Source: Conexibacter woesei Iso977N
GTDB lineage: Bacteria > Actinomycetota > Thermoleophilia > Solirubrobacterales > Solirubrobacteraceae
Direction of reading: 5' to 3'
NCBI RefSeq assembly: GCF_000424625.1
Contig: NZ_AUKG01000003.1
Location: 124,001 to 188,000, forward strand
DNA: 64,000 nucleotides
The translations under genes were made by a program, and so were the position numbers. The notes beneath the pieces were generated by a model, which was given only the letters and a program-made list of their open reading frames with translations, searched no databases and had not been told where the DNA came from. Positions 1 to 64,000 of this stretch are shown one piece after another. How positions within the stretch are numbered: position 1 is the stretch's first letter; the number at the start of each line of letters is the position of its first letter.

Positions 1-76
1 CGGCGGAGATGAAGAGTCCGCCGACGAGACCGCCGAGGATGACGAAGACGATGGCTGGAAGGTAGTCCCGGAGCAC
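1..76 (-). CDS. nuoA: NADH-quinone oxidoreductase subunit A, N-terminal fragment
   Basis: Only the first 25 codons lie in the window. Read leftward from a GTG at 76 they encode VLRDYLPAIVFVILGG followed by LVGGLFISA. That is the opening of a membrane helix and matches the usual N-terminus of NuoA, the small membrane subunit of complex I, which helps connect the membrane arm to the quinone site. The gene continues beyond the left edge, so the family call rests on this short stretch and should be confirmed with the flanking sequence. It is divergent from the small membrane protein that starts near 150. Confidence 0.55.
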   Translation of the reverse strand, partial: MLRDYLPAIVFVILGGLVGGLFISA

Positions 77-149
77 TCGGTCTCCCGTTGTATCACCAAC
101 TTGTAACTTGCTGCCACAAAGTGGCTACCCGCACTTGGATACCACCGCT

Positions 150-593
150 GTGACCGACGCTGCCAACGTCCTTGCCCTGATGGTCGCGATCTCAAATGGG
201 ATCGCGGGGCTGGTGTCCGCCTTTCTGTGGTGGCGCGTGTCGCCGCAGCCCTGGGCGTGGTGGCTGATCCGCGCCGGTCAGGCCGCCGCGATCGCCGGCG
301 CGCTGGGCACCGGCGTTCTCGCTGCAATGGGGCTGCATCCGGCCGACAGCCTGTACTGGTTGTACGCCTTGCTCCCGGTCGCGGTGTCGTTCGTCGCCGA
401 GCAGCTGCGCCTGGTCTCGGCCCAGATGGTCTTGGACTCGCGTGATCTCGAAGACGCCCAGGCCGTGGGCGCGCTGCCGGAGTCCGAGCAGCGCTCGATC
501 GTGCTCCAGATCGTCCGGCGCGAGATGGGCGTGATGGCCGCCTCGGCGCTGGTCGTCTGCTTCCTGTCGCTGCGCGCGCTGGGAACTGTGTAA
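150..593 (+). CDS. small integral membrane protein, function unknown
   Basis: The protein has 147 residues from the GTG at 150; an in-frame TTG at 108 would add 14 residues. It shows about four hydrophobic segments: near the N-terminus (VLALMVAISNGIAGLVSAFL), around residues 42-60, around 67-85, and at the C-terminus (MAASALVVCFLSL). Between the third and fourth lies a polar, acidic stretch with DLEDAQ and PESEQR, probably a cytoplasmic loop. I do not recognise a family. It is divergent from the nuoA fragment and convergent with the flavin reductase, so it appears to be transcribed alone. Confidence 0.7.
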   Translation: MTDAANVLALMVAISNGIAGLVSAFLWWRVSPQPWAWWLIRAGQAAAIAGALGTGVLAAMGLHPADSLYWLYALLPVAVSFVAEQLRLVSAQMVLDSRDLEDAQAVGALPESEQRSIVLQIVRREMGVMAASALVVCFLSLRALGTV

Positions 594-606
594 GCGTTCT
601 GACGCG

Positions 607-1107
607 CTAAGCGAGCCGGCCGAAGCCGCCGCGGAAGAACAGCAACGGATCGTTCGTCGCACCGGGGCTGTCGTCGGCGCTCAGGTGCGTCACGCGGCCG
701 ATCCCGATCGTGTGATCCCCGGCGGGCGTCAGCGACTCCAGGTCGCAGGCGATCCAGGCGAGGGCGTCGTCGAGGACCGGGACGCCGTGGGCGACCGTGT
801 GGGTCGCGGCGTCGAACTTCTCGGTCGCCTCGCGCTTGGAGGCGAAGACGCGGGCGAGGTCCTCCTGGCCGGCGCGCAGGACGTTGACCGCGAAGCGGCC
901 GGCGGACTGCACGATCGGCAGCGTGCGCGACCCGTTGTCGAAGCAGACGATCAGCAGCAGCGGGTCGAGGCTGAGGCTCGTCACGGCGTTCGTGGTCAGA
1001 CCGGCGGGACCGTCCGGGCCGTGGGCGGTGACGATCGCCACCCCGGTCGCGAAGCTCCCGATGACCTCGCGGTAGCGGGCCGGATCGACTGCGGGCGTCG
1101 TCTCCAT
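607..1107 (-). CDS. flavin reductase domain protein
   Basis: The 166-residue protein fits the flavin reductase-like (HpaC/RutF) split-barrel family throughout. Visible family features are the N-terminal FATGVAIVTAHGPDGPAGLTT strand-turn-strand, the SLSLDPLLLIVCFDNGSRT segment that lines the FMN site, FAVNVLRAGQEDLA, and a C-terminal GDHTIGIGRVTHLSADD before the last strand. Members use NAD(P)H to reduce flavin for a partner monooxygenase, or bind FMN themselves. No monooxygenase is adjacent, so the partner is unknown. A TACCCT hexamer (minus strand, 1122-1117) lies 9 bases before the ATG with no ribosome-binding site, suggesting a leaderless message. Confidence 0.85.
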   Translation of the reverse strand: METTPAVDPARYREVIGSFATGVAIVTAHGPDGPAGLTTNAVTSLSLDPLLLIVCFDNGSRTLPIVQSAGRFAVNVLRAGQEDLARVFASKREATEKFDAATHTVAHGVPVLDDALAWIACDLESLTPAGDHTIGIGRVTHLSADDSPGATNDPLLFFRGGFGRLA

Positions 1108-1127
1108 CGGGGGCTCAGGGTAGTTCA

Positions 1128-1217
1128 GACGCGGGCGCCGACCAGGTTGCCGCCGTATCGAGAGCGATCGCGTGAACGTCGTTATGAAGCGATCGAATCG
1201 AGGTCGGCGCCCGCGTC
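1128..1217. repeat. 90-bp element with perfect 16-bp inverted repeat
   Basis: Arms at 1128-1143 (GACGCGGGCGCCGACC) and 1202-1217 are exact reverse complements and enclose 58 bases. The interior holds GCGATCGC and a second GCGATCG that could form an inner stem. It lies just downstream of the minus-strand cupredoxin gene and may end its transcription; a small mobile palindromic element is the alternative. Confidence 0.6.
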
Positions 1218-1239
1218 GGTCCGGAGTTCGCGACGGACG

Positions 1240-1644
1240 TCACGATCCCTTCGCCGACGTGACCTTCAGCTCGCCGTACTGGCCGAGGTCGTCGTGGTTG
1301 CCGATCGTGTCGGTGAGCCGGTACTTCCCGGGCTTCAGCGTGATCGGCTCCTGCTCGGTGCCGGTCTGGCCGGGGTGCAGGGTCGGGGTCCGGCCGTAGA
1401 GCTTGGGCTCCTCGCCGTCCTCCTTCTCCCACGCCTCGACGGCGAGGTTGTGGGTCAGGCGACCCTTGTTGGTGGCGACGATCCGGACGCGTCCCGCAGG
1501 CACCGTGAGGTTCTGCGGGATCACGCGGTACTCGTCGAGCGTGATGTGGAGCGTGCCGCCGTTCGCGTGGGTGTAGGAAGGTCCGCTCCCGCACCCCACG
1601 ACCGTCAGCGCGCCCAGGAGGGGTAGGGCGGCAAGCCAGCGCAT
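1240..1644 (-). CDS. cupredoxin-like lipoprotein without the usual copper ligands
   Basis: The 134-residue protein has a lipoprotein signal peptide with lipobox VVGC (Cys18), then a beta-rich domain with a cupredoxin outline: strands around residues 31-60, RLTHNLAVE where the first copper His would be (His65), and a C-terminal KPGKYRLTDTIGNHDDLG. In ordinary plastocyanin-type proteins the final loop carries Cys, His and Met. Here only a His (His117) remains; the Cys and Met positions are Thr/Asp and Gln/Tyr. It may be a fold relative that does not bind type-1 copper. The start at 1644 follows the lipoprotein signal; longer upstream frames have no signal sequence. It is divergent from the cytochrome c gene, with starts 13 bp apart. 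Confidence 0.75.
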   Translation of the reverse strand: MRWLAALPLLGALTVVGCGSGPSYTHANGGTLHITLDEYRVIPQNLTVPAGRVRIVATNKGRLTHNLAVEAWEKEDGEEPKLYGRTPTLHPGQTGTEQEPITLKPGKYRLTDTIGNHDDLGQYGELKVTSAKGS

Positions 1645-1657
1645 GAAAGGGTCCCGT

Positions 1658-2098
1658 ATGATGCCCGGCCGCATGCCTCGCCGTCCCCTGATCGCCCTCG
1701 CCGCCGTCACCGTCGCCGCTGCTGCGGCCGTCGGCTGCGGCCAGGAGAGCAACGACATCAAGCAGCCCACGGCCTCAACGCCGCACTTCAAGGGCATCGA
1801 GGACCAGTACGCGCCGGGCGCGCAGCTCTTCGTCGAGCGCTGCTCGGCCTGCCACAACCTCGGCATCGTCGGTGCCGAGGGCGGCGCGCTGGTCGTCAAG
1901 AACCGTGAGCGCGTCGACGGGCCGAACTTCAACGTGCGCAAGGAGGACAAGGACTCCGTCCTCTACGCGATCCGCAACGGCGGGTTCTCCGGCGCGATCA
2001 TGCCGCAGGACATCGTCGTCGGCAGGGACGCCGACGCGGTCGCCGAGTTCCTCGCGAAGTATGCGGGGCATGGCAAGTCCAAGAACGCCCGGAACTAG
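1658..2098 (+). CDS. c-type cytochrome lipoprotein (one heme)
   Basis: The start at 1658 gives 146 residues and has a GAAAGGG ribosome-binding site at 1645-1651; ATG codons at 1661 and 1673 are alternatives. The lipobox AVGC places the lipidated Cys at residue 27. A single heme-attachment motif CSACH (residues 62-66) sits in FVERCSACHNLG, and a later GAIMPQDIV supplies a likely Met ligand, as in class I cytochromes c. It should be an outward-facing, membrane-anchored electron carrier. The divergent neighbour is a cupredoxin-like lipoprotein, so the two may act in the same extracytoplasmic redox chain, although the neighbour lacks copper ligands. Confidence 0.88.
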   Translation: MMPGRMPRRPLIALAAVTVAAAAAVGCGQESNDIKQPTASTPHFKGIEDQYAPGAQLFVERCSACHNLGIVGAEGGALVVKNRERVDGPNFNVRKEDKDSVLYAIRNGGFSGAIMPQDIVVGRDADAVAEFLAKYAGHGKSKNARN

Positions 2099-2158
2099 CC
2101 GCTCCGGCATCGCCGCCCGCGCGACCGCGGGTGGCTCGGCGAGCTAGGCTCCGGCGCC

Positions 2159-3421
2159 GTGCTCGACCTACGGCTGATCCGACGTGACCCCGACGCCGTT
2201 CGCGCCGCCCTGGCGCGCCGTGGGGACACCGATCCCGCGCTGATCGGCGGCGTCATCGCCGCCGACGCGCGGCGGCGGGAGATCATCCCGGAGCTGGAGT
2301 CGCTGCGCGGCGAGCAGAACTCCGCGAACGCGGCGATCGCCGCCGCCAAGAAGTCCGGCGAGGGCGCCGACGACGCGATCGCGAAGATGCGCGAGGTCGC
2401 GGGGCGGGCCAAGGCGCTCAACGAGGAGCTCGTGACGGTCGAGGCCGAGCTCAACGAGCAGCTGCTGCAGCTCCCGAACCTCCCGGAGGCCGACGCGGCC
2501 CCGGAGGACACGGTCGTCAAGGAGGTCGGCGACGCGTGGAACGCCGACTGGGTCCGGGACCACCTCGAGCTCGCCGGCCCGAACCGGATCGACATGGAGC
2601 GCGGCGCGCGGCTGTCCGGCTCGCGCTTCGCGTACCTGCGCGGGGACCTCGCGCGGCTGGAGCTGTCGCTGGTCTCGTGGGCGCTGGACCACCTCGCCGG
2701 GCACGGCTTCGAGGCGGTCATCCCGCCGGTCCTGGTCCGCGAGGAGGCCTTGTACGGCACCGGCTTCCTGCCCGACACCGAGCAGCAGATCTACCACCTG
2801 GAAGCCGACGACCTGTACCTCGTCGGCACCTCCGAGGTCGCCCTGGCCTCGCTGCACGCGGGCGAGATCCTGGAGGAGCTGCCCAAGCGCTACGCCGGCT
2901 TCTCGCCGTGCTTTCGCCGCGAGGCGGGCGCCGCGGGCAAGGACACGCGCGGGATCTTCCGCGTGCACCAGTTCGACAAGGTCGAGATGTTCTCGTTCGT
3001 CGACCCGGCGACCTCGCGCGACGAGCACGAGCGGCTGCTGTCGATCGAGGAGTCGATCATGCAGGCGCTCGGGCTCCCGTACCGCGTGGTCAACATCGCG
3101 GTCGACGACCTCGGCGCCAGCGCGGCCAAGAAGTACGACTGCGAGGCGTGGCTGCCCTCGCAGCAGAGGTACCGCGAGCTGACCTCGACGTCCAACACCA
3201 CCGACTACCAGGCCCGGCGCCTGGAGATCCGCTACCGCCCGGGCGGGGCGGGGTCGAAGGGCACCGAGATCGTGCACACGCTCAACGGGACCGCGGTCGC
3301 GGTCGGCCGGACGCTGATCGCGATGCTCGAGAACGGCCAGCAGGAGGACGGCTCGGTCGCGCTGCCCGAGGTCCTGCGCGGGTACGGCGCGCCGGCGGTG
3401 CTGGCGCCGGCCGACGCGTAG
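2159..3421 (+). CDS. serS: seryl-tRNA synthetase
   Basis: The 420-residue protein has the full SerRS layout. The N-terminal MLDLRLIRRDPDAVRAALARRG starts the two-helix coiled-coil arm that grips the tRNA-Ser long variable arm (about residues 1-110). The class II catalytic core follows, with VLVREEALYGTGFLP, the motif 2 region GIFRVHQFDKVEMFSF, the serine-site ELTSTSNTTDYQARR and motif 3 near HTLNGTAVAVGRTLIA. It charges tRNA-Ser and tRNA-Sec with serine. TAGGCT at 2145-2150 lies 8 bases before the GTG start and no ribosome-binding site is visible, consistent with a leaderless mRNA. Three tRNA-Ser genes lie in the same window. Confidence 0.97.
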   Translation: MLDLRLIRRDPDAVRAALARRGDTDPALIGGVIAADARRREIIPELESLRGEQNSANAAIAAAKKSGEGADDAIAKMREVAGRAKALNEELVTVEAELNEQLLQLPNLPEADAAPEDTVVKEVGDAWNADWVRDHLELAGPNRIDMERGARLSGSRFAYLRGDLARLELSLVSWALDHLAGHGFEAVIPPVLVREEALYGTGFLPDTEQQIYHLEADDLYLVGTSEVALASLHAGEILEELPKRYAGFSPCFRREAGAAGKDTRGIFRVHQFDKVEMFSFVDPATSRDEHERLLSIEESIMQALGLPYRVVNIAVDDLGASAAKKYDCEAWLPSQQRYRELTSTSNTTDYQARRLEIRYRPGGAGSKGTEIVHTLNGTAVAVGRTLIAMLENGQQEDGSVALPEVLRGYGAPAVLAPADA

Positions 3422-3429
3422 CGCGGCGC

Positions 3430-3783
3430 CTACGCGGCGGCGAGCGCCCGCAGGGCGGGCTCGACGGCGTCGTGGATCGCGAACGTCTCGTCGAGGCGGG
3501 TGATCTCGAACAGGCGCAGGACCGTCGGGTTCGTGCAGACGACCGCGAGCGCGTCGACCCGGCGCAGCGCGCTGAGCAGGATCGCGAGGCCGGTCGAGTC
3601 GATGAACATGACGCCGCCGAGGTCGAGCACGAGGCGCGTCCTGCCGCCGTCGATCGCGGCGTTCAGCGCCTGCGTCAGCTCCGGCGCGGTCGACACGTGG
3701 ATCTCGCCGCCGACCTCGATCACCGAGGTGGTGGGGTCGATCACACGCTCGTGCGTCCGGAACCTGGGCTCTGCGAAGGACAC
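3430..3783 (-). CDS. STAS-domain anti-sigma factor antagonist
   Basis: The 117 residues form a single STAS domain of the SpoIIAA/RsbV type. Ser63 in MFIDSTGLAILL is at the position phosphorylated by the partner anti-sigma kinase; the strand LVLDLGGV precedes it as expected. Such proteins release a sigma factor by binding its RsbW-like anti-sigma when unphosphorylated. No kinase or sigma gene is adjacent, but an RsbW-like ATPase is encoded at 58093-58506. Its 3' end faces serS with 8 bp between the stops. Confidence 0.88.
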   Translation of the reverse strand: MSFAEPRFRTHERVIDPTTSVIEVGGEIHVSTAPELTQALNAAIDGGRTRLVLDLGGVMFIDSTGLAILLSALRRVDALAVVCTNPTVLRLFEITRLDETFAIHDAVEPALRALAAA

Positions 3784-3829
3784 GACGACTTACCTTCTTC
3801 GCTTCCGGCGCGCGTTGTCAACCCGCGGG

Positions 3830-5245
3830 CTAGCGGAACGTGACCCAGCGGTGGGTGGTCGAGCGACGCCTCTGCTGGTCGACGGCTGACGCCGTCAGGT
3901 AGGCGCGGACCGACTTCTTATGGGCCTTGCGGAGCAGCCTGATGGTCTTGCTCGGCAGCTCGATGTCCCAGGAGCCGAGGCCGGGGCCCTCGGTCCTCTT
4001 CCTCATGCTGAGGATCGTCCGGCGCGGCGCGTGGATCCTCTTGGCGGTGGACTTGGGGAGGACGAGCGTCGCGGTGAACGTGCAGGTCGAGGCGCAGGCG
4101 ATCCGGACGGGCAGGTCGATGCCGTCGACCGGGTCGAAGGTGATCAGCGGCCTGCGCTGGAGGATCGGCTGGACGAGCGCGTTGGGGTCGACGACGTGGA
4201 GGTCGAGCGACGTCGTCCCGAGGCTGCCGCGGAGGTCGCGGACGCCGACGGTGACGTGGAAGGTCCCGGCGCCCATCCAGACGTGGGAGACCGATGGGCC
4301 GTACGTGGACTGGTCCCAGTGGCCGTCGCCGTCGAAGTCCCAGAGGTAGCGGGTGATCGCCGAGGTCGGGCCGGTGAACGCGGCCCTCAGCGTGACGACC
4401 TGCTTGATGTAGTTCTTGGTCGAGCCGGCGGTCAGCGTGCCGGACGGGGCGGTGTCGGGGCCGACGCCGAAGACCTGCAGCTCGCGGAGGTCGACGGTGG
4501 TGCTCGCGGGGTCCTGGGGCGCGAGGGCCTGGAGGCGGACGTAGCGGATCTGCGCGGTGTTGGCGGTCGGCGTGATGGTGGTGTTGGTGGCGCGCGCGGT
4601 CTGGTCGAAGGTGCCGGACGCAGCCAGGTTGTAGGTGTTGCCGTCGGTGGAGGTGAGGATCCGGTAGGCGCCGAGCGCGGCGCCTGGGTCGTGTCCGCAG
4701 GTGGCGGTCGGGTCGAGCACGAAGGCGCGCGCGTCGATCGTCTGCGGCAGCGCGATCGTGATCTGGGCGGGGTCGTCCTGCGTGTGGCCGGCGACGGTGG
4801 CGGACCAGCCGGTGGCGCGGTCGTTGTCGGTGGCCGCGGTGCTCCCGCAGCCGGCGGCCGTGCCCGAGTCGTCGTTGCTCGTCGTCGTCGCACCACCCGC
4901 CGCCGACGACCAGTCGCGGTGCAGCTGCACGTTCTGCGTGGCTCCGCCCGTGGCCGGGAGAGAGAGACCGTCGATCGCGAGCTTCTCCCAGCCCGCCGGC
5001 CCGGACGCGTTCAGCGTGCCGGTGGCGCCGTTGTCGAGGTTGACGAGCACGTACTGGCCCGTGGCGCCGCTGCTGGCCGTCGCACCATCGTTCCACCCGA
5101 TCGCCGCACCGGTCAGCGGCAACCCCGTGTACGCATCGGTGACCACACCGGTCAACCCACTGCTGGCCTGCGCCGCAGGGACGCATCCAAGCACCACTCC
5201 GAGCACGGCCAGGACCGCCGCACCCCTTCCCCCGATCAACCCCAT
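3830..5245 (-). CDS. secreted multidomain protein: carboxypeptidase-like, F5/8C and PKD domains
   Basis: The 471-residue protein begins at the ATG at 5245, preceded by GGAGGAGGAG. A signal peptide (about residues 1-28, ending PAAQAS) leads into a carboxypeptidase regulatory-like fold (SGLTGVVTDAYTGLPLTG). Next comes a discoidin/F5-8 type C-like carbohydrate-binding region (NDRATGWSA ... AQIRYVRLQAL ... VDLRELQVFG), then a PKD domain with the signature YLWDFDGDGHWD and VSHVWMGAGTFHVTVGVRD. The C-terminal 100 residues are a basic, beta-rich unknown region. Domain content suggests an exported polysaccharide-binding or surface protein without a recognised catalytic centre. Confidence 0.8.
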   Translation of the reverse strand: MGLIGGRGAAVLAVLGVVLGCVPAAQASSGLTGVVTDAYTGLPLTGAAIGWNDGATASSGATGQYVLVNLDNGATGTLNASGPAGWEKLAIDGLSLPATGGATQNVQLHRDWSSAAGGATTTSNDDSGTAAGCGSTAATDNDRATGWSATVAGHTQDDPAQITIALPQTIDARAFVLDPTATCGHDPGAALGAYRILTSTDGNTYNLAASGTFDQTARATNTTITPTANTAQIRYVRLQALAPQDPASTTVDLRELQVFGVGPDTAPSGTLTAGSTKNYIKQVVTLRAAFTGPTSAITRYLWDFDGDGHWDQSTYGPSVSHVWMGAGTFHVTVGVRDLRGSLGTTSLDLHVVDPNALVQPILQRRPLITFDPVDGIDLPVRIACASTCTFTATLVLPKSTAKRIHAPRRTILSMRKRTEGPGLGSWDIELPSKTIRLLRKAHKKSVRAYLTASAVDQQRRRSTTHRWVTFR

Positions 5246-5346
5246 GTCTCCTCCTCCCGCCCTCCTGGCGAGGGCGGCAACATACAGCCCGTCCGTCCCC
5301 ACCGCCAGTCGGAGGAGACACAACTGTTCCCTCGGTCAGGCCGCAG

Positions 5347-5433
5347 CGGAGGGGGCGGGATTCGAACCCGCGGACGGGTTGCCCCGTCTCCGGTTTTCAA
5401 GACCGGTGCATTCGACCGCTCTGCCACCCCTCC
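5347..5433 (-). tRNA. tRNA-Ser(UGA)
   Basis: Read on the minus strand the gene has a 7-bp GGAGGGG/CCCCTCC acceptor stem, discriminator G, a long variable arm typical of class II tRNAs, a GTTCGAATC T-loop and an anticodon loop CTTGAAA giving anticodon UGA. CCA is not encoded. Confidence 0.95.
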
Positions 5434-5446
5434 AGAGCGGTGAAGG

Positions 5447-6580
5447 CTACTTGTGGCGGGGGAGGGTGGGGAGGCGCTTGACGGCGACGGGTGCGGGGAG
5501 GATGGGCGTCGTCGCGCGGGGGGAGATCTCGGGGATCCTCGCCGTGACGGGATGGACCCGCGCGCAGCTGCTCGTCGAGGGGTAGACGATCGGCGTCAAC
5601 GGCTGGACGTGCGGTGTGCCGTCGCCGCCGGTCCAGACGACGTAGCGGGTCTCGGCGCGCGCCGATCGCGGGACGACGAAGGTGTAGGCGTTGTCCTTGA
5701 CGTCGGCACGGATCGCGGTGCCGTCGGGGCTCGTCAGGAAGGCGGCGGGAACGCCGTCGGGGACGAGGCCGGACACGCTGAGCATGTCGTGCCCCGGCCC
5801 GCCGCAGGGATCGAGCGCGACGTCCTCGCGGCCGCGGATGAGGTCCTCGTAGCGGCCGCCGGCACCGACCGGCGCGCCGCCGAGTGCGACGAGCGCCAGG
5901 CCGGGGTGGGGCGTGGCCTTCTGGGGCTTGGCCGGCCGCGTGGGCGTCGCCGGCACGGGCGCCGGCAGCGCGGGCAGGGGCGTGGGCGTCTTGGGGTTGT
6001 AGACGACGGCCGGCGGCACCAGCGCAGCGACGCCGCAGCCGGGCGTGTTGGGGACGTCGCGGGTCGGGACGACCCACGCGCGGCCGCCGTCGGGTGTCGT
6101 CCGGACCAGGCGCGCCGCGGCGGGGTCGAACGGCTCCAGGCCGCGGATGCGCAGCGCCTGGAGTGCGTCCTTGGGCAGCGCGTCGTCGGGCGTCGCCGCG
6201 CGGCGCAGGATCCCGAAGGCGTGCAGGAGGTCGTCCGGGACCGGCTCCGGCTTCGGCGCGACCGCCCCGACCGGGCCCGCGATCCGGATCACGCCGCAGG
6301 CGATCGCGTAGGGCCGCAGGTAGCGGCTGCTGGCGGCGGCCGCGACGAGCAGCGGGCGCGTCGCGCGCAGCGCGGGGCGCAGGCGCGCCGCGGCGACCGG
6401 CACGGCCGGGACCGCCGCCGGGGCGGCGGCAGGCACCGCCGCGACGACGCGCGGCGTGCGCGGCGCCACCGGCGCCGCGTGCCTGCCGCTCCCGTCGGCC
6501 AGCGCGGCGAGGACGCCGAGCGCGATGCACGCCAGGGCGAGCGCGGAGACGGCGGGCAGGGTCAGGCGGCGGGACGGCAT
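5447..6580 (-). CDS. exported Ala/Pro-rich protein of a sigma-factor operon
   Basis: The 377-residue product has an N-terminal hydrophobic segment (LPAVSALALACIALGVLAALA) that is a signal peptide or anchor, then a long Ala/Pro/Val-rich stretch, a compact middle region with DLLHAFGILRRAATPDDALP, another Pro/Thr-rich linker (TPTPLPALPAPVPATPTRPA) and a C-terminal beta-rich domain (DGTAIRADVKDNAYTFVVPR). I recognise no family. The start at 6580 overlaps the 3' end of the upstream membrane protein by 19 bp, so the two are translationally linked with the ECF sigma gene and it may be a target or sensor of that system. Confidence 0.7.
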   Translation of the reverse strand: MPSRRLTLPAVSALALACIALGVLAALADGSGRHAAPVAPRTPRVVAAVPAAAPAAVPAVPVAAARLRPALRATRPLLVAAAASSRYLRPYAIACGVIRIAGPVGAVAPKPEPVPDDLLHAFGILRRAATPDDALPKDALQALRIRGLEPFDPAAARLVRTTPDGGRAWVVPTRDVPNTPGCGVAALVPPAVVYNPKTPTPLPALPAPVPATPTRPAKPQKATPHPGLALVALGGAPVGAGGRYEDLIRGREDVALDPCGGPGHDMLSVSGLVPDGVPAAFLTSPDGTAIRADVKDNAYTFVVPRSARAETRYVVWTGGDGTPHVQPLTPIVYPSTSSCARVHPVTARIPEISPRATTPILPAPVAVKRLPTLPRHK

Positions 6581-7335
6581 CGGGCCTCCGGGGAGTGGTC
6601 GCAGGTCAAGAGGGGTGCGCCGGACGCGTCGGCGACGTCGACGCGCGTCACGTCGCGGCCACCGGGCAGCGCCAGCGCGAACACGCGCAGCCCGGGCGGG
6701 AGATGGCCCTGGGCGATCGCGTCGGCGCCGACCGCGCTCGCCGCGAGCGTCGTTGTCGTGGTCGCTCCGCCGCCGTACGGGCGGGCCCGAACGGCCACCG
6801 AGGCGGCGCCCGCGGGCAGGGTCCCGAACGCCCACGTCAGGTTCGACGCCGGGTCGTAGTAGGTCTGGACGCGGCGCGCGGCGATCGCGCGCGGGGTGGC
6901 GCCGCCGGCGTCGCAGCGTGCGCCCGCGCCGCCGCCCGGGACGGTCAGGAACAGCCCGACCGCATCGACGTGGCCGTAGCGGCAGGCGGTCGCGCTCAGC
7001 CTCCACGCGACCCCGCGCTGCGACCCGGCGCCGACGTAGACCGCGGTCCCGGCGCCCGCCACGTCGCCGGAAGGCGCGCGCAGCGACGGCGGCAGCAGCG
7101 GCGGCGGGTCCGGGGCCCAGACGGCGTCGCGCGTGGCGATGGCCGTCGGGACCAGCGCCAGCCCGGCGGCGGCCGCGGCGACGAGCCCGCGGCGGCCGCC
7201 GCGCAGGCGCAGCCGCGCGAAGCGAGGCCGGACCTTCGGCCGCGGCGCTGCGGCATCGCGCCCCCAGGCGCCCTCCAGCGCGGCGCCGAGCTCGGCGAGG
7301 ATCGCGTCCGGATCGCGTGGCGGCACGGCGCTCAT
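6562..7335 (-). CDS. single-pass membrane protein, possible anti-sigma partner
   Basis: The 257-residue protein has a polar N-terminal 50 residues (DPDAILAELGAALEGAWG), one transmembrane segment (GLVAAAAAGLALVPTAIATR) and a large outer domain rich in Gly, Ala and Thr. Its start overlaps the stop of the ECF sigma gene as ATGA (7332-7335). That arrangement is common for an anti-sigma factor, but I see no zinc-binding HxxxCxxC motif, so the anti-sigma role is inferred from position only. Confidence 0.65.
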   Translation of the reverse strand: MSAVPPRDPDAILAELGAALEGAWGRDAAAPRPKVRPRFARLRLRGGRRGLVAAAAAGLALVPTAIATRDAVWAPDPPPLLPPSLRAPSGDVAGAGTAVYVGAGSQRGVAWRLSATACRYGHVDAVGLFLTVPGGGAGARCDAGGATPRAIAARRVQTYYDPASNLTWAFGTLPAGAASVAVRARPYGGGATTTTTLAASAVGADAIAQGHLPPGLRVFALALPGGRDVTRVDVADASGAPLLTCDHSPEARCRPAA

Positions 7336-7874
7336 GCCGCGCCCTCCATCGCGACCGCCAGCGTCCTCAGCCCGCGCGAGACCCGCGCGCGCACAGCGTC
7401 CTCGGAGATCCCGAGCCGCCGCGCGATCACGCCGTAGTCAAGTTCTTCAACAACGCGCAGCCGGACCGCGTCGCGCTGCTCGGGCGACAGGTCCTCGAGC
7501 GCGCCCGCCAGCGTGGCGCGCAGCGAGCCCAGCTCGGCCAGCTCCTCCAGCCGCGCCAGCTCGTCGGGCGCCAGCACCGGCGGCTCGACCTGGAGCCGCG
7601 CCATCGCGGCGCGCTCGCTCCGGCCGCGCCGCAGCGCGTCGGCCAGGACGTGCCGGGCGATCCCGAACGTCCACGCGGCCACCGCGTCGGCGTCGTCGAT
7701 GCGACCCGCGAACCGCTCCCGGGACTCCCAGGCGCGCGCGTAGGTCTCGCCGACGAGGTCGACGGCCTGCTGGCCGTCGTAGGTCCGCCGCGTCAGCCAG
7801 ATCAGCAGCCGCCGCGCGTCGCGTGCGTACGCCGCGGCGAGATGCTGCTCGGTGAGGGGCGGACGACGGGCCAC
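7332..7874 (-). CDS. ECF-family RNA polymerase sigma factor
   Basis: The 180-residue protein has sigma region 2 (AYARDARRLLIWLTRRTYDGQQAVDLVGETYARAWE, then AVAAWTFGIARHVLADALRR) and region 4 (LEDLSPEQRDAVRLRVVEELDYGVIARRLGISEDAVRARVSRGL, the helix-turn-helix that reads the -35 element). It is the first gene of a three-gene minus-strand operon with a membrane partner and an exported protein, joined by overlapping stops and starts. The likely stimulus is extracytoplasmic. Confidence 0.88.
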   Translation of the reverse strand: MARRPPLTEQHLAAAYARDARRLLIWLTRRTYDGQQAVDLVGETYARAWESRERFAGRIDDADAVAAWTFGIARHVLADALRRGRSERAAMARLQVEPPVLAPDELARLEELAELGSLRATLAGALEDLSPEQRDAVRLRVVEELDYGVIARRLGISEDAVRARVSRGLRTLAVAMEGAA

Positions 7875-7929
7875 GCGAGGATCTTCGCGTGGCCCTCGAT
7901 CTTGTGACGCAGGCGCTGCGAGGCGAGCG

Positions 7930-8601
7930 CTACGCGGCGCTCACACCCACGCCGATCGGGCAGGAGACGCCCGTGCCGCGCATCGAGCAGTAGCCGCCCG
8001 GGTTCTTCGCGGGCGAGAGGTACTGCTGGTGGTAGTCCTCGGCGTAGTAGAACGGGCGCCCGTCGGCCGCCTCGATCTCGGTCGTGATCTGGCCCTTGCC
8101 GGCGCGCGCGAGCGCGTCGTCGTACTTGCGGCGCGAGGCCTCGGCGGCGGCCGCCTGCTCGTCGCCGACCGTGTAGATCGCCGAGCGGTACTGGGTGCCG
8201 ACGTCGTTGCCCTGGCGCATGCCCTGGGTCGGGTCGTGGACCTCCCAGAACGTCTTCAGGAGCGTGTCGTAGGAGATGACCGTGGGGTCGTAGGCGACGA
8301 GGACGGCCTCGGTGTGGCCGGTCCGGTCGCTGCAGACCTCCTCGTAGGTCGGGTTCGGCGTGCTGCCGCCCTGGTAGCCGACGGCGGTCGAGTGGACGCC
8401 CGGGAGCGACCAGAAGGCACGCTCGGCGCCCCAGAAGCAGCCGAGGCCGAAGTAGGCGACCTCGATGCCGTCGGGGAACGGCGGCGTGAGCGTGGTGCCG
8501 AGAACGGTGTGCGCGTTCGGCACTCGGATGGGGGTCTCGCGACCCGGGAGCGCGGCCTCCGCGCTCGGGACTGACAGGTTCTTCCGTGTCGAGAAAAGCA
8601 T
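7930..8601 (-). CDS. msrA: peptide methionine sulfoxide reductase A
   Basis: The 223-residue protein carries the MsrA signature [13 protein letters not shown] with the nucleophile Cys55, then [54 protein letters not shown] and the C-terminal [11 protein letters not shown]. Resolving cysteines are available near the C-terminus ([16 protein letters not shown]). It repairs the S-epimer of methionine sulfoxide with thioredoxin. The N-terminal 45 residues extend beyond the minimal domain, as in longer MsrA forms. I chose the ATG at 8601; a TTG at 8610 is in frame. Confidence 0.95.
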
Positions 8602-8680
8602 GTGCTTCAAGGTCTCGCCACGCTGGCAGGGCGTTACAACGGCATCCGGCGGTCGTTTCCGTACACTTCCCGGACCCCTT

Positions 8681-8770
8681 GGAGAGGTGGCCGAGTGGCT
8701 GAAGGCGCTCCCCTGCTAAGGGAGTATGGGGTTTAGAGCTCCATCGAGGGTTCGAATCCCTCCCTCTCCG
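8681..8770 (+). tRNA. tRNA-Ser(GCU)
   Basis: The gene has a GGAGAGG/CCTCTCC acceptor stem, discriminator G, a long variable arm, a GTTCGAATC T-loop and an anticodon loop CTGCTAA giving GCU. CCA is not encoded. Confidence 0.96.
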
Positions 8771-8817
8771 TTCCAGTCCGCACGGTCGACACGGCCGGGC
8801 TAGACTGGTTGCTCGTT

Positions 8818-8891
<74 letters not shown>

Positions 8892-8892
8892 C

Positions 8893-9402
8893 TCAAGAAA
8901 GCCCCGCATTCGCGGGGCTTTCCTCGTTCTCGCGGACGGCGCTCGACGACCTGCCGGAGCAACGCCGGGGCTGCGTGCCAAGCCGATCGGTGACGACTGC
9001 AGCGATGCGCGCTGCTGCAACGTCAGGTTCTTCGTGTTCCCAAACCCGGACCACCTCCCATCCCGCTTGCGTCAGGATCGCGTCGGTTCGCGCGTCGCGC
9101 GCGCGGACTCCGGCGAGCTTCCGAGTCCACCACCCGGCGTTGGCCTTGGGCACACTGCCGTGCTCGGGGCAGAGGTGCCAGAAGCACCCATCGACGAAGA
9201 CGGCGACACGCGCTCGGCGAAACAGGACGTCGATGCGGTGCCGAGGGAGCTCGGGGACCTTGGCATCGACGCGATACCGCAGCCCAAGCCGGTGCAGCGC
9301 GGAACGGAGACGAAGTTCGGGGCCGGTGTCGCGCCGCCGAACCCGCTGCATCCGGATCCGGACCGCGGCTGACGACGCAGGAGGTGCAGGCTCCTGGGAC
9401 AC
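8893..9402 (-). CDS. vsr: very-short-patch mismatch repair endonuclease (Vsr)
   Basis: The 169-residue protein matches Vsr: RMQRVRRRDTGPELRLRSAL, then LPRHRIDVLFRRARVAVFVDGCFWHLCPEH with the metal-binding Asp58 and the FW pair (Phe74, Trp75) that intercalates beside the mismatch, followed by RARDARTDAILTQAGWEVVRVWEHE. Vsr nicks DNA beside the T of a T:G mismatch created when 5-methylcytosine deaminates, so it normally accompanies a C5 methyltransferase, as here. The GTG start at 9402 has an AGGG site and lies 16 bp after the endonuclease stop. The last dozen residues (ENEESPANAGLS) are encoded by the tRNA-Arg terminator hairpin, so the native C-terminus may have been altered at insertion. Confidence 0.9.
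   Translation of the reverse strand: MSQEPAPPASSAAVRIRMQRVRRRDTGPELRLRSALHRLGLRYRVDAKVPELPRHRIDVLFRRARVAVFVDGCFWHLCPEHGSVPKANAGWWTRKLAGVRARDARTDAILTQAGWEVVRVWEHEEPDVAAARIAAVVTDRLGTQPRRCSGRSSSAVRENEESPANAGLS
8898..8921 (+). terminator. terminator of tRNA-Arg, inside the vsr 3' end
   Basis: AAAGCCCCGC (8898-8907), a four-base loop and GCGGGGCTTT (8912-8921) form a perfect 10-bp hairpin followed by a pyrimidine-rich CCTCGTTCTC. It lies 7 bases after the tRNA and is read through in the opposite direction by the last codons of vsr. Confidence 0.8.
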
Positions 9403-9418
9403 GGAGCCCTGTATAGCG

Positions 9419-10372
9419 CTACTTGGCGTGCTCGTTGACGAAGTCGACCAGCCGCTGCGGATCGTGGCCCCAGAAGATGAAGTACCCCTCGTCCTGGAAG
9501 CGCGTCAGAGTCCCTAGGTCGAAGTTGCCGTCGAGCATGATGGCGATCACAACGCTCGCGGACCCGAACTTGTCACGCCAGCGTGAGGCCTTGCCTTCGA
9601 CCTCGCGCGAGACTCGCTTCCAACCGTTCTTCTGGCCGCTGTTGACCTTGCACTCGATCGTCATCAACAGACCGTCGGGGAGTCGGACGGGGACATCGCA
9701 CTTCATCCCGTGAAGAACGCATTCGCTCGTGAACGAGCCCTTGTCGAGATGATCGATCAACTCGATGTGACCGGATTTCCGCCTCAGCGGGCGCTCGACT
9801 TCCGTGAGCCCTGCGTCCGTCGCAAGCACCCGACGAACCTCAGCCTCTTGATCCTTGCTGGCGCTCCCGCGACGCTCGGTGCGGAAGCGCTCGACTGCCA
9901 GCAGCTTGGCTGTTCCATTGATCGCGGCCTTGCGCTCGTCAGGCAACGGCGAGCGGTCTTGAGAAAGCCACGGGAACAGCAGCGGATCGGCCAGCTCTCT
10001 CACCGTGCTGCACACCGCCGGCGCTGCGGCCTTCACCGCTCTCGCGTTTGCTCTGGCGGCGAACGGCCAGCGTGTGACGGTTCGGAAGTCCTCTTCGGAG
10101 ATCGGCGGTCCGGCGGTGTACCGGAGCGCCCGCACGATCTCGGGATGAGCAGCGACGACCTCAGGCCGCAGATCGGTGAGATCGGCGGTGACGGCAAGCG
10201 CCTGGACCAGCTCTTCGCGTGCGTCTGCGAGCTTCGGCCGGTAGGCCGCCGGAATGGCGTGGCGTACTCGCTCGATGAAGATGGACGTCGCTTTCGCGAT
10301 GTCCATCTTGAGCTCGTCCTCCGTGTACTTGAAGTCGCGAACGAGATCCATGGGCGCCAGTGTGACACCCAT
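9419..10372 (-). CDS. XamI-family type II restriction endonuclease
   Basis: The 317-residue protein resembles the XamI family along its length: a helical N-terminal half (KMDIAKATSIFIERVRHAIPAAYR, PEIVRALRYTAGPPISEE, LADPLLFPWLSQ) and a C-terminal nuclease core. The core has CDVPVRL (Asp226), TIECKVNSGQKNGWKR (Glu240 and Lys242, an ExK pair) and an AIMLDGNFDLGTLTRF strand region, fitting a PD-(D/E)xK active site. As I recall, the characterised family member cuts GTCGAC, but the specificity here is unproven. It follows the methyltransferase stop by 26 bp. The ATG at 10372 has GGAG five bases upstream; an in-frame ATG at 10351 is the alternative. Both ATGs lie in the two arms of a perfect inverted repeat that could block translation. 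Confidence 0.78.
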   Translation of the reverse strand: MGVTLAPMDLVRDFKYTEDELKMDIAKATSIFIERVRHAIPAAYRPKLADAREELVQALAVTADLTDLRPEVVAAHPEIVRALRYTAGPPISEEDFRTVTRWPFAARANARAVKAAAPAVCSTVRELADPLLFPWLSQDRSPLPDERKAAINGTAKLLAVERFRTERRGSASKDQEAEVRRVLATDAGLTEVERPLRRKSGHIELIDHLDKGSFTSECVLHGMKCDVPVRLPDGLLMTIECKVNSGQKNGWKRVSREVEGKASRWRDKFGSASVVIAIMLDGNFDLGTLTRFQDEGYFIFWGHDPQRLVDFVNEHAK

Positions 10373-10379
10373 GGATCTC
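10343..10379 (-). promoter_or_regulatory. inverted repeat covering the endonuclease ribosome-binding site and start
   Basis: GAGATCCATGGG (10343-10354) and CCCATGGATCTC (10368-10379) are perfect 12-bp reverse complements with a 13-base spacer. In the minus-strand mRNA the first arm contains part of the GGAG site and the ATG at 10372, and the second contains the in-frame ATG at 10351. A folded stem would hide both starts. Confidence 0.7.
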
Positions 10380-10390
10380 CGTCAACGGAG
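10377..10390. promoter_or_regulatory. palindromic element before the endonuclease gene (copy 1)
   Basis: CTCCGTCAACGGAG has arms CTCCGT and ACGGAG. Thirteen of its bases, TCCGTCAACGGAG, recur exactly at 11654-11666 before the methyltransferase gene. It overlaps the endonuclease ribosome-binding site and the adjacent inverted repeat, so one site could control both. Confidence 0.6.
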
Positions 10391-10398
10391 ACTGCGGC

Positions 10399-11613
10399 TC
10401 AGACCAGCTGCTCGACGCGCTTCGCCCGGCGGCGCAACGTGCCGTTCACGCGGTGCTCCGCGGTCGTGTAACGGATCCGCCTTCGGAAGTTCGCCGGCCA
10501 AGGAGTCGAGGTCGGGCGCTCTCCTCGTTTGAGCGAACCCTCTGCCAGGCTTGCGCGAGCTTCGCGGCCGAGTGCGTGTGCCAGTTCGAACGGAACGGCG
10601 TTGCCGATCTGCCGGAAGCGGCTCGTCAGCGAACCGCTGAAGGCCCAACCGTCTGGGAAGCCCTGGAGGCGTGCACACTCCTGCCAGGTGAGACGTCTGT
10701 GCGTGCCGTCGTCCATCTTGAGCCAGTCTGGGGTCGACGCGGCGCGGATCGTGCGCGATGGTTGATCCCAGGCGGCGATGAAGCCGTCCTGTCGGTAGCC
10801 CCACTGTCCGCTCGGCCGGTTGTTCATCACCTGCCCTCCGACTCGGATACCGCTCCCCGCCTGGACCTCGGCGAGTTTCTCCTGCATCTGCGAGGAGGCC
10901 CAGACCGCATCCCCTTCGCTTTCTGGCAGACCTGCCAGTGCGTCTTTGATGGGTACCCACGGCATCAGCAGGCTGCCCACGTCGAGCGGGTTCTTCGTGT
11001 GCGTTGCAGCGGGCGGCATCGAGGGCAGTCGATGACGCCGTGTCCCAAGCATCACCAGCCGAACTCGCTTCTGAGGGGCGCCGTAGTCGGCCGCGTTCGC
11101 AAGCGCGAAGCTGCACGCGTAACCGGCACTCTCGAACTCGTCTTGAACCAAACGGAGCACGCCGCCGATCTGTCCGTCGGAGTCACGTGCTGTGACAAGA
11201 CCTTGAACGTTCTCGAATAGCACGAAGGCCGGCTTCAAGGCCCGCGCGGTTCGCACGAAGTCGCGGAAGAGCAGACCTCTGGCGTCTGCGATGCCCTGTT
11301 GCTTGCCAGCGCTGCTGAAGCTCTGGCACGGAGGCCCTCCGGCGAGCAGGGAAGGCGCCTTGTCCGAGCCCCAGAGAGTCTTCAGGTCGCCCTTGGTGAG
11401 CTTCGTCAGGTCTGCTCGAGCGATCGTCGCGCCCTCGAGGTAGTGCCGATCCGACCGCTCAATCGGGACTCGTGCTGCTTGCGTCGCCTTGAGGGTCGCG
11501 ACAGCGTCGACGTCGTTGTCGATCGCAAGTCTCGTTTCGAACCCGGCCCGCTCGAGGCCGGCGTCCAAGCCGCCCGCTCCTGCGAAGAGGCTCACCAAAG
11601 TCAACTGCTCCAT
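10399..11613 (-). CDS. DNA (cytosine-5)-methyltransferase
   Basis: The 404-residue enzyme has the C5-MTase motifs in the usual order: motif I SLFAGAGGLDAGL (AdoMet site, residues 8-20), motif IV AGGPPCQSFS with catalytic Cys96, motif VI FENVQG (Glu134), motif VIII QKRVR (181-185), a target-recognition region around 200-310 and the closing LTWQECARLQGFP and FRQIGNAVP (motifs IX-X). An unusual basic tail of about 40 residues follows motif X. It should protect host DNA from the adjacent XamI-family nuclease; Vsr downstream fits with 5-methylcytosine as the product. The start at 11613 has an AAGGGAAGGG site. A longer frame to 11688 would run through the palindromic leader and is less likely. Confidence 0.93.
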   Translation of the reverse strand: MEQLTLVSLFAGAGGLDAGLERAGFETRLAIDNDVDAVATLKATQAARVPIERSDRHYLEGATIARADLTKLTKGDLKTLWGSDKAPSLLAGGPPCQSFSSAGKQQGIADARGLLFRDFVRTARALKPAFVLFENVQGLVTARDSDGQIGGVLRLVQDEFESAGYACSFALANAADYGAPQKRVRLVMLGTRRHRLPSMPPAATHTKNPLDVGSLLMPWVPIKDALAGLPESEGDAVWASSQMQEKLAEVQAGSGIRVGGQVMNNRPSGQWGYRQDGFIAAWDQPSRTIRAASTPDWLKMDDGTHRRLTWQECARLQGFPDGWAFSGSLTSRFRQIGNAVPFELAHALGREARASLAEGSLKRGERPTSTPWPANFRRRIRYTTAEHRVNGTLRRRAKRVEQLV

Positions 11614-11652
11614 CGAGACGCACCCTTCCCTTGGCTCCGGCAGAACGGCAAC

Positions 11653-11666
11653 GTCCGTCAACGGAG
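11653..11666. promoter_or_regulatory. palindromic element before the methyltransferase gene (copy 2)
   Basis: GTCCGTCAACGGAG shares 13 consecutive bases with the element at 10377-10390. It lies 40 bases upstream of the methyltransferase ATG, in the probable 5' leader, and could be an operator for a common regulator such as the methyltransferase itself. Confidence 0.6.
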
Positions 11667-11691
11667 CTGAAGTGGTTCTGAAAGACAAATA

Positions 11692-11705
11692 CGAACATAT
11701 GTTCG
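11692..11705. promoter_or_regulatory. SOS/LexA-type box upstream of the restriction-modification genes
   Basis: CGAACATATGTTCG is a perfect 14-bp palindrome and fits the Gram-positive LexA box CGAAC-N4-GTTCG. On the minus strand it contains TATGTT, a plausible -10 element, and lies 79 bases before the methyltransferase start. LexA bound here should repress the operon; the divergent gene starts at 11897, about 190 bp away. Confidence 0.7.
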
Positions 11706-11896
11706 ATCATGTGAGTGAGGCTAAACGGCGTGTCGGACATGTAGAGCCAGGGGAGCGGGCGCGGCCCTGGCGTGGGCTCGGTCGGCGCGATCATCGGTTC
11801 ACCTCTCTGCTTCTGAGTAGGGCATGCGTCCACGGCCCTCACCGGTCGGACAGTCCTGTTCCACTTCGCTGAAGGAACCCTTACGCTCTTCGGCCG

Positions 11897-14176
11897 ATGA
11901 AGCACGGACGCTCGCTCCCCACGCTCCTGGCTGCCCTCGTCCTGATGGCGCTGACCCTCGCGCTCGCCCAGCCGCAGCGTGCCAGCGCTGCTGGGAGCAT
12001 CGGCGTCAGCATGAACAGCGGCGACCCGACCGAGGGTGGGGCGGTGTCGATCACGGTCTCGGGCAGCGCGGACTCCGGGACCGACTGGTGGGCGGTGGGG
12101 ACGCAGGCGGGCTTCTGCGCCGCGACGGTCGACGGCAACGCCGGCGGCTACGACTTCACCTACGCGCACTACGTGTCGGGCGCGTTCAGCGACAGCACGC
12201 AGTTCACCCCGCCAAACGCGGGCACGTGGACGATCTGCGTCTACCTCGCGAACTCGACGACCGCGGCGCCGAGCGCCGTCGGGCAGACGACGTTCACCGT
12301 GCGCAGGGCGACGGCGACCGTGAACGTCGCGATCAGCGCCGACCCGACGGTCGACCAGTGGTCGACGATCACGATGTCCGGCACCAGCGAGGCGACGCGC
12401 AAGCTCCGCGCGTGGATCACGCCGAGTTCATGCGCGGCCACCTACGCCGGCAACACCGACGGCCAGACCCTGACCTACGGCGCGACGACCGTCGGCCCCG
12501 GCGCCTACAGGACGTCCTACAACTTCCAGACCGGCGCCGCCAACAGCTACACGGTCTGCGCCTACGTCTCCGACCGCGTGAACGACCCGCCCAACGGCTC
12601 CGCGGCCCTGGCCTTCACCGTGCGCGGCCCGCACGAGACGATGGCGATCGGCATCGGCGCCGACCCGCACGAGGACGCCTCCCTCCCGGTCACGATCTCC
12701 GGAGCCGCCGAGCTCGACCGCACGCTCTACGCGGCGCAGATCGCCGGCGGCCCCTGCCCCGCGCACTACAGCGTCACGGCGGCGGACTCGTCCCTGGACT
12801 ACAGCGGCCGCTCGATCAAGGCGGGGAACTACTCCGAGTCCTACACCTACACGCCGCCGGCCGCCGGCCACTACCGGATCTGCGCGTGGCTGGGCAAGAG
12901 CACGAGCTCAGCCGAGCTGGCGACCAGCGTGGAGTTCGACGCCCGCCGCAGCGCCACGGCGTTGTCCATCAACATGGACGGCTCGCCGTACCTGCTCGGC
13001 GCCGGCAGGCGCACCGCGACGATCACCGGCTTCACCGAGGCCTCCGACTACGTCTCGATGGAGTCCCTCGCCGGGACGACGTGCCCGCCGCCGGAGTTCG
13101 GGGTCGACGGCTTCGGCGTCGGCGGCCCGTTCTCGCGCACGATCGCCGTCGACCCGGAGCGCTCCCCGAACTACGTCGTCTGCGCCTACCTCTTCCACGA
13201 CAGGGACGTCTACGCCACCGCCCGCGCGCCGATCAGCGAGCTGGCGGTCCCGGTCCCGGCGATCGGCGAGAACACGCCGAAGGGCATGATCGGCGAGCGC
13301 CGCCCGTCGTTCGCGTGGTCGGCCGGCGCCGGGTTCAGCGACGACCTCGTGCTCTCCGACCGCGACGGGGCGACGCTGTTCGTCGTCGGCAGCGACGGCG
13401 CGTGGGTCCCCACGGACGACGGGACGCCGAGCACCGGCGGCCAGCAGCTCAAGACCCCGGCGGCCGCTTCCCGCAAGGGCTACGAGCGCCTGCCCGGCGC
13501 CGCGACCTACAGGACCGCCGCCGGCAGGACCACGGTCAGGGTCACGCAGCCGCTGCCGCCCGGCGGCTACCGCTGGTCGGTGCAGCGCAGGCGCTCCGAC
13601 GGCGAGACGGCCAGGACGGCGCCGATCGCCTTCAAGATCGCCGGCCCGGACGTCAAGAGGCTCGCGGTCCGGGCGAAGTCGTTCCCGGTCGCCAACAGCA
13701 GGCACCCGGGCCACAGCGAGCTGCGGATCACCACCACGCCGTGGGCCTACGTCCGGATCCAGCTCACGCGCGGCGGCCGCAAGCAGGTCCAGAACCTGCG
13801 CTGGGACGGCTCGGCCAGCCACGCGCTGAGCTTCACCTGGACCTGCAGGGCCGGCGGCGGCGCCTACCGCTACGTCGTCACCGCAAGCGACGACGATGAC
13901 CACAGCTTCACGCGCCACGGCACGATCAGGACGATCTCCCGCGCCCGCTGCGCGTCGCTGCGCGCGGCCGAGCGGCGCAAGGTCGACCGCCGCGTCGCGC
14001 AGCGCCGCGAGCGCCAGGCCGCCGCCGAGCGCCGCCGCGAGGCCGCCGCCCGCGCCAGGGCCCAGCGGCTGGTCGACCAGTGCCACTCGATCGGCGGCGT
14101 GGTCCGCAACTGGGAGTGGTCGGATGGCACGACGTGGCTGCTCTGCGTCACCCCGTCGGGCGCGTTCCCCATGTAG
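11897..14176 (+). CDS. secreted protein with tandem Ig-like repeats and basic C-terminal tail
   Basis: The 759-residue protein starts with a signal peptide (about residues 1-32, ending RASAAG). Four consecutive units of about 110 residues follow, each with a beta-sandwich outline and a late Cys in a conserved strand: YTPPAAGHYRICAWLG, FTPPNAGTWTICVYLA, NSYTVCAYVS, NYVVCAYLF. They are paired with an earlier Cys (AGFCAATVDG, SSCAATYAGN, GGPCPAHYS). Residues 440-600 include the GENTPKGMIGERRPSFAWS region of a different beta domain. The end has a highly charged Arg/Ala helix (RRVAQRRERQAAAERRREAA) before WSDGTTWLLCVTP. TACGCT at 11882-11887 precedes the ATG by 9 bases. It is a surface or wall-associated protein of unknown role. 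Confidence 0.8.
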   Translation: MKHGRSLPTLLAALVLMALTLALAQPQRASAAGSIGVSMNSGDPTEGGAVSITVSGSADSGTDWWAVGTQAGFCAATVDGNAGGYDFTYAHYVSGAFSDSTQFTPPNAGTWTICVYLANSTTAAPSAVGQTTFTVRRATATVNVAISADPTVDQWSTITMSGTSEATRKLRAWITPSSCAATYAGNTDGQTLTYGATTVGPGAYRTSYNFQTGAANSYTVCAYVSDRVNDPPNGSAALAFTVRGPHETMAIGIGADPHEDASLPVTISGAAELDRTLYAAQIAGGPCPAHYSVTAADSSLDYSGRSIKAGNYSESYTYTPPAAGHYRICAWLGKSTSSAELATSVEFDARRSATALSINMDGSPYLLGAGRRTATITGFTEASDYVSMESLAGTTCPPPEFGVDGFGVGGPFSRTIAVDPERSPNYVVCAYLFHDRDVYATARAPISELAVPVPAIGENTPKGMIGERRPSFAWSAGAGFSDDLVLSDRDGATLFVVGSDGAWVPTDDGTPSTGGQQLKTPAAASRKGYERLPGAATYRTAAGRTTVRVTQPLPPGGYRWSVQRRRSDGETARTAPIAFKIAGPDVKRLAVRAKSFPVANSRHPGHSELRITTTPWAYVRIQLTRGGRKQVQNLRWDGSASHALSFTWTCRAGGGAYRYVVTASDDDDHSFTRHGTIRTISRARCASLRAAERRKVDRRVAQRRERQAAAERRREAAARARAQRLVDQCHSIGGVVRNWEWSDGTTWLLCVTPSGAFPM

Positions 14177-14242
14177 CAGACCGACATGTAGGACGTATCG
14201 CTCAACGGCGACTTCACGCCGAAGTGATAAGAACGCATCCTC

Positions 14243-15157
14243 ATGAAGAAGCATCTGCGGTTCGCCGCCATCCTCTCGACCACGGCGATCGCCGCCTCCG
14301 GTCTCGCCGCCTGCGGGTCCAACGACGACAGCAGCACGTCGTCGTCCACGCCCGCGGCCGCGTCCACGACCGCGTCGACGACGCCGTCCACCAGCATCGC
14401 CGTCCCGGACAAGATCAAGTCCAAGGGCACGCTCACCGTCGCCGCCGACGCGTCTTATGCGCCGAACGAGTTCTTCGGCAGCGACGGCAGGACCGTCCAG
14501 GGCATGGACGCCGATCTTGCTCAGGCGATCGGCAGGGAGCTCGGCCTCAGGGTCAGGGTCCAGAACGCCGGCTTCGACGGGATCATCCCGGGCCTTGCTG
14601 CCGGCAAGTTCGACCTCGGCATGTCGTCCTTCACGGACACCAAGGAGCGCGAGAGGACCGTCGACTTCGTCACGTACTTCTCGGCCGGCACGTCCTTCTA
14701 CACGAAGGCCTCCGGTGGCACCGACGTCACCGGCCTCGCCGACCTCTGCGGCAAGACCGTCGCGGTCGAGAAGGGCACGACCCAGGGCGACGACGCCACC
14801 GCCCAGGGCAGGAAGTGCAAGTCCGCCGGCAAGGGCGACGTCAAGGTCTCGACGTTCCCGGACCAGAACGGCGCCAACCTGGCGATCTCCTCGGGCCGCG
14901 CGCAGCTCGGCATGGCCGACTCGCCGGTCGCCGACTACCAGGTCAAGCAGTCCAACGGCCAGTTCAAGACCGTCGGCACGCCCTACGGCACCGCGCCCTA
15001 CGGCATCGCGATCCCGAAGAACTCGGGCCTCGCCGATCCCGTCCTGAAGGCCGTCAAGGAGCTGATCTCCAACGGCCAGTACAAGCAGATCCTCACGAGG
15101 TGGGGCATCGCGGACGGCGCGATCACCGACCCCGTGATCAACGGGGCGACCTCGTAG
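14243..15157 (+). CDS. amino-acid ABC transporter substrate-binding lipoprotein
   Basis: The 304-residue protein has a lipoprotein signal peptide (ASGLAACG, Cys about residue 24), a Ser/Thr-rich linker and a family 3 solute-binding domain. Diagnostic segments are GTLTVAADASYAPNEFF, VQGMDADLAQAIGRELGL, FDGIIPGLAAGKFDLGMSSF, TKERERTVDFVTYFSAG and the lobe II KTVAVEKGTTQ. It should capture a polar or basic amino acid outside the membrane for the permease and ATPase encoded immediately downstream. No ribosome-binding site is evident before the ATG. Confidence 0.93.
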   Translation: MKKHLRFAAILSTTAIAASGLAACGSNDDSSTSSSTPAAASTTASTTPSTSIAVPDKIKSKGTLTVAADASYAPNEFFGSDGRTVQGMDADLAQAIGRELGLRVRVQNAGFDGIIPGLAAGKFDLGMSSFTDTKERERTVDFVTYFSAGTSFYTKASGGTDVTGLADLCGKTVAVEKGTTQGDDATAQGRKCKSAGKGDVKVSTFPDQNGANLAISSGRAQLGMADSPVADYQVKQSNGQFKTVGTPYGTAPYGIAIPKNSGLADPVLKAVKELISNGQYKQILTRWGIADGAITDPVINGATS

Positions 15158-15164
15158 CCGCCTG

Positions 15165-16099
15165 ATGTCCACGACGCAGCAGCCGGCCGGCTCCCCGGAG
15201 CCGGCCGGCGGCGTCACCCCCGGCGCCATCGAGGCGGTCCCGGTCCGGCACCCCGGCCGCTGGGTCGCCGCGCTCGTCGTCGCGGTGATCGCCTTCCTCC
15301 TCGCCAGGTCCGTCATCACCAACCCCCGCTTCGAGTGGGACGTCGTCGGCGACTACCTCTTCGACGCCCGCGTGCTGCGCGGCATCGTCACGACGCTCGA
15401 GCTGACCGTCATCGCGATGGTCATCGGCATCCTCGGCGGGGTGCTGCTGGCGGTCATGCGCCTGTCCCCGAACCCGATGGTGTCGGGCTCGAGCTTCTTC
15501 TACATCTGGATCTTCCGCGGCACGCCGGTCCTGGTCCAGCTGCTGTTCTGGAACTTCATCGCCGCCGTCTACCCGCAGATCACGTTCGGCCTGCCGTTCG
15601 TGCACCTCGACGCCAACGACCTGATCAAGCCGTTCACCGCGGCGATCCTCGGGCTCGGCCTCAACGAGGCGGCCTACATGTCGGAGATCGTGCGCGCCGG
15701 GATCCTCTCGGTCGACGAGGGCCAGGCCGAGGCCGCGCAGGCGCTCGGCATGACGCGCACCCAGACGATGCGCCGGATCGTGCTCCCGCAGGCGATGCGC
15801 GTGATCGTCCCGCCGACCGGCAACGAGATCATCTCGATGCTGAAGACGACGTCGCTGGCGTCGGCGATCGCGGTCACCGAGCTGCTCTACGCCGTCCAGC
15901 TGATCTACGCGCAGAACTACAAGACGATCCCGCTGCTGATCGTCGCGAGCTTCTGGTACCTGCTGGGCACCACGATCCTCTCGATCGGCCAGTACTTCCT
16001 GGAGAGGCGCTTCGGCCGCGGCCGCTCGCGCGCCGAGCAGCTGGGAGTGCGTGCGAGGTTCATGGCGCTCGCGAACCGCGGCGGCGAGCCGCGAGGGGT

Positions 16100-16103
<4 letters not shown>
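15165..16103 (+). CDS. amino-acid ABC transporter permease
   Basis: The 312-residue protein has a polar 28-residue N-terminus, about five to six membrane segments and the HisMQ-type coupling loop [30 protein letters not shown], where the EAA-like motif contacts the ATPase. The segment [18 protein letters not shown] is typical of polar amino-acid permeases. It begins 8 bp after the binding-protein stop and its TGA overlaps the ATPase ATG (ATGA), so the three genes form one operon. Confidence 0.93.
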
Positions 16104-16885
<782 letters not shown>

Positions 16886-16888
16886 CCG

Positions 16889-17437
16889 CTAGGCCGGAAG
16901 CAGCGGACGCAGGGCGTCGAGGCCCCGGACCCAGAGGGCCTCGACGTCGGTGTTCGGCGGGAAGCGGTCGATCAGCTCGAGGTTGACCATCCCGTGTGCG
17001 AAGGCCCAGATGCAGCGCGCGGTGACGAGGTCGCCGCCGCACAGCTCGCGCAGCGGCGTGCCCGCGTACAGCTCGGCCTCGGCGACCGCCGGGTCGCTGC
17101 GGTCCAGGTCGCGGGCGTAGATCAGGTTGTACAGGTGGGTGTGCTCGTGGGCCCAGCGGCTCCACGCCATCGCGATCGTGGTCAGCGGATCGGCCTGGCC
17201 CTCCGGCGTCGCGACCGCCTCGCGCAGGGCCATGCCCTGCTCCTGCAGGCCGGCCGCGATGATCGCGCTCTCCAGCGCACGCTTGTCGGCGACGTGCTCG
17301 TAGAGCGACGGCGCGCGGATGCCGATCTCGGCCGCGACGTTGCGCATCGAGAGCGCCTCGGGCCCGTCGGCTTCGAGCAGTCGACGGGCCGCGGTGACGA
17401 TCTGCGCACGGCGGCTGGTGGGCGCGGTGGCGGTCAT
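16889..17437 (-). CDS. TetR-family regulator with WHG-type C-terminal domain
   Basis: The 182-residue protein has an N-terminal TetR helix-turn-helix (RRAQIVTAARRLLEADGPEALSMRNVAAEIGIRAPSLYEHVADKRAL) and a C-terminal domain with the RWAHEHTHLYNLIYAR and ARCIWAFAHGMVNLELIDRF pattern of the WHG subgroup. It lies downstream of an ABC-2 exporter pair on the same strand, with an inverted repeat just before it. It probably represses itself and possibly the exporter. Confidence 0.88.
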   Translation of the reverse strand: MTATAPTSRRAQIVTAARRLLEADGPEALSMRNVAAEIGIRAPSLYEHVADKRALESAIIAAGLQEQGMALREAVATPEGQADPLTTIAMAWSRWAHEHTHLYNLIYARDLDRSDPAVAEAELYAGTPLRELCGGDLVTARCIWAFAHGMVNLELIDRFPPNTDVEALWVRGLDALRPLLPA

Positions 17438-17467
17438 CGTGTGACCGATGCTCCCACACAGCGCGCG

Positions 17468-17488
17468 TCAATTGCTACATGCGATTGA
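17468..17488. promoter_or_regulatory. candidate TetR operator
   Basis: TCAATTGC (17468-17475) and GCGATTGA (17481-17488) are reverse complements with one mismatch, separated by five bases. The site lies 30 bp upstream of the TetR start and immediately after the exporter permease stop, a fitting place for autoregulation. Confidence 0.5.
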
Positions 17489-18226
17489 TCACGCTCTGCC
17501 GGTGTCGGCCCGGTAGGCCCTGGCCGCGAGCACGATCAGGATCGCGCTCCAGACCGCCACGACGATCCAGCCGCGCGCGTCCCAGGCCGAGCCGCCGAGC
17601 GCCACGCGGTTGGCCTGCACGAGGTAGTAGGACGGCAGGTTGACCGCGATGTCGTGCACGACGCCGGAGTCGCCGACCGGGAACCACGTGCCCGAGACGA
17701 GCGCCAGCAGCGCGGTCCCGCCGCCGAGCGCGGGGCCGATCGAGTCGGTCGTCAGCTTGTGGCCGAGCAGGACGCCGGCGGCGGCGAACGGGATCAGCCC
17801 GACGATCATCAGGCCGGTCATCTCCAGCCACTGGTCGGCCGGCAGCCGCACGCCGAGGATCGCGCCCGCGACGTAGAGCAGGACGATCGTCAGCCCCGCC
17901 ATCAGGTAGGAGATCGTGATCTTCGCGCGCATGTAGGCGAACGGCCGCAGCGGGCTGATGCGCAGCTGGCGGTTCCAGCCCGCCTCGCGCTCGCCGGCGA
18001 TCCGGGCGCCGGTCGAGAGCATCGCGGTCATCGTGCCCCACGAGGCCATCGACACCATGAAGTACAGCGGCGCGCTGAGGCCCGTGTCCTGCAGGTTGTG
18101 CTCGCCGCGGTTGGGCGCCGCGGTCAAGATGTACAAGATCAGCGGGAAGCCGAGCGAGAAGAAGAAGAAGCGCTTGTTGCGCAGCGCCCGCAGCAGCTCG
18201 AAGCGCGTGTAGGTCCAGGTGCTCAT
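17489..18226 (-). CDS. ABC-2 type transporter permease
   Basis: The 245-residue protein has the six-helix ABC-2 outline: an amphipathic start (YTRFELLRALRNKRFFFFSLGFPLILYIL), a segment around residues 53-75, the conserved GEREAGWNRQLRISPLRPFAYMRAK loop, and helices around 105-125, 135-160, 166-190 and 220-238. With the ATPase encoded 6 bp upstream it should form a drug- or lipid-type exporter. The adjacent TetR gene supports inducible efflux; the substrate is not visible from sequence. Confidence 0.9.
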   Translation of the reverse strand: MSTWTYTRFELLRALRNKRFFFFSLGFPLILYILTAAPNRGEHNLQDTGLSAPLYFMVSMASWGTMTAMLSTGARIAGEREAGWNRQLRISPLRPFAYMRAKITISYLMAGLTIVLLYVAGAILGVRLPADQWLEMTGLMIVGLIPFAAAGVLLGHKLTTDSIGPALGGGTALLALVSGTWFPVGDSGVVHDIAVNLPSYYLVQANRVALGGSAWDARGWIVVAVWSAILIVLAARAYRADTGRA

Positions 18227-18232
18227 GATGTT

Positions 18233-19216
18233 CTACGCCTCGCCGATCGTGATGTTGGTCTCGTCGTCCTCGCCGCCGGTCAGCTCCAGGAACGCCTCTT
18301 CCAGCCCGGCGCCCGCGACCTCGACGTCGCTCGCGTTGTCATAGGTGTTGAGCAGCGTCCGCAGCGCGCGGTCCGAATCGGTGCAGCGCAGCGTGATTGC
18401 CTCGCCGCGGCGCTCGACGTTCGTCACGCCCGGCAGCGCGGCGAGCACGTCGGTCTCGACGCCGGGCAGCGTCGCCCGGATCGTGCGCAGGCCGACGCGC
18501 GCCTTGATCTCGGTCGTCGGCCCGTCGGCGACGACGCGCCCGTGGGCCATCAGGACCGCGCGGTCGGCGAAGTCGTCGGCCTCCTCGAGGTAGTGCGTGG
18601 CGAACACGATCGTCGTGCCCTGCGACGCGAACGCGCGCATCGTCGCCCAGAAGGCGTGGCGGCCCTCGACGTCCATCGCGACCGTCGGCTCGTCGAGCAC
18701 CAGCAGCTCCGGGTTGCTGACCAGTGCGCAGGCGAAGCGCACGCGCTGGGCCTGGCCGCCGGAGAGCTTCTCGGTCCGCTGGTCGGCGGCGGCCTGCAGG
18801 CCGCACAGCGCCACGACCTCGTCGACGTCCATCGGGTTGGGGTACAGCGAGGCCATCATCGCGATGAGCTCGCGAACGGTCAGGAAGCGCAGGAGCGAGC
18901 CGGTCTGGAGCATCGCGCCGACGCGACCGCTCTGGACCGCCTCCTCCGGCGCGCCGCCGAAGAGCGAGACGCTGCCCCTGTCGGGCCGCGCGAGGCCGAG
19001 CAGCATGTCGATCGTCGTCGACTTCCCGGCCCCGTTGGGGCCGAGCAGCGCGACGGTCTCGCCCGGTGTGATCGCGATGTCCACGCCGCGGACGGCGCGG
19101 ACCGGTCCGTTCGGCGTGCTGAACGTCTTGACCAGCCCCTGCAGCTGGATCCCGGCGCCGGACGCGGCGGTGCGCGCCGCGGCGGCGTCGGGTGTCGTGG
19201 TCGTGGTGAGCGCCAT
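18233..19216 (-). CDS. ABC-2 transporter ATP-binding protein (DrrA/CcmA type)
   Basis: The 327-residue protein has Walker A LLGPNGAGKSTTID, Q-loop MLQTGSLL, signature KLSGGQAQRVRFA, Walker B LLVLDEPTVAMD and the H-loop FATHYLEEAD. A C-terminal 90-residue extension (IRATLPGVETDVLAALPGV ...) is typical of daunorubicin-resistance-type ATPases. The ATG at 19216 leaves a short Thr-rich leader; a longer start at 19261 has no better ribosome-binding site. It pairs with the ABC-2 permease encoded directly downstream. Confidence 0.92.
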   Translation of the reverse strand: MALTTTTTPDAAAARTAASGAGIQLQGLVKTFSTPNGPVRAVRGVDIAITPGETVALLGPNGAGKSTTIDMLLGLARPDRGSVSLFGGAPEEAVQSGRVGAMLQTGSLLRFLTVRELIAMMASLYPNPMDVDEVVALCGLQAAADQRTEKLSGGQAQRVRFACALVSNPELLVLDEPTVAMDVEGRHAFWATMRAFASQGTTIVFATHYLEEADDFADRAVLMAHGRVVADGPTTEIKARVGLRTIRATLPGVETDVLAALPGVTNVERRGEAITLRCTDSDRALRTLLNTYDNASDVEVAGAGLEEAFLELTGGEDDETNITIGEA

Positions 19217-19265
19217 GGCCAGAACATTGCCCGACCTGCGTTCGGGCGGCCATGCGGCCACCTCC

Positions 19266-19298
19266 CGAGGCGCGCGTGACAGACGTCACGGCGCCTCG
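19266..19298 (-). terminator. hairpin downstream of the SDR gene
   Basis: A stem of about 14 bp with one bulged base closes on the loop AGAC; the inner arms are CGTGAC and GTCACG. It begins 11 bases after the stop of the minus-strand SDR gene. There is no U-tract. Confidence 0.5.
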
Positions 19299-19308
19299 GC
19301 GACCCGTG

Positions 19309-20220
19309 TCACGCCCCGGTCGTGACGGGCTGCTCGCTGTCCTCCAGCGCGGCGGTGCGCGCGGACATCGAGCGGCCCATCGCCAGGACCTCCTGGTCCA
19401 TCAGCGGCACGATCGACGGCGCGCGCCGGACCGTCTCCATCTCACCGATCTTCGTGGTCAGCGCGGGCTTCAGCCAGCGGATCGCGTTGACCCACTTCGG
19501 CACGCTGATCCGGCGGGCGCGCCGCTCGATGCCGGTCGCGAACGCGTCGGCGCAGGCCTCGACCGAGGTCGTGCCGCCGAGCGGGCCGGGCAGGGTGTCC
19601 AACATCTTCTGGAACGCGGTCAGGTCCCTCTTGGCGTCCTGGACCAGCGGCGTGTCGATCCACGACATGTGCGCGCTGCCGACCTTGACGCCGAGGTAGG
19701 CGACCTCGGGGCGCAGCGCGTTGGCGAAGTGCTCGGCGCCGGCCTTGGAGGCGTTGTAGGCGACGAGCCCGGGCGCGGCGGCGTAGGCGGCCAGCGAGGA
19801 GACGACCAACACATAGCCCTTGCGTTCGATCAGCGCGGGCAGCGCGGCGCGGACGGTGTGGAAGACGCCGTTGATGTTGACGTCGACGACCTGGCGGAAC
19901 GTCGCCGGGTCGACCGCGAGGACCGAGCCGTAGGACGCGATGCCCGCGTTGGCCACCACGACGTCGAGGCCGCCGAAGACCGAGACGCCGTGGGCGACCG
20001 CGGCCTCCATGTCCTCCAACTTGGTCACGTTGCCGACGATCGACGTCGCGTTGCCGGCGCCGAGCTCGGCCTCCAGCGCGGCCAGCGGCTCGCGGTCGAG
20101 GTCGACCAGGACGACCTTCGCGCCCTTGCCGACCAGGCGCCGCGCGGTCTCCGCACCGACCCCCCGCGCGCCGCCGGTGATCAGGACGACCTGCCCCTTC
20201 AGCTTCTTCATGAACGCCAC
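19309..20220 (-). CDS. short-chain dehydrogenase/reductase
   Basis: The 303-residue protein has the SDR nucleotide-binding motif VLITGGARGVGAETA, VDLDRE after strand 2 (favouring NAD), VVVANAGIASYG, and the catalytic SSLAAYAAAPGLVAYNASKAG with Ser, Tyr and Lys. The C-terminal 70 residues (WVNAIRWLKPALTTKIGEMET) extend past the core and are shared by classical SDRs acting on bulky lipid or steroid-like substrates. The GTG at 20220 has GAGGG four bases upstream; an ATG at 20211 is the alternative. Substrate unknown. Confidence 0.88.
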   Translation of the reverse strand: MAFMKKLKGQVVLITGGARGVGAETARRLVGKGAKVVLVDLDREPLAALEAELGAGNATSIVGNVTKLEDMEAAVAHGVSVFGGLDVVVANAGIASYGSVLAVDPATFRQVVDVNINGVFHTVRAALPALIERKGYVLVVSSLAAYAAAPGLVAYNASKAGAEHFANALRPEVAYLGVKVGSAHMSWIDTPLVQDAKRDLTAFQKMLDTLPGPLGGTTSVEACADAFATGIERRARRISVPKWVNAIRWLKPALTTKIGEMETVRRAPSIVPLMDQEVLAMGRSMSARTAALEDSEQPVTTGA

Positions 20221-20227
20221 CGTACCC

Positions 20228-20824
20228 TCAACCGCGCCGGACCGCGCCCATGATCGTGGCGGTGAAGTCAGCGAGGCGGTCCGGCGCGTACTTGGTCGGG
20301 TCGCTGAGCACCAGCTTGGCGCCTTCCTCGCCGAAGGCGACGAGCAGGCGGGAGAAGAGCTCGGGGTCGAGGCCCTGCGGGCCGCCGCGGCGGGCGATGC
20401 CCTGCTCGGCGACCGGCTGCAGCAGGCCGACGAGCCCGGTCCGGACGCGCGCGAGCGTCGCGCGCAGCTCGGGCGGCGCGCCCTCGACGGGGAACAGCGC
20501 CAGCCGCCACGTGTCGGGCTCGGCGACGACGAGCGTCAGGAACGTCCGGACCGCCTCGATCAGGACCGTGTCCGGGTCCTCCTCGAAGTCGATGTCGGGG
20601 ATGACCTTGCGGATCTGGCCGACCGCGCGCTGCTCGGTGCGCTCGATCAGCGCGTGCAGCATCCCCTCGAGGTTGCCGAAGTGCGAGTAGATGACCGTCC
20701 GCGCGATCTGGGCGTCGCGGGAGACGCGGTCGATCGACACCGCGCCGTAGCCCTCGGCCAGGACGATCTGCGAGAGGACGTCGAGCAGCTGGTCCCGGCG
20801 CTCTTGGGCGGACATGCGGGGCAT
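20228..20824 (-). CDS. TetR-family transcriptional regulator
   Basis: The 198-residue protein carries an N-terminal helix-turn-helix (RRDQLLDVLSQIVLAEGYGAVSIDRVSRDAQIARTVIYSHFGNLEGML) and a helical ligand-binding domain. The start at 20824 is leaderless-like; an ATG at 20815 is also in frame. It is divergent from a 628-residue membrane protein, and a 30-bp palindrome lies between them, so the membrane protein and the regulator itself are the probable targets. Confidence 0.88.
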   Translation of the reverse strand: MPRMSAQERRDQLLDVLSQIVLAEGYGAVSIDRVSRDAQIARTVIYSHFGNLEGMLHALIERTEQRAVGQIRKVIPDIDFEEDPDTVLIEAVRTFLTLVVAEPDTWRLALFPVEGAPPELRATLARVRTGLVGLLQPVAEQGIARRGGPQGLDPELFSRLLVAFGEEGAKLVLSDPTKYAPDRLADFTATIMGAVRRG

Positions 20825-20840
20825 CGGTCCGGATAGTGTA

Positions 20841-20870
20841 TGTACACGGCTGTACGTACAGTCGTGTACA
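20841..20870. promoter_or_regulatory. 30-bp palindromic operator between divergent genes
   Basis: TGTACACGGCTGTAC (20841-20855) is followed directly by its reverse complement with a single mismatch (20856-20870). TACATT at 20867-20872, a likely -10 for the rightward membrane-protein gene, overlaps its right end, so binding should block transcription. Confidence 0.75.
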
Positions 20871-20882
20871 TTGCCGCGCATC

Positions 20883-22769
20883 ATGCTCCAAGCCGCAGCC
20901 GACACGCCCGCCGCGGGCGCACCGCTCCAGCAGATCCTGATCGCCTCGCTGTTCGCCTCGATCACGACGGCGGTCCTCCTGACGCTGATCATGCGCCACC
21001 GCTCGGGGCGCTCGGACCTCCTGTCGCGCGTGGGCGCGACGACCGGCCGCGCGCTCGGCATGGAGCCGTGGGCGGCGCTGCCGTTCCTGATCGCGACGCT
21101 CGCGCTCGGCTCCGGCGCGTTCGGCGTGTTCTGGGACATCTCGCTGCACATCGACACCGGTCGCGATCCCGGACCGCTCGCGAACCCCGCGCACTACTTC
21201 ATCCTGCTCGCGCTGTACGGCGTCTTCGCCGCGGGGCTCGTGGCGTGCGCGCTGCACGAGGGCGCCGAGCGGCCGTCGCCGGTGGCGCTGAGGGTGCCCG
21301 GCGGCTCGGGCCTGACCGTGCCGGTCGGCGGCGCGCTGCTGATCACCTGCGGCGCGTTCGCGCTGACCGGCTTCCCGCTCGACGACTTCTGGCACCGGAT
21401 GTTCGGCCAGGACGTGACGCTCTGGGGGCCGACGCACCTGGTGATGATCAACGGCGCGATCCTGTCGGTCCCGGTGCTGGCCGTGCTGGCGCTGGAGGCG
21501 CGCCGCGCGCGCCGTGCGGACAGCGAAGTGGCCGGCGCGCCCGAGCACGGCCCGCGCACGCTCTCGCTGGCCGAGCAGATCGTCCGGACGCTGCTGCCCG
21601 CCGCGCTGCTGTTCGCGATCGCGTTCTGGGCGACCGAGTTCGACTGGGGCGTCCCGCAGTACCGCGTCGTCTGGCACCCGCTGCTGCTCGCGCTCGCGGG
21701 CGGCCTGGCGCTGACGACCGGCCGGACCGTCCTGGGTCGCGGCGGCGCGCTGCGGGTGTTGTTGGTGTACCTGCTGATCCGCGGCGCGGTCGAGGTCGCG
21801 GTCTGGGTCCTGGGCCGCAGCGTCCCGTCGATGCCGCTGTTCGTGGTCGAGGCCGCGTGCGTCGAGGCGCTGGCGCTGGTCGTCAAGCCCGAGGGCGGCG
21901 GGACGCGCGCGCTGCGCTTCGGCGCGTTCGCGGGGCTGATCTGCGGGACGGTCGGCTTCGCGGCGCAGTACGCGTGGACGCACGTCTGGGCGCCGGTGCC
22001 GTGGACGCCGTCGCTGCTGGCCGAGGGGCTGCCGACCGCGGTCCTGGCCGGCGTCGCCGGCGGGTTGTTGGGGGCCTTGCTCGGCTCGGGCCTGCGCCGC
22101 GAGCTGCCCGCGCAGGCGGTCCGGCGCCGCGTCGGGATCGGCGCGGCGGCGGTCCTGGTCGCGCTCGGCGCCAACGCGTTGTGGGTGCACAACCCCGCGG
22201 GGCTGGGCGCCGACGTGACGCTGACGCCGGTCGCCGGGCACACGGGCGCCGCCGACCGCGAGGCCTACGTGACGGTCCGCTTCTCCGACGCCGCGCTGGC
22301 GCGCCGGGCCGAGATGCGCCAGGTGCTGGCGTGGCAGGGCGGCAAGCGCGTCTCGCGCCACCTCGACGAGATCGCGCCCGGCGTCTTCCGGACCGACGGC
22401 CCGGTCCCGCTCTACGGCGACTTCAAGACCAACCTGCGCCTGCAGTCCGGCCGCACGTTCGTGGCGCTGCCGCTGCACCTGCCGCGCGAGCCGTCGATCC
22501 CGACGCCGGGCGTCGTCCGGCCTGCGCACTTCCACGCCGCGTTCGTCAGCGACGTCCAGGCGATGCAGACCGAGCGCAAGGACTACGTGCCCGGCTGGCT
22601 GTGGACGCCGAGCGCGATCCTCATGTTGGTGTTCTGCGGCCTGTTCATCCTGGGGATCTCCACGGGCCTCGCGCGGGTCGCGGATGGTCCGGACGGCACG
22701 CCGCAGCCGCGCGAGCGCAGGCGGCGGCGCGCGGTGCGCACCGCCGCTCCGGCGACGAGCCGGGCCTAG
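20883..22769 (+). CDS. polytopic membrane protein with paired Trp/His motifs, function unknown
   Basis: The 628-residue protein has about 12 hydrophobic segments and a C-terminal Arg-rich cytoplasmic tail. Two features stand out: GVFWDISLHIDTGRDPG with NPAHYFILLALYG (around residues 85-115), and DDFWHRMFGQDVTLWGPTHLVMI (around 165-188). They resemble each other (W, D, H, G, D, then P-H), as if duplicated, and could bind a metal or heme. Residues 470-560 form a non-membrane beta-rich domain (HTGAADREAYVTVRFSD ... HFHAAFVSD) before a last helix. I do not recognise a named family. Its 3' end shares a CTAG with the convergent hydrolase gene. Confidence 0.8.
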   Translation: MLQAAADTPAAGAPLQQILIASLFASITTAVLLTLIMRHRSGRSDLLSRVGATTGRALGMEPWAALPFLIATLALGSGAFGVFWDISLHIDTGRDPGPLANPAHYFILLALYGVFAAGLVACALHEGAERPSPVALRVPGGSGLTVPVGGALLITCGAFALTGFPLDDFWHRMFGQDVTLWGPTHLVMINGAILSVPVLAVLALEARRARRADSEVAGAPEHGPRTLSLAEQIVRTLLPAALLFAIAFWATEFDWGVPQYRVVWHPLLLALAGGLALTTGRTVLGRGGALRVLLVYLLIRGAVEVAVWVLGRSVPSMPLFVVEAACVEALALVVKPEGGGTRALRFGAFAGLICGTVGFAAQYAWTHVWAPVPWTPSLLAEGLPTAVLAGVAGGLLGALLGSGLRRELPAQAVRRRVGIGAAAVLVALGANALWVHNPAGLGADVTLTPVAGHTGAADREAYVTVRFSDAALARRAEMRQVLAWQGGKRVSRHLDEIAPGVFRTDGPVPLYGDFKTNLRLQSGRTFVALPLHLPREPSIPTPGVVRPAHFHAAFVSDVQAMQTERKDYVPGWLWTPSAILMLVFCGLFILGISTGLARVADGPDGTPQPRERRRRRAVRTAAPATSRA

Positions 22770-23620
22770 GCCGCGGCGGGCGCGGGCGCGCGGTCCAGGC
22801 GCGCCTGCGCGGCGGCGGCGAAGTCGCCGATGGTGCTGGCGATCAAGCCCGGGTCATCCCACATCGGCGTGTGGCCGATCCCGGGGTGGATCCGGAACTC
22901 GAGCCCCGGGATCTCCGCGCGCAGGCGCGGGGAGTGCGAGCCGATCGGCAGGATCCGGTCCTTCGACCCCCAAGTGACCAGGACCGGGACGTCGATCCTG
23001 TCGAGGTCGAGGACCGGCGACTTGCCCTCGCGCAGCACCTGGTAGACGTCGTCGACGATCGAGCACGCGACCGACGAGCGCGCCATCTGCAGCGCCTCGG
23101 CGGCCGGGACCTGGTGGCCGCGCGTCATGACGTCGCGGAACGCGACGCGGCGCAGGCCCGGGCGGGCCAGGACCCTGGGGAGGAACGGCAGCGACCTCTT
23201 GGTCGTCGCCTGCATCCGCGAGAAGACCTTGATGACGCGCTCGACCGCGGCCCTGTCGTCGGGCGCGATCCCGCCGGCGGGCGAGATCCCGACGACGCTG
23301 CGCGCGCGGCCGCGCTTGGCCAGCTCCAGCGCCAGCGCGCCGCCCATCGAGTTGCCCGCGAGGTGCGCGGTCCCGACGCCGAGGCTGTCGAGGTGCCCCT
23401 CGAGCAGGTCGGCGGCGCGGCCGATCGAGTGCGGCGTGTCGGACTCCGGCAGCGGCTCGCCGCCGTCGTGGCCGTGCAGCGTCGGGGCGATCACCTCGAA
23501 GCGCGGGACCAGCTCGCCGAGCACCGGCAGCCAGCAGCGCCAGGTCGCCGTGAAGCCGTGGATCAGGACGAGCGGCTCGCCCTCTCCGGCGCGGTACAGG
23601 GCAGGGGAGATCTCGGGCAT
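22766..23620 (-). CDS. alpha/beta hydrolase
   Basis: The 284-residue protein has the alpha/beta hydrolase core: LVLIHGFTATWRCW (oxyanion loop), LHGHDGGE, the nucleophile elbow AGNSMGGALALELA with Ser at G-N-S-M-G, a lid region of about 70 residues, VLVTWGSKDRILP carrying the acidic residue, and GIGHTPMWDDP with the catalytic His. Likely substrates are esters or C-C cleavage intermediates, but nothing nearby fixes the choice. The stop shares CTAG (22766-22769) with the convergent membrane protein. Confidence 0.9.
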   Translation of the reverse strand: MPEISPALYRAGEGEPLVLIHGFTATWRCWLPVLGELVPRFEVIAPTLHGHDGGEPLPESDTPHSIGRAADLLEGHLDSLGVGTAHLAGNSMGGALALELAKRGRARSVVGISPAGGIAPDDRAAVERVIKVFSRMQATTKRSLPFLPRVLARPGLRRVAFRDVMTRGHQVPAAEALQMARSSVACSIVDDVYQVLREGKSPVLDLDRIDVPVLVTWGSKDRILPIGSHSPRLRAEIPGLEFRIHPGIGHTPMWDDPGLIASTIGDFAAAAQARLDRAPAPAAA

Positions 23621-23662
23621 GGTCGAAGGATCATAGGTGTTCCTTGGAGCGCGCGCGACCGT

Positions 23663-23680
23663 TCCTGCCTCCTGGCAGGA
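23663..23680. other. hairpin in the divergent purU/hydrolase intergenic region
   Basis: TCCTGCC, loop TCCT, GGCAGGA forms a perfect 7-bp stem in the 110-bp gap. It has no U-tract and I could not match it to a known purU-associated riboswitch; a short regulatory dyad is possible. Confidence 0.35.
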
Positions 23681-23730
23681 CGCGCACCTAGGCGGGACGT
23701 GGGTTCCCGCTTACGATCCGCCGCCACGCC

Positions 23731-24612
23731 ATGGCTGCCGCGACCGTCCCGACCACGATGCGCCTGCTGGTCTCCTGCCCGGACCGGCCGGGGATCGTCG
23801 CCGCGGTCTCGCGCTTCCTGCTGGAGGCGGGCGCGAACATCCTGCACGCCGACCAGCACTCGACCGATCCGAGTGGCGGCGAGTTCTTCCTGCGGATGGA
23901 GTTCACGCTGCCGCCGGGCGTCGACCCGGATGCGCTGCGCGTCGCCTTCGGCAGGGGCGTGGCGGAGCCGTTCGTCATGCAGTGGTCGCTGTGGGACGTC
24001 GGCGCGCGCAAGCGCGTGGCGATCCTGGTGTCCAAGTACGACCACGCGCTGCAGGAGCTGCTGTGGCGCTGGCGGCGCAGCGAGCTGCAGGCCGACGTCG
24101 TGCTCGTCGCGTCCAACCACGAGGACCTGCGCGGCGACGTCGAGGGGCTCGGGATCGCCTACCACCACGTGCCGGTCACCGAGGAGGGCGGCGGCAAGGC
24201 GGGGTCGGAGGCGGCGCTGCTGGAGCTGCTGGGCGGCGTGCGCCCGGACCTCGTGGTCCTCGCGCGCTACATGCAGATCCTGTCCGGCGACTTCCTCGAT
24301 CGGGTCGCTGCACCGGTGATCAACATCCACCACTCGTTCCTCCCGGCGTTCGCGGGCGCCGGCCCGTACGAGCGCGCGAAGGCGCGCGGCGTGAAGCTGA
24401 TCGGCGCGACCGCGCACTACGTGACCGAGGAGCTCGACGCCGGCCCGATCATCGAGCAGGACGTCATCCGCGTCACGCACCGCGACGACGCGGCCGCGAT
24501 GGCCCGCCGCGGTGCCGACATCGAACGCGCCGTCCTGGCTCGCGCCGTCGCCTGGCACTGCGAGGACCGCGTGCTGCGGCACGGGTCCACCACGGTCGTC
24601 TTCTCCAGCTAG
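23731..24612 (+). CDS. purU: formyltetrahydrofolate deformylase
   Basis: The 293-residue protein has an N-terminal ACT domain ([35 protein letters not shown]) and a formyltransferase-like catalytic domain. The latter includes [29 protein letters not shown], the catalytic [19 protein letters not shown] with Asn and His, and [20 protein letters not shown] with the catalytic Asp. It hydrolyses 10-formyl-THF to formate and THF, supplying formate to purine synthesis and balancing one-carbon pools. The ATG at 23731 starts just before the ACT domain. Confidence 0.95.
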
Positions 24613-24619
24613 CGCAGGC

Positions 24620-24820
24620 TCAGGCGGCGCCCGCCTGCGGTTCGTCGAAGGGGTCCGCGAGCACGTCGCGGAAACGCTCGTCGTCGCGCAGGGCGTCGAT
24701 GAACGCCTCGCCGAGCGAGGTCAGGCCGAGCTCCGAGGTCTCAGGAACATGGGGCTCGGCGGCGTCCTGGTACGCGCGCCGGAAGCGCGCGCCGCAGCGA
24801 TCGTCACGTCGGGTGGCCAT
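24620..24820 (-). CDS. small acidic hypothetical protein
   Basis: The 66-residue product from the ATG at 24820 begins MATRRDDRCGARFRRAYQDA and then has an amphipathic acidic helix (LTSLGEAFIDALRDDERFRDVLADPFDEP). It is soluble and has no recognised family. It faces purU tail to tail with 7 bp between stops. A longer start at 24859 is possible. Codon use fits the neighbours, so it is probably real. Confidence 0.5.
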   Translation of the reverse strand: MATRRDDRCGARFRRAYQDAAEPHVPETSELGLTSLGEAFIDALRDDERFRDVLADPFDEPQAGAA

Positions 24821-24862
24821 GCCTCTTAGGACGGCCCGACCCCGATCTTGTGACCGCATTCC

Positions 24863-24899
24863 CAGGCTCCCCGGAAGAACTGGCCTCCCGGGGAGCCTG
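24863..24899 (-). terminator. 12-bp hairpin after the ArsR-type gene
   Basis: CAGGCTCCCCGG (24863-24874) and CCGGGGAGCCTG (24888-24899) are perfect reverse complements with a 13-base loop, 31 bases downstream of the ArsR-type stop. There is no U-tract, as is common in GC-rich actinobacteria. Confidence 0.65.
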
Positions 24900-24930
24900 C
24901 GATGTGACAGGTCCTACGGTTGACGTTCCG

Positions 24931-25560
24931 TCAGCTGCGCTTGCGCGGCTTGCGCGGCTTCTGCGTCGGCTCGGGGCGGCCGGCCGAGGGATCGGGCGCG
25001 CCGACGGCGTCGAAGAGCATCGCGACCAGCGCGGTCTCGGTGCGGCTGCCGTTGGCGCCGGAGCGCCTGGTCGAGGACTCCTGGATCTTGTGGGCCTCGT
25101 CGACGAGCTTGGCGACGGCCTTCGAGAGCTGCTCGGCGCCCTTGGCGTCGAGCGAGAGGCGCAGGCGCTCCAGGCGCGCGTGGTCGCCGTCGAAGCCGCC
25201 GACGCCGGCTGCACGGGTCGCGACCTCGGTGGTCTGGGCGAGCTCCGCGCCGATGACGGCCTGCTTGGCGATCACCGAGACCGAGTCCCAGGTCGCGCCC
25301 CCAGACTTCGGCCGCGGCTTGGCCCGGTAGTGATGCTCGATCGCACCGCGGCGCGGCGTCTCGCGAACCAGCTCGAGCAGACCGAGCTCGTTCAGCTGGC
25401 GCACGTGGTAGGAGATCGTGCCGAGGGTCGCGTCGAGCACCTGGCTGAGCTCGACCGGGCTCGCGGGCTGCTCTTCCAGGATCCCGAGGATCCGGACGCG
25501 GAGGGGATGCGACAGCGCCTTGACGTACCGCTGATCGTCGACGCTCGTGATTGAAGGCAT
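24931..25560 (-). CDS. ArsR-type winged-helix transcriptional regulator
   Basis: The 209-residue protein opens with a winged helix-turn-helix of the ArsR/HTH_20 type: RYVKALSHPLRVRILGILEEQPASPVELSQVLDATLGTISYHVRQLNELGLLELV followed by the wing RRGAIEHHYRAKP. The middle is helical (KGAEQLSKAVAKLVDEAHKIQE) and the C-terminal 25 residues are Lys/Arg/Pro-rich. I see no metal-binding Cys pair, so it is not a classical metal sensor. A GAGGAAGC ribosome-binding site precedes the ATG at 25560. Confidence 0.85.
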   Translation of the reverse strand: MPSITSVDDQRYVKALSHPLRVRILGILEEQPASPVELSQVLDATLGTISYHVRQLNELGLLELVRETPRRGAIEHHYRAKPRPKSGGATWDSVSVIAKQAVIGAELAQTTEVATRAAGVGGFDGDHARLERLRLSLDAKGAEQLSKAVAKLVDEAHKIQESSTRRSGANGSRTETALVAMLFDAVGAPDPSAGRPEPTQKPRKPRKRS

Positions 25561-25750
25561 GTGCTTCCTCTGAGGTGTGGGAATGTTACTTCGTGAATCA
25601 TCGCTCAGAATTGCGAACCGTGCGACGTTTCTTTCGCTGCAACGCGCCAACTGGCAGGTGCTTACGCGAGTTTCTAGAAGTTTTCGGTGAGCAACTGGTA
25701 CATCCAGGTCCTGGATCGCGCGAATTGCGCGTCCGTTTAGGATCCGCTTC

Positions 25751-26581
25751 GTGTCCCGGAACCTCGCAGGCAAGACCCTGTTCATCTCCGGTGCCTCTCG
25801 AGGCATCGGACTCGCAATTGCCGTGCGCGCCGCGCGCGACGGCGCGAACGTCGCGCTGATCGCCAAGACCGCGGAGCCGCACCCCAAGCTCGAAGGCACG
25901 GTGTACACCGCGGCCGAGGAGATCGAGAAGGCCGGCGGCCAGGCGCTGCCGATCGTGGGCGACATCCGCGACGACCAGAGCGTCGCCGACGCCGTCGCCG
26001 CGACCGTCGAGAAGTTCGGCGGCATCGACATCTGCATCAACAACGCCAGCGCGATCAACCTGTCCGGCACCGAGGCCATGGACATGAAGCGCTACGACCT
26101 GATGCAGAGCATCAACACGCGTGGCACGTACTCCGTCAGCAAGGCGTGCATCCCGCATCTGAAGAAGTCCGACAACGGCCACGTGCTGACGCTGTCGCCG
26201 CCGATCTCGCTGCAGCCGCGCTGGCTCGGTGGCCACATCGGCTACACGATCGCCAAGTACGGGATGTCGCTCTGCACGCTCGGCATGGCCGAGGAGTTCC
26301 GCGCCGACGGCGTCGCCTTCAACGCGCTCTGGCCCAAGACGCTGGTAGCGACCGCGGCGGTCCAGAACCTGCTCGGCGGCGACGCCGCGATGGCGAAGTC
26401 CCGCAAGCCCGAGATCGTCGCCGACGCGGCCTACGTGATCCTGACCCGCGATTCGCGGGAGTACACGGCCAACCTCGCGCTGGTCGAGGACGTCCTCGCC
26501 GAAGCGGGCATCACCGACCTGTCCGCCTACTCCTACGGCGGCGACGACGCCGAGCTTCAGGCGGACCTCTTCGTCGACTGA
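25751..26581 (+). CDS. short-chain dehydrogenase (HSDL2-like)
   Basis: The 276-residue protein has LFISGASRGIGLAIAVRAARDGANVALIAKT, INNASAINLSGTEAMDMKRYDLMQSINTRGTY and GHIGYTIAKYGMSLCTLGMAEEFR. These are the pattern of the SDR subgroup related to hydroxysteroid dehydrogenase-like 2, with catalytic Tyr and Lys in YTIAK. Substrates of bacterial members are mostly unknown, probably fatty or isoprenoid acyl compounds. TAGGAT (25738-25743) lies 7 bases before the GTG start without a ribosome-binding site. Confidence 0.88.
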   Translation: MSRNLAGKTLFISGASRGIGLAIAVRAARDGANVALIAKTAEPHPKLEGTVYTAAEEIEKAGGQALPIVGDIRDDQSVADAVAATVEKFGGIDICINNASAINLSGTEAMDMKRYDLMQSINTRGTYSVSKACIPHLKKSDNGHVLTLSPPISLQPRWLGGHIGYTIAKYGMSLCTLGMAEEFRADGVAFNALWPKTLVATAAVQNLLGGDAAMAKSRKPEIVADAAYVILTRDSREYTANLALVEDVLAEAGITDLSAYSYGGDDAELQADLFVD

Positions 26582-26593
26582 ACCACCCGGTCA

Positions 26594-26619
26594 GGGACCC
26601 CTCCACGCTGAGGGGTCCC
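26594..26619 (+). terminator. terminator after the HSDL2-like SDR
   Basis: GGGACCCCTC and GAGGGGTCCC form a perfect 10-bp stem with the loop CACGCT, 12 bases after the stop codon. No U-tract follows. Confidence 0.7.
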
Positions 26620-26666
26620 GAAGACCGGCACTGCATGATCGATCAGCGGTCGTGCGCTTCTGGGGT

Positions 26667-26716
26667 GTTCACAGCCGGTTCCCAGCATCGAAGTGGTGCA
26701 TGAGAGTTCTGTGAAC
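26667..26716. promoter_or_regulatory. spaced inverted repeat before the large secreted protein
   Basis: GTTCACAG (26667-26674) and CTGTGAAC (26709-26716) are perfect complements 34 bases apart, directly upstream of the start at 26728. They could be paired operator half-sites or the base of a leader stem. Confidence 0.35.
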
Positions 26717-26727
26717 GCGCGCGTTTC

Positions 26728-29700
26728 GTGCCGGAGGGCTCGGGTACTCCGGAAAACGTGCTGGTAGGGGAAACGGGTCAGAGGGTGTCGCGGCGTGCCT
26801 TGACGGCGGCGCTCGTGGTGATCGCGGTGCTGCTGGGCGCCGCCGGGCAGGCGCAGGCCATCGGGATCACGGGGGTGAGGGCCGCGCCCGACGACCCGCG
26901 TGCGGGCGCGCACTCGAACTTCAACCTCAGCTTCAACGTCGCCAACCCGTCCGACCACCTCAAGGACCTGACGGTGGACCTGCCGACCGGGTTGCTCGGC
27001 AACCCGATGTCGACCACGCAGTGCACGGAGGCCCAGCTCAACGCCGACGCGTGCCCGGCCGACTCGCAGGTCGGCACCACCACCACCAACGTCACCGCGC
27101 TCGGCCTCCCGCTCAGCGTGCCCGGCACGGTCTACAACGTCCAGCCGCCGGCCGGCGCGCCGGCGCAGCTCGGCCTCGTCCTGCGCCCGGTCCTCGGGCT
27201 GCTCGGGAAGATCTACATCGACGTCAGGATCCGCGTCCGCGACGAGTCCGACTACGGGCTGCAGACGATCATCAACAACCTGCCCAGGACGCAGGCCGGG
27301 CTGCCGATCGAGATCGACTCGCTGTCGCTCACGCTCGACGGCGCGCTGACCAACGGCAGGAACTTCATGGTCAACCCGACCACCTGCGCGACCGCGACGA
27401 CGAAGGTCACCGCGGACTCCTACGCGTCGTCCAGGCCCGTCACCGCGACCGGCGCGTTCACGCCGACCGACTGCGGCGGCGAGCCGTTCCAGCCCGGCAT
27501 GCAGATCGGCATCGACCAGCCGACGCCGGACACGATCACGCCGCACTCGATCGGGCTGACCCAGCCCGAGGATGTCAACGGCCGCGCGGTCTCCCACGTC
27601 AAGAAGGCGGTCGTGCGGCTCCCGGCCGGGACGTCGTTCAACCCGTCGATCGCCCCGACGCTGCAGCTCTGCTCGTCGGCGCAGTTCGGCGGCCAGGGCG
27701 ACCCGAACGTCAAGTGCCCGGCCGCGTCGCTGGTCGGCCACGTCGCGTTCGACAACCCGCTGCTCGGCACGGTGCCCGGCGACGTCTACTTCGGGCGGGA
27801 ACCGAGCAACCCCTACATGTTGTACATCATCGGCCAGAAGTCGGGCGTGACCGTGAAGATCAAGGCGGTCGTCGATCCCGACGACGACACCGGCCAGATC
27901 ACGACGACGTTCGACAACCTGCCGCAGGTGCCGTTCACGAAGTTCAACCTGTCGTTCATCGGCGGGCCGCGCGGCGTCCTGGTCACGCCGCCGTCGTGCG
28001 GCACCTACACCGGCTCGATCACCGCGACGCCGTACAGCGGCGGCCCGTCGCAGACGCCGACCACGCAGTTCCAGATCTCCGACGACCAGAGGGGCGGCTG
28101 CTTCCCGAGGGAGAGCCCGACCGTCTCCGGCGACGTCGACAACCACAAGGCCTTGGCGAGCCCGTCGATGGACCTCGACGTCGTCCGGCCGGTCGACTCG
28201 CGCCGGCCCGCCAAGCTCGACGTCGCGCTGCCCAAGGGCCTGCTCGGCAAGATCAACGCGATCCCGCAGTGCAGCGGCGCCGACGGCAACGCCGGCACCT
28301 GCGCGTCCAACACGCAGATCGGGACCGTGACCGTCCAGGCCGGCTCCGGCCCGCTGCCGATCACGCTCAGGGGCAACGTCTACCTCGGCACCGGGACCGC
28401 GAACGCGGTCGCGCGGATCTGGCTCGACATCCCGGTCAGGGTCGGGCCGATCGACCTCGGCGTCTTCACGCTCGGCAACCTGCTCACGCTCGGCAGGACC
28501 GACGGGCGCGTGCACGTCAACGCGAGCATCCCCGCGGCGTTCAAGGGCTTCCCGCTCGGCCTGCGCGAGCTGAAGCTGACGATCGACCGCAGGGGCTTCC
28601 TGCAGAACCCGTCGGGCTGCGACGCGCGCTCGTTCGACGTCACCGCGACCGCCTACGACGGCACGACCGGCTCGGGCTCCGGGCCGTTCCAGGCGCGCGC
28701 GTGCGACGAGCTGAGGTTCGCGCCCAAGGTGTACACGTCGGTCGAGGACCCGAAGGTCAAGGCCGCCAACTCGCAGCCGCCGTTCGAGACCGAGATCGTC
28801 CCGAACGCGACCGACTCGGCGCTGCAGCACGTGCAGGTGCTGGTCTCCGCCGCGATGCAGCCGAACCCGGCCGCGCTGTCGGAAGGCCTCTGCCCGCCCG
28901 CGCAGCTGGCCGCCGAGCAGTGCCCGGCCGGCTCGCTGATCGGGACCGCCACGGCGACCACGCCGTTGTTGAAGGACACGCTCAGGGGCAACGTGTACCT
29001 GAGCGACATCGGCACGCCCGCGCCCGACGAGGAGGGCGTCGAGCTCCCGTACGCCTCCGTCTTCCTGAAGGCGCCGGGCGTCGACCTGCGCCTCGACGGC
29101 CAGCTGCGGCTCAGCCCGAACGCCGGGCGCCTGCAGGCCGACTTCGACGGGTTGCCGGACGTCCCGCTGACCGACTTCAAGTTGTCGTTCTACGGTGCGC
29201 GCACCGGCCACGCCGGGCCGTTCACCAACGTCGCCGACCTGTGCTCGGCGGAGTTCGCGCCCAGCGACGCGACGCTGTTCAGCCAGGCCGAGCAGAGGGC
29301 GGTCGCCCAGCCGGTGCTCGACGCCGCCGCGTGCCGCAGGGGCGCGCTGGTCCGTGCCGACGTCTCCGGCCTCGGGACGTCCAAGCCCGCCGCCGCGATC
29401 ACCGTCGGCCGCTCGCCGACCAACCGCGACAACTTCCGCCAGGTCACGATCCTGGTGCCCAAGGGCCTCAGCGGCCGCCCGGCCAAGGCCGGCGCGATCT
29501 CGGTCCTGTCCAACGGCAGGCGCCTGGCCAAGAAGCACTGGAAGCTGACCAAGGGCAAGCTCACGATCAGGATCCCCTCCAAGGGCGCGGGCAAGGTGCT
29601 GGTCGTCTTCAAGAAGGGCGCGATCGTCCCGACCGACGCCACGCGGAGGAAGGCCCGCCAGGTCACCTCCGGCCTCTCCGGCGCCCGTCCCGTCAAGTTG

Positions 29701-29775
29701 AGGTTGTCGGTCTACGCGACCGAGCTCAAGGGCCGCAAGACCAGGACGACCGTCGACGTCGACGGCCGGCCCTAG
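26728..29775 (+). CDS. large secreted protein of repeated Cys-containing beta modules
   Basis: The 1015-residue protein has a signal peptide (ALTAALVVIAVLLGAAGQAQA) followed by at least three copies of a module of about 250 residues. Each module runs VDLPTGLLGNPMSTTQCT / CPADSQVGT / GTVYNVQPPAGAPAQLGLVL, then a TLDGALTNGRNFMVNPTTC-like segment (compare LQLCSSAQF / CPAASLVGHV / GDVYFGREP and CPPAQLAAEQCPAGSLIGT / LRGNVYLSD). The conserved Cys pairs suggest disulfides outside the cell. The C-terminal 110 residues are Lys-rich and wall-like (KKHWKLTKGKLTIRIPSKG). Proteins of this pattern are, from memory, frequent in Solirubrobacterales; no function is known. The N-terminus is uncertain: GTGs at 26758 and 26785 also fit. 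Confidence 0.8.
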   Translation: MPEGSGTPENVLVGETGQRVSRRALTAALVVIAVLLGAAGQAQAIGITGVRAAPDDPRAGAHSNFNLSFNVANPSDHLKDLTVDLPTGLLGNPMSTTQCTEAQLNADACPADSQVGTTTTNVTALGLPLSVPGTVYNVQPPAGAPAQLGLVLRPVLGLLGKIYIDVRIRVRDESDYGLQTIINNLPRTQAGLPIEIDSLSLTLDGALTNGRNFMVNPTTCATATTKVTADSYASSRPVTATGAFTPTDCGGEPFQPGMQIGIDQPTPDTITPHSIGLTQPEDVNGRAVSHVKKAVVRLPAGTSFNPSIAPTLQLCSSAQFGGQGDPNVKCPAASLVGHVAFDNPLLGTVPGDVYFGREPSNPYMLYIIGQKSGVTVKIKAVVDPDDDTGQITTTFDNLPQVPFTKFNLSFIGGPRGVLVTPPSCGTYTGSITATPYSGGPSQTPTTQFQISDDQRGGCFPRESPTVSGDVDNHKALASPSMDLDVVRPVDSRRPAKLDVALPKGLLGKINAIPQCSGADGNAGTCASNTQIGTVTVQAGSGPLPITLRGNVYLGTGTANAVARIWLDIPVRVGPIDLGVFTLGNLLTLGRTDGRVHVNASIPAAFKGFPLGLRELKLTIDRRGFLQNPSGCDARSFDVTATAYDGTTGSGSGPFQARACDELRFAPKVYTSVEDPKVKAANSQPPFETEIVPNATDSALQHVQVLVSAAMQPNPAALSEGLCPPAQLAAEQCPAGSLIGTATATTPLLKDTLRGNVYLSDIGTPAPDEEGVELPYASVFLKAPGVDLRLDGQLRLSPNAGRLQADFDGLPDVPLTDFKLSFYGARTGHAGPFTNVADLCSAEFAPSDATLFSQAEQRAVAQPVLDAAACRRGALVRADVSGLGTSKPAAAITVGRSPTNRDNFRQVTILVPKGLSGRPAKAGAISVLSNGRRLAKKHWKLTKGKLTIRIPSKGAGKVLVVFKKGAIVPTDATRRKARQVTSGLSGARPVKLRLSVYATELKGRKTRTTVDVDGRP

Positions 29776-29785
29776 CGCCGCGGCG

Positions 29786-30802
29786 CTAGATCACGCCGAC
29801 GAGCGCGGCGCAGACCCAGTTCGACGCGCCGGCGCCGTTGTTCCACAACTTGGCGGCGAGGCGGTCCTGCTCGGCCTTGGAGGCCTTGTAGGCGGCGGAG
29901 GTGGAGCCGCCGAGGCCCTTCCAGGTCGCGGGCATCATCTGGTAGTAGCCCGACGCGCCGGCGGAGTTGGGCGGCAGGTTCTGGCCGCCGGACTCGCACT
30001 GCACGACCGCCCACGGGATCGACCAGGGGCCGCCGGGGCCGGCCTTGTCGACGGCCGCCTTCGCGCGCGCCGCCAGCAGCTTCTTCAGCGTCCTCTGCGC
30101 CGACAGGCGCGACGAGCGCGTCGCCTGCAGCGCCGCCAGGCGCGCCGCGCGGGCCTGCGCCAGCGCGTCCCGGCGTGCGGCCGCCGCGGCCTCCATGCCG
30201 GCGAGCGCGTTGCGCTCGCGCTGCACGGCGGCGGTCTCGGCGATCCGCTTGGTCTGCAGGACCTTCAACTTGATCGTCTCGCTCGTCGCGTCCCTGCGGG
30301 CGTCCTTGACGAGGTCGACGATCTGGGTGTCCGAGCGCTCCACACGATGGAGGAACTCCATGCGGTCGAGGAGATCGGCGAAGCCGTGCGCGTCGAGGAC
30401 GACTGACACGATGTCGGGCTTGTCGGTCATGTACTGCTGGCGCAGCATCTCGGTCAGGACGCTGCGGCCCTCGGCCAGGCGCTTCTTCAGCCGCGCCAGC
30501 CGCTTGCGCTCGAACGCCAGGTCGGTCTGCGTCTGGCCCAGCCGCGCCTGCGAGGCGTTCAGCTCGGCCTGCGCGTCGGCGAGGCGGCCGTCGATGATCG
30601 CGACCTCCCTGGCCATCGCGCGCTCCAGCCGCCCGAGATGCGCGGCGGCGTCGCCGAGCGCGGCCTCGCGGACCCTGCTGCTGTGGATCGTCGAGCGCAG
30701 CCTGCCCTCCGACGCGCCGTGCGCGCGCGTGACCAGGAACGTCAGCGCGCAGAGCGCGACGAACACGGGCAACACGGCATGGGGAAGGCGGCGCACGGAC
30801 AC
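29786..30802 (-). CDS. exported coiled-coil protein with transglycosylase/Rpf-like domain
   Basis: The 338-residue protein has a signal peptide (VLPVFVALCALTFLVTRAHG), a long coiled coil (about residues 45-240, LERAMAREVAIIDGRLADAQAEL ... KRLARLKKRLAEG) like the NlpC/P60 or FtsX-partner hydrolases, and a C-terminal transglycosylase-like domain. That domain has IPWAVVQCESGGQNLPPNSAGASGYYQMMPATWKGLGG. The Glu in CESGG is the probable catalytic acid of the lysozyme-like/resuscitation-promoting fold. It should cleave peptidoglycan glycan strands; the coiled coil probably regulates access or tethers it at division sites. Confidence 0.88.
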   Translation of the reverse strand: MSVRRLPHAVLPVFVALCALTFLVTRAHGASEGRLRSTIHSSRVREAALGDAAAHLGRLERAMAREVAIIDGRLADAQAELNASQARLGQTQTDLAFERKRLARLKKRLAEGRSVLTEMLRQQYMTDKPDIVSVVLDAHGFADLLDRMEFLHRVERSDTQIVDLVKDARRDATSETIKLKVLQTKRIAETAAVQRERNALAGMEAAAAARRDALAQARAARLAALQATRSSRLSAQRTLKKLLAARAKAAVDKAGPGGPWSIPWAVVQCESGGQNLPPNSAGASGYYQMMPATWKGLGGSTSAAYKASKAEQDRLAAKLWNNGAGASNWVCAALVGVI

Positions 30803-30835
30803 GGCGGCCGCGTCACGCTAGCGAGGCGAACCCCT

Positions 30836-32356
30836 TCAAACTGCAGGGGGAATTGCAGGCTGCGGCAGGTCCCGCAGCGCCGCGAACGCCGGGCCGAGCG
30901 CGTCGTAGAGCGCGTCGAAGACCGGCAGCATCGAGGCGTACATGTCGCGCGCCGCCGGATCCGGGGTGCGCGTCTCCTCGACGGCGATCAGCTCGGCGGC
31001 GCGGTCGAAGGACGCGATCACGCCCAGCGCCTCCATCCCCAGCAGCGCCGCGCCGAAGCCCGAGCCCTGGTGGCCCTCGGGGAAGCCGACGTCCTGGCCG
31101 AGCGCGTCGCACAGCAGCTGCCGCCACAGCTCGGAGCGCGCGAAGCCGCCGGTCGCGCGGATCTCGCGGACCTCCTGGCCGGCGTCGCGCAGCGAGGCGA
31201 GGACGAGCGCGAGCTGCTGGCAGACGCCCTCCAGCGCCGCCCGGACGAGGTGCTCGCGCCGGTGCGCGCGCGTCAGCCCGACGTAGGCGCCGCGCGCGAG
31301 CGTCGACCAGTGCGGCGCGCGCTCGCTGAGCAGGTAGGGGAGCATGATCAGCGCGTCGGAGCCCGGAGGCGCCTGCGCGGCGATCTCCATCATCTTGCTC
31401 TCCTCGTGGGCGCCGAGCTCGGGCGCCAGCGCCTCCTGGGCCCACTGCAGGACGACGCCGCCGTTGTTGATGGCCCCGCCGACGACCCAGCGGCCCTCGC
31501 TCAACATGTAGGAGAAGACGCGGCCGCGCGGGTCGACGACCGGCCTCTCGACCATGCAGCGCAGCGCGCCGGAGGTCCCGATCGAGCAGGCGGCGACGCC
31601 CGGCGACGTCGCGCCGACGCCGAGGTTGGCCAGCGGGCCGTCGCCCGCGCCGAGCACGAGCGGCAGCGCGCCGGAGCACCCCAGCTCGCGCGCGCCCTCG
31701 GCCGAGAGCGACATGATGTGCTTGGTCGGCGCCAGCTCGCACAGCTGCTCGCGCGCGATCCCGGCGACCTCGAGCGACTCGTCGAGCCACTCCAGCGTCT
31801 GCACGCTCATCAGGCCGGTGGCGCTGCCCGACGAGTGCTCGGTGATCCACGCGCCGGTCATGCGGTGCACGACCAGCTCCTTGACCCCGCACCAGCGCGC
31901 GACCTGCGCGTGCAGCTCCGGCTCCTCCTCGCGGAACCACACCAACTTGGTCAGCGGCGACATCGGGTGCAGCGGCGTGCCGGTCTGACCGTGCAGGTGC
32001 GGGCGCTCGCGCTTGAGCCGCTCGGCCTGCTCGGACGCGCGCTGGTCGGCCCACGTCAGCAGGTCGGTCAGCGGGGCGCCGTCACCATCCACACCAACAA
32101 GCGAGTGCAGCGCGGTCGAGAACGACAGCCCCGCCACGTCCAGGTCCGCCTCGCGCGCGGCGGCGAGGGCGCGGCGGGTCGCCTCGACCACCGCGTCCAC
32201 CACGACGCCCGGCTCCTGCACCGCCCACCCGGGCTGCGGCTCCAGCAGCGGGTACTCGACCTCGTTCGCGCCGGTCTCGTGGCCGTCGGCATCGAACGCG
32301 CCCGCCTTGGCGGACGTCGTCCCGATGTCGATCCCGACGACGACAGCTCGGGTCAT
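30836..32356 (-). CDS. gntK: FGGY-family gluconate kinase
   Basis: The 506-residue protein has both FGGY domains: the N-terminal VVGIDIGTTSAKAGAFDADG phosphate loop and FSTALHSLVGVDGDGAPLTDLLTWADQRA, the interdomain GLMSVQTLEWLDESLEVAGI, and the C-terminal VLGAGDGPLANLGVGATSPG, SIGTSGALR and ATGGFARSELWRQLLCDALG. The kinase phosphorylates gluconate to 6-phosphogluconate; the substrate is inferred from the adjoining GntP-type gluconate permease 13 bp upstream on the same strand. Xylulose is the main alternative substrate for this family. Confidence 0.85.
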   Translation of the reverse strand: MTRAVVVGIDIGTTSAKAGAFDADGHETGANEVEYPLLEPQPGWAVQEPGVVVDAVVEATRRALAAAREADLDVAGLSFSTALHSLVGVDGDGAPLTDLLTWADQRASEQAERLKRERPHLHGQTGTPLHPMSPLTKLVWFREEEPELHAQVARWCGVKELVVHRMTGAWITEHSSGSATGLMSVQTLEWLDESLEVAGIAREQLCELAPTKHIMSLSAEGARELGCSGALPLVLGAGDGPLANLGVGATSPGVAACSIGTSGALRCMVERPVVDPRGRVFSYMLSEGRWVVGGAINNGGVVLQWAQEALAPELGAHEESKMMEIAAQAPPGSDALIMLPYLLSERAPHWSTLARGAYVGLTRAHRREHLVRAALEGVCQQLALVLASLRDAGQEVREIRATGGFARSELWRQLLCDALGQDVGFPEGHQGSGFGAALLGMEALGVIASFDRAAELIAVEETRTPDPAARDMYASMLPVFDALYDALGPAFAALRDLPQPAIPPAV

Positions 32357-32369
32357 TCGGTCACCACGA

Positions 32370-33743
32370 TCACACGATCACGGACAGGATCATGACGCCG
32401 GCCATCCCGACGCAGGAGATCAGCGTCTCCATCAACGACCAGGTCTTGAACGTGTCCTTGACCGACATCCCGAAGTACTGGTTGATGAGCCAGAAGCCGG
32501 CGTCGTTGACGTGCGACAGGAACAGCGAGCCGCAGCCGATCGCCAGCGCCAGCAGCGGCGCGTTGACGCTGTGGTCGTGGGCGACGATCGGCGCCATGAT
32601 CCCGGCGGCGGTCGTGATCGCGACCGTGGCGCTGCCCGTCGCCAGCCGGATCAGCACCGCGACCAGCCACCCCAGCAACAGCGCCGAGATCCCCGCCGAC
32701 TCGACGCCCTTGGCGATCGAGTCGCCGATCCCGGAGTCGATCAGGATCTGCTTGAACGCGCCGCCCGCGCCGATGATCAGCAGGATCGTCGCGGCCGGGG
32801 CGAGGCCCTCGGTCAGGAAGTCGCGCAGCTGGTCGCCCTTGAAGCCGCGGGCGTAGCCGAGCGTGTAGAGCGACACGATCACGGCGATCAGCAGCGCGAT
32901 GATCGGGTCGCCGACGAAGTCGATCCACGTGCGCACCGTGTCGCCCTCGTCGAACGTCAGGTCGACGAACGTCCGGACCAACATGATGGCCACGGGCAGC
33001 GCGATCGTGAACAGCGTGACGCCGAAGCTCGGCGGGTTGTCGTGCCTGGAGGACTTGGCGACCTGGTCGATCAGCGCCTGCGGCGGGTTGGCGGTCGCCC
33101 AGCGCGACGCGTACCTGGCGAAGATCGGCCCGCACAGCGCGACGGTCGGGATCGCGATGATCAACCCATAGGCCAACGTCGTCCCGAGGTTGGCGTTGAG
33201 CGCGCCGATCGCGATCAGCGGCCCGGGGTGCGGCGGGACCAGCCCGTGCAGGACCGACAACCCGCACAACGCCGGCAGGCCGAGCAGCAGGTAGGTCCGG
33301 CCGTCGATCTCCACGCCCTCCTCGTGCAGCTCGCGCACGACGGTGAAGATGATCGGCACCAGCAGCACGACGCCGATCTCGAAGAACAAGGGGATCCCGA
33401 CGATCAGCGCGATCAGCGCCATCGCCCACGGCAGCCGCTTCGGGCCGGAGTGGTGGATGACGGTCGTCGCCACCTGGTCGGCGCCGCCGGACTCGGCCAG
33501 CAGCTTGCCGAGCATCGTGCCGAGCGCGAGGACGATGCCGACGTTGCCGAGCGTCGAGCCCGCGCCGTCCTCGAAGGAGGACAGCACCTTGTCCGGGCCC
33601 AGCGGCGCGGCGAGCCCGAGGCCCAGCGCGCCGATCGTCAGCGCCAGGAACGGGTGCAGCTTGAAGCGCGCGACGAGGATCACGATCGCGGCGATCGCGA
33701 TCACGAGCTTGATGATCAGGAGGGTGTCGTGGTGGTTCCACAT
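32370..33743 (-). CDS. gntP: GntP-family gluconate/H+ symporter
   Basis: The 457-residue protein has about 12-14 membrane segments of the GntP family: HPFLALTIGALGLGLAAPLGPDKVLSSFEDGAGSTLGNVGIVLALGTMLGKLLAESGGA near the start, then FFEIGVVLLVPIIF, GLVPPHPGPLIAIG, ILLIIGAGGAFKQILIDSGIGD and LSHVNDAGFWLINQYFGMS. It brings gluconate into the cell for the kinase encoded just downstream; together they form a two-gene gluconate-use operon. No regulator gene is adjacent. Confidence 0.93.
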   Translation of the reverse strand: MWNHHDTLLIIKLVIAIAAIVILVARFKLHPFLALTIGALGLGLAAPLGPDKVLSSFEDGAGSTLGNVGIVLALGTMLGKLLAESGGADQVATTVIHHSGPKRLPWAMALIALIVGIPLFFEIGVVLLVPIIFTVVRELHEEGVEIDGRTYLLLGLPALCGLSVLHGLVPPHPGPLIAIGALNANLGTTLAYGLIIAIPTVALCGPIFARYASRWATANPPQALIDQVAKSSRHDNPPSFGVTLFTIALPVAIMLVRTFVDLTFDEGDTVRTWIDFVGDPIIALLIAVIVSLYTLGYARGFKGDQLRDFLTEGLAPAATILLIIGAGGAFKQILIDSGIGDSIAKGVESAGISALLLGWLVAVLIRLATGSATVAITTAAGIMAPIVAHDHSVNAPLLALAIGCGSLFLSHVNDAGFWLINQYFGMSVKDTFKTWSLMETLISCVGMAGVMILSVIV

Positions 33744-33787
33744 GGGCGTGGCGACCCTACCCCGAACGCCGTCCTCCCGATCCTGTG

Positions 33788-33801
33788 TTAGGGTTCCCTA
33801 A
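33788..33801. promoter_or_regulatory. palindrome between gntP and rpsD
   Basis: TTAGGG-TT-CCCTAA is a perfect 6-bp inverted repeat in the 91-bp divergent gap, 44 bp from the gntP start and 33 bp from rpsD. It could serve as an operator for either gene. Confidence 0.45.
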
Positions 33802-33834
33802 GGCATGACCAACCGTCAAGGTAGGAGATAGTAA

Positions 33835-34464
33835 GTGGGACGCTACACGGGACCGGTCGAGCGGCTCTCGCGGCGCGAAGGCGTCGAGTTGTACTTGAAG
33901 GGCCTGCGCGCCATCAACGGCAAGTCCGCGCTGACGCGGCGCGGCCCGCTGCCGCCCGGCCAGCACGGCAACCGGCGGCCGAACAAGGCCTCGGTCTTCA
34001 GCACGCAGCTGCGCGCCAAGCAGCTCGCCAAGCGCTACTACGGGGTGCGCGAGAAGCAGTTCCGGCGCTACGTCGACCGCGCCGAGCGCGCCGGCGGCCG
34101 GACCGGCGAGCAGTTGTTGGTGCTCTTGGAGCGCCGCCTCGACAACGTGGTCTACCGGCTCGGCTTCGCCTCGACCCGCGCGCAGGCGCGGCAGTTCGTC
34201 GGCCACGGCCACATCCTGGTCGACGGCGCGCGCGTCGACATCGCGTCGTTCGCCGTCAGGCCCGGCCAGGTCATCACGCTCAAGCCCGACGCGCCGATCG
34301 AGCCGCTGGTCCGTGAGGCGACCGAGCTGACCTCGGGCATCGGCCCGTGGCTGCAGGCCGACTTCGACGGCCTCGCCGGCAAGGTGCTGCGCCTCCCCGA
34401 GCGGCGGGAGATCCCCGCGCCGATCGAGGAGCAGCTGATCGTCGAGTTCTACTCCCGCCGCTGA
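33835..34464 (+). CDS. rpsD: 30S ribosomal protein S4
   Basis: The 209-residue protein is a full-length S4: [58 protein letters not shown], and the S4 RNA-binding domain [39 protein letters not shown]. It lacks the N-terminal zinc-binding cysteines, so it is the zinc-independent form. It nucleates 30S assembly on 16S rRNA. AGGAGATAGTAA precedes the GTG start, one of the few strong ribosome-binding sites here. The gene stands outside the alpha operon (no rpsM/rpsK/rpoA beside it). Confidence 0.96.
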
Positions 34465-35090
34465 TGAGCGACTTCGCGCGGTTGGCGGGCCAGCAGTGCC
34501 CGCCGCACGAGGCGCTGGCGCTGGAGCTGGCGGTCGAGCTCGGCGGCGCCGGCGGCGTCGAGATGGCCAAGCGCACGCTGACCGTGATGGCGCGCGGGCT
34601 GCCGCAGGATGCGACCGAGCCGCTGCAGCAGCTCGAGGCGCTGCGGGTCGTCATGGGGCGCGCGATGAGGCCGCGGACCGACGGCATGTACCTGCTGCCG
34701 GAGATCCTGCGCGCGGGCAAGGGGCATCATGTAGGGGTTGCCGTCGCGCTGGCCGCGCTCGGCGAGCGCGCGGGCTGGAACGTCGCGCTGGTCGGGCACA
34801 ACATGAAGCTCTACCTCGCCCACCGCGACCTGGCGCCGACCGCGATCCTCGATCCCGGCCGGCCGGAGGCGCTGATCGACCCGCGGATCCTCGAGGTCGA
34901 CCTCGCCTGGCGCTGCGCCCACGAGGCGACCGGCGTCATCCTGCGCCACCTCGCCGTGCACGCCGAGCGCTCCGGCGACCTGACCCGCGCGCTCGGCGCG
35001 TCGGCGCTGCTGCTGGCGCTCCCGGTCGACGAGCAGTCCCGCAGCGCGCAGTCGGCGATGCACCAGCGGCTGCTGTCGCGCCTGAACTGA
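34464..35090 (+). CDS. hypothetical protein, possibly transglutaminase-like
   Basis: The 208-residue protein starts at an ATG overlapping the rpsD stop by one base. It is mostly helical, with an N-terminal repeat-like segment (HEALALELAVELGGAGGVEMAKRTLTVMARGL). A middle stretch, GMYLLPEILRAGKGHHVGVAVALAALGERAGWNVALVGHNMKLYLAHRD, recalls the SirB1/transglutaminase-like fold, but the catalytic Cys is absent. Coupling to rpsD suggests co-expression; function unknown. Confidence 0.6.
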   Translation: MSDFARLAGQQCPPHEALALELAVELGGAGGVEMAKRTLTVMARGLPQDATEPLQQLEALRVVMGRAMRPRTDGMYLLPEILRAGKGHHVGVAVALAALGERAGWNVALVGHNMKLYLAHRDLAPTAILDPGRPEALIDPRILEVDLAWRCAHEATGVILRHLAVHAERSGDLTRALGASALLLALPVDEQSRSAQSAMHQRLLSRLN

Positions 35091-35104
35091 GTACCGTCTT
35101 GCGC

Positions 35105-35440
35105 ATGGCCCTGCTGTCGCGCACGTCGCCCACCTGGCCGGTCGCGGCCGGCTCGCTGGCGCTCGGCTTCGCGGTCGCGCAGGCGACGGGCGTCCGGCCG
35201 CTCGGCGGCGTCGTGCTGGTCGCGGGCTGCGCGTGGTGCGGGCTGCGGTGGAGGGAGCGGGTCGGCAACGGCAAGACCGCCGGGCTCGTCGGGCTCTACC
35301 TCGCGGCGTTCGTCGGCTCGCATGTCCTGGGACATGCGATCGGGGCGTGGCCATCCGTGGCCGTGGTGAGCGCCGTCGTCGCTGCCGGCACCTATGCAGT
35401 GGCAGACGGGCGGCCGGCCCGGCGCGTCGTCAGCGCCTAG
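35105..35440 (+). CDS. small four-helix membrane protein
   Basis: The 111-residue protein shows hydrophobic segments at about residues 12-26, 33-46, 60-80 and 84-99 with an Arg-rich end. TACCGT at 35092-35097 lies 7 bases before the ATG with no ribosome-binding site, consistent with leaderless translation. I recognise no family. Its TAG stop shares a CTAG with a short convergent frame at 35437. Confidence 0.6.
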   Translation: MALLSRTSPTWPVAAGSLALGFAVAQATGVRPLGGVVLVAGCAWCGLRWRERVGNGKTAGLVGLYLAAFVGSHVLGHAIGAWPSVAVVSAVVAAGTYAVADGRPARRVVSA

Positions 35441-35613
35441 GCCGAGCGCGCGGTCATCCCCGCCTGCGCCCCGGCGCCGCCGGCAATCCCCGAGCCGTGC
35501 GGCGCTCGCACCGGCATCGCGGGCATCCCGGCCTGGGCAAGTTGCACCTGACGGGCGTGCAGGTCCAGCTCCCGGGCCAGGATCGCCTGGATGCGATGCG
35601 CGTGCGACTGCAT
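35437..35613 (-). CDS. 58-residue hypothetical protein
   Basis: Read leftward from the ATG at 35613 the frame encodes MQSHAHRIQAILARELDLHA, then a Gln/Ala helix and a Gly/Met/Ala-rich tail (GIAGGAGAQAG). GAGG lies 8 bases upstream. The stop overlaps the convergent membrane-protein stop as CTAG, as at several other convergent ends here. No family is recognised; the ribosome-binding site and stop arrangement are the main support. Confidence 0.45.
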   Translation of the reverse strand: MQSHAHRIQAILARELDLHARQVQLAQAGMPAMPVRAPHGSGIAGGAGAQAGMTARSA

Positions 35614-35704
35614 GGGCGCATCCTCTTATCCACCTAGGCGCGCTTCAGCGGGGGTGGCTCCCGAACCGAGGTACGGCGGACCGAACCTCTAGGTGCCAAA
35701 GCGA

Positions 35705-36733
35705 CTACTTGCTGGAGGACTGCGCCCAGATGTTGATGCCCGCGTCGACCGCGTGGCGGTCGATCTGGGCCAGCTCGTCCTCGGAGAAGTCGAGGTTGTC
35801 GAGCGCGGCGAGGTTCTCGTCGAGCTGCCTGACGCTGGAGGCGCCGATCAGCGCGCTCGTGACCCGCTCGTCGCGCAGGACCCAGGCGATCGCCATCTGA
35901 GCCAGCGACTGGCCGCGGGCCTTGGCCATGGTGTTGAGCTGCTCGACGTGGTGCAGCGCCTCGGCGGTCAGCATGTCGGTCCTGAGGAAGCGGCCCTCGG
36001 CCGCGCGCGAGTCGGCCGGGACGTTGCCGCCGAGGTACTTGTCGGTGAGCATGCCCTGGGCCAGCGGCGAGAACGCGATGCAGCCGATGCCCTCGCGCTC
36101 CAGGACGTCCAGGAGGTCCTCCTCGACCCAGCGGTTCAGCAGCGAGTACGACGGCTGGTGGATCACGCACGGCGTGCCGAGGTCGCGCAGGATCTGCGCG
36201 GCCTCCTCGGTGCGCTGGCCCGAGTAGGAGGAGATCCCGACGTACAGCGCCTTCCCGGCGCGGACCGCGGCGTCGAGCGCGCCGCAGGTCTCGTGCAGCG
36301 GCGTGTCGGGGTCGAAGCGGTGGCTGTAGAAGATGTCGACGTAGTCGAGGCCCATGCGCTGCAGCGACTGATCCAGCGACGCCGTCAGGTACTTGCGCGA
36401 GCCCCACTCGCCGTAGGGGCCGGGCCACATGTCGTAGCCGGCCTTGGTCGAGACGATGAGCTCGTCGCGGTAGGGCTTCAGATCGGTCGCGAGCACCCTG
36501 CCGAAGTTGGTCTCGGCGCTGCCCGGGGGCGGGCCGTAGTTGTTGGCGAGGTCGAAGTGCGTGATCCCGCGGTCGAACGCACGCAGGGCGATCGCGCGCT
36601 GGTTGCCCAGCGGCTTGTCGTCGCCGAAGTTGTGCCACAGGCCGAGGCTGATCGCCGGGAGCTTCAGGCCCGAGCGGCCGGAGCGGCGGTAGGGGATCTG
36701 CGCGTAGCGGTCGTCGGCGGGCACGTAGGTCAT
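35705..36733 (-). CDS. aldo/keto reductase, L-glyceraldehyde 3-phosphate reductase-like
   Basis: The 342-residue protein is a TIM-barrel aldo/keto reductase: LPAISLGLWHNFGDDKPLG, FDLANNYGPPPGSAETNFGRVL with Asp and Tyr of the active site, IVSTKAGYDMWPGPYGEWGSRKYL with Lys, and LDYVDIFYSHRFDPDTPLHET with the His. The DMWPGPYG and HRFDPDTP segments are characteristic of the YghZ/Gpr subgroup, which detoxifies L-glyceraldehyde 3-phosphate and methylglyoxal with NADPH. The conserved C-terminal GASSVRQLDENLAAL binds the cofactor phosphate. Confidence 0.92.
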   Translation of the reverse strand: MTYVPADDRYAQIPYRRSGRSGLKLPAISLGLWHNFGDDKPLGNQRAIALRAFDRGITHFDLANNYGPPPGSAETNFGRVLATDLKPYRDELIVSTKAGYDMWPGPYGEWGSRKYLTASLDQSLQRMGLDYVDIFYSHRFDPDTPLHETCGALDAAVRAGKALYVGISSYSGQRTEEAAQILRDLGTPCVIHQPSYSLLNRWVEEDLLDVLEREGIGCIAFSPLAQGMLTDKYLGGNVPADSRAAEGRFLRTDMLTAEALHHVEQLNTMAKARGQSLAQMAIAWVLRDERVTSALIGASSVRQLDENLAALDNLDFSEDELAQIDRHAVDAGINIWAQSSSK

Positions 36734-36743
36734 GCCGTCGATC

Positions 36744-37154
36744 CTACGAGTACGGCGCGAGCACCTCGCGGAACGCGTCCGGCCACGGGGTCTTCTTGAA
36801 GGTCTTGCCGTCGACGCAGACGTGGCGCAGGAAGCCGGAGGCGACCGCGTTGGTCTCGCACGTGATCGCGAAGCGGCTCGTCAGCGACGTGGTCGTGGGC
36901 TCCTCGAACGTCACCGCGATCTCCAGCAGGTCGTCGTAGCGGGCGGGGGCGTGGTGGCGGACGCCGGACTCGGCGACGACGAAGTCGACCCCATGCACTT
37001 GCACGAGCTCCGGGTACGTGAGCCCGGACGCCGACCGCAGCGCCTCGGTGTGCGCGAGGTCGAAGTACATCAAGTAGTGGGCGTTGAACACGTGGCCCTG
37101 CATGTCGCACTCGGCGAAGCGGACGCGCAGGGCGGTGACGAGCGGCGTGGGCAT
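36744..37154 (-). CDS. acyl-CoA thioesterase (hotdog fold)
   Basis: The 136-residue protein has the 4-hydroxybenzoyl-CoA thioesterase-like pattern: VRFAECDMQGHVFNAHYLMYFDLAHTEALR (the catalytic Asp position is in the ECDMQGHV turn), FVVAESGVRHHAPARYDDLLEI and FLRHVCVDGKTFKKTPWP. Members hydrolyse aromatic or medium-chain acyl-CoAs as tetramers. It ends 10 bp before the aldo/keto reductase start and may be co-transcribed with it and with the deacetylase upstream. Confidence 0.9.
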   Translation of the reverse strand: MPTPLVTALRVRFAECDMQGHVFNAHYLMYFDLAHTEALRSASGLTYPELVQVHGVDFVVAESGVRHHAPARYDDLLEIAVTFEEPTTTSLTSRFAITCETNAVASGFLRHVCVDGKTFKKTPWPDAFREVLAPYS

Positions 37155-37173
37155 CGCGCGGGACCCTACGTCG

Positions 37174-37998
37174 TCAGCGGTTCTGCCACGCGGCGACGGC
37201 CGCCTCGGCGGTCACGAAGCGCGCCCCGTGGGCGGCGAGGTCATCGACGAACTGCTCCAGCGCGAGCAGGCGATGGCCGCGGCCGATGATGTAGGGGTGC
37301 ATCGTGATCGTCAGCACGCCGCGCTGCAGCTCGCGCCGCATCCAGGCGAAGTCGCCGCGGGCGTTGTCGAAGAACGTGGTGGCGCTGAACGACGGGACCT
37401 GCACGTAGTCCGGCAGCGCGACGTACTCGAAGTGCAGGAAGTCGTCGAGGTGCCAGCTGACCGGCAGCTCGGCGACCGCCGAGCTGCGGCCCGGCTGGAG
37501 CGGCTCGCCGAGCGCGACCGCGTCGCCGACCCGCGCCTGGTAGGGCGTGAAGTCGTCGCCCATCATGCTGCTGTCGTAGGCGAAGCCGTGGCGCTCGAGC
37601 AACATGATGGTGTGCGGGCTGAGGTCCCACGACGGCGAGCGATAGCCGCGCGGCGCGCGGCCGGTCAGCTCCTGCAGCAAGACGGAGGTCTTGACCAGCT
37701 CGGCCTCCTCCTCGTCGCGGGAGAGCCGGGCGGGCGGGACGTGCGACCAGCCGTGGTTGGCGACCTCGTGGCCGGCGTCGGCGATCGCGCGGACGAGGTC
37801 CGGGTAGGTCGCGGCGGTGTAGCCGGGCACGAACCAGGTCGACGGCAGGCCGCGGCGCTCCAGCAGCCTCAGGATCCGCGGCGCGGCGACCGCGCCGAAC
37901 TCGCCGCGCGAGACCGGCGTCGGCGTCGTCAGCCCGCGGGCGATCATCCCCGAGGAGGTGTCGAAGTCGAAGCTCAGGCAGACGAGGTGCTGCGTCAC
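37174..37998 (-). CDS. polysaccharide deacetylase family protein (NodB-like)
   Basis: The 274-residue protein has a NodB-homology barrel: LVCLSFDFDTSSG with the metal/base Asp pair, STWFVPGYTAATYPDLVRAIADAGHEVANHGWSHVPP with the HxxxxH-type metal ligands, RGYRSPSWDLSPHTIMLL and YDSSMMGDD. It has no signal peptide, so it acts in the cytoplasm, more like the PuuE/peptidoglycan-unrelated deacetylases that remove N-acyl groups from small substrates. The exact substrate cannot be told. Confidence 0.9.
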   Translation of the reverse strand: MTQHLVCLSFDFDTSSGMIARGLTTPTPVSRGEFGAVAAPRILRLLERRGLPSTWFVPGYTAATYPDLVRAIADAGHEVANHGWSHVPPARLSRDEEEAELVKTSVLLQELTGRAPRGYRSPSWDLSPHTIMLLERHGFAYDSSMMGDDFTPYQARVGDAVALGEPLQPGRSSAVAELPVSWHLDDFLHFEYVALPDYVQVPSFSATTFFDNARGDFAWMRRELQRGVLTITMHPYIIGRGHRLLALEQFVDDLAAHGARFVTAEAAVAAWQNR

Positions 37999-38006
37999 CG
38001 TGCGCG

Positions 38007-38507
38007 ATGATAAAGGCGATGCGCCTGCTCTTCGTCTGCATGGGGAACATCTGCCGCTCGCCGACCGCGGAGGCCGTGATGCGCGCGGTGATCGCGCGCG
38101 AGGGGCTCGACGGGGAGGTCGAGATCGACTCGGCCGGGACCGGCGCGTGGCACGTCGGCAACCCGCCGGACCGGCGCTCGACCGCGACGGCGGCCGCGCG
38201 CGGGATCACGCTGGAGGGCGCGGCGCGGCAGGTGACCGCGGAGGACTTCGAGACCTACGACCTGCTGCTGGCCGCCGACGCCGAGAACGTCGCCGGGCTG
38301 CGCGCGGTCGCGCCGTCGGAGGAGGCGGCGGAGAAGATCGTGCTGCTGCGCTCGTATGACCCGGACGCGGTTGCCGCCGGCGACCTCGACGTCCCGGACC
38401 CGTACTACGGCGGCCCGCAGGGCTTCGAGCACGTGCTCGACCTGGTCGCCGCGGCGTGCGAGGGGTTGTTGAAGGACTTGCGCGCGGAGGGCCGCGTCTC
38501 GCCGTGA
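38007..38507 (+). CDS. low-molecular-weight protein-tyrosine phosphatase
   Basis: The 166-residue protein has the LMW-PTP P-loop FVCMGNICRSPTAEAV (C-x5-R-S nucleophile Cys), SAGTGAWHVGNPPDRRS and the C-terminal DVPDPYYGG with the catalytic Asp. In actinobacteria such enzymes often act on exported or surface-polysaccharide kinases; others remove phosphate from small molecules. An internal ATG at 38019 (MRLLFVC) may be the true start. The stop overlaps the fructosamine kinase-like start (GTGA), so the two are coupled. Confidence 0.93.
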   Translation: MIKAMRLLFVCMGNICRSPTAEAVMRAVIAREGLDGEVEIDSAGTGAWHVGNPPDRRSTATAAARGITLEGAARQVTAEDFETYDLLLAADAENVAGLRAVAPSEEAAEKIVLLRSYDPDAVAAGDLDVPDPYYGGPQGFEHVLDLVAAACEGLLKDLRAEGRVSP

Positions 38508-39322
38508 TCGAGGCGGTCGCGCTCGAGCCGATCCCCGGCGGCGACCTCAACGCCGCCTACCGGGCGACGCTCGCCGGCGGCGAGGTCGTGTTCGTCAAGA
38601 CGTCGCCGGACGCCGCGCCCGGCGCCTACGCGGCGGAGGCCGCGGGCCTTGCGTGGCTGCGCGCGGCCGGCGGCCTGCCGGTCCCGGAGGTCCACTCGTT
38701 CGACGAGGACTTCCTGGCCCTGGAGTGGATCGACGGCGGCGGGCGCCCGGATCCTGCGCGGCTCGGCCGCGGCCTGGCGCACGTCCACGCCGCGGGCGCA
38801 CAGCGCTTCGGCGAGCTGCCGGGCGGGGGCGAGGACTACGTGTTGGGTCCGCTGACGCTGCCCAACGCGGCGGGCGACGACTGGGCGGCGTTCTACGCGG
38901 GGTCGCGGCTGCTGCCGCTGGCGGAGCAGGCGGCGGGGCGCGGGGCGCTCGATGCGGACGGGCTGCACGCGATCGAGGCGGTGGCGGGCAAGATCCACCA
39001 CTTGGTCGGTCCCGATGAGCCGCCCGCACGGCTGCACGGCGACCTCTGGTCCGGCAACGTCCACGCCGCGGCCGGCGGCACGCCGTACCTGATCGACCCC
39101 GCCGCCTACGGCGGGCACCGCGAGGTCGACCTCGCGATGTTGTCGCTCTTCGGCGCGCCGTCGCGGGAGTTCTACGACAACTACGACGCCGTCGCACCGC
39201 GCGCCGAAGGGCATCAAGAACGCGTCGAGCTGTACCAGCTGCTGCCGCTCCTGGTCCACGCCGTGCTGTTCGGCGGCGGGTACGGCGACGCGGCCGCCCG
39301 CGCCGCGCGGCGCTACGTCTGA
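38504..39322 (+). CDS. fructosamine kinase family protein
   Basis: The 272-residue protein follows the fructosamine/ketosamine-3-kinase pattern: PIPGGDLNAAYRATLAGGEVVFVKTSPDA (nucleotide-binding lobe with Lys), YAAEAAGLAWLRAAGGLPVPEV, ARLHGDLWSGNVHA with the catalytic Asp of the kinase-like fold, YLIDPAAYGGHREVDLAML with the metal-binding Asp, and FYDNYDA. It phosphorylates Amadori products so they fall off proteins. Coupling to a phosphatase suggests joint handling of sugar-modified proteins. Confidence 0.92.
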   Translation: MIEAVALEPIPGGDLNAAYRATLAGGEVVFVKTSPDAAPGAYAAEAAGLAWLRAAGGLPVPEVHSFDEDFLALEWIDGGGRPDPARLGRGLAHVHAAGAQRFGELPGGGEDYVLGPLTLPNAAGDDWAAFYAGSRLLPLAEQAAGRGALDADGLHAIEAVAGKIHHLVGPDEPPARLHGDLWSGNVHAAAGGTPYLIDPAAYGGHREVDLAMLSLFGAPSREFYDNYDAVAPRAEGHQERVELYQLLPLLVHAVLFGGGYGDAAARAARRYV

Positions 39323-39335
39323 CTAGAGTCCGCCC

Positions 39336-39782
39336 ATGGGCAACATCACGGGAGAGCGGTCGGTCGAGATCGACGCGCCGATCCAGAAGGTCTTCGACAT
39401 CGCCGCCGACATCGAGGGCGCGGTCGACTGGATGGGCGCGATGAAGGACGTCGACGTCCTGGAGCGCGACGCCGACGGGCGCGCGAAGATCGTCGAGACC
39501 GTCAACGACGCCAAGGTCAAGACGGTGAAGACCAAGCTGGCGTTCACCTACAACTCGCCCACGGAGATCCGCTGGCGCCAGGAGAAGGGCGACGTCAAGT
39601 CGCTCGACGGCTGGTGGACGCTGGAGGACCTCGGCGGTGACCGCACCCGCGCGACCTACGCGCTGGAGGTCGACCCGGGCCGCATGCTCGGCATGCTGAT
39701 CCGCGGGCCGGTCGAAGGTCAGGTGCGTGACTTCCTGCTCGGTGACGCCGCCGACGGGCTGAAGCGCACCGCGGAGGCCTGA
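39336..39782 (+). CDS. SRPBCC (polyketide cyclase/START-like) protein
   Basis: The 148 residues form one helix-grip domain: ERSVEIDAPIQKVFDIAADIEGAVDWMGAMKDVDVLERDADGRAKIV, the long strands VKTKLAFTYNSPTEIRWRQEKGDVKSLDGWWTLEDLG and a C-terminal helix (GPVEGQVRDFLLGDAADGLKRTAEA). The fold binds hydrophobic ligands; many actinobacterial members have no known ligand. TAGAGT at 39324-39329 lies 6 bases before the ATG, suggesting a leaderless message. Confidence 0.88.
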   Translation: MGNITGERSVEIDAPIQKVFDIAADIEGAVDWMGAMKDVDVLERDADGRAKIVETVNDAKVKTVKTKLAFTYNSPTEIRWRQEKGDVKSLDGWWTLEDLGGDRTRATYALEVDPGRMLGMLIRGPVEGQVRDFLLGDAADGLKRTAEA

Positions 39783-39834
39783 GCCGGCGGCCGCGGCGTT
39801 GGGGCGCGTTCGCGTTCGCTAGCGTCGAGGCGGC

Positions 39835-40719
39835 ATGGCCGCGCAGGGTCCGCCGACGCGACAACCACCACCGCCGCCGCCTTCCGCGGCCTCCAGCTCC
39901 TCCAACGGCATCGAGCTGACCACGCTGTTCATCAGCGCGGTCGCCTCTGCCGTGGCGGCGTACGTGGTCTCGAAGATCTGGGCGGCCGGCACGCTGTTCG
40001 GCGCGGCCTTCACGCCGGTCATCGTCGCGCTCGTCAAGGAGGGGCTGCGCAGGCCGACCGAGAAGGTCGCCGACGTCGCCAGCACCGCCGCCGCCGTCGT
40101 CCCGCTCGGCTGGACGCGCAACAGCGCCTCCGACGGCGGGCTGGTCCCGGACCCCGACGCGCCCGAGCCGCTGCCGGTGCGCGATCCCGAGGCGCCGGTC
40201 GTCGACCCCGACGCGCCGCACGTCATCCTGCCGCCGGTCGTCGCGACCGAGCACGCGCCGGTCTCCGTCTACTCGACGAGGGGCCGCCGCCTGCGCTGGC
40301 GTCTGGCGGTCGTCACCGGCCTGCTCGGCTTCGTCGTCTGCGTGCTCGTCTACACGGTCCCGGAGCTGGTCTCGGGCGACTCGATCGGCCGCCACGGCTC
40401 CAGCGCGACGACGATCTTCGGCGGCCACAGCCGCCACCACAGGAGCAAGTCCACCACCTCGACGACCAAGACCACCGACACGACCGGCACCACGTCCACG
40501 ACGTCGACGACCAAGACCACCAAGACGACGCCGGATCAGACGCAGACCACGGCGACCACGCCGCAGCGCTCCTCGGCGACCCCGCAGAGCACGACCGCGC
40601 CGCCGGCCACCACGACGCCGACGCCGTCGAGCGCGGCGCCGCAGTCCTCGACCACGCCGTCCAACGTCCAGGGCGCCGCGCCGACGCCCGACGCGACGGC
40701 CGTCCCCGCGGCGCCCTAG
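39835..40719 (+). CDS. membrane protein with Thr-rich extracytoplasmic tail
   Basis: The 294-residue protein has a Pro-rich start (QPPPPPPSAASSSS), two hydrophobic segments at about 27-45 and 49-66, an acidic Pro/Asp-rich middle, a clear membrane segment (LAVVTGLLGFVVCVLVYTV, about 160-178) and a low-complexity tail of Thr/Lys/Ser/Pro (STTSTTKTTDTTGTTSTTST). The tail should face outside, perhaps embedded in the wall or glycosylated. TAGCGT (39820-39825) lies 9 bases before the ATG. The stop shares CTAG with the convergent gene. Confidence 0.7.
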   Translation: MAAQGPPTRQPPPPPPSAASSSSNGIELTTLFISAVASAVAAYVVSKIWAAGTLFGAAFTPVIVALVKEGLRRPTEKVADVASTAAAVVPLGWTRNSASDGGLVPDPDAPEPLPVRDPEAPVVDPDAPHVILPPVVATEHAPVSVYSTRGRRLRWRLAVVTGLLGFVVCVLVYTVPELVSGDSIGRHGSSATTIFGGHSRHHRSKSTTSTTKTTDTTGTTSTTSTTKTTKTTPDQTQTTATTPQRSSATPQSTTAPPATTTPTPSSAAPQSSTTPSNVQGAAPTPDATAVPAAP

Positions 40720-40994
40720 GCGCTGCGCTCGGAGCGCTCGGCTTCCGCGAGCTTGTCGCGGAGGTACGCGGCCCTGTCGGCCCGGCGGCGGTGCGCACGC
40801 TCGTCGCCCTCGACGTCGCTGTCGCGGGCGAAGCGGTCCTCGGCGCGGGCGCGGTCGGCCTGCTCGCGCAGGTGCTCCTCGCGCTCGTCGTCGGTGTCGC
40901 GCCGTGTGGTGCTCATCTCGGTCCTGTAGTACCCGTCGACGATCTGACCAAGCAGCCAGGCGTGGTCGTAGCGGTGGGGGAGCTGATCCCGCAT
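40716..40994 (-). CDS. charged helical hypothetical protein
   Basis: The 92-residue protein from the ATG at 40994 begins MRDQLPHRYDHAWLLGQIVD and continues as an extremely charged helix (DDEREEHLREQADRARAEDR ... YLRDKLAEAERSERSA). A shorter start at the internal Met of MSTTRRDTDDE is possible. No family is recognised. It shares CTAG stops with the convergent membrane-protein gene and lies 11 bp downstream of the ECF sigma gene, so it may be in that operon. Confidence 0.55.
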   Translation of the reverse strand: MRDQLPHRYDHAWLLGQIVDGYYRTEMSTTRRDTDDEREEHLREQADRARAEDRFARDSDVEGDERAHRRRADRAAYLRDKLAEAERSERSA

Positions 40995-41005
40995 CTCCCC
41001 GCCCC

Positions 41006-41587
41006 CTAGGCCGCGACGAGCGCCGTCAGGTTGCGGCGCGCGCGGTGGACGAGCTGGACGGCGGCGTTCTCGGTCAGCGCGAAGTGCGCGGCGAGGTCGT
41101 CGTAGCCGGCGCCGTCGAGGGCGCGGAGGGCGAGCGCCTCGCGCTGGCGCGGCGGCAGCTCGCTCATACGGGCGAGCGCGGCGCGGAGGTGCTCGTTGCG
41201 CGCGACGACGTCGCAGCAGTCGGCGCCGCCCTCGGCGATCGGCTCGGCGCCGAGCTCGCCGCGGCGGCGGGTCGACGCGCGGTCCAGCTCGCTCAGGCAG
41301 GCGTTGCGGACGCAGCGGAACAGCCACGGCCGCAGCTCCACGACGCGCCTCTTGCCGAGCAGCGCGAGCTGCGTGCGGGTGAGCGCGTCGTGGACGGCGT
41401 CCTCGGCCAGCGCCGCGTCGAGGTAGCGGCGGGCGTAGCGGCGCAGGGCCGGCGCGTGGCGGCGGTAGATCGCGTCGAGGGCGGAGAGATCCCCTTCGGC
41501 GAGCCGGCGGGAGAGGACCGCGTCGCTCATGTCGGCGACGCGAACCGGGGCGGAGAAGGAGGGGCGGGAGAGCTGCACCGGAGTCAT
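41006..41587 (-). CDS. ECF-family sigma factor
   Basis: The 193-residue protein has region 2 (DAVLSRRLAEGDLSALDAIYRRHAPALRRYARRYLDAALAEDAVHDAL ... LRPWLFRCVRNACLSELDR) and region 4 (MSELPPRQREALALRALDGAGYDDLAAHFALTENAAVQLVHRARRNL). No anti-sigma gene is adjacent. On the minus strand TAACTT (41600-41595) lies 7 bases before the ATG at 41587 without a ribosome-binding site; an ATG at 41530 is a shorter alternative. Confidence 0.85.
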   Translation of the reverse strand: MTPVQLSRPSFSAPVRVADMSDAVLSRRLAEGDLSALDAIYRRHAPALRRYARRYLDAALAEDAVHDALTRTQLALLGKRRVVELRPWLFRCVRNACLSELDRASTRRRGELGAEPIAEGGADCCDVVARNEHLRAALARMSELPPRQREALALRALDGAGYDDLAAHFALTENAAVQLVHRARRNLTALVAA

Positions 41588-41649
41588 GCCGGCGAAGTTA
41601 GGTCCGCACCGGCCGCTTTCCAGTGTCACCCTGGTCTCACGGAGGCGAT

Positions 41650-42249
41650 TTGGCCTGTTGGCCGCACCATTGGGTACGGGAGACCGCACCTCCGCGTCGT
41701 AGAATCCGCCCCCTGACGGCTCCGGAGCAGACCCAGTCGACCATCGCGATCCGCCGCGCCGACCCCGGTGACGCGGCGCAGATCGCCGCGATCTACAACG
41801 AGGGGATCGCCGAGCGCCAGGCGACGTTCGAGACCCGCCCGCGCGGCACCGCCGAGGTCGCGGGGTGGACCGTGCGCCCGCTGCCGGTGCTCGTCGCCGA
41901 GCACGAGGGGCGCGTTGTCGGGTTCGCCCGGATCGGCCCGTACAGCGAGCGCGAGGTCTACTCCGGGATCGGCGAGCACGCGGTCTACGTGGGGTCGGAC
42001 GCGCGCCGCCTCGGCGTCGGCCACGCGTTGTTGGAGGCCTTGGCCGTCGCCGCCGAGGAGATCGGGTTGTACAAGTTGACCTCGCGGATCTTCTCCACCA
42101 ACACGGCGTCGATCGAGCTGCACCGCCGGTCCGGGTTCACGATCGTCGGGACCCAGCGCCACCACGGGATCCTCGACGGCGTGTGGCGCGACTGCGTGCT
42201 GGTCGAGCGGCTCGTCGGCGACGCCGCGCGCGCCGGCGACGACGCCTAG
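41650..42249 (+). CDS. GNAT-family N-acetyltransferase (phosphinothricin acetyltransferase-like)
   Basis: The 199-residue protein holds a GNAT domain from about residue 30: AIRRADPGDAAQIAAIYNEGIAERQATFETRPR, VVGFARIGPYSEREVYSGIGEHAVYVGSDARRLGVGHALLEAL (acetyl-CoA loop R-R-x-G-V-G) and STNTASIELHRRSGFTIVGTQRHHGILDGVWRDCVLVER. This is the Pat/YncA-like subgroup acting on phosphinothricin, methionine sulfoximine or similar amino acids. I chose the TTG at 41650 because GGAGG lies four bases upstream; no ATG or GTG lies closer to the domain. The stop shares CTAG with hemW. Confidence 0.85.
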   Translation: MACWPHHWVRETAPPRRRIRPLTAPEQTQSTIAIRRADPGDAAQIAAIYNEGIAERQATFETRPRGTAEVAGWTVRPLPVLVAEHEGRVVGFARIGPYSEREVYSGIGEHAVYVGSDARRLGVGHALLEALAVAAEEIGLYKLTSRIFSTNTASIELHRRSGFTIVGTQRHHGILDGVWRDCVLVERLVGDAARAGDDA

Positions 42250-43457
42250 CCCGCGAGGGCGAGCGTCACGCGGTCGGCCAGCAGGCGGCCGCGCAGCGTC
42301 AGCACCGCGCGCCCGGCGGCGAGCGGCTCCGGCTCCAGGAGCCCGTCGGCGGCCAGCTGCGCGGCGGTCGCGCGATTGTCCCCGTCGAGCTCCAGCCCGT
42401 CGCGCAGCCGCACCGCGAGCATCACGTGCTCCAGCCGCGCGGCATCGTCATCGGGTTGCTCGCGCCCCGCCGCGGGCGACGCGCCCTCGGCCAGCAGCGC
42501 CATCCAGCGCGCGGGGTGCAGGACGTTCCACCAGCGCACGCCGCCGACGTGCGAGTGCGCGCCCGGTCCCGCGCCCCACCAGTCGCCGCCGCCCCAGTAG
42601 CCGAGGTTGTGGAGGCAGCGGTCGGCGTCGGTCCGCGCGTAGTTGGCGACCTCGTACCAACGCAGCCCGGCGTCGCCGAGGATCCGCTCGGCGGTCTCGT
42701 AGCGCGCGGCGAGCACGTCGTCGTCGGGCGCCGGCAGCTCGCCGCGGCGCACGCGCGCCGCGAGCTTCGTGCCCGGCTCGACGATCAGCGAGTAGGCCGA
42801 GACGTGGTCGGGCTCGGCCTCCAGCGCGGCGTGCAGCGAGCGTTCCCAGTCCTCGGCGCGCTCGCCGGGCGTGCCGTAGATGAGGTCGAGCGAGACGTGC
42901 TCGAAGCCGGCGGCCCGCGCCTCGCGCGCCGCGGCGACCGCGCGGCCGGACGTGTGGTGGCGGTCGAGCGTCTCCAGCACGTGCGCGGACGCCGACTGCA
43001 TCCCGAGCGAGATGCGCGTGAACCCGGCCTCGCGCAGCGCGGCGAGCGCGACCGGGTCGACCGACTCCGGGTTGGCCTCGGTGGTGACCTCGGCGCCGGG
43101 CGCGAGGCCGATGTGCTCGCGGATCGCGTCGAGGATCCGGGCCAGCTCAGCGGGCGGCAGGAGGGTCGGCGTGCCGCCGCCGAGGAAGACCGTCTGCGCG
43201 CGCGGCGCGGCGTCCCCGAGCACGCGCCGCGCGAGCGCCAACTCGGCCCGGATCGCGGCGCCGTAGCCCGCGGGCGTCGCCTCGCTCGGGATGTAGGTGT
43301 TGAAGTCGCAGTACCCGCAGATCGACGCGCAGTACGGGACGTGCACATAGACGCCGAACGGCCGCCCGGGCTCGCCGAGCCCGCGCAGGGACGCCTCCGG
43401 CAGCGCGCCGTCGGCGGGTGGTGCTTCGCCGTCGGGCAGGCGCGCCATGTCGGCCAC
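42246..43457 (-). CDS. hemW: radical SAM heme chaperone HemW
   Basis: The 403-residue protein carries the radical SAM cluster motif YCASICGYCDF (C-x3-C-x2-C), preceded by FGVYVHVPY, then TVFLGGGTPTLLPP, EVTTEANPESVDP, TRISLGMQSASAHVLETLDRHH, SLDLIYGTPGE and a C-terminal HemN-like domain (NVLHPARWMALLAEG ...). The C-x3-C-x2-C-x-F (rather than the HemN C-x-F pattern with extra motifs) and length fit HemW, which delivers heme to membrane proteins. It shares a CTAG stop with the convergent acetyltransferase. Confidence 0.9.
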   Translation of the reverse strand: MADMARLPDGEAPPADGALPEASLRGLGEPGRPFGVYVHVPYCASICGYCDFNTYIPSEATPAGYGAAIRAELALARRVLGDAAPRAQTVFLGGGTPTLLPPAELARILDAIREHIGLAPGAEVTTEANPESVDPVALAALREAGFTRISLGMQSASAHVLETLDRHHTSGRAVAAAREARAAGFEHVSLDLIYGTPGERAEDWERSLHAALEAEPDHVSAYSLIVEPGTKLAARVRRGELPAPDDDVLAARYETAERILGDAGLRWYEVANYARTDADRCLHNLGYWGGGDWWGAGPGAHSHVGGVRWWNVLHPARWMALLAEGASPAAGREQPDDDAARLEHVMLAVRLRDGLELDGDNRATAAQLAADGLLEPEPLAAGRAVLTLRGRLLADRVTLALAG

Positions 43458-43499
43458 AGCGTAGGCGTTCGGCGCCTCGTGCGTGCGCGCGCGAGTGAC

Positions 43500-43877
43500 C
43501 TACGGCTCGGGAAGCCGGTCCCGGAACCCGCCCGCGCCCGCGACGTGCGCGCCCGCCGCCCGGACCCGGGACGCCAGCTCGCGGTCGGACGTCACGACCG
43601 TCAGGGTCGCCGGGTCGCCGTCGGCCGCCACACGCGCGGCGACCGCGTCGTCGGCGGCGTTGCGCCCGCCGGGCGCGAAGCCGACCGTGACGCGCGGCGC
43701 GCCGTCCTGGCCGACCGCGCGCTCGCGCCCGTCGAAGACGACCGCGACCTCCTCGCCGGAGCCGGCGGCGAACGCGTCGAGCGCCGCGACCAGCCGCGCC
43801 ATCGCGCCCGTCCGGTCGCGCCACCAGCCGTCCGGCCGCGCGCCGATCACGTTGTTGCCGTCCACGAGCCACCGCAT
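43500..43877 (-). CDS. NYN-domain (YacP-like) ribonuclease family protein
   Basis: The 125-residue protein has the PIN-like NYN pattern: MRWLVDGNNVIGARPDGWW with the first metal-binding Asp, VVFDGRER with another Asp, NAADDAVAARVAADGD and LTVVTSDRELASRVRAAGAHV. Such proteins are RNases or tRNA/rRNA-processing factors. It starts near 43877; the upstream GTG/ATG codons extend into the divergent lipoprotein gene promoter and are less likely. The divergent lipoprotein gene begins only 36 bp away. Confidence 0.8.
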   Translation of the reverse strand: MRWLVDGNNVIGARPDGWWRDRTGAMARLVAALDAFAAGSGEEVAVVFDGRERAVGQDGAPRVTVGFAPGGRNAADDAVAARVAADGDPATLTVVTSDRELASRVRAAGAHVAGAGGFRDRLPEP

Positions 43878-43913
43878 CGTCGTGTCGATGATGCCCGCTA
43901 TGGTCGCTGCCCG

Positions 43914-44378
43914 ATGATCGCCCGCGCGGCCGCCCTGCTCGCCGTCGTCGCCGCCCTCGCGGGCTGCGGGAGCAGCAGCGACGGCGCGTCCGGCGCGCGC
44001 GCCGACTACGTCAAGGCGCTGAACTCCGCGCAGTCCGGGCTGGCGTCGAGGTTCACGAAGCTGGGCGAGAAGATCACGCCCACCAGCTCCGCCAAGCAGG
44101 ATCGGGCCACCTTGGGGGCGTATGAGACCGTCGTGGACTCCACCGTCAGCCAGCTGCGCGCGATCGACCCTCCGACCGGGCTCGAGACGCTGCACCGCCG
44201 GTTCACCGCGCAGCTCGCCGGCTACGGCAGCGCGGTCAGGACCGCGCGCGCCCGGATCACGGGCGACGACCCGCGCGCGATCCTCGCCGCGCAGGGCGAC
44301 CTGCAGGCGTCGCTGCAGCGCACGGGGCGGCAGCTGAACGCCACGATCGAGGCCATCAACAAGAACCTGAAGGACTGA
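43914..44378 (+). CDS. small lipoprotein
   Basis: The 154-residue product has a lipobox LAGC at about residue 18 (AALLAVVAALAGC) followed by a Ser/Gly linker and an all-helical domain (YVKALNSAQSGLASRFTKLGEKI ... LQASLQRTGRQLNATIEAINKNL) of unknown function. TATGGT at 43899-43904 lies 9 bases before the ATG. It ends 8 bp before the O-antigen ligase-like gene and is probably co-transcribed with it. Confidence 0.7.
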   Translation: MIARAAALLAVVAALAGCGSSSDGASGARADYVKALNSAQSGLASRFTKLGEKITPTSSAKQDRATLGAYETVVDSTVSQLRAIDPPTGLETLHRRFTAQLAGYGSAVRTARARITGDDPRAILAAQGDLQASLQRTGRQLNATIEAINKNLKD

Positions 44379-44386
44379 GCGCGGCC

Positions 44387-46420
44387 GTGCTCGCCCGCCG
44401 GCTGCGCGCCGCGCCGATCACGATCCCGACGCTGCTCGCGGTCGCGATCTTCCTGGCCTGGATCCCGCTCGACGGCGGCCAGGCGATCACCCGCTGGGCG
44501 CCCGGCGGGATCCTCGTCGTGGCGCTGCTGGCGCTCGCGGTCTTCGGCCTGCCGTGGTCGTGGCGCGGGCTGGGCGCGCCGGTCAGGATCGCCGCGCTCG
44601 GCCTCGCGGCCTTCACCGCGTGGAGCTTCCTGTCGATCGCGTGGGCCGACGACCAGGGCATCGCGCTGGAGGGCGCGGACCGGACTCTCCTGTACCTCGC
44701 GGTCTTCCTGCTGTTCGCGCTCTGGCCGCAGCGCCCGGCGACCGCGGCGTGGGTGCTCGGGCTCTGGACGGTGGGCGTCGGCGCGATCGCGCTGATCACG
44801 CTGATCCGGGTCGGGACGCTCGCCGACCCGACCAGGTTGTTCGACTACGACCGCCTGCTGCGCCCGGTCGGCTACGCCAACGCGCAGCCCGCGACGTGGC
44901 TGATGGCGTTCTGGCCGGCGGTGACGCTGGCGGCGACCGGCCGCGTGCCGTTCTGGCTGCGCGGGCTGTTCGCGGCGCTGGCCGTCGTGCTGATGGACAC
45001 CGCGCTCCTGAGCCTGAGCCGCGGCGCGCTGCTGTCGCTGCCGGTCGTCGTGCTGTTGTTGGTGGCGTTGGTCCCGGGGCGCCTGCGCAACATCGCGGCG
45101 CTGGTCCCGATCGCGGGCGCCGCGGCGCTGGCGCTGCCGAAGGTCCTGGACGTCGGCGACGCGATCGACGCGAACCCCCAGGGCGACGTGCCCGCCGCGT
45201 GCGCGGCGGTGTTCCACACCATCTTGATCCTGGCCGTCGCCGCGGGCGTGGTCGTCGCGGCCGTCGCGGCGTGGGAGACGTTCCGCCCGCCGTCGGAGCG
45301 CGCCGCGGCGCGGATCCGGACCGGCTGGCGCGGGCTGGTCGTCGCCGGCGCGGTCGTCGGCGTGATCGGCGGGCTGGTCGTGGTCGGCAACCCGGTCCAC
45401 CGCGTCGACCACGCGTGGCAGTCGTTCAAGGGCGGCTACTCGGACAACACCGGCTCGTCGAACCGCCTCACGGCCGGGCTCGGGTCCAGCCGCTACGACT
45501 TCTACCGCGTCGCGCTCAACGTCTTCGCCGAGCACCCGATCGCGGGCGCCGGGGCCGACAACTTCTTCCAGGACTACCTGCAGCACGGCACCTCCACCGA
45601 GACGCCCAAGTACCCGCACAACTTCGCGCTGCGGACGCTCTCGCAGACCGGGCTGATCGGCACGCTGCTGCTGTTCGGCGCGCTCGGCGCGGCGCTGGTC
45701 GCCGCGTGGCGCGGGATGCGCGCCGCCGGGCGCGACCCGCTCGCCGCCGCGGTCGCGGGCGGCGCGACGCTGGGGTTCTTCTACTGGATCGCGCACGGCA
45801 TGTCCGACTGGTTCTGGGAATGGGCGGGGCTCGGGGCGCCGGCCTTCGCGCTCCTGGGACTGGCCTGCGCGCTGGCGCCGCGCGCGGATGTCCGGGAGGA
45901 GACCGCCGAGGCGGCGGCGTCCCCGAGGTTGGCGCGCGCGCCGCTGCTGCTCGCGGGCGGCGCGGCCGTCCTGCTGCTGGCCGCCGCCGTGGTCCTGGCC
46001 GGCCCGTGGCTGGCCCAGCGCGACGTCGACGCCGCGGCCAAGGTGTACACGTCGCGGCCGTTCGAGGCCTACTCGCGCCTGGACCGCGCCGCCAGGCTCA
46101 ACCCGCTGTCGGATCAGCCCGCGCTGATCAAGGGCTCGATCGCCCTGCGCTACGGCGACCTGCCGCGGGCGCAGGCCGCGTTCCAGGACGCGCTGGCCCG
46201 CAACCCGCGCGGCCAGTATGCGACGCTCGAGCTCGGCGGGATCGCGTCGGTCCAGGGCGACAGGGCGACCGCGCAGCGGCTGCTCGATCGCGCGTCGGCG
46301 CTGGCGCCGCGCGACGAGAACGCGCGCGAGGCGGCGAGGGTCGCCCGCGCCGGGCACGTCGTGAACCTCGTGAAGCTCAACCAGCGGTTGCTGGAGTCGG
46401 GCGAGCAGCTCGCTGGGTGA
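44387..46420 (+). CDS. O-antigen ligase-like membrane protein with TPR tail
   Basis: The 677-residue protein has about 12 membrane segments of the Wzy/WaaL type. The long extracytoplasmic loop includes the conserved RYDFYRVALNVFAEHPIAGAGADNFFQDYLQHG, PKYPHNFALRTLSQTGLIGTLLLFGALG and HGMSDWFWEW. Residues 555-677 are soluble and form TPR-like helices (ALIKGSIALRYGDLPRAQAAFQDALARNP ...). It should join or polymerise surface polysaccharide on the outer face of the membrane. The glycosyl-1-phosphate transferase gene at 47294 supports a polysaccharide role. Confidence 0.85.
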   Translation: MLARRLRAAPITIPTLLAVAIFLAWIPLDGGQAITRWAPGGILVVALLALAVFGLPWSWRGLGAPVRIAALGLAAFTAWSFLSIAWADDQGIALEGADRTLLYLAVFLLFALWPQRPATAAWVLGLWTVGVGAIALITLIRVGTLADPTRLFDYDRLLRPVGYANAQPATWLMAFWPAVTLAATGRVPFWLRGLFAALAVVLMDTALLSLSRGALLSLPVVVLLLVALVPGRLRNIAALVPIAGAAALALPKVLDVGDAIDANPQGDVPAACAAVFHTILILAVAAGVVVAAVAAWETFRPPSERAAARIRTGWRGLVVAGAVVGVIGGLVVVGNPVHRVDHAWQSFKGGYSDNTGSSNRLTAGLGSSRYDFYRVALNVFAEHPIAGAGADNFFQDYLQHGTSTETPKYPHNFALRTLSQTGLIGTLLLFGALGAALVAAWRGMRAAGRDPLAAAVAGGATLGFFYWIAHGMSDWFWEWAGLGAPAFALLGLACALAPRADVREETAEAAASPRLARAPLLLAGGAAVLLLAAAVVLAGPWLAQRDVDAAAKVYTSRPFEAYSRLDRAARLNPLSDQPALIKGSIALRYGDLPRAQAAFQDALARNPRGQYATLELGGIASVQGDRATAQRLLDRASALAPRDENAREAARVARAGHVVNLVKLNQRLLESGEQLAG

Positions 46421-46422
46421 CC

Positions 46423-46448
46423 CCGTGGGTGAGGAATTTCACCCGCGG
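46423..46448 (+). terminator. hairpin after the O-antigen ligase-like gene
   Basis: CCGTGGGTGA, a six-base loop and TCACCCGCGG pair with one G-U wobble, starting 2 bases after the stop codon. No U-tract follows. Confidence 0.5.
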
Positions 46449-46469
46449 ACGATGTCCTCTCACGCCGAC

Positions 46470-46566
46470 AACTTCATCGAACGCACAGATCCCGGTGGTA
46501 CGGTCGAACGACTGCCGGGCAGCGCGGAGGGGTGTCGGCGGTAGGACAGGGTCAGACGATGAAGTT
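46470..46566 (+). promoter_or_regulatory. possible structured 5' leader
   Basis: AACTTCATCG (46470-46479) and CGATGAAGTT (46557-46566) form a perfect 10-bp closing stem around 77 bases that include an inner CCCGG (46491-46495) / CCGGG (46515-46519) pairing. The structure ends 30 bases before the ATG at 46597. I could not match it to a known riboswitch. Confidence 0.4.
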
Positions 46567-46596
46567 CGCGCAACGATCGGCAGGGAAGGCCTACGA

Positions 46597-47259
46597 ATGA
46601 TGCCCCACGCGCCTAGGCACGTCGGTGTCCGCCTCATGACTCCCCACGCTTCGCTCTCACGCCTCCTCACGCTGCTCGCGACCGCCGTCGCGGCGGCTGC
46701 GCTCCTGCCCGCCGCGGCGCTCGCGGGCAGCCCGCTGCTGTCCGGCTACGCGGCGCCCGGATCGAGCGAGCAGGCGGTCCTCGGCGGCGGCGTCGTGGGC
46801 GGTGGCTCCGGCGGCGGTGGGAGCGACAGCGACAACAACTCGGGCGCGAGCGGCTCGCTGGCCGTGACCGCGACCACGAACAGCGCGAACGCTACGGGCT
46901 CCTCGAGCCGTTCTTCGTCCGGGTCGGGCTCCACGCTGAAGTCGACCCCGCACCGCAAGAACTCGGCGTCGCATACGTCTTCGCATACGAAGAGCAGCAC
47001 CACGTCCACCGGATCCACCACATCTTCCAGCAGCCAGACATCGAGCGCGACGACGCCGACCGCCCGCCCGGGCGCGCCGGCGGTGGTGGCCTACCGCACC
47101 ACGGCCGGCTCGGTCTCGTCGTTCCCGCTGACGGCGGGCGAGATCCTGATCGCCCTGCTCGGGCTGCTCGCGATCGTGCTCGCCGCGCTCGGCCTGCGGA
47201 TCGTCATGCGCGACGGTGGCGGCGACGGTTCGTCGATCTCTCAAGTCGCGGTGCGTTGA
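46597..47259 (+). CDS. Ser/Thr/Gly-rich exported protein with C-terminal membrane anchor
   Basis: The 220-residue protein has a signal peptide (LLTLLATAVAAAALLPAAALA), a Gly-rich stretch (GGGVVGGGSGGGGSDSDN), a long low-complexity Ser/Thr/Lys region (about residues 75-160), and one C-terminal membrane segment (EILIALLGLLAIVLAALGLRIVM). It resembles wall-spanning or glycosylated stalk proteins. The start ATG at 46597 has GGGAAGG upstream. It lies between two polysaccharide genes and may be part of the surface-polymer machinery. Confidence 0.6.
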   Translation: MMPHAPRHVGVRLMTPHASLSRLLTLLATAVAAAALLPAAALAGSPLLSGYAAPGSSEQAVLGGGVVGGGSGGGGSDSDNNSGASGSLAVTATTNSANATGSSSRSSSGSGSTLKSTPHRKNSASHTSSHTKSSTTSTGSTTSSSSQTSSATTPTARPGAPAVVAYRTTAGSVSSFPLTAGEILIALLGLLAIVLAALGLRIVMRDGGGDGSSISQVAVR

Positions 47260-47293
47260 GGCCGACGAACGCTGGTAGACGGGGAATCTCCAG

Positions 47294-48805
47294 GTGAGCC
47301 GAATCGAAGTCAGCCAGCAGAGCGCCCAAGCGGCGCCCTTGCACGCGCCGGTCGGCGCGGGGCCCGGCGTTCTCGCCGGGCAGTCGCTGCTGCGCCGGCA
47401 CGAGCCGTCCGGACTTCGCCGCCTGCTGCAGTCGGCGGTCCTGCGCCCGGCGCTCGACGCGATCTGCCTGGCCTTCTCGCTCGTCCTCGCCTTCCGCTGG
47501 CCGCAGGAGCCGGTGGCGCTGAACGAGGCGTGGACGATGCTGTTCTTCCCGCCGATCGTGATGCTGCTGCTGCTGATCCGCGGCATGTACGAGCGGCGCC
47601 TGCGTCCCACCATCTTGGACGGCGTCGTCCCGATCGCCGGCAGCGTGTCGATCGCGGCGATGTTCGTCGTCGTGCTGCAGATCTACGTCGGCGGCGAGAG
47701 CGCCGTGTCGTCGGTCGCCGCGCACCTGTGGGCGGCCGCGCTGGTCAGCGTCGGCGCCGAGCGCGTCGCGCTGCTGGGCCTGCAGCGGGTCGCGCGCACG
47801 CGCGGCCTCGACGGCGCGCCGACGATCATCGTCGGCGCGGGCAACGTCGGCATGCGCCTGGCCCGGCGCCTGGAGGTCAACCCGCAGTACGGGCTGACGC
47901 CGGTCGGGTTCCTGGACGCCAACCCGCTGGAGATCTCGGCCGGCTCGGCCGACTCGCCCGGGATCCCGGTGCTCGGCTCGCCCGACGAGCTGGACTGGAT
48001 CGCGCAGCTGACCGGTGCCGAGCACGTCGTCATCGCGTTCTCGTCGGAGCCCGACGAGCGCCTCGTCGACCTCGTGCGCCGCTGCGAGGCGCTGGGGTTG
48101 GAGGTCTCGCTCGTCCCGCGCCTGTTCGAGTCGCTCAACCACCGCGCGACCTACGAGCCGCTCGGCGGCACGCCGCTGATGGGCCTGCGCTCGGTGCACC
48201 CGAAGGGCTGGCAGTTCGCGGTCAAGCACGCGTTCGACCGCATCGGCGCGGCGCTGCTGATCCTCGCGTTCTCGCCGCTGATGGCGACGATCGCGCTGCT
48301 CGTCAAGCTGTCGTCGCCGGGCCCGATCGTCTTCCGCCAGCGCCGCGTCGGCCGCGACGGCACGGTCTTCGACCTCTACAAGTTCCGCTCGATGCGCCCG
48401 CCGGACCCCAACGCGCAGTCGTTCCAACCGGGCGAGGGCTCGGCGCCGGGCGGCGTCGAGGGCACCGACCGCCGGACGTGGATCGGGCGCCTGCTGCGCC
48501 GCACGTCGCTGGACGAGCTGCCGCAGTTCTTCAACGTGCTGCGCGGCGACATGTCGCTCGTCGGCCCGCGGCCGGAGCGCCCGGAGTTCGTCGAGCTGTT
48601 CGAGTCCGACATCCGCCGCTACGGCGATCGTCACCGCGTGAAGTCCGGCGTGACCGGCTGGGCGCAGGTGCACGGGCTGCGCGGGCAGACGTCGCTGAGC
48701 GACCGCGTCGAGTGGGACAACTACTACATCGAGCACTGGACGCTGGGCCTGGACGTCAAGATCCTGGCCCTGACGATGCTCGAAGTGCTGCGCCCCGCCG
48801 AGTAG
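47294..48805 (+). CDS. polyprenyl-phosphate glycosyl-1-phosphate transferase (WcaJ-like)
   Basis: The 503-residue protein has an N-terminal membrane region (about residues 50-165), a CoA-binding-like Rossmann domain (GAPTIIVGAGNVGMRLARRLEVNPQYGLTPVGFLDANP), then a membrane-hairpin and the bacterial sugar-transferase domain. The last contains SSPGPIVFRQRRVGRDGTVFDLYKFRSM, RTSLDELPQFFNVLRGDMSLVGPRPERPEFV and GVTGWAQVHGLRG. It transfers a sugar-1-phosphate to undecaprenyl phosphate and starts surface-polysaccharide repeat synthesis. The GTG start is preceded by CCAGGTGAGC-like sequence. Confidence 0.94.
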   Translation: MSRIEVSQQSAQAAPLHAPVGAGPGVLAGQSLLRRHEPSGLRRLLQSAVLRPALDAICLAFSLVLAFRWPQEPVALNEAWTMLFFPPIVMLLLLIRGMYERRLRPTILDGVVPIAGSVSIAAMFVVVLQIYVGGESAVSSVAAHLWAAALVSVGAERVALLGLQRVARTRGLDGAPTIIVGAGNVGMRLARRLEVNPQYGLTPVGFLDANPLEISAGSADSPGIPVLGSPDELDWIAQLTGAEHVVIAFSSEPDERLVDLVRRCEALGLEVSLVPRLFESLNHRATYEPLGGTPLMGLRSVHPKGWQFAVKHAFDRIGAALLILAFSPLMATIALLVKLSSPGPIVFRQRRVGRDGTVFDLYKFRSMRPPDPNAQSFQPGEGSAPGGVEGTDRRTWIGRLLRRTSLDELPQFFNVLRGDMSLVGPRPERPEFVELFESDIRRYGDRHRVKSGVTGWAQVHGLRGQTSLSDRVEWDNYYIEHWTLGLDVKILALTMLEVLRPAE

Positions 48806-48836
48806 CGCGCGGCGTTCCTTCACTACGCTGTCCGGC

Positions 48837-48923
48837 GTGAGCCGGTTCTGGATCTGGATGCAGGCGCTGATCGTCGTCTGCGTTCTCGCAAGCGTGATCA
48901 TCGCCACGATCAAGCTGTCCTGA
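48837..48923 (+). CDS. 28-residue single-span membrane miniprotein
   Basis: A GTG-started frame encodes VSRFWIWMQALIVVCVLASV followed by IIATIKLS, one clean membrane helix with an aromatic N-terminal belt and a Lys end. TACGCT at 48824-48829 lies 7 bases before the GTG, the same leaderless arrangement as at uspA, which begins 20 bp after its stop. The hydrophobic pattern and promoter support a real gene; function unknown. Confidence 0.55.
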   Translation: MSRFWIWMQALIVVCVLASVIIATIKLS

Positions 48924-48942
48924 GGGACATAGACTGCCGCGC

Positions 48943-49386
48943 ATGTACCGGCAGATCGTGGTGGGCACCGATGGCTCCGAGACCGCGGCGAAGGCCGTCG
49001 GGCAGGCGGCCGAGCTGGCCGCGTCCGTCGGCGCGACGCTGTTGGTCGTCTCGGCGTTCGAGCCGGTCAGCGGCTCGCGCCTGAGGGAGGAGGCGGCGCA
49101 GGTCCCGGACGACGTGCGCTGGATGGTCAACCCGCGCGAGGACGTCGACGCGACGCTGTCGCGCGCCGCCGAGCTGGCCGCCGAGAAGGGCGCGGACTCC
49201 AAGACGTTCGCGCGCCAGGGCGATCCGGCCGACGCGATCCTCGACGTCGCCGAGGAGCAGGGCGCCGACCTGATCGTGGTCGGCAACAAGGGCATGACGG
49301 GCGCGAAGCGCTTCCTGCTGGGCTCGGTGCCCAACAAGGTGTCGCACCACGCGCCGTGCAGCGTGCTGATCGTCCGGACTACGTAA
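48943..49386 (+). CDS. universal stress protein (UspA family)
   Basis: The 147-residue protein has the Usp fold: MYRQIVVGTDGSETAAKAVGQAAEL, VGATLLVVSAFEPV and the ATP-binding signature GADLIVVGNKGMTGAKRFLLGSVPNKVSHHAPCSVLIVR (G-x2-G-x9-G-S type), so it is probably an ATP-binding member. TAGACT at 48930-48935 lies 7 bases before the ATG. Its 3' end overlaps the convergent subtilase gene by 8 bp. Confidence 0.93.
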   Translation: MYRQIVVGTDGSETAAKAVGQAAELAASVGATLLVVSAFEPVSGSRLREEAAQVPDDVRWMVNPREDVDATLSRAAELAAEKGADSKTFARQGDPADAILDVAEEQGADLIVVGNKGMTGAKRFLLGSVPNKVSHHAPCSVLIVRTT

Positions 49387-50656
49387 CGGGGACGGCCGGG
49401 TCCGTCGCGGCCGCGGCGTTGATCAGGCCCCAGCCGTAGCTCTTGTCGTAGCCCCTCGGGCCGAGGTCGCGGGCGGTCGCCTCCAGGCGGTGCTCGATCG
49501 CGGCGGCCGACGGGTCGGCGCCGAGGATCCCGGAGGCGACGATCAGCGCGGCGGTCGCCGAGACGTGCGGGACCGCCATCGAGGTGCCCTCGTAGGAGTG
49601 CGGGATGCCGATCTTGTCCTTGTGGACGCCGATCAGCGTCATCTGCGCGATGTTGCGCCCGGGCTTGCCGCCGTAGGCGCAGCCGGGGTCGGTCAGCTCG
49701 GCGTCGTCGCCGCCGCCGGGCGCCACGAGGTCCAGGCCGTGGCCGGTGTTGGAGTAGTCGGCCAGGCAGCCGTGCTCGGTCGTGCCGCCGACCGACAGGA
49801 CGTTGTCGTTGCGCGCCGGGTAGGCGACCGCGGGGTCGCCCTCGTTGCCGGAGGCCGCGACGACCAGGACGCCCTTGGCGCGCGCGTAGGCGATCGCGTC
49901 GATGAGCTCCGGGATCACGTCGCGCGTGACCGTGGAGTCGAACTCCAGGCTCATGTTGATGATCTTGGCCCCATGGTCGGCCGCCCAGCGGACGCCCTGG
50001 GCGATCACCGGCGCGTCGCCCTCGCCGAGGTCGTCGAGGACCTTGACGGGCATGATCGACGCGCCGTAGGCCAGGCCGGTGAGGCCGATGCCGTTGTTGG
50101 TGGTCTCGGCGATCGTCGAGGTGACGTGCGTGCCGTGGCCGTTACGGTCGTTGGCGTAGTCGTCGTGGCCGATGAAGTCGTGGCCGGCGACGAAGCGCGT
50201 GCCGGCGAGGTCCGGGGAGGCGGGCGTCCTGCCGAACCTGCGGTAGGCGACGCCGGTGTCGAGGACGGCGACCTTGACGCCCTTGGCGCCGGGGCGCCCG
50301 GCGGCGATCAGGTGCGCCCACGCGTCGGGCGCGTCCACGCCCGCGGGGCCGGTGAAGTTCCACTGCACGGCGGCCCAGCGGCCGGGCTTGACGCCGCGGC
50401 CCGGGTCGTCCGGGAGGTAGGCGCCGGTGCTCGTCGCGTGGGCGACGACGTTCGGGACCGCGTAGCGGACGCGCGCGCTGCGCTTGAGGCGCGCGATCGT
50501 CGCGACGGCGTTGGTGGTCCGGACCGTGTGGAACGCCGTCGAGCCCTTGTAGCCGACGACGACCGTCGCCGCGGACGAGGCGGAGGCGGGGAGCACGGCG
50601 AGGGACAGAGCCGCCGCAGCGGCGGCGAGCAGGCGTGAGGAAGGTGCGGGGCGCAA
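49379..50656 (-). CDS. secreted subtilisin-like serine protease (S8)
   Basis: The 425-residue protein has a signal peptide (LLAAAAAALSLAVLPASASSAA), a short prodomain (VVGYKGSTAFHTVRTTNAVATIARLK) and the S8 catalytic triad: VKVAVLDTGVAYR (Asp), NGHGTHVTSTIAETTNN (His) and SYEGTSMAVPHVSATAALIVA (Ser). The oxyanion Asn lies in VVAASGNEGDP. It should be an exported, self-activated endopeptidase, with Cys pairs in GCLADYSNTG and DPGCAYGG for stability. A neighbouring Usp gene overlaps its end; no operon partner is evident. Confidence 0.95.
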   Translation of the reverse strand: MRPAPSSRLLAAAAAALSLAVLPASASSAATVVVGYKGSTAFHTVRTTNAVATIARLKRSARVRYAVPNVVAHATSTGAYLPDDPGRGVKPGRWAAVQWNFTGPAGVDAPDAWAHLIAAGRPGAKGVKVAVLDTGVAYRRFGRTPASPDLAGTRFVAGHDFIGHDDYANDRNGHGTHVTSTIAETTNNGIGLTGLAYGASIMPVKVLDDLGEGDAPVIAQGVRWAADHGAKIINMSLEFDSTVTRDVIPELIDAIAYARAKGVLVVAASGNEGDPAVAYPARNDNVLSVGGTTEHGCLADYSNTGHGLDLVAPGGGDDAELTDPGCAYGGKPGRNIAQMTLIGVHKDKIGIPHSYEGTSMAVPHVSATAALIVASGILGADPSAAAIEHRLEATARDLGPRGYDKSYGWGLINAAAATDPAVPVT

Positions 50657-50715
50657 AGGCGGTTCTACGGAGGAACCCTCGCTGCGGCGAGAAGTTCCAC
50701 CATCATGACGATCGG

Positions 50716-51177
50716 ATGAGCATGCCGGATCTGCATGAAGGCTTCATGAGGCTCGCGCTGGACGAGGCGCGCGCGGCCACCGAGCACGGCGACGTGCCGA
50801 TCGGCGCGGTGGTCGTGTCCGATGCCGGTCAGGTGCTGGCGCGGGGCAGGAACGAGCGCGAGTTGCACGAGGACCCGACCGCGCACGCCGAGGTGCTGGC
50901 GCTGCGGCGGGCTGCCGAGGCGCTGGGAAGTTGGCGCGTCCTCGATGCCACGTTGTACGTGACGCTGGAGCCGTGCACGATGTGCGCGGGCGCGATCGTG
51001 CTGTCGCGGATCCCGCGCGTGGTCTACGCGGCGCCCGATCCGAAGGCCGGCGCGGCGGGCAGCGTCCTCGACGTGCTCGCTGACGAGCGGTTGAACCACC
51101 GCCCGGAAGTCGTCGGCGGGGTTCTCGCTGACGAAGCGGCAGAGCTCCTGCGGTCCTTTTTCCGCGCTCGTCGGTAA
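50716..51177 (+). CDS. tadA: tRNA-specific adenosine deaminase
   Basis: The 153-residue protein has the zinc-dependent deaminase signatures DPTAHAEVLALRRAAE (His and catalytic Glu) and TLYVTLEPCTMCAGAIVLSRIPRVVYAAPDPKAGAAGS (Cys-x2-Cys zinc ligands), with the TadA-specific RNA-binding C-terminal helix. It converts A34 to inosine in tRNA-Arg(ACG), whose gene is in this window, allowing it to read CGU, CGC and CGA. It is followed by tRNA-Ser(CGA), a common actinobacterial neighbour. Confidence 0.94.
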   Translation: MSMPDLHEGFMRLALDEARAATEHGDVPIGAVVVSDAGQVLARGRNERELHEDPTAHAEVLALRRAAEALGSWRVLDATLYVTLEPCTMCAGAIVLSRIPRVVYAAPDPKAGAAGSVLDVLADERLNHRPEVVGGVLADEAAELLRSFFRARR

Positions 51178-51199
51178 CCTCTCGCCTTCCGCCGTACCC

Positions 51200-51287
51200 G
51201 GAGAGGTGCCGGAGTGGTTGAACGGGGCGGTCTCGAAAACCGTTGTGCGACTTCGTCGTACCGAGGGTTCGAATCCCTCCCTCTCCG
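51200..51287 (+). tRNA. tRNA-Ser(CGA)
   Basis: The gene has a GGAGAGG/CCTCTCC acceptor stem, discriminator G, long variable arm, GTTCGAATC T-loop and anticodon loop CTCGAAA giving CGA. CCA is not encoded. Confidence 0.96.
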
Positions 51288-51298
51288 CTGGAACGCTC

Positions 51299-51324
51299 GA
51301 AGGCCGCCTCACCAGGCGGCCTTC
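51299..51324 (+). terminator. terminator after tRNA-Ser(CGA)
   Basis: GAAGGCCGCCT (51299-51309), loop CACC, AGGCGGCCTTC (51314-51324) is a perfect 11-bp hairpin 11 bases after the tRNA. Only a weak T-rich stretch (GCGTATTTGC) follows. Confidence 0.75.
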
Positions 51325-51379
51325 GCTGCGTATTTGCAAGTCGTGGCGGGCGGCGGCCGCGAATGGTGAACTTCGCTGC

Positions 51380-52096
51380 GTGAGGTTCGATCACGTCGCA
51401 TCGCTGTTGCAGGCCGCCGGGATGGCGGAGGCGCGGGACGCCCCGCTCGATCTTGTCGATCTCGCCGAGGAGTCCGGAGAGCTGATCGAGGTCGTCGACG
51501 AGCGCCTGCGGACGCTCGAGGACCTCGGGTTGTTGCTGGACGGGCGCGAGGTCGGGATCGGCGTGCCGCCGTTGCTGCTGCGCGCCGGGCGCCAGTACCT
51601 GCGGGCGCGGGGCGGGGTCCGGCCGGAGGTGCTGGCGTTCGCGCCGCGGGTGATCGACGACCTCCACGCGCGCGAGGCGCTGCTGGAGGCGAGCGCGGTG
51701 CTGGTCGACGACTTCGGCGACGCGATCGCCGAGGGCAACGCGGTGGCCTTCGCGATCTCCGTCGTGCCGCCCGAGGCACGCCCCGCGATGACGCCCCGCC
51801 TGGCCGTCGCCCTCTACGGCGCGGCCGTAGCGCTGATCGCCCGCCTGGTCGACGGGGAGCCGGCAGCGTGCGTGGCGGAGGAGGTCCTGGCCGTGGCGTT
51901 GCTCAACGAAGCCCGCTCCTGGCTCTACGAAGCCGACCTCGACACCACCGAGCGAGCAGCAGCCCTCGAAGCCCTGCCCTCCCTCTTCTCCCTCTTCGAA
52001 GACTCCGACGCCCTCGGCGGCGACGTCAACCCCGACATCACCACCTGGTTCCACCCCTTCCACGGCCGCCCAGCGGCGGGCCACCTCGGCGCCTGA
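51380..52096 (+). CDS. hypothetical protein
   Basis: The 238-residue protein starts at a GTG at 51380. It is helical and acidic, with a winged-helix-like opening (LLQAAGMAEARDAPLDLVDLAEESGELIEVVDERLRTLEDLGLLLDG) and a strongly Ala/Leu/Glu-rich remainder (ALYGAAVALIARLVDGEPAACVAEEVLAVALLNEARSWLYEADL). I recognise no family. The terminator of tRNA-Ser separates it from that gene. The last 60 codons use more synonymous CCC/AGC-type codons than upstream, which may only reflect local composition. Confidence 0.6.
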   Translation: MRFDHVASLLQAAGMAEARDAPLDLVDLAEESGELIEVVDERLRTLEDLGLLLDGREVGIGVPPLLLRAGRQYLRARGGVRPEVLAFAPRVIDDLHAREALLEASAVLVDDFGDAIAEGNAVAFAISVVPPEARPAMTPRLAVALYGAAVALIARLVDGEPAACVAEEVLAVALLNEARSWLYEADLDTTERAAALEALPSLFSLFEDSDALGGDVNPDITTWFHPFHGRPAAGHLGA

Positions 52097-52332
52097 GCCG
52101 CTTCGGTACACGCCGTCACGGCGCCGCGGACCGTTTGGCGGTCTCCGTCCGCCTAGGTTCACGCGGTCACCGACGCGGTGGTGCTGCGGGCGGCCGTGTC
52201 CGCGGCCGCAGTCCCGTCTCTGCCGGCGCTTGGTGTATCGGCCCGTCGTCCATCGCGGCACCGCGACCGTCTGCCGGTCTCCGCCGCCGGCCCCTTACAG
52301 GGCCGCGGTCCTGCCGGACCGCGGCGTGGCGA
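52097..52332. other. 236-bp GC-rich convergent intergenic stretch
   Basis: No open frame with a plausible start is seen. Two imperfect copies of a GACCGT-N4-CGGTCTCCG motif occur (about 52127-52151 and 52265-52290). They may be a degenerate repeat; no function can be assigned. Confidence 0.3.
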
Positions 52333-52908
52333 TCAGGTCTGCGGTGCGTAGGTCTGTGCCAGGACGCCGTTGGGCATCTGCTGCGAGGAGAGGAGGGCCA
52401 GCTTCAGCGGCTCTTCGGTGTCGGGGTAGAAGCGGGCGCCGGAGCCGAGGATCAGGGGGAAGACCTGGAGGTTGATCTCGTCGACCAGGCCGGGCACCGC
52501 GAGCAGCGAGTGGGCCAGTGTGCGGGAGCCGGCGACGAGGAGGTCGCCGTCCGCGCTGTCCTTCAGGCCGGCGACGTGACCGGCGAAGTCGTCGGCGACG
52601 ACCTCGGTGTTCTCCCAGGGCGACGAGCCGAGCGTCGTCGAGGCGACGGCCTTCCGCATGGAGTTGATCTTGTCGGCCATCGGGTCGCCGGCCCGGGACG
52701 GCCACGCGCCGTAGAACCCCTCGTAGGTCTTGCGGCCGAGCAACAGCACGTCCTTGCTCAGCTGCTCCTCGCCCTTGTACGCCCCCAGCTCGTCGCTGAA
52801 GTACGCCCCGACCCACCCGGCATGCTTGTACCCGGGCTCGCCACCCGGCGCCTCCATGACGCCGTCCAGCGAGACGAACTCCGTGATGATCAACTTGTTC
52901 TTGCTCAT
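52333..52908 (-). CDS. dihydrofolate reductase-like (RibD C-terminal) protein
   Basis: The 191-residue protein has the RibD-C/DHFR-like pattern: KLIITEFVSLDGVMEAPGGEPG, VLLLGRKTYEGFYGAWPSRAGDPMADKINSMRKAVAST, DLLVAGSRTLAHSLLAVPGLVDEINLQVFPLILGSGARFYPD. Members are usually NADPH-binding enzymes without folate activity, often under a TetR or HTH regulator as here. The ATG at 52908 opens the domain; a frame to 52941 adds only a basic leader. A TetR-type operator lies upstream. Confidence 0.9.
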   Translation of the reverse strand: MSKNKLIITEFVSLDGVMEAPGGEPGYKHAGWVGAYFSDELGAYKGEEQLSKDVLLLGRKTYEGFYGAWPSRAGDPMADKINSMRKAVASTTLGSSPWENTEVVADDFAGHVAGLKDSADGDLLVAGSRTLAHSLLAVPGLVDEINLQVFPLILGSGARFYPDTEEPLKLALLSSQQMPNGVLAQTYAPQT

Positions 52909-52953
52909 GGGCCCAAGACGGTACGGCCTCCCAGAACTCATCGCACGCCCTTG

Positions 52954-52969
52954 TTGACCGCGTGGTCAA
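52954..52969. promoter_or_regulatory. TetR-type operator between the DHFR-like and TetR genes
   Basis: TTGACCGCGTGGTCAA has 6-bp arms TTGACC and GGTCAA around GCGT and lies 9 bp before TACCGT (52978-52983), the likely -10 of the TetR gene. It sits between divergent starts 52908 and 52992 and fits a TetR operator. Confidence 0.7.
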
Positions 52970-52991
52970 TGGGTCGGTACCGTCAGCGGCA

Positions 52992-53696
52992 GTGACGACC
53001 TCGAAGGGGACGCGTCTGTCGCCGGATGCCCGGCGGGAGCAGCTCGTGGAGCTGGGGCTGGAGCTGCTCGGGCGGACGCCGCAGGAGCAGGTGAGCATCG
53101 AGGCGATCGCGCGGGCTGCCGGGATCTCGAAGGGGTTGTTGTACCACTACTTCCCGACGAAGTCGGACTTCGTGGTCGCGGTGCTGCGGCGGTCGCGTGC
53201 GGAGCTGGAGCGGCGGATGGCGCTGCCGGCCTCGGCGGTCGGGCTGACGATCGGCGAGCGGCTGGACGCCTCGATCGACGGCTTCCTCGGCTACGTCTCC
53301 GAGCACGCGATCGGCTTCGAGGCGATCGCGCGCGCACGCGGCGGGGAGGACGAGCAGGTCAAGGCCGTCATCGCCGAGAACCGCGGCAAGCAGGTCGACG
53401 CGATGGTCGTCTTCGCCGCAGCGCTCGCACAGTCCGACCGATCAGCGATCGAGACCCCGGCACTGCGCGTCGCGCTCGAGGGCTGGCTGGCGTTCTGCGA
53501 GGGCGTCGTCGGCCAGTGGCTCGCGCGGCCCGGCCAGATCGAGCGTCCCGCCGTCCGCCACCTGATCCGCGCCAACCTGCTCGGCGTCCTCCAGGCCGCC
53601 GCCGCACTGGACGACCCGGCCAACCCGGCGCCGGCGCGCCTCGCGCACGCCGCCGCCGCGTTGCAACTCCAGCCCGCCGGCCCGCTCGCCGTCTAG
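52992..53696 (+). CDS. TetR-family transcriptional regulator
   Basis: The 234-residue protein has an N-terminal TetR domain (ARREQLVELGLELLGRTPQEQVSIEAIARAAGISKGLLYHYFPTKSDFVVAVL) and a helical C-terminal domain ending in an Ala/Pro-rich tail. The GTG at 52992 follows TACCGT by 8 bases. It is divergent from the DHFR-like gene and separated from it by a palindromic operator, so it probably represses that gene and itself. Confidence 0.88.
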   Translation: MTTSKGTRLSPDARREQLVELGLELLGRTPQEQVSIEAIARAAGISKGLLYHYFPTKSDFVVAVLRRSRAELERRMALPASAVGLTIGERLDASIDGFLGYVSEHAIGFEAIARARGGEDEQVKAVIAENRGKQVDAMVVFAAALAQSDRSAIETPALRVALEGWLAFCEGVVGQWLARPGQIERPAVRHLIRANLLGVLQAAAALDDPANPAPARLAHAAAALQLQPAGPLAV

Positions 53697-53702
53697 ACGT
53701 CG

Positions 53703-54914
53703 CTACGACCGCGTCTCGGCGAACGCAACGGGGGACGCGCTCTCGGCCGGAGCGGCGCCGTCGCCCGCCGCGCTCCTGCGCGCGACCGCGCCGCGCCGCG
53801 CCCCCGCGAAGACCCACGTCCTCAGCGCCACGTAGCGCGTGATCGTCGCCACCAGCGACGCGCCGACCAGCACCGCCAGCTCCACGCCGCGCGACGCGCC
53901 CGGCGCCACGCCGTGCAGGACGCCGAGCGCCCCGTCGGTCAGCCCGAGCGTCAGGAAGAACACCGCGGCGCCCGCCGCGTGCTGCTTGACCAGCCCCTCG
54001 CGCCCGAGCACCCCGAACGTCAGCCGCCGGTTGGCGGCCGTGTTGGCGACGGCGGTCAGCGCGAGCGCCACTGCGTTGGCGACGCCCGCGCCGATCCCGC
54101 CCTCCCGCATCAAGATGAACAACAACGCGTAGGCCACCGTGGACGCGACGCCGACCGCCGCGAAGCGCGCGACCGGCGTCGCGAACGCCAGCCGCGCCAC
54201 GCCGCGCAGGTCGTCGACCGCGGTCCGGACGATGTCCACGCGCGAGTCCGGGTCGTCGACCCAGTCGACCGGCACCTCGTGGGTCCGCAGCCCGCCGCGC
54301 TGAGCCAACACCAACAACTCGGTGTCGAAGAACCAGCCGTCGTCGCGGATCTGCGGCAGCAGCAGCGCCGCGGCCTCGCTCGTGACGGCCTTGAACCCGC
54401 ACTGGGCGTCGGTGAAGTTCACCCGCAGCGACGCCTTCAAGATCTTGTTGTAGGACCGCGAGATGAGCTCGCGCTTGGGCCCGCGCGTCACGTGCGCGCC
54501 GCGCGCCAGGCGCGAGCCGATCGCCACGTCGCTGTGGCCGCTGAGCAGCGGCGCGACCAGCGGCAGCAGCGCGCGCAGGTCGGTCGAGAGGTCGACGTCC
54601 ATGTAGGACACGATGCGCGCGCCGCTGTGCGACCACGCCTCCCGCAGCGCCAGCCCGCGGCCCTTGCGCTCCAGGCGCAGGTGCCGGACCTCGGGCAGCT
54701 CGCGCGCCAGGTCGGCGGCGATGAACGGCGTGCCGTCGGTGCTCGCGTTGTCGGCGATCGTGATCGACCACGTGAACGGGAAGCCGTCGCTGAGGAACGC
54801 GTGCAGCCGGCGGATGCTGGGCTCCAGCGCGAGCTGCTCGTTGTAGACGGGGACGACGACTTCGACGTCGGGGCGCACAGCGGGGGCGGGGAAGCGGGGA
54901 CGGGTCGACGGCAT
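53703..54914 (-). CDS. family 2 glycosyltransferase fused to a GtrA-type membrane domain (YkcC-like)
   Basis: The 403-residue protein is a dolichyl-phosphate-sugar synthase-like GT2 (VEVVVPVYNEQLALEPSIRRLHAFL, ITIADNASTDGTPFIAADLAREL, ARIVSYMDVDLSTDLRAL with the DxD, GSRLARGAHVTRGPKRELISRSYNKIL, DAQCGFKAVT, VDIVRTAVDDLRGV). It is followed by a GtrA-like domain of four membrane segments (about residues 255-375). The protein should make a polyprenyl-phosphate sugar and flip or present it. It is divergent from a GT39/YkcB-like transferase that could use that donor, an arrangement seen in Bacillus ykcBC. Confidence 0.9.
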   Translation of the reverse strand: MPSTRPRFPAPAVRPDVEVVVPVYNEQLALEPSIRRLHAFLSDGFPFTWSITIADNASTDGTPFIAADLARELPEVRHLRLERKGRGLALREAWSHSGARIVSYMDVDLSTDLRALLPLVAPLLSGHSDVAIGSRLARGAHVTRGPKRELISRSYNKILKASLRVNFTDAQCGFKAVTSEAAALLLPQIRDDGWFFDTELLVLAQRGGLRTHEVPVDWVDDPDSRVDIVRTAVDDLRGVARLAFATPVARFAAVGVASTVAYALLFILMREGGIGAGVANAVALALTAVANTAANRRLTFGVLGREGLVKQHAAGAAVFFLTLGLTDGALGVLHGVAPGASRGVELAVLVGASLVATITRYVALRTWVFAGARRGAVARRSAAGDGAAPAESASPVAFAETRS

Positions 54915-55053
54915 GGGAAGGAAGATCGACCCGCGTCGTGGGAGCGCCCTCGGATCTCCCTGAGAGCTGGCTGAGCAGTCCGCTCGCAGACGGCTCAGGA
55001 ACGTCCCAGGAAGCGTTGGGGATCGGCTCAGGCCCGGCGCCGATGCTGCTGGC

Positions 55054-57144
55054 ATGTCAACCGCGACCTCTCCGTCCGTGCGCGTCCCGCGCGGCTCCTC
55101 CTCCGCCAGGAACCGCCTGCGCGCGCTCCGCGTTCCGATGCCCCAGCCGGAGCTGCTGGCGCTGCTCGTCCTCGCTGCAGTCCTGAACCTCTGGGCGCTG
55201 GACAAGAACGGCTGGGCCAACACGTACTACTCGGCGGCCATCAAGTCGATGTCCACGAGCTGGCACAACTTCTTGTACAACTCGTTCGACGTCGCGGGCC
55301 TGCAGACGCTGGACAAGCCGCCGCTGGCGATGTGGGTGGAAGCTTTGAGCGTTCGCGTCTTCGGCTTCTCCTCGTGGGCGATGCTCGTGCCCGAGGCGCT
55401 GATGGGCGTCGCGACGGTCGCGTTGGCCTATGACATGGTCCGGCGCGTCTTCGGCCGCGCGGGCGGCTTCGCGGCCGGCCTGGTCCTGGCGTTGACGCCG
55501 ATCGCGGTCGCGATCTCGCGCCACAACAACCCGGACGCGCTGGTCGTGCTGTGCTCGACCGCGGCGCTGTGGTTCACCGTGCGCGCGGCGCTGGACGGCA
55601 AGACGAAGTGGTTGGTCTGGGCCGGCGTGATGGTCGGCGCGGGCTTCGAGACGAAGATGGGCACCGGCCTGCTCGTGCTGCCGGCGCTGGCGCTCGCGTA
55701 CTTCTGGGTCGCCCCGCGGGGGCGGCTGACCGCGGTCAAGCAGCTGCTGGCCGGCGGCGTCGCGACCGCGGTCGTCGGGCTCGCGTGGCCCGTGTTGGTG
55801 TGGTTGACCCCGGCGGCGGACCGCCCGTGGATCTCCGGCACCAGTGACAACTCGATCTGGTCGTTGATCCTCAACTACAACGGCACGGGCCGGCTGGACG
55901 GCCAGGCCGGCGGGCCGGGCGGCGGGACCGGCGGCGGCCCGGGCGGTGGCGGCGGGGGCGGCGGCATGGGCTCGGTCTTCGGCGGCGACACCGGGATCTT
56001 CCGGCTCGTCGACTCCTCGCTCGGCGGGCAGGCGGGCTGGCTGATCGGCATGGCGATCGTCGGCGGGATCGGCGTCGCGGTCGCCTCCGGGCTCAAGCGC
56101 CGTGACCCGCGGACCGGCTTCATCCTCGCCGCGGGCGGCGCGTTCGCGACCTGCGCCGTGGTGTTCTCCTACGCCAAGGGCATCTTCCACCCGTACTACG
56201 TGTCGATGCTCGCGCCGTTCACCGCGGTGCTGATCGGCGCGACGGTCGGGACGATCCTCAAGGGCGGCCTCGTCGCCCGGATCGTCGGGCCGCTGGCGCT
56301 GCTGGGCGGGCTGGCGACCGAGATCCTGGTGATCCACCGCGGCGCGACCGACGTCGACGGCCTGATCCCGCTGGCGATCGTCGCGGCGGTCGGCGGCGCG
56401 GTCGTCCTGGCGCTGAGGATGCCGGCGAAGGTGCGGGCGATCGCGGTCGCCGCGGCGCTCGGCGTCCTGCTGATCGCCCCGGCGTCGTGGGCGGTCGACA
56501 CGCTCGGCCACGCCACCAGCTCGACGTTCCCGGCCGGTGGCCCGTCGTCGCAGGGCGGCTTCGGCGGCGGCGGCCCGGGCGGCGCCGGTGGCGGCGGACG
56601 CGGCGGCTTCGGCGGCGGTCCCGCCGGCGGCACGCAGGGCGGCTTCACGCCGCCGACGCAGAGCGGCTCCGGCTCCTCGACGAGCGGCCAGGCCACCGCG
56701 CCTCCCGGCTTCTCGATGCAGGGCCAGTCCGGTTCGACCGCCCAAGGCGGCGGCATGGCCGGCGGCGGCGCGATGTTCGGCGGGAACACCAACCTGACCG
56801 AGGCCATCACCTACGCCAACGCCCACGGCGGCGGCACGATCGGCGTGTCCTCGCAGCAGGGCGCGGCGACCGCGATCATCCAGTCCGGCGCGAGGGTCGC
56901 GGGCCTCGGCGGGTTCTCCGGCCGCGAGTCGGAGGTCACCGCGCAGTGGCTGGTGCAGGCGGTCAGGGACGGGCGGATCCGCTACGTGCTGACCGACGGC
57001 ACCAGCGCCGGCGGCGGCAACGACGGGCGCGTCGGCTCGACCGAGCTGATGGCGATCGTCCAGAGGGTCGGCAGGGAGACGAGCGTGTCCGGGATGTACG
57101 ACCTGCAGGGCACGGCGGCCGCGATCCTCGCCGCTGCGAGCTGA
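55054..57144 (+). CDS. GT39-type membrane glycosyltransferase (YkcB-like) with Gly-rich loop
   Basis: The 696-residue protein has the GT-C plan with about 12 membrane segments. The catalytic-loop motif WANTYYSAAIKSM and LQTLDKPPLAMWVEALSVRVFG (the LDKPP segment) define the PMT/ArnT/YkcB type, and FEGTDG-like segments are replaced by a long Gly-rich loop (GGGTGGGPGGGGGGGGMG, about 290-310). A second Gly/Ser-rich stretch (about 490-560) leads to a C-terminal extracytoplasmic domain (NTNLTEAITYANAHGGGTIGVSSQQ ... IRYVLTDGTSAGG). It should transfer a polyprenyl-linked sugar to an exported acceptor. Low-complexity loops are unusually long for the family. Confidence 0.88.
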   Translation: MSTATSPSVRVPRGSSSARNRLRALRVPMPQPELLALLVLAAVLNLWALDKNGWANTYYSAAIKSMSTSWHNFLYNSFDVAGLQTLDKPPLAMWVEALSVRVFGFSSWAMLVPEALMGVATVALAYDMVRRVFGRAGGFAAGLVLALTPIAVAISRHNNPDALVVLCSTAALWFTVRAALDGKTKWLVWAGVMVGAGFETKMGTGLLVLPALALAYFWVAPRGRLTAVKQLLAGGVATAVVGLAWPVLVWLTPAADRPWISGTSDNSIWSLILNYNGTGRLDGQAGGPGGGTGGGPGGGGGGGGMGSVFGGDTGIFRLVDSSLGGQAGWLIGMAIVGGIGVAVASGLKRRDPRTGFILAAGGAFATCAVVFSYAKGIFHPYYVSMLAPFTAVLIGATVGTILKGGLVARIVGPLALLGGLATEILVIHRGATDVDGLIPLAIVAAVGGAVVLALRMPAKVRAIAVAAALGVLLIAPASWAVDTLGHATSSTFPAGGPSSQGGFGGGGPGGAGGGGRGGFGGGPAGGTQGGFTPPTQSGSGSSTSGQATAPPGFSMQGQSGSTAQGGGMAGGGAMFGGNTNLTEAITYANAHGGGTIGVSSQQGAATAIIQSGARVAGLGGFSGRESEVTAQWLVQAVRDGRIRYVLTDGTSAGGGNDGRVGSTELMAIVQRVGRETSVSGMYDLQGTAAAILAAAS

Positions 57145-57512
57145 GCAGCCAGTTCACCACCATCTCGCCGCGCGGGTCAGTAGCCTGCGCGGCGAGACGC
57201 CGGTCCTGCCTGGACCGTCCATCCCCGCAACACACGCTTCTCTCCGGTGCATCGGCGCCGGGCCGGGACGGGTGGGACGGCGAGGCTCAACCCCGCGATG
57301 GGGCCGGTGCTCAGCGAACGGCAGCGACCGCAGGACCCCTTGGGAATCTTCATGAACAAGGTGGCCCGGCACCGCTACGATGGTGGACGTACCGCTGCCC
57401 GTTCGGTTCTCCGAGGCTCCTCCTCCTAGCGCGCGGCAGGTTGACAGAGGAGCCGGGAATAGAGGCGGCGTTGACTGGTCCTCCGGAACTCGGGATCGAC
57501 GGTGAGGGGCCC
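57145..57512. other. 368-bp intergenic region with one inverted repeat
   Basis: No open frame with a good start covers this stretch. It contains CTCGCCGCGC (57164-57173) and GCGCGGCGAG (57187-57196), a perfect 10-bp stem 20 bases after the glycosyltransferase stop and probably its terminator. The remainder includes TAGCGC/TTGACA-like promoter candidates before the DUF2294 gene. I did not recognise a riboswitch. Confidence 0.45.
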
Positions 57513-57929
57513 ATGGAGGAACAGGGCAGCCCCCTGGCGATGATCTCCGCCGAGATGGTCCGGATCTACAAGGAGCAGTTCGGGCGCGGGCCGACGAAGG
57601 CGCGTGCGTCCTGGGCCGGCCGCGACACGCTCATCGTCCTGCTCGAGGACACGCTGACGCCCGCCGAGCGCAACCTCGTGACGCTCGGCGAGTACGCCCG
57701 GTTGCGCGAGACGCGGACGCTCTTCCAGAACGCCTGGGTTGCGCAGTTCTGCGCACCGGTCGAACGCGGAACCGGTCGGAAGGTCAGAGCGTTCATCAGC
57801 GGCATCGACGCGCAGTCCGACGGAACGTCGGCCGAGGTCTTCGTGCTGCACCCCGAGGGCTACGCCGGCCCGTCGCGCGCCAGCGTCGATGGTGAGCCGC
57901 GCGCCACCCTCGATCCGGATCTTGCTTGA
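57513..57929 (+). CDS. DUF2294 (MpsC-like) protein
   Basis: The 138-residue protein has the DUF2294 pattern: LAMISAEMVRIYKEQFGRGPTKARASWAGRDTLIVLLEDTLTPAERNL, GEYARLRETRTLFQNAWVAQFCAPVERGTGRKVRAFISGIDAQSDGTSAEVFVLHP. The family occurs with carbon-uptake or carbonic-anhydrase-like systems in some bacteria, but most members are uncharacterised. GTGAGGGG lies four bases before the ATG at 57513. It is followed at 58093 by an RsbW-like gene. Confidence 0.82.
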   Translation: MEEQGSPLAMISAEMVRIYKEQFGRGPTKARASWAGRDTLIVLLEDTLTPAERNLVTLGEYARLRETRTLFQNAWVAQFCAPVERGTGRKVRAFISGIDAQSDGTSAEVFVLHPEGYAGPSRASVDGEPRATLDPDLA

Positions 57930-58092
57930 TCGCGGTCAGCAGGGGTAGTCTCCTTGGACAGAGTCGTCCGGTCCTCGGCGATCGCGACGTTCCAGGGTGA
58001 CCGCGGTCCTGTGAACACGGGGCAGGGGCGGGCGCGCCGGGGCTGATCGACCGGCAGGCCGCGCGAACATCGCCTCTCAGAATCGAGCCGTC

Positions 58093-58506
58093 ATGAGCTC
58101 TGCGCCGGACCCGATGTCGTGGTCATGGCCAGCCGAAGCGTCCACGGTCCGGCACACCGTGGTCGAGTGGCTCCGCGGTCAGCAGCTCACCGACCCGCCG
58201 CTGAGCGACATCGCGCTGCTGATCTCCGAGGCCGTGACGAACGCGGTCATCCACGCCTACGTCGGGCATCCGAGCCCCGGTGAGGTCAGCGTGGTGATCG
58301 ACGCGGGGGCGGAGGAGGTCCTGGTGGAGGTCTCCGACCGCGGCAACGGGCTGCGCCCGCGACCGGACTCGCCGGGGCTCGGCTACGGCCTGGCCGTGAT
58401 GGTGGCGGTGGCGAAGCGCTTCGAGGCACAGACGGCCGAGGACCGAGGCACGCGTGTGCGCGCCTGGTTCAGCCGCGATCCGGCGGTGGCCACGCCGGCG
58501 GATTGA
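58093..58506 (+). CDS. RsbW-like serine protein kinase / ATP-binding protein
   Basis: The 137 residues form a single HATPase_c_2 domain: N box LLISEAVTNAVIHAYVGH (Asn ligand for Mg-ATP), G1 box VSDRGNGLRPRP and G2 GLGYGLAVMVAV, with the final GTRVRAWF. Such kinases phosphorylate STAS proteins like that at 3430-3783 or bind a sigma factor. No sigma gene is adjacent, so the circuit is unknown. Confidence 0.88.
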   Translation: MSSAPDPMSWSWPAEASTVRHTVVEWLRGQQLTDPPLSDIALLISEAVTNAVIHAYVGHPSPGEVSVVIDAGAEEVLVEVSDRGNGLRPRPDSPGLGYGLAVMVAVAKRFEAQTAEDRGTRVRAWFSRDPAVATPAD

Positions 58507-58623
58507 GCACGCGGGGATTGCGTGCCGGCCCGGCGCCCTTCCGCGGGGCGCCGGGCACGCGCAATCGCGCCGGGTGGCGCTTGCGACTTGCGCGCGACCG
58601 GCGCCTCGGCGAGCATCGGGGGC

Positions 58624-60240
58624 ATGGCCCCCGTGGACTACGTCGTCGTCGGTGCCGGCTCAGCCGGCTGCGTGCTCGCCAACCGGCTGACCGAGGACCC
58701 GTCGGTGCGGGTCCTCCTGATCGAGGCGGGCGGCAAGGACCGCTCGCCGAACATCAGGATCCCGGCCGGCTTCGCCAAGCAGTTCCACACCAAGTTGGAC
58801 TGGGACTACGCCACGGAGCCCGAGCCGGCCCTCGACGGCCGCTCGCTGTACATCCCGCGCGGGAAGTCGCTCGGCGGGTCGTCGTCGATGAACGCCATGT
58901 TGTACGTCCGCGGGCGCCCGCTCGACTACGACCTCTGGGAGGCCGAGGGCGCTGCGGGGTGGGGCTGGAACGACGTGCGCCCGTACTTCCTGAAGGCCGA
59001 GAACAACGAGCGCGGGGCGTCGGAGCACCACGCCGTGGGCGGGCCGCTGAACGTCATGGACGAGCGCTCGCCGCGGCGGCTGACCAGGCGCTTCCTGGAG
59101 GCGGCCGAGGCCGTCGGGATCCCGCGGATCGCCGACTACAACGGCCCGGAGCAGGACGGTGCGTCCTTGGTCCAGGTCACGCAGAAGGGCGGCAAGCGCT
59201 GGTCGACGGCCGACGCGTACCTGCGCCCGGCGCTGGACCGGCCGAACCTGGAGGTCCGGACCAACGTCCACGTCGCGCGGGTCGCCCTGGAGGGCACGCG
59301 GGCGGTCGGCGTCGTCCTGCGCGACGCGCGCGGGCGGGAGGAGACGGTGCGGGCCGAGCGCGAGGTGCTGCTGAGCGCGGGCGCGATCGGGTCGCCGCAG
59401 TTGTTGATGTTGTCGGGGATCGGGCCGGCCGACCACCTCCGGGACGTCGGGGTCGGCGTGGTCGTCGACAACGGTGCGGTCGGGGGCAACCTGATGGACC
59501 ACCCGTACGTGGTGTGCGTGTGGGAGTCGACGGTCGCCGAGTCGCTGTACGGCGCCGACAAGCCCAAGCCGTTGTTGGAGTGGATGCTGCGCAGGTCCGG
59601 GCCGCTGACGTCCACGGTCGCCGAGGCGTTCGCGTTCGTCCGCTCCCGTCCCGGGCTGCCGGCGCCGGACCTCCAGTACCACTTCGCGCCCGCGTACTTC
59701 GTGGACAACGGCGCCGAGGAGTACGACGGCCACGCGTTCACGATGGGGCCGACGCTGGTGACGCCGAAGTCGCGCGGCGAGATCCGGCTGGCCGCCGCCG
59801 ACCCGCTCGCCAAGCCCAAGATCCTCACCAACTCGCTGAGCGAGCCGGAGGACATCGCCGCGCTGGTGACCGGCGTCGAGCTGGCGCGCGAGCTGGCGAT
59901 GGCCGAGCCGCTGGCCTCCGCTCGCGGGCGCGAGATCTACCCGGGCGCGGGGATCCGCGACGACGCCGACGTGGAGGACTTCATCCGCCGCAACGTCGAG
60001 CTCCTCTACCATCCGTGCGGGACCTGCCGGATGGGCGGCGACGACGCGGTCCTGGATCCGGAGCTGCGCGTCCGGGGCATCGAGGGCCTGCGCGTGGTGG
60101 ACGCTTCGGTCTTCCCGCTGATCCCGGGCGGCAACACGAACGCACCGACGATCATGGTCGCCGAGCGCGCGGCGGACCTCATCAAGAACGGCGTTGCCGC
60201 TGCGGCGGCGGCCGGGGCTGCGGCGGGTACGTCCGCGTAG
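58624..60240 (+). CDS. GMC-family FAD oxidoreductase (choline dehydrogenase-like)
   Basis: The 538-residue protein has the GMC FAD-binding start YVVVGAGSAGCVLANRLTEDPSVRVLLIEAGG, the family motif RGKSLGGSSSMNAMLYVRGRPLDYD, GAIGSPQLLMLSGIGPADHLRDVGV (signature 2), and C-terminal YHPCGTCRMGGDDAVLDPELRVRGIEGLRVVDASVFPLIPGGNTNAPTIMVAERAADLI with the catalytic His-Asn region. It oxidises an alcohol (choline, polyol or aliphatic) to the aldehyde. The start at 58624 gives the usual N-terminus; an earlier frame adds an unrelated basic tail. Confidence 0.94.
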   Translation: MAPVDYVVVGAGSAGCVLANRLTEDPSVRVLLIEAGGKDRSPNIRIPAGFAKQFHTKLDWDYATEPEPALDGRSLYIPRGKSLGGSSSMNAMLYVRGRPLDYDLWEAEGAAGWGWNDVRPYFLKAENNERGASEHHAVGGPLNVMDERSPRRLTRRFLEAAEAVGIPRIADYNGPEQDGASLVQVTQKGGKRWSTADAYLRPALDRPNLEVRTNVHVARVALEGTRAVGVVLRDARGREETVRAEREVLLSAGAIGSPQLLMLSGIGPADHLRDVGVGVVVDNGAVGGNLMDHPYVVCVWESTVAESLYGADKPKPLLEWMLRRSGPLTSTVAEAFAFVRSRPGLPAPDLQYHFAPAYFVDNGAEEYDGHAFTMGPTLVTPKSRGEIRLAAADPLAKPKILTNSLSEPEDIAALVTGVELARELAMAEPLASARGREIYPGAGIRDDADVEDFIRRNVELLYHPCGTCRMGGDDAVLDPELRVRGIEGLRVVDASVFPLIPGGNTNAPTIMVAERAADLIKNGVAAAAAAGAAAGTSA

Positions 60241-60336
60241 CGCGCGCTCCACTTCGGCGCGCGGGGCGGGGCGGCGCGCGCCGCTGAGCCAGAACCGCGC
60301 GGCCTCGAGGGCCGGGGCGTCCTAGTCTGGGAGGCC

Positions 60337-61671
60337 ATGGCCATGGACTGCACGTACCGGCTCCGGATCCCGCACGTCGCGGGGCAGCTCGCGAAGGTCG
60401 CCGGCAAGATCGCCGAGCACGAGGGGTTGATCGGCGATGTCAACACCGTCTCGGTCGCCAAGCACGAGGCGCTGCGGGAGATCACCGTCGAGGTCCGCGA
60501 CAAGGACCACGCCGAGGAGCTGGCCGCGGGCTTGAACGAGCTTCCGGGCGTGACCGTCGCGTGGTTCCACGACCGCGCGTTCCTGGCGCACGACGGCGGC
60601 AAGCTGGAGGTCGTCGGGCGGCGGAAGATCGAGACCAACCAGGATGTGCGCGACGTCTACACGCCCGGTGTGGCCCGGGTGTGCACGGCGATCGCGGAGT
60701 TCCCGGCGATCGCGCGGCGCTTCACGTCGCTCGGTCGGTCCGTTGCCATCTGCACGAACGGCACGCGGGTTCTGGGGCTCGGCGACATCGGGCCGCTGGC
60801 GTCGTTGCCGGTGATGGAGGGCAAGTCCTTGTTCTACTCGCAGCTGGTCGGGATCAGCGCGTCGCCGATCCTGATCGACACCAAGGATGTGGACGAGTTC
60901 GTCGAGACGGTCGTCCGGATCGCGCCCGGGTTCGGCGGGATCCACCTGGAGGACATCAGCGCGCCCGCGTGCTTCGAGATCGAGCGGCGGCTGATCGAGG
61001 CGTTGGATCAGCCGGTGATGCACGACGACGTCCACGGGACCGCCGTCGTCACGTTCGCCGCGGCGATCGCCGCGTGCCGGCAGGTCGACATCCGGCTGGA
61101 TGACGCCGTCGTCGGCCAGATCGGCTTGGGCGCGGCGGGGTTCGGGATCGCGTCGCTGATCCACGATGCCGGGGTCAAGCGCGTGATCGCGAGCGATCCG
61201 AACGAGGCCGCTCAGGCCCAGGCGCGTGAGCGGGGGATCGAGATCGGGACGCTGGAGGAGGTCATGGCGACCGCCGACGTCGTCGTCGCGACGTCCGGTG
61301 TCCCGGGGTTGATCCGCCCCGAGATGATCCGCCCCGGCCAGGTCATCCTCGCGCTGACGAACCCCGTGCCGGAGATCGACCCCGACGCGGCACTGGCCGC
61401 CGGCGCGGCCTTCGCCGCCGACGGGACGAGCGTCAACAACGTCCTCGGCTACCCCGGCATCTTCCGCGGCGCCCTGCTGGCGGGCGCGACGGCGATCAAC
61501 CTCGAGATGAAGCGCGCCGCCGCCTGGGCCCTCGCCGGCCTGACCGTCGAATCCGAGCTCGTCCCCGACGTCCTCGACCCCCACGTCCACGACACCGTCG
61601 CCCAAGCCGTCCGCCAAGCAGCAACCGACTCCGGCGCCGCCAACCCGGACCGCGCCTCGGCGCAGTTCTAA
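60337..61671 (+). CDS. NAD-dependent malic enzyme with N-terminal ACT domain
   Basis: The 444-residue protein has an ACT-like N-terminus (TYRLRIPHVAGQLAKVAGKIAEHEGLIGDVNTV) and the malic enzyme core: RDVYTPGVARVC, YSQLVGISASPILIDTKDV, IHLEDISAPACFEIERRL with the metal-binding acids, QPVMHDDVHGTAVVTFAAAIAA, and the NAD domain VVGQIGLGAAGFGIASLIHDAGVKRVIASDP. It decarboxylates malate to pyruvate; the ACT domain may sense an amino acid. GGGAGG lies just before the ATG and TAGTCT at 60323-60328 a further 8 bases upstream. Confidence 0.94.
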   Translation: MAMDCTYRLRIPHVAGQLAKVAGKIAEHEGLIGDVNTVSVAKHEALREITVEVRDKDHAEELAAGLNELPGVTVAWFHDRAFLAHDGGKLEVVGRRKIETNQDVRDVYTPGVARVCTAIAEFPAIARRFTSLGRSVAICTNGTRVLGLGDIGPLASLPVMEGKSLFYSQLVGISASPILIDTKDVDEFVETVVRIAPGFGGIHLEDISAPACFEIERRLIEALDQPVMHDDVHGTAVVTFAAAIAACRQVDIRLDDAVVGQIGLGAAGFGIASLIHDAGVKRVIASDPNEAAQAQARERGIEIGTLEEVMATADVVVATSGVPGLIRPEMIRPGQVILALTNPVPEIDPDAALAAGAAFAADGTSVNNVLGYPGIFRGALLAGATAINLEMKRAAAWALAGLTVESELVPDVLDPHVHDTVAQAVRQAATDSGAANPDRASAQF

Positions 61672-61795
61672 CCACCGCACCGCCTCTCGCTCCACACGGC
61701 CACGACGTCGTTTGCAGCGCCGCCGTTCGCTTCCGCGGCCGTCGCTTCTGGCGCCGCCAGCGCCTTGGCAACCGATTCTAAAGTGAGGCGCGCCT

Positions 61796-62971
61796 TCAGG
61801 CCGATGGCGCGGTCTGCAGGATGCAGATGAGGTCGGTGAGGCCGGCGAAGGTGCGGGGGTCGTGGCCGGAGGTGGTGGCGATGGGGGAGAGGCGGTAGCG
61901 GATGGTGTTGGGGTGGACGAAGAGGGTTGCTGCTGCCGCTGAGATGTTCATGTCGGCGGCGGCGAAGGCGCGGATGGTCGCCGTCGCCTGCTCGCGTTCG
62001 GCGTCCGGCAGCGCGGCCAGCGACGCGCCCTTGCCGGCGATCAGCGCGCGGGTTGCCGCGTCGGCGCCGGTCAGCGCGGCTTCGAACGCCGACAGCTCGG
62101 CCAGGGCCAGGACCGGGCGCTCGACCGAGGTGTAGGACAACGTCAGCGTCGCCTCGCGGTAGGCGCGGGCGACGCCGGGGAAGCCGGCGGGGGTCGCGCT
62201 GACGCCGCAGCGGAGGTCGTCGTCACCCAGTGCGCGGCGCAGGCGCGACGTCACCTCGGACGTGTCGGCACCCGCGGTGAGCAGCACGACCTCGCCCTGG
62301 CGGATCGTCGCCACCGGCCGCGCCTTCCCGAACCCCAGCGCCTCCTCCAGCCGGTCACGCGCGGCCGCGCCGTCGCCGCGCGCCAGCACCAGGATCAGCG
62401 GGGCCGTCGGGTCGAGGCCGGGCGCCGCGGGGTGGCGGCGATCAAGGCCTACAGGTTGCCCGGCGATCAGGCGCTCGACGAGGTCGCGCGCCGCCCGCCC
62501 GGACTCGGTCGCGCGGCGCGTCTCCTCGCGCAGGTAGGCCTCGGCGGCGTGCGTCGTGATCGTGTCGATGGCGTCGAGCGCGAAGCGCGCCAGCGCCAGC
62601 CCGTCGGCGCGGGAGATCCGCAGCCGCGCCGCCTCCTCGGCGCACGCGTCCCAGTAGTGGAACAGCGCGGCGCGGTAGGCGTGCAGGAACGCCTCGAGGT
62701 CGATGCCGCGGTCGAGCCGTAGCGCGGCGTGCTCGCGGACGATCGGGACGTCCTCACGCGCGATCGGCGTGCCGGTCGCGAACGCGTGGCCGAGGATCTC
62801 CGCGGTCGCGGTCGCGAGCGCCAGGACCTCGTCGGCCACCGGCCGCCCGGCGCGGCGGTAGGACGGGACGTCGCTGAGGATCCGCGCGACCATCGCCTGC
62901 GCGATCTCCTCGTGGCGGGCGACGAGCGCGGCGCCGACGCGGCGGATGGCCTTCGACGGATCGGCGGGCAT
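61796..62971 (-). CDS. PucR-family regulator
   Basis: The 391-residue protein has an N-terminal helical RsbR-like/sensory region (residues 1-180), a middle GGDEF-like or nucleotide-fold segment (LILVLARGDGAAARDRLEEALG ... RCGVSATPAGFPGVARAYREA) and the C-terminal PucR helix-turn-helix (AAADMNISAAAATLFVHPNTIRYRLSPIATTSGHDP). Family members control purine, amino-acid or alkyl catabolism. It is divergent from an SDR gene, with a perfect 16-bp palindrome between them, so the SDR is a probable target. Confidence 0.88.
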   Translation of the reverse strand: MPADPSKAIRRVGAALVARHEEIAQAMVARILSDVPSYRRAGRPVADEVLALATATAEILGHAFATGTPIAREDVPIVREHAALRLDRGIDLEAFLHAYRAALFHYWDACAEEAARLRISRADGLALARFALDAIDTITTHAAEAYLREETRRATESGRAARDLVERLIAGQPVGLDRRHPAAPGLDPTAPLILVLARGDGAAARDRLEEALGFGKARPVATIRQGEVVLLTAGADTSEVTSRLRRALGDDDLRCGVSATPAGFPGVARAYREATLTLSYTSVERPVLALAELSAFEAALTGADAATRALIAGKGASLAALPDAEREQATATIRAFAAADMNISAAAATLFVHPNTIRYRLSPIATTSGHDPRTFAGLTDLICILQTAPSA

Positions 62972-63005
62972 GGTTAGCCGATCCTACATTGATCAACGAG
63001 TATCG

Positions 63006-63021
63006 TTGGCCGATCGGCCAA
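63006..63021. promoter_or_regulatory. perfect 16-bp palindrome between the PucR and SDR genes
   Basis: TTGGCCGATCGGCCAA is its own reverse complement. It lies 35 bp from the PucR start and 36 bp from the SDR start, and a second dyad TTGATCAA lies at 62989-62996. It is a strong candidate for the PucR site. Confidence 0.65.
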
Positions 63022-63056
63022 GGACGCCGGACGCGCTGTGCGCCATCGTTGTCGGC

Positions 63057-63799
<743 letters not shown>

Positions 63800-63803
<4 letters not shown>

Positions 63804-64000
63804 CTCGCGGCCAGCTCGTCGTTCAACCGCGACAACAACGTGCGCAGGCGCGCGAAGTCGCGAGCGCCGAGCAGCTCGGTCCACTCGGACTCGACGTCGG
63901 CGACGGCGGCGCGCATCGTCGCCGCGACCTCGCGGCCGCGGACGGTGAGGTGGATGCGGCGGGAGCGCTGGTCGTCGGCGTCGGGCCGGCGTTCGAGGTA
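63800..64000 (-). CDS. MarR-family regulator, C-terminal fragment
   Basis: The last 66 codons, entering from the right edge, encode YLERRPDADDQRSRRIHLTV followed by RGREVAATMRAAV and a helical end (DFARLRTLLSRLNDELAAS). This is the wing and dimer helix of a MarR protein. The N-terminal helix-turn-helix lies beyond the window. The stop overlaps that of the convergent SDR gene. Confidence 0.75.

Follow-up and report, generated by a model that had tools for sequence, protein, structure and literature searches.

A XamI-family restriction operon with a C5 methyltransferase, Vsr and a predicted LexA box in Conexibacter woesei

Next to a tRNA-Arg gene of Conexibacter woesei Iso977N, three minus-strand genes encode a cytosine-5 (C5) methyltransferase, a XamI-like nuclease and a Vsr endonuclease. 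What kind of restriction-modification (R-M) system is this, how did it come to lie here, and what controls it? The window, i.e., the whole stretch of DNA that was analysed, comprises 64,000 nucleotides (contig NZ_AUKG01000003.1, positions 124,001 to 188,000), and positions are those of the window. The trio consists of the following genes.

8893 to 9402, minus strand: vsr, very-short-patch repair endonuclease (TIGR00632, PF03852, alignment)
9419 to 10372, minus strand: XamI-family (PF09572) PD-(D/E)XK restriction endonuclease of a C5-partnered clade (Pfam, tree, alignment, AlphaFold)
10399 to 11613, minus strand: DNA (cytosine-5) methyltransferase (PF00145, alignment)

The ORFs agreed with the order and spacing given in an earlier note on this DNA, i.e., 26 bp between methyltransferase and nuclease and 16 bp between nuclease and vsr. 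Families were assigned by Pfam and NCBIfam profiles, with matches above the curated cut-offs. The nuclease, for which that note had proposed an HMM search, matched RE_XamI (PF09572) with 70.2 bits (cut-off 25). The methyltransferase matched DNA_methylase (PF00145) with 205 bits (cut-off 22), and Vsr matched PF03852 with 61 bits (cut-off 27) and TIGR00632 with 111 bits (curated cut-off 97.85). In the alignments, the methyltransferase motifs GGPPCQ, ENV, QxRxR and GNA were all intact and in order, its C-terminal tail was conserved and common to the C5 clade, and the Vsr C-terminus was approximately 25 residues longer than in its relatives. The restriction and methyltransferase genes are adjacent and each is intact, as in a type II R-M system, and with vsr they make up a genuine linked unit. 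The two enzymes presumably share one target sequence, and the three genes are probably transcribed together.

The tRNA side of the locus contains two further features.

8818 to 8892, plus strand: tRNA-Arg(ACG), anchor of the variable region (ARAGORN)
About 8898 to 8922: terminator hairpin of tRNA-Arg (alignment with the nearest relative, G001)

The trio had been placed two bases from the 3' end of tRNA-Arg; in fact, the vsr stop codon (8893-8895) directly abuts the tRNA end at 8892. The final nine Vsr codons fall within the terminator region. G001 shares msrA, tRNA-Ser, tRNA-Arg and its terminator as far as position 8922, which puts the evolutionary junction near 8922 rather than directly at the end of the tRNA. 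Similarity to G001 ends at approximately 8922 and returns at approximately 16896; G001 has about 16 kb of other DNA between these points, and the whole stretch of the window between them is variable. No repeat of the tRNA-Arg end (att) was found in 8640-17200 or in the first 30 kb. Because other DNA occupies the locus in the relatives, the exact empty site that was sought there was not demonstrated. The locus is thus a tRNA-anchored variable region that shows no sign of site-specific integration at a tRNA. The island label given earlier is supported in part, i.e., for a linked unit whose nuclease and methyltransferase are absent from relatives, and is not supported for a classic tRNA-insertion island.

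Absence of the trio from relatives had been expected if it was gained. Among seven same-genus genomes, the nuclease and this methyltransferase were found only in the window's own genome and were lacking in all six others; a Vsr homologue with 50% identity was placed elsewhere in one same-genus genome. The G+C content of the trio, i.e., approximately 0.62-0.68, is below the approximately 0.70-0.80 of most flanking DNA, which fits recent gain. A search of phage records gave no match.

Two side observations were made in these genomes. In G002 (C1), tRNA-Ser (about 1324680) and tRNA-Arg (about 1441370), which are adjacent in the window and in G001, are approximately 120 kb apart. The G002 tRNA-Arg is near the other flank of the locus in opposite orientation, and the split suggests rearrangement at a hot spot. 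In the window's own genome, G000:C1:1180991-1187287 encodes a second C5 methyltransferase with 34% identity to the window's enzyme and, approximately 5 kb from it, a Vsr homologue apparently split in two frames.

The pairing of a XamI-family nuclease with a C5 enzyme had been called unusual. It is unusual, but not unique, since the C5 partner marks a clade in approximately 12 lineages. Every plasmid-borne XamI relative with an assignable partner had an N6-adenine methyltransferase. For actinobacterial PF09572 members, most assignable neighbours were N6-adenine methyltransferases, approximately 535 aa long and with the NPPY motif. The C5 partner of the window nuclease departs from this usual neighbour, which is not part of the Pfam definition. 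Searching genome contigs with the single XamI protein gave no match. The second group was found by a scan with a two-row alignment of the window nuclease and a Euzebyaceae fragment adjoining vsr, and additional members were taken from genome searches. This C5 group includes Mycobacterium, Mycolicibacterium, Micromonospora, Phytohabitans, Lentzea, Methylopila and metagenome-assembled genomes (MAGs) of Gaiella, Sphingomonas and Rhodospirillales, and spans Actinomycetota and Alphaproteobacteria. Its methyltransferase is directly upstream of the nuclease and scored approximately 340-410 bits to the window's enzyme, and Vsr adjoins the pair in most of the actinobacterial loci.

In a tree of 29 nucleases, from which distant PF09572 members poorly aligned in a first tree were left out, the C5-partnered and solitary nucleases were set apart from the N6-partnered set with support of 100/100, and the window nuclease was on the C5 side. 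XamI and the N6-partnered systems resemble the window in nuclease family, in the D...ECK motif and in the restriction gene placed beside a methyltransferase. They differ in the N6-adenine (NPPY) partner, where the window has a C5-cytosine partner and Vsr, and in the signature beside the catalytic lysine, i.e., ECKVSNSSTNSVKR in the N6 group and ECKVSNGPKNGWKR in the C5 group.

Few genomes carry the system, i.e., 3 of 98 in one genus sample. Solitary C5-clade nucleases with no methyltransferase beside them were found in Alphaproteobacteria (L061:1575-2444 and L063:5926-6753). A 6 kb viral contig (L066, IMGVR_UViG_3300047160_019492) carried the end of a C5 methyltransferase gene, a XamI-like nuclease and a convergent Vsr at 1-2109, which suggests phages or prophages as possible carriers of the system. 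In a Euzebyaceae MAG (L065, the same as L037; 2229-3021), the nuclease is decayed to a C-terminal fragment whose frame breaks close to its end, and an intact vsr comes next. Separately, an unannotated XamI-like fragment was noticed at the end of a Rhodococcus aetherivorans plasmid record (NZ_CP130486.1, 7058-7594).

The control of the operon was considered from the DNA in front of the methyltransferase, where one more feature was recognized.

11692 to 11705, no strand assigned: perfect 14-bp palindrome CGAACATATGTTCG, predicted LexA (SOS) operator (motif match, comparison)

This palindrome is 78 bp upstream of the methyltransferase ATG. The earlier picture of the operon stands in its genes and lacked this box at the head. 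In the window's own genome of 5.7 Mb, nine sites had at most one mismatch to the box and two were exact, the window's included; a reversed control pattern gave no site in the same 5.7 Mb. The other copies were found at the starts of lexA, imuB-like, dnaE2-like (PHP and pol III alpha domains), dinB, dprA-like and exonuclease-like genes, and two more had no assigned gene. From its place at the lexA, imuB-like, dnaE2-like and dinB starts, the motif can be recognized as the Conexibacter woesei LexA box. The window's box is therefore an exact match to the host motif near an operon start, as in operators of the LexA regulon. As an observation apart from the operon, the only other exact copy (G000:C1:291829-291842) is at the start of the dprA-like gene (DNA_processg_A), which hints that DNA uptake may be under SOS control.

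Boxes were also found in other members of the C5 group. In five Mycobacterium/Mycolicibacterium loci, TCGAACNNNNGTTCGA was present in the matching region, four times exact and once degenerate. Upstream of the methyltransferase, TCGAACGGCCGTTCGA was perfect in four of the five closely related Mycobacterium loci and degenerate in the fifth, and in each of the four it was the sole GAACN4GTTC of the locus. We take TCGAACGGCCGTTCGA to be the mycobacterial LexA consensus. In Methylopila, GTTCN7GTTC occurs just once in the locus, 13 bp upstream of the methyltransferase start, and the Mycobacterium and Methylopila boxes together are 13-20 bp from that start. GTTC(N7)GTTC is the alphaproteobacterial form of the LexA box, as described in Caulobacter (PMC12907096). 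Vsr is convergent in the Mycobacterium loci, and is therefore outside the boxed transcription unit there.

None of 15 N6-type controls had an exact LexA box. Leaving out the discovery case, the chance of two further boxed lineages was roughly P ~5e-4 by background rates in the same taxa, with lineages counted by hand and the motif first noticed in the window. An estimate for the window only (~2e-4) is post hoc, because the box was first spotted by eye. Taking the host-matching box, the boxes of the compared loci and the N6 controls without a box together, the operon of the window is probably under LexA control. The literature searched, which was mostly non-subscription, contained no description of a type II R-M operon under LexA control, and this counts as weak evidence.

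The exact box was absent from 9 of the 12 C5-type lineages. With the box in just three of them, SOS control does not extend to the C5 clade at large, and the same count speaks for an ordinary type II system that is constitutive or self-regulated and has no SOS role. The CGAAC-N4-GTTCG palindrome would then have arisen by chance, or be an operator of the methyltransferase or of another repressor; C5 methyltransferases can autoregulate via operator sites. This explanation is rather unlikely, as the window's box matches the lexA/imuB/dnaE2/dinB motif of its own genome, and the Methylopila site is an alphaproteobacterial direct repeat, which is not expected of an operator shared by descent.

In the nuclease, the predicted catalytic residues D226, E240 and K242 were invariant in the alignment, the open frame is full length, and the AlphaFold model reached a pLDDT of 85, i.e., a confident predicted fold. 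By VIA-align, this model matched BsoBI (1dc1) over most of its length (Z 13.8, rmsd 4.2, 263 residues). The overall fold is alike, which on the AlphaFold model places the nuclease in the BsoBI fold group, with 12% sequence identity and different partner enzymes. Foldseek alone returned nothing below E 0.001 with the model, and no solved structure related to the nuclease came up in a search by sequence. Within the C5 clade, the window nuclease has diverged most, and its long branch in the tree means that activity or target may have drifted. It reads ECKVNSGQKN where the clade has the near-invariant ECKVSNGPKN. Together with the Euzebyaceae relative, which retains a mere nuclease fragment beside vsr, this would fit an inactive or decaying nuclease and a methyltransferase and Vsr that serve alone as an epigenetic or repair pair. 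The full-length frame, the intact D/ExK residues and the confident fold argue against such decay, which we regard as improbable. Least probable of all is that the box, which lies between both genes, serves the divergent gene at 11897 (a 759-aa predicted secreted protein), as it is 191 bp from that start and nearer to the methyltransferase, and the Mycobacterium and Methylopila boxes are close to methyltransferase starts.

For the target, GTCGAC is a plausible leading guess. BsoBI cuts C^YCGRG, and its YCGR core is common with the XamI site GTCGAC. In Herpetosiphon, the m5C methyltransferase M.HgiDII acts on GTCGAC (PMC5867850). The guess follows from the XamI site and from M.HgiDII, which shows that m5C methylation of GTCGAC exists. 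If the window nuclease keeps the XamI specificity, the operon would resemble HgiDII in having a C5 enzyme that protects the XamI/SalI site. Site avoidance was calculated for 864 kb of the host and 400 kb of each of two relatives. GTCGAC showed no specific depletion (observed/expected ratios of 0.84 for the host, 0.88 and 0.98 for the relatives), and it was not depleted in the Mycobacterium carriers. CTCGAG was the most depleted palindrome in the host (0.59 versus 0.75 and 0.92). This was dropped as evidence on the target, as CTCGGG was not similarly depleted and the Mycobacterium carriers trend the opposite way. Site avoidance favoured no single candidate, neither GTCGAC nor the different target suggested earlier.

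We consider it likely that the window encodes a complete type II R-M operon in the order methyltransferase, nuclease, Vsr, most likely belonging to the LexA regulon. In such an operon, the C5 methyltransferase would mark a cytosine in the target site, and the XamI/BsoBI-like PD-(D/E)XK nuclease would cut unmarked sites and so defend the cell against incoming DNA. Vsr would repair the T:G mismatches that arise from 5-methylcytosine deamination. In unstressed cells, LexA bound to the box 78 bp before the methyltransferase would keep the operon low. DNA damage, including that by the system's own nucleases, would lead to LexA cleavage, and methyltransferase, nuclease and Vsr would rise together. 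More broadly, and with slightly better than even confidence, the C5/XamI/Vsr operon may have been put under host LexA repeatedly in unrelated bacteria, each time by a box in the host's own form. Restriction, methylation and, where co-transcribed, mismatch repair would then be raised by damage.

A link of m5C, Vsr and SOS has independent support from Caulobacter. There, loss of a C5 methyltransferase leads to a Vsr-dependent SOS response, and vsrA is SOS-induced with a GTTC(N7)GTTC box (PMC12907096). The Caulobacter ScmA/VsrA pair thus resembles the window in joining an m5C methyltransferase, a Vsr-like nuclease with a LexA box on its gene, and SOS. It differs in working without a restriction enzyme and in its solitary methyltransferase, which is not linked to vsrA (PMC12907096). 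Dcm-Vsr and R-M systems with V. genes likewise link a Vsr to a C5 methyltransferase, whose deamination product it repairs; the window operon differs from them in the predicted LexA control of the whole unit.

What appears new here, as judged from sequence, is the predicted LexA box before the operon, the C5 pairing itself being common to a clade. The XamI family falls into two branches that differ in the chemistry of their methyltransferases, a distinction that is important when modified bases are predicted from genome annotation. If the SOS reading is true, the SOS response would govern a whole type II restriction operon, and separate lineages would each have gained the operator in host-specific form. 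A feedback is possible, whereby the system, by breaking DNA, increases the output of its own protective methyltransferase. Alternatively, an SOS response set off by phages or by single-stranded DNA entering the cell may serve to arm restriction. If confirmed at the bench, the operon would tie DNA restriction to DNA damage.

Follow-up and report, generated by a model that had tools for sequence, protein, structure and literature searches.

A LexA-type box ahead of a methyltransferase-endonuclease-Vsr operon suggests SOS control of a type II restriction-modification system in Conexibacter woesei

A perfect LexA/SOS-type palindrome, CGAACATATGTTCG, lies at 11692..11705 of the window (the whole 64-kb stretch of DNA analysed), and the ATG of a C5-cytosine DNA methyltransferase gene follows 78 bp downstream. 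This gene is the first of a leftward three-gene operon that also encodes a restriction endonuclease and a Vsr mismatch endonuclease (M-R-Vsr). We regard the palindrome as probably the LexA operator of this horizontally acquired operon, which would be repressed by LexA and induced in the SOS response. The case for LexA binding, repression and induction at the operon is built from sequence: the box itself, the presence of the same box at lexA and other SOS genes of the genome, the order and intactness of the operon, and the recurrence of such boxes at actinobacterial restriction-modification (R-M) and C5-methyltransferase genes.

The exact match to CGAAC-N4-GTTCG reported in the initial annotation is present as a perfect palindrome, to which no strand is assigned, and is the only one in the window. 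On the sense (-) strand of the operon it reads with its flanks as tCGAAC-ATAT-GTTCGt, and it matches the Streptomyces LexA ChIP-seq consensus tCGAAC-N4-GNNCGa (PMC9380542). Its central ATAT follows the RNRY pattern seen in most boxes of SOS genes in this genome. The setting is an AT-richer intergenic stretch between the operon and a diverging gene for a secreted protein (11897, + strand). The -10-like TATGTT that had been read toward the methyltransferase is a by-product of the palindrome and, because the site is a perfect palindrome, is equally readable in both directions; no sigma-70-like core promoter overlapping CGAACATATGTTCG was recognised in a search at the site. A search at the operon and at recA for a promoter of the LexA-independent, PafBC-type RecA-NDp class gave none. 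We also considered a leader peptide running through the box (short frame MIAPTEP...MIEHMF); it is unsupported, and the frame runs into the methyltransferase gene in another reading frame.

All three operon genes lie on the - strand and are apparently intact. The methyltransferase (10399..11613, 404 aa, ATG at 11613; PF00145, E 3e-60; TIGR00675, 174 bits) has its PCQ, ENV and QxRxR motifs all present, and a ribosome-binding-site-like gggaaggg stands immediately upstream; since the protein begins at motif I, it has no N-terminal DNA-binding domain. The gene for a XamI-family restriction endonuclease follows after 26 bp (9419..10372, 317 aa; PF09572, 70.2 bits against a cut-off of 25), with the PD-(D/E)XK residues D226, E240 and K242 conserved; its partner is the PF00145 C5-methyltransferase, not the N6-adenine type usual among its relatives. 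After a further 16 bp comes the third gene, for a Vsr DNA mismatch endonuclease (8893..9402, 169 aa; TIGR00632, 111 bits against a cut-off of 97.85; PF03852), with an intact FVDGCFWH motif and a C5-methyltransferase in the same operon. The earlier remark that no DNA-repair gene lies beside the box therefore has to be corrected. A second C5-methyltransferase of the genome (G000:C1:1181006-1187287) has no SOS box, and a Vsr gene broken into two fragments lies a few kb from it.

The operon looks as though it was gained horizontally at a tRNA hotspot, because its 3' end directly abuts tRNA-Arg(acg) (8818..8892, + strand) and close synteny with the sister genome G396 ends just past that tRNA gene. 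Three genomes of the same genus likewise lose similarity to the window directly after tRNA-Arg(acg), which from these alignments looks like an integration hotspot. The G+C content of the operon is 62-68%, as against 70-80% in most of its flanks. No direct repeat of the end of tRNA-Arg was found at the opposite side of the operon.

A pattern search of the 5.7-Mb genome returned 18 perfect CGAAC-N4-GTTCG sites. Between 11 and 13 of them stand directly upstream of gene starts, mainly of classical SOS genes, and about five (about a third) lie within genes or are otherwise oddly placed and appear chance-like. Perfect boxes precede lexA (where the box ends 25 bp ahead of the gene), imuB, dnaE2, ruvC(AB), recN, dinB and a RecQ-like helicase gene, while recA has CGAACGTGCGTACG, with one mismatch, 70 bp ahead of its start. 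The scan of flanking genes that had been proposed thus places the motif at lexA and imuB and, slightly degenerate, at recA; neither lexA nor recA carries a clearly different box. At the other SOS genes of the genome the box lies 0-110 bp from the start, a range into which the 78 bp at the methyltransferase falls.

Several further boxes deserve mention in their own right. The identical 14-mer CGAACATATGTTCG occurs at L020:4001-4014 (G000:C1:291829), directly before a DprA/SLOG-family gene that is preceded by a phosphoribosyltransferase-like gene in an island of low coding score; here the genome may carry another mobile module under SOS control. A 120-aa protein lacking a Pfam match (L031:3639-4001) starts directly at a perfect box, CGAACATCTGTTCG, and its gene may be a new SOS gene of the lineage. 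At L025:3500-4014 a perfect box stands 28 bp before a small gene in an island gene cluster, whose product has an ASCH-like N-terminus as judged by eye and no Pfam match. A radical-SAM gene of this genome (L030:2975-5047), which matches an intein weakly, has two perfect boxes in tandem upstream.

The main rival to LexA control is that the palindrome arose by chance in an AT-richer intergenic stretch. The same first-order Markov model that we applied to the window leads one to expect about 12 perfect sites genome-wide from dinucleotide composition (the reversed control pattern has 1 match), and several of the 18 sites are oddly placed, as a chance origin would have it. Because so many perfect matches are expected by chance, the evidence consists in where the boxes lie and in their recurrence; a match by itself does not suffice. 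Under the model, 0.13 perfect boxes are expected in 64 kb and 0.0006 in any one upstream region of 300 bp, and the latter figure speaks against chance, as do the context and centre of CGAACATATGTTCG, which resemble those of the genome's SOS sites. Recurrence was assessed at other XamI-type systems and at other actinobacterial C5-methyltransferases.

Endonuclease relatives in genome contigs were collected with an alignment-based scan, a single-sequence query having given none. In four genomes of the family f24, which is presumably Coriobacteriia-like, a box lies 85-105 bp before the endonuclease gene, in three of them perfect to CGAAC-N4-GTTYG and in the fourth with one mismatch; these boxes are aligned just downstream of a TTGACT/TAGTAT-like promoter, and in two of the genomes lexA bears the same CGAAC-N4-GTTTG form. 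The XamI-type loci of a Leucobacter (L080, one mismatch) and of an Acidimicrobiia bin (L084) also have a box, and a Micrococcus luteus plasmid (L195) has a perfect one at the methyltransferase start. In a Euzebyaceae contig (L055/L092) a perfect box stands directly before a truncated endonuclease gene and a Vsr gene, whose products are 55-58% identical to those of the window operon; lexA of that genome has three boxes. The nearest complete M-R relatives, in Gaiella (L077; M-R, with Vsr nearby on the opposite strand) and Micromonospora (L076; M-R), have methyltransferases 48-49% identical to that of the window and show no box at one mismatch or fewer upstream, a point in favour of chance.

Among 113 other non-redundant actinobacterial C5-methyltransferases, 6 are preceded within 300 bp by a perfect box (L167, L185, L191, L228, L248 and L283), and the 300-bp upstream regions of the remaining 107 have none. 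The 678 kb of C5-methyltransferase loci hold 10 unique perfect boxes, so that 6 of them fall in the upstream regions that make up 5% of the sequence (p = 2.8e-6). The independent positive cases are fewer than this raw count, because L167/L185 and L191/L228 are homologous pairs; with the pairs collapsed, by our own arithmetic, 4 of 8 boxes fall in 5% of the sequence (p about 4e-4). Two of the four other perfect boxes adjoin a Vsr gene and a helix-turn-helix gene (L164). Another of the four lies 143 bp upstream of a serine recombinase gene (L145:3047-3865) that has a C5-methyltransferase and a Vsr gene beside it. The motif count of one genome (G263) is inflated by CGAACCTAGGTTCG, which at G263:C52:37544-40045 has more than 30 copies spaced roughly 72 bp apart and probably belongs to a palindromic-repeat (CRISPR-like) array instead of representing SOS boxes.

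Recurrence before unrelated actinobacterial methyltransferases and XamI systems speaks against a chance palindrome, which we consider unlikely; these comparative sequence data favour regulation over chance. The core proposal of the initial annotation, an SOS box placed ahead of a type II R-M operon, is accordingly supported: the box is shared with lexA and recurs at independent actinobacterial R-M and C5-methyltransferase genes at a rate far above chance expectation. It is very unlikely that the site is a LexA operator serving mainly the divergent secreted-protein gene at 11897, with the R-M operon affected secondarily or not at all. The palindromic site does lie between two divergent genes, but it is 191 bp from the 11897 start, beyond the 0-110 bp range, as against 78 bp from the methyltransferase, and the boxes recur on the R-M side. 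Least likely of all is that the palindrome serves as a hairpin, as a weak terminator or as the operator for a different regulator such as the methyltransferase, and not as a LexA site: the site does give a terminator-like match (a 5-pair stem, then a T-rich stretch) and R-M operons are often self-regulated, but the leader folds no better than shuffled sequences (z 0.01), the methyltransferase has no N-terminal helix-turn-helix, the operon has no controller gene, and the sequence equals the genome's SOS boxes.

Under LexA control of the operon, LexA dimers would bind the box and keep transcription of the methyltransferase, endonuclease and Vsr genes low. DNA damage would lead to RecA filaments and LexA self-cleavage, and M, R and Vsr would be induced jointly with the other SOS genes of the genome. 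Breaks, whether made by the operon's own enzyme on under-methylated host DNA or arising from invading DNA, would thereby raise methylation and restriction together, and Vsr could, while error-prone SOS synthesis is under way, correct the T:G mismatches that occur at methylated sites. The use of such control is less certain than the control itself. Most likely it would give a boost that is gated by damage. As separate purposes, stronger defence after damage, more methylation in response to chromosome breaks made by self-restriction, and a supply of Vsr during mutagenic repair are each possible. Since all three genes share the box, these data do not separate the three uses. More tentatively still, and with considerable doubt, LexA control of type II R-M and C5-methyltransferase-Vsr operons could be a recurrent, repeatedly gained safety circuit of Actinobacteriota, in which self-restriction at under-methylated sites would break the chromosome, elicit the SOS response and so raise methyltransferase and Vsr.

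In the usual description, a type II R-M system is under the control of its own methyltransferase or of a C protein. Direct SOS control, if true, would tie restriction to genome damage; antibiotics or phage attack would then change restriction barriers, and the survival of cells with newly acquired or lapsing R-M systems might be explained. The boxes at unrelated actinobacterial R-M genes make the proposal testable in cultured species, for example in Micrococcus luteus with its plasmid system and perfect box.

SOS control of restriction or Vsr genes is not wholly new. Our search for literature joining LexA box, R-M and SOS covered open-licence papers, in which absence is no proof of novelty. 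In Caulobacter crescentus the Vsr-like gene vsrA is induced in the SOS response, and the authors of that study suspect that a LexA site lies inside the gene (PMC12907096). It parallels the Vsr gene of the window, for which induction is predicted, in that DNA damage raises a member of the Vsr family and the LexA site fits the consensus of the host; unlike the window operon, where one box stands upstream of M, R and Vsr, vsrA is unlinked to a cytosine methyltransferase or restriction enzyme. In a study of gut Firmicutes and Actinobacteria metagenomes (PMC3998124), SOS control is predicted for HsdS, an R-M gene likewise proposed as a LexA target from Gram-positive LexA boxes, and binding is reported as confirmed for other promoters; HsdS is a type I specificity subunit from metagenomes, whereas the window holds a type II M-R-Vsr operon. 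The main text on the Streptomyces venezuelae LexA regulon gives no restriction or methyltransferase targets (PMC9380542). With the XamI family of type II R-M systems the operon shares a PF09572 endonuclease with PD-(D/E)XK residues. Recognition of GTCGAC would be expected of a XamI-type system. Most XamI relatives that we found have an N6-type methyltransferase and no Vsr, whereas the window operon has a C5-methyltransferase and Vsr; among the complete relatives found, only those of Gaiella and Micromonospora share the pairing with a C5-methyltransferase. The dcm-vsr genes of E. coli, which to our knowledge are not described as SOS-controlled, also combine a C5-methyltransferase and Vsr in one operon, from which the window operon differs by its accompanying endonuclease gene.
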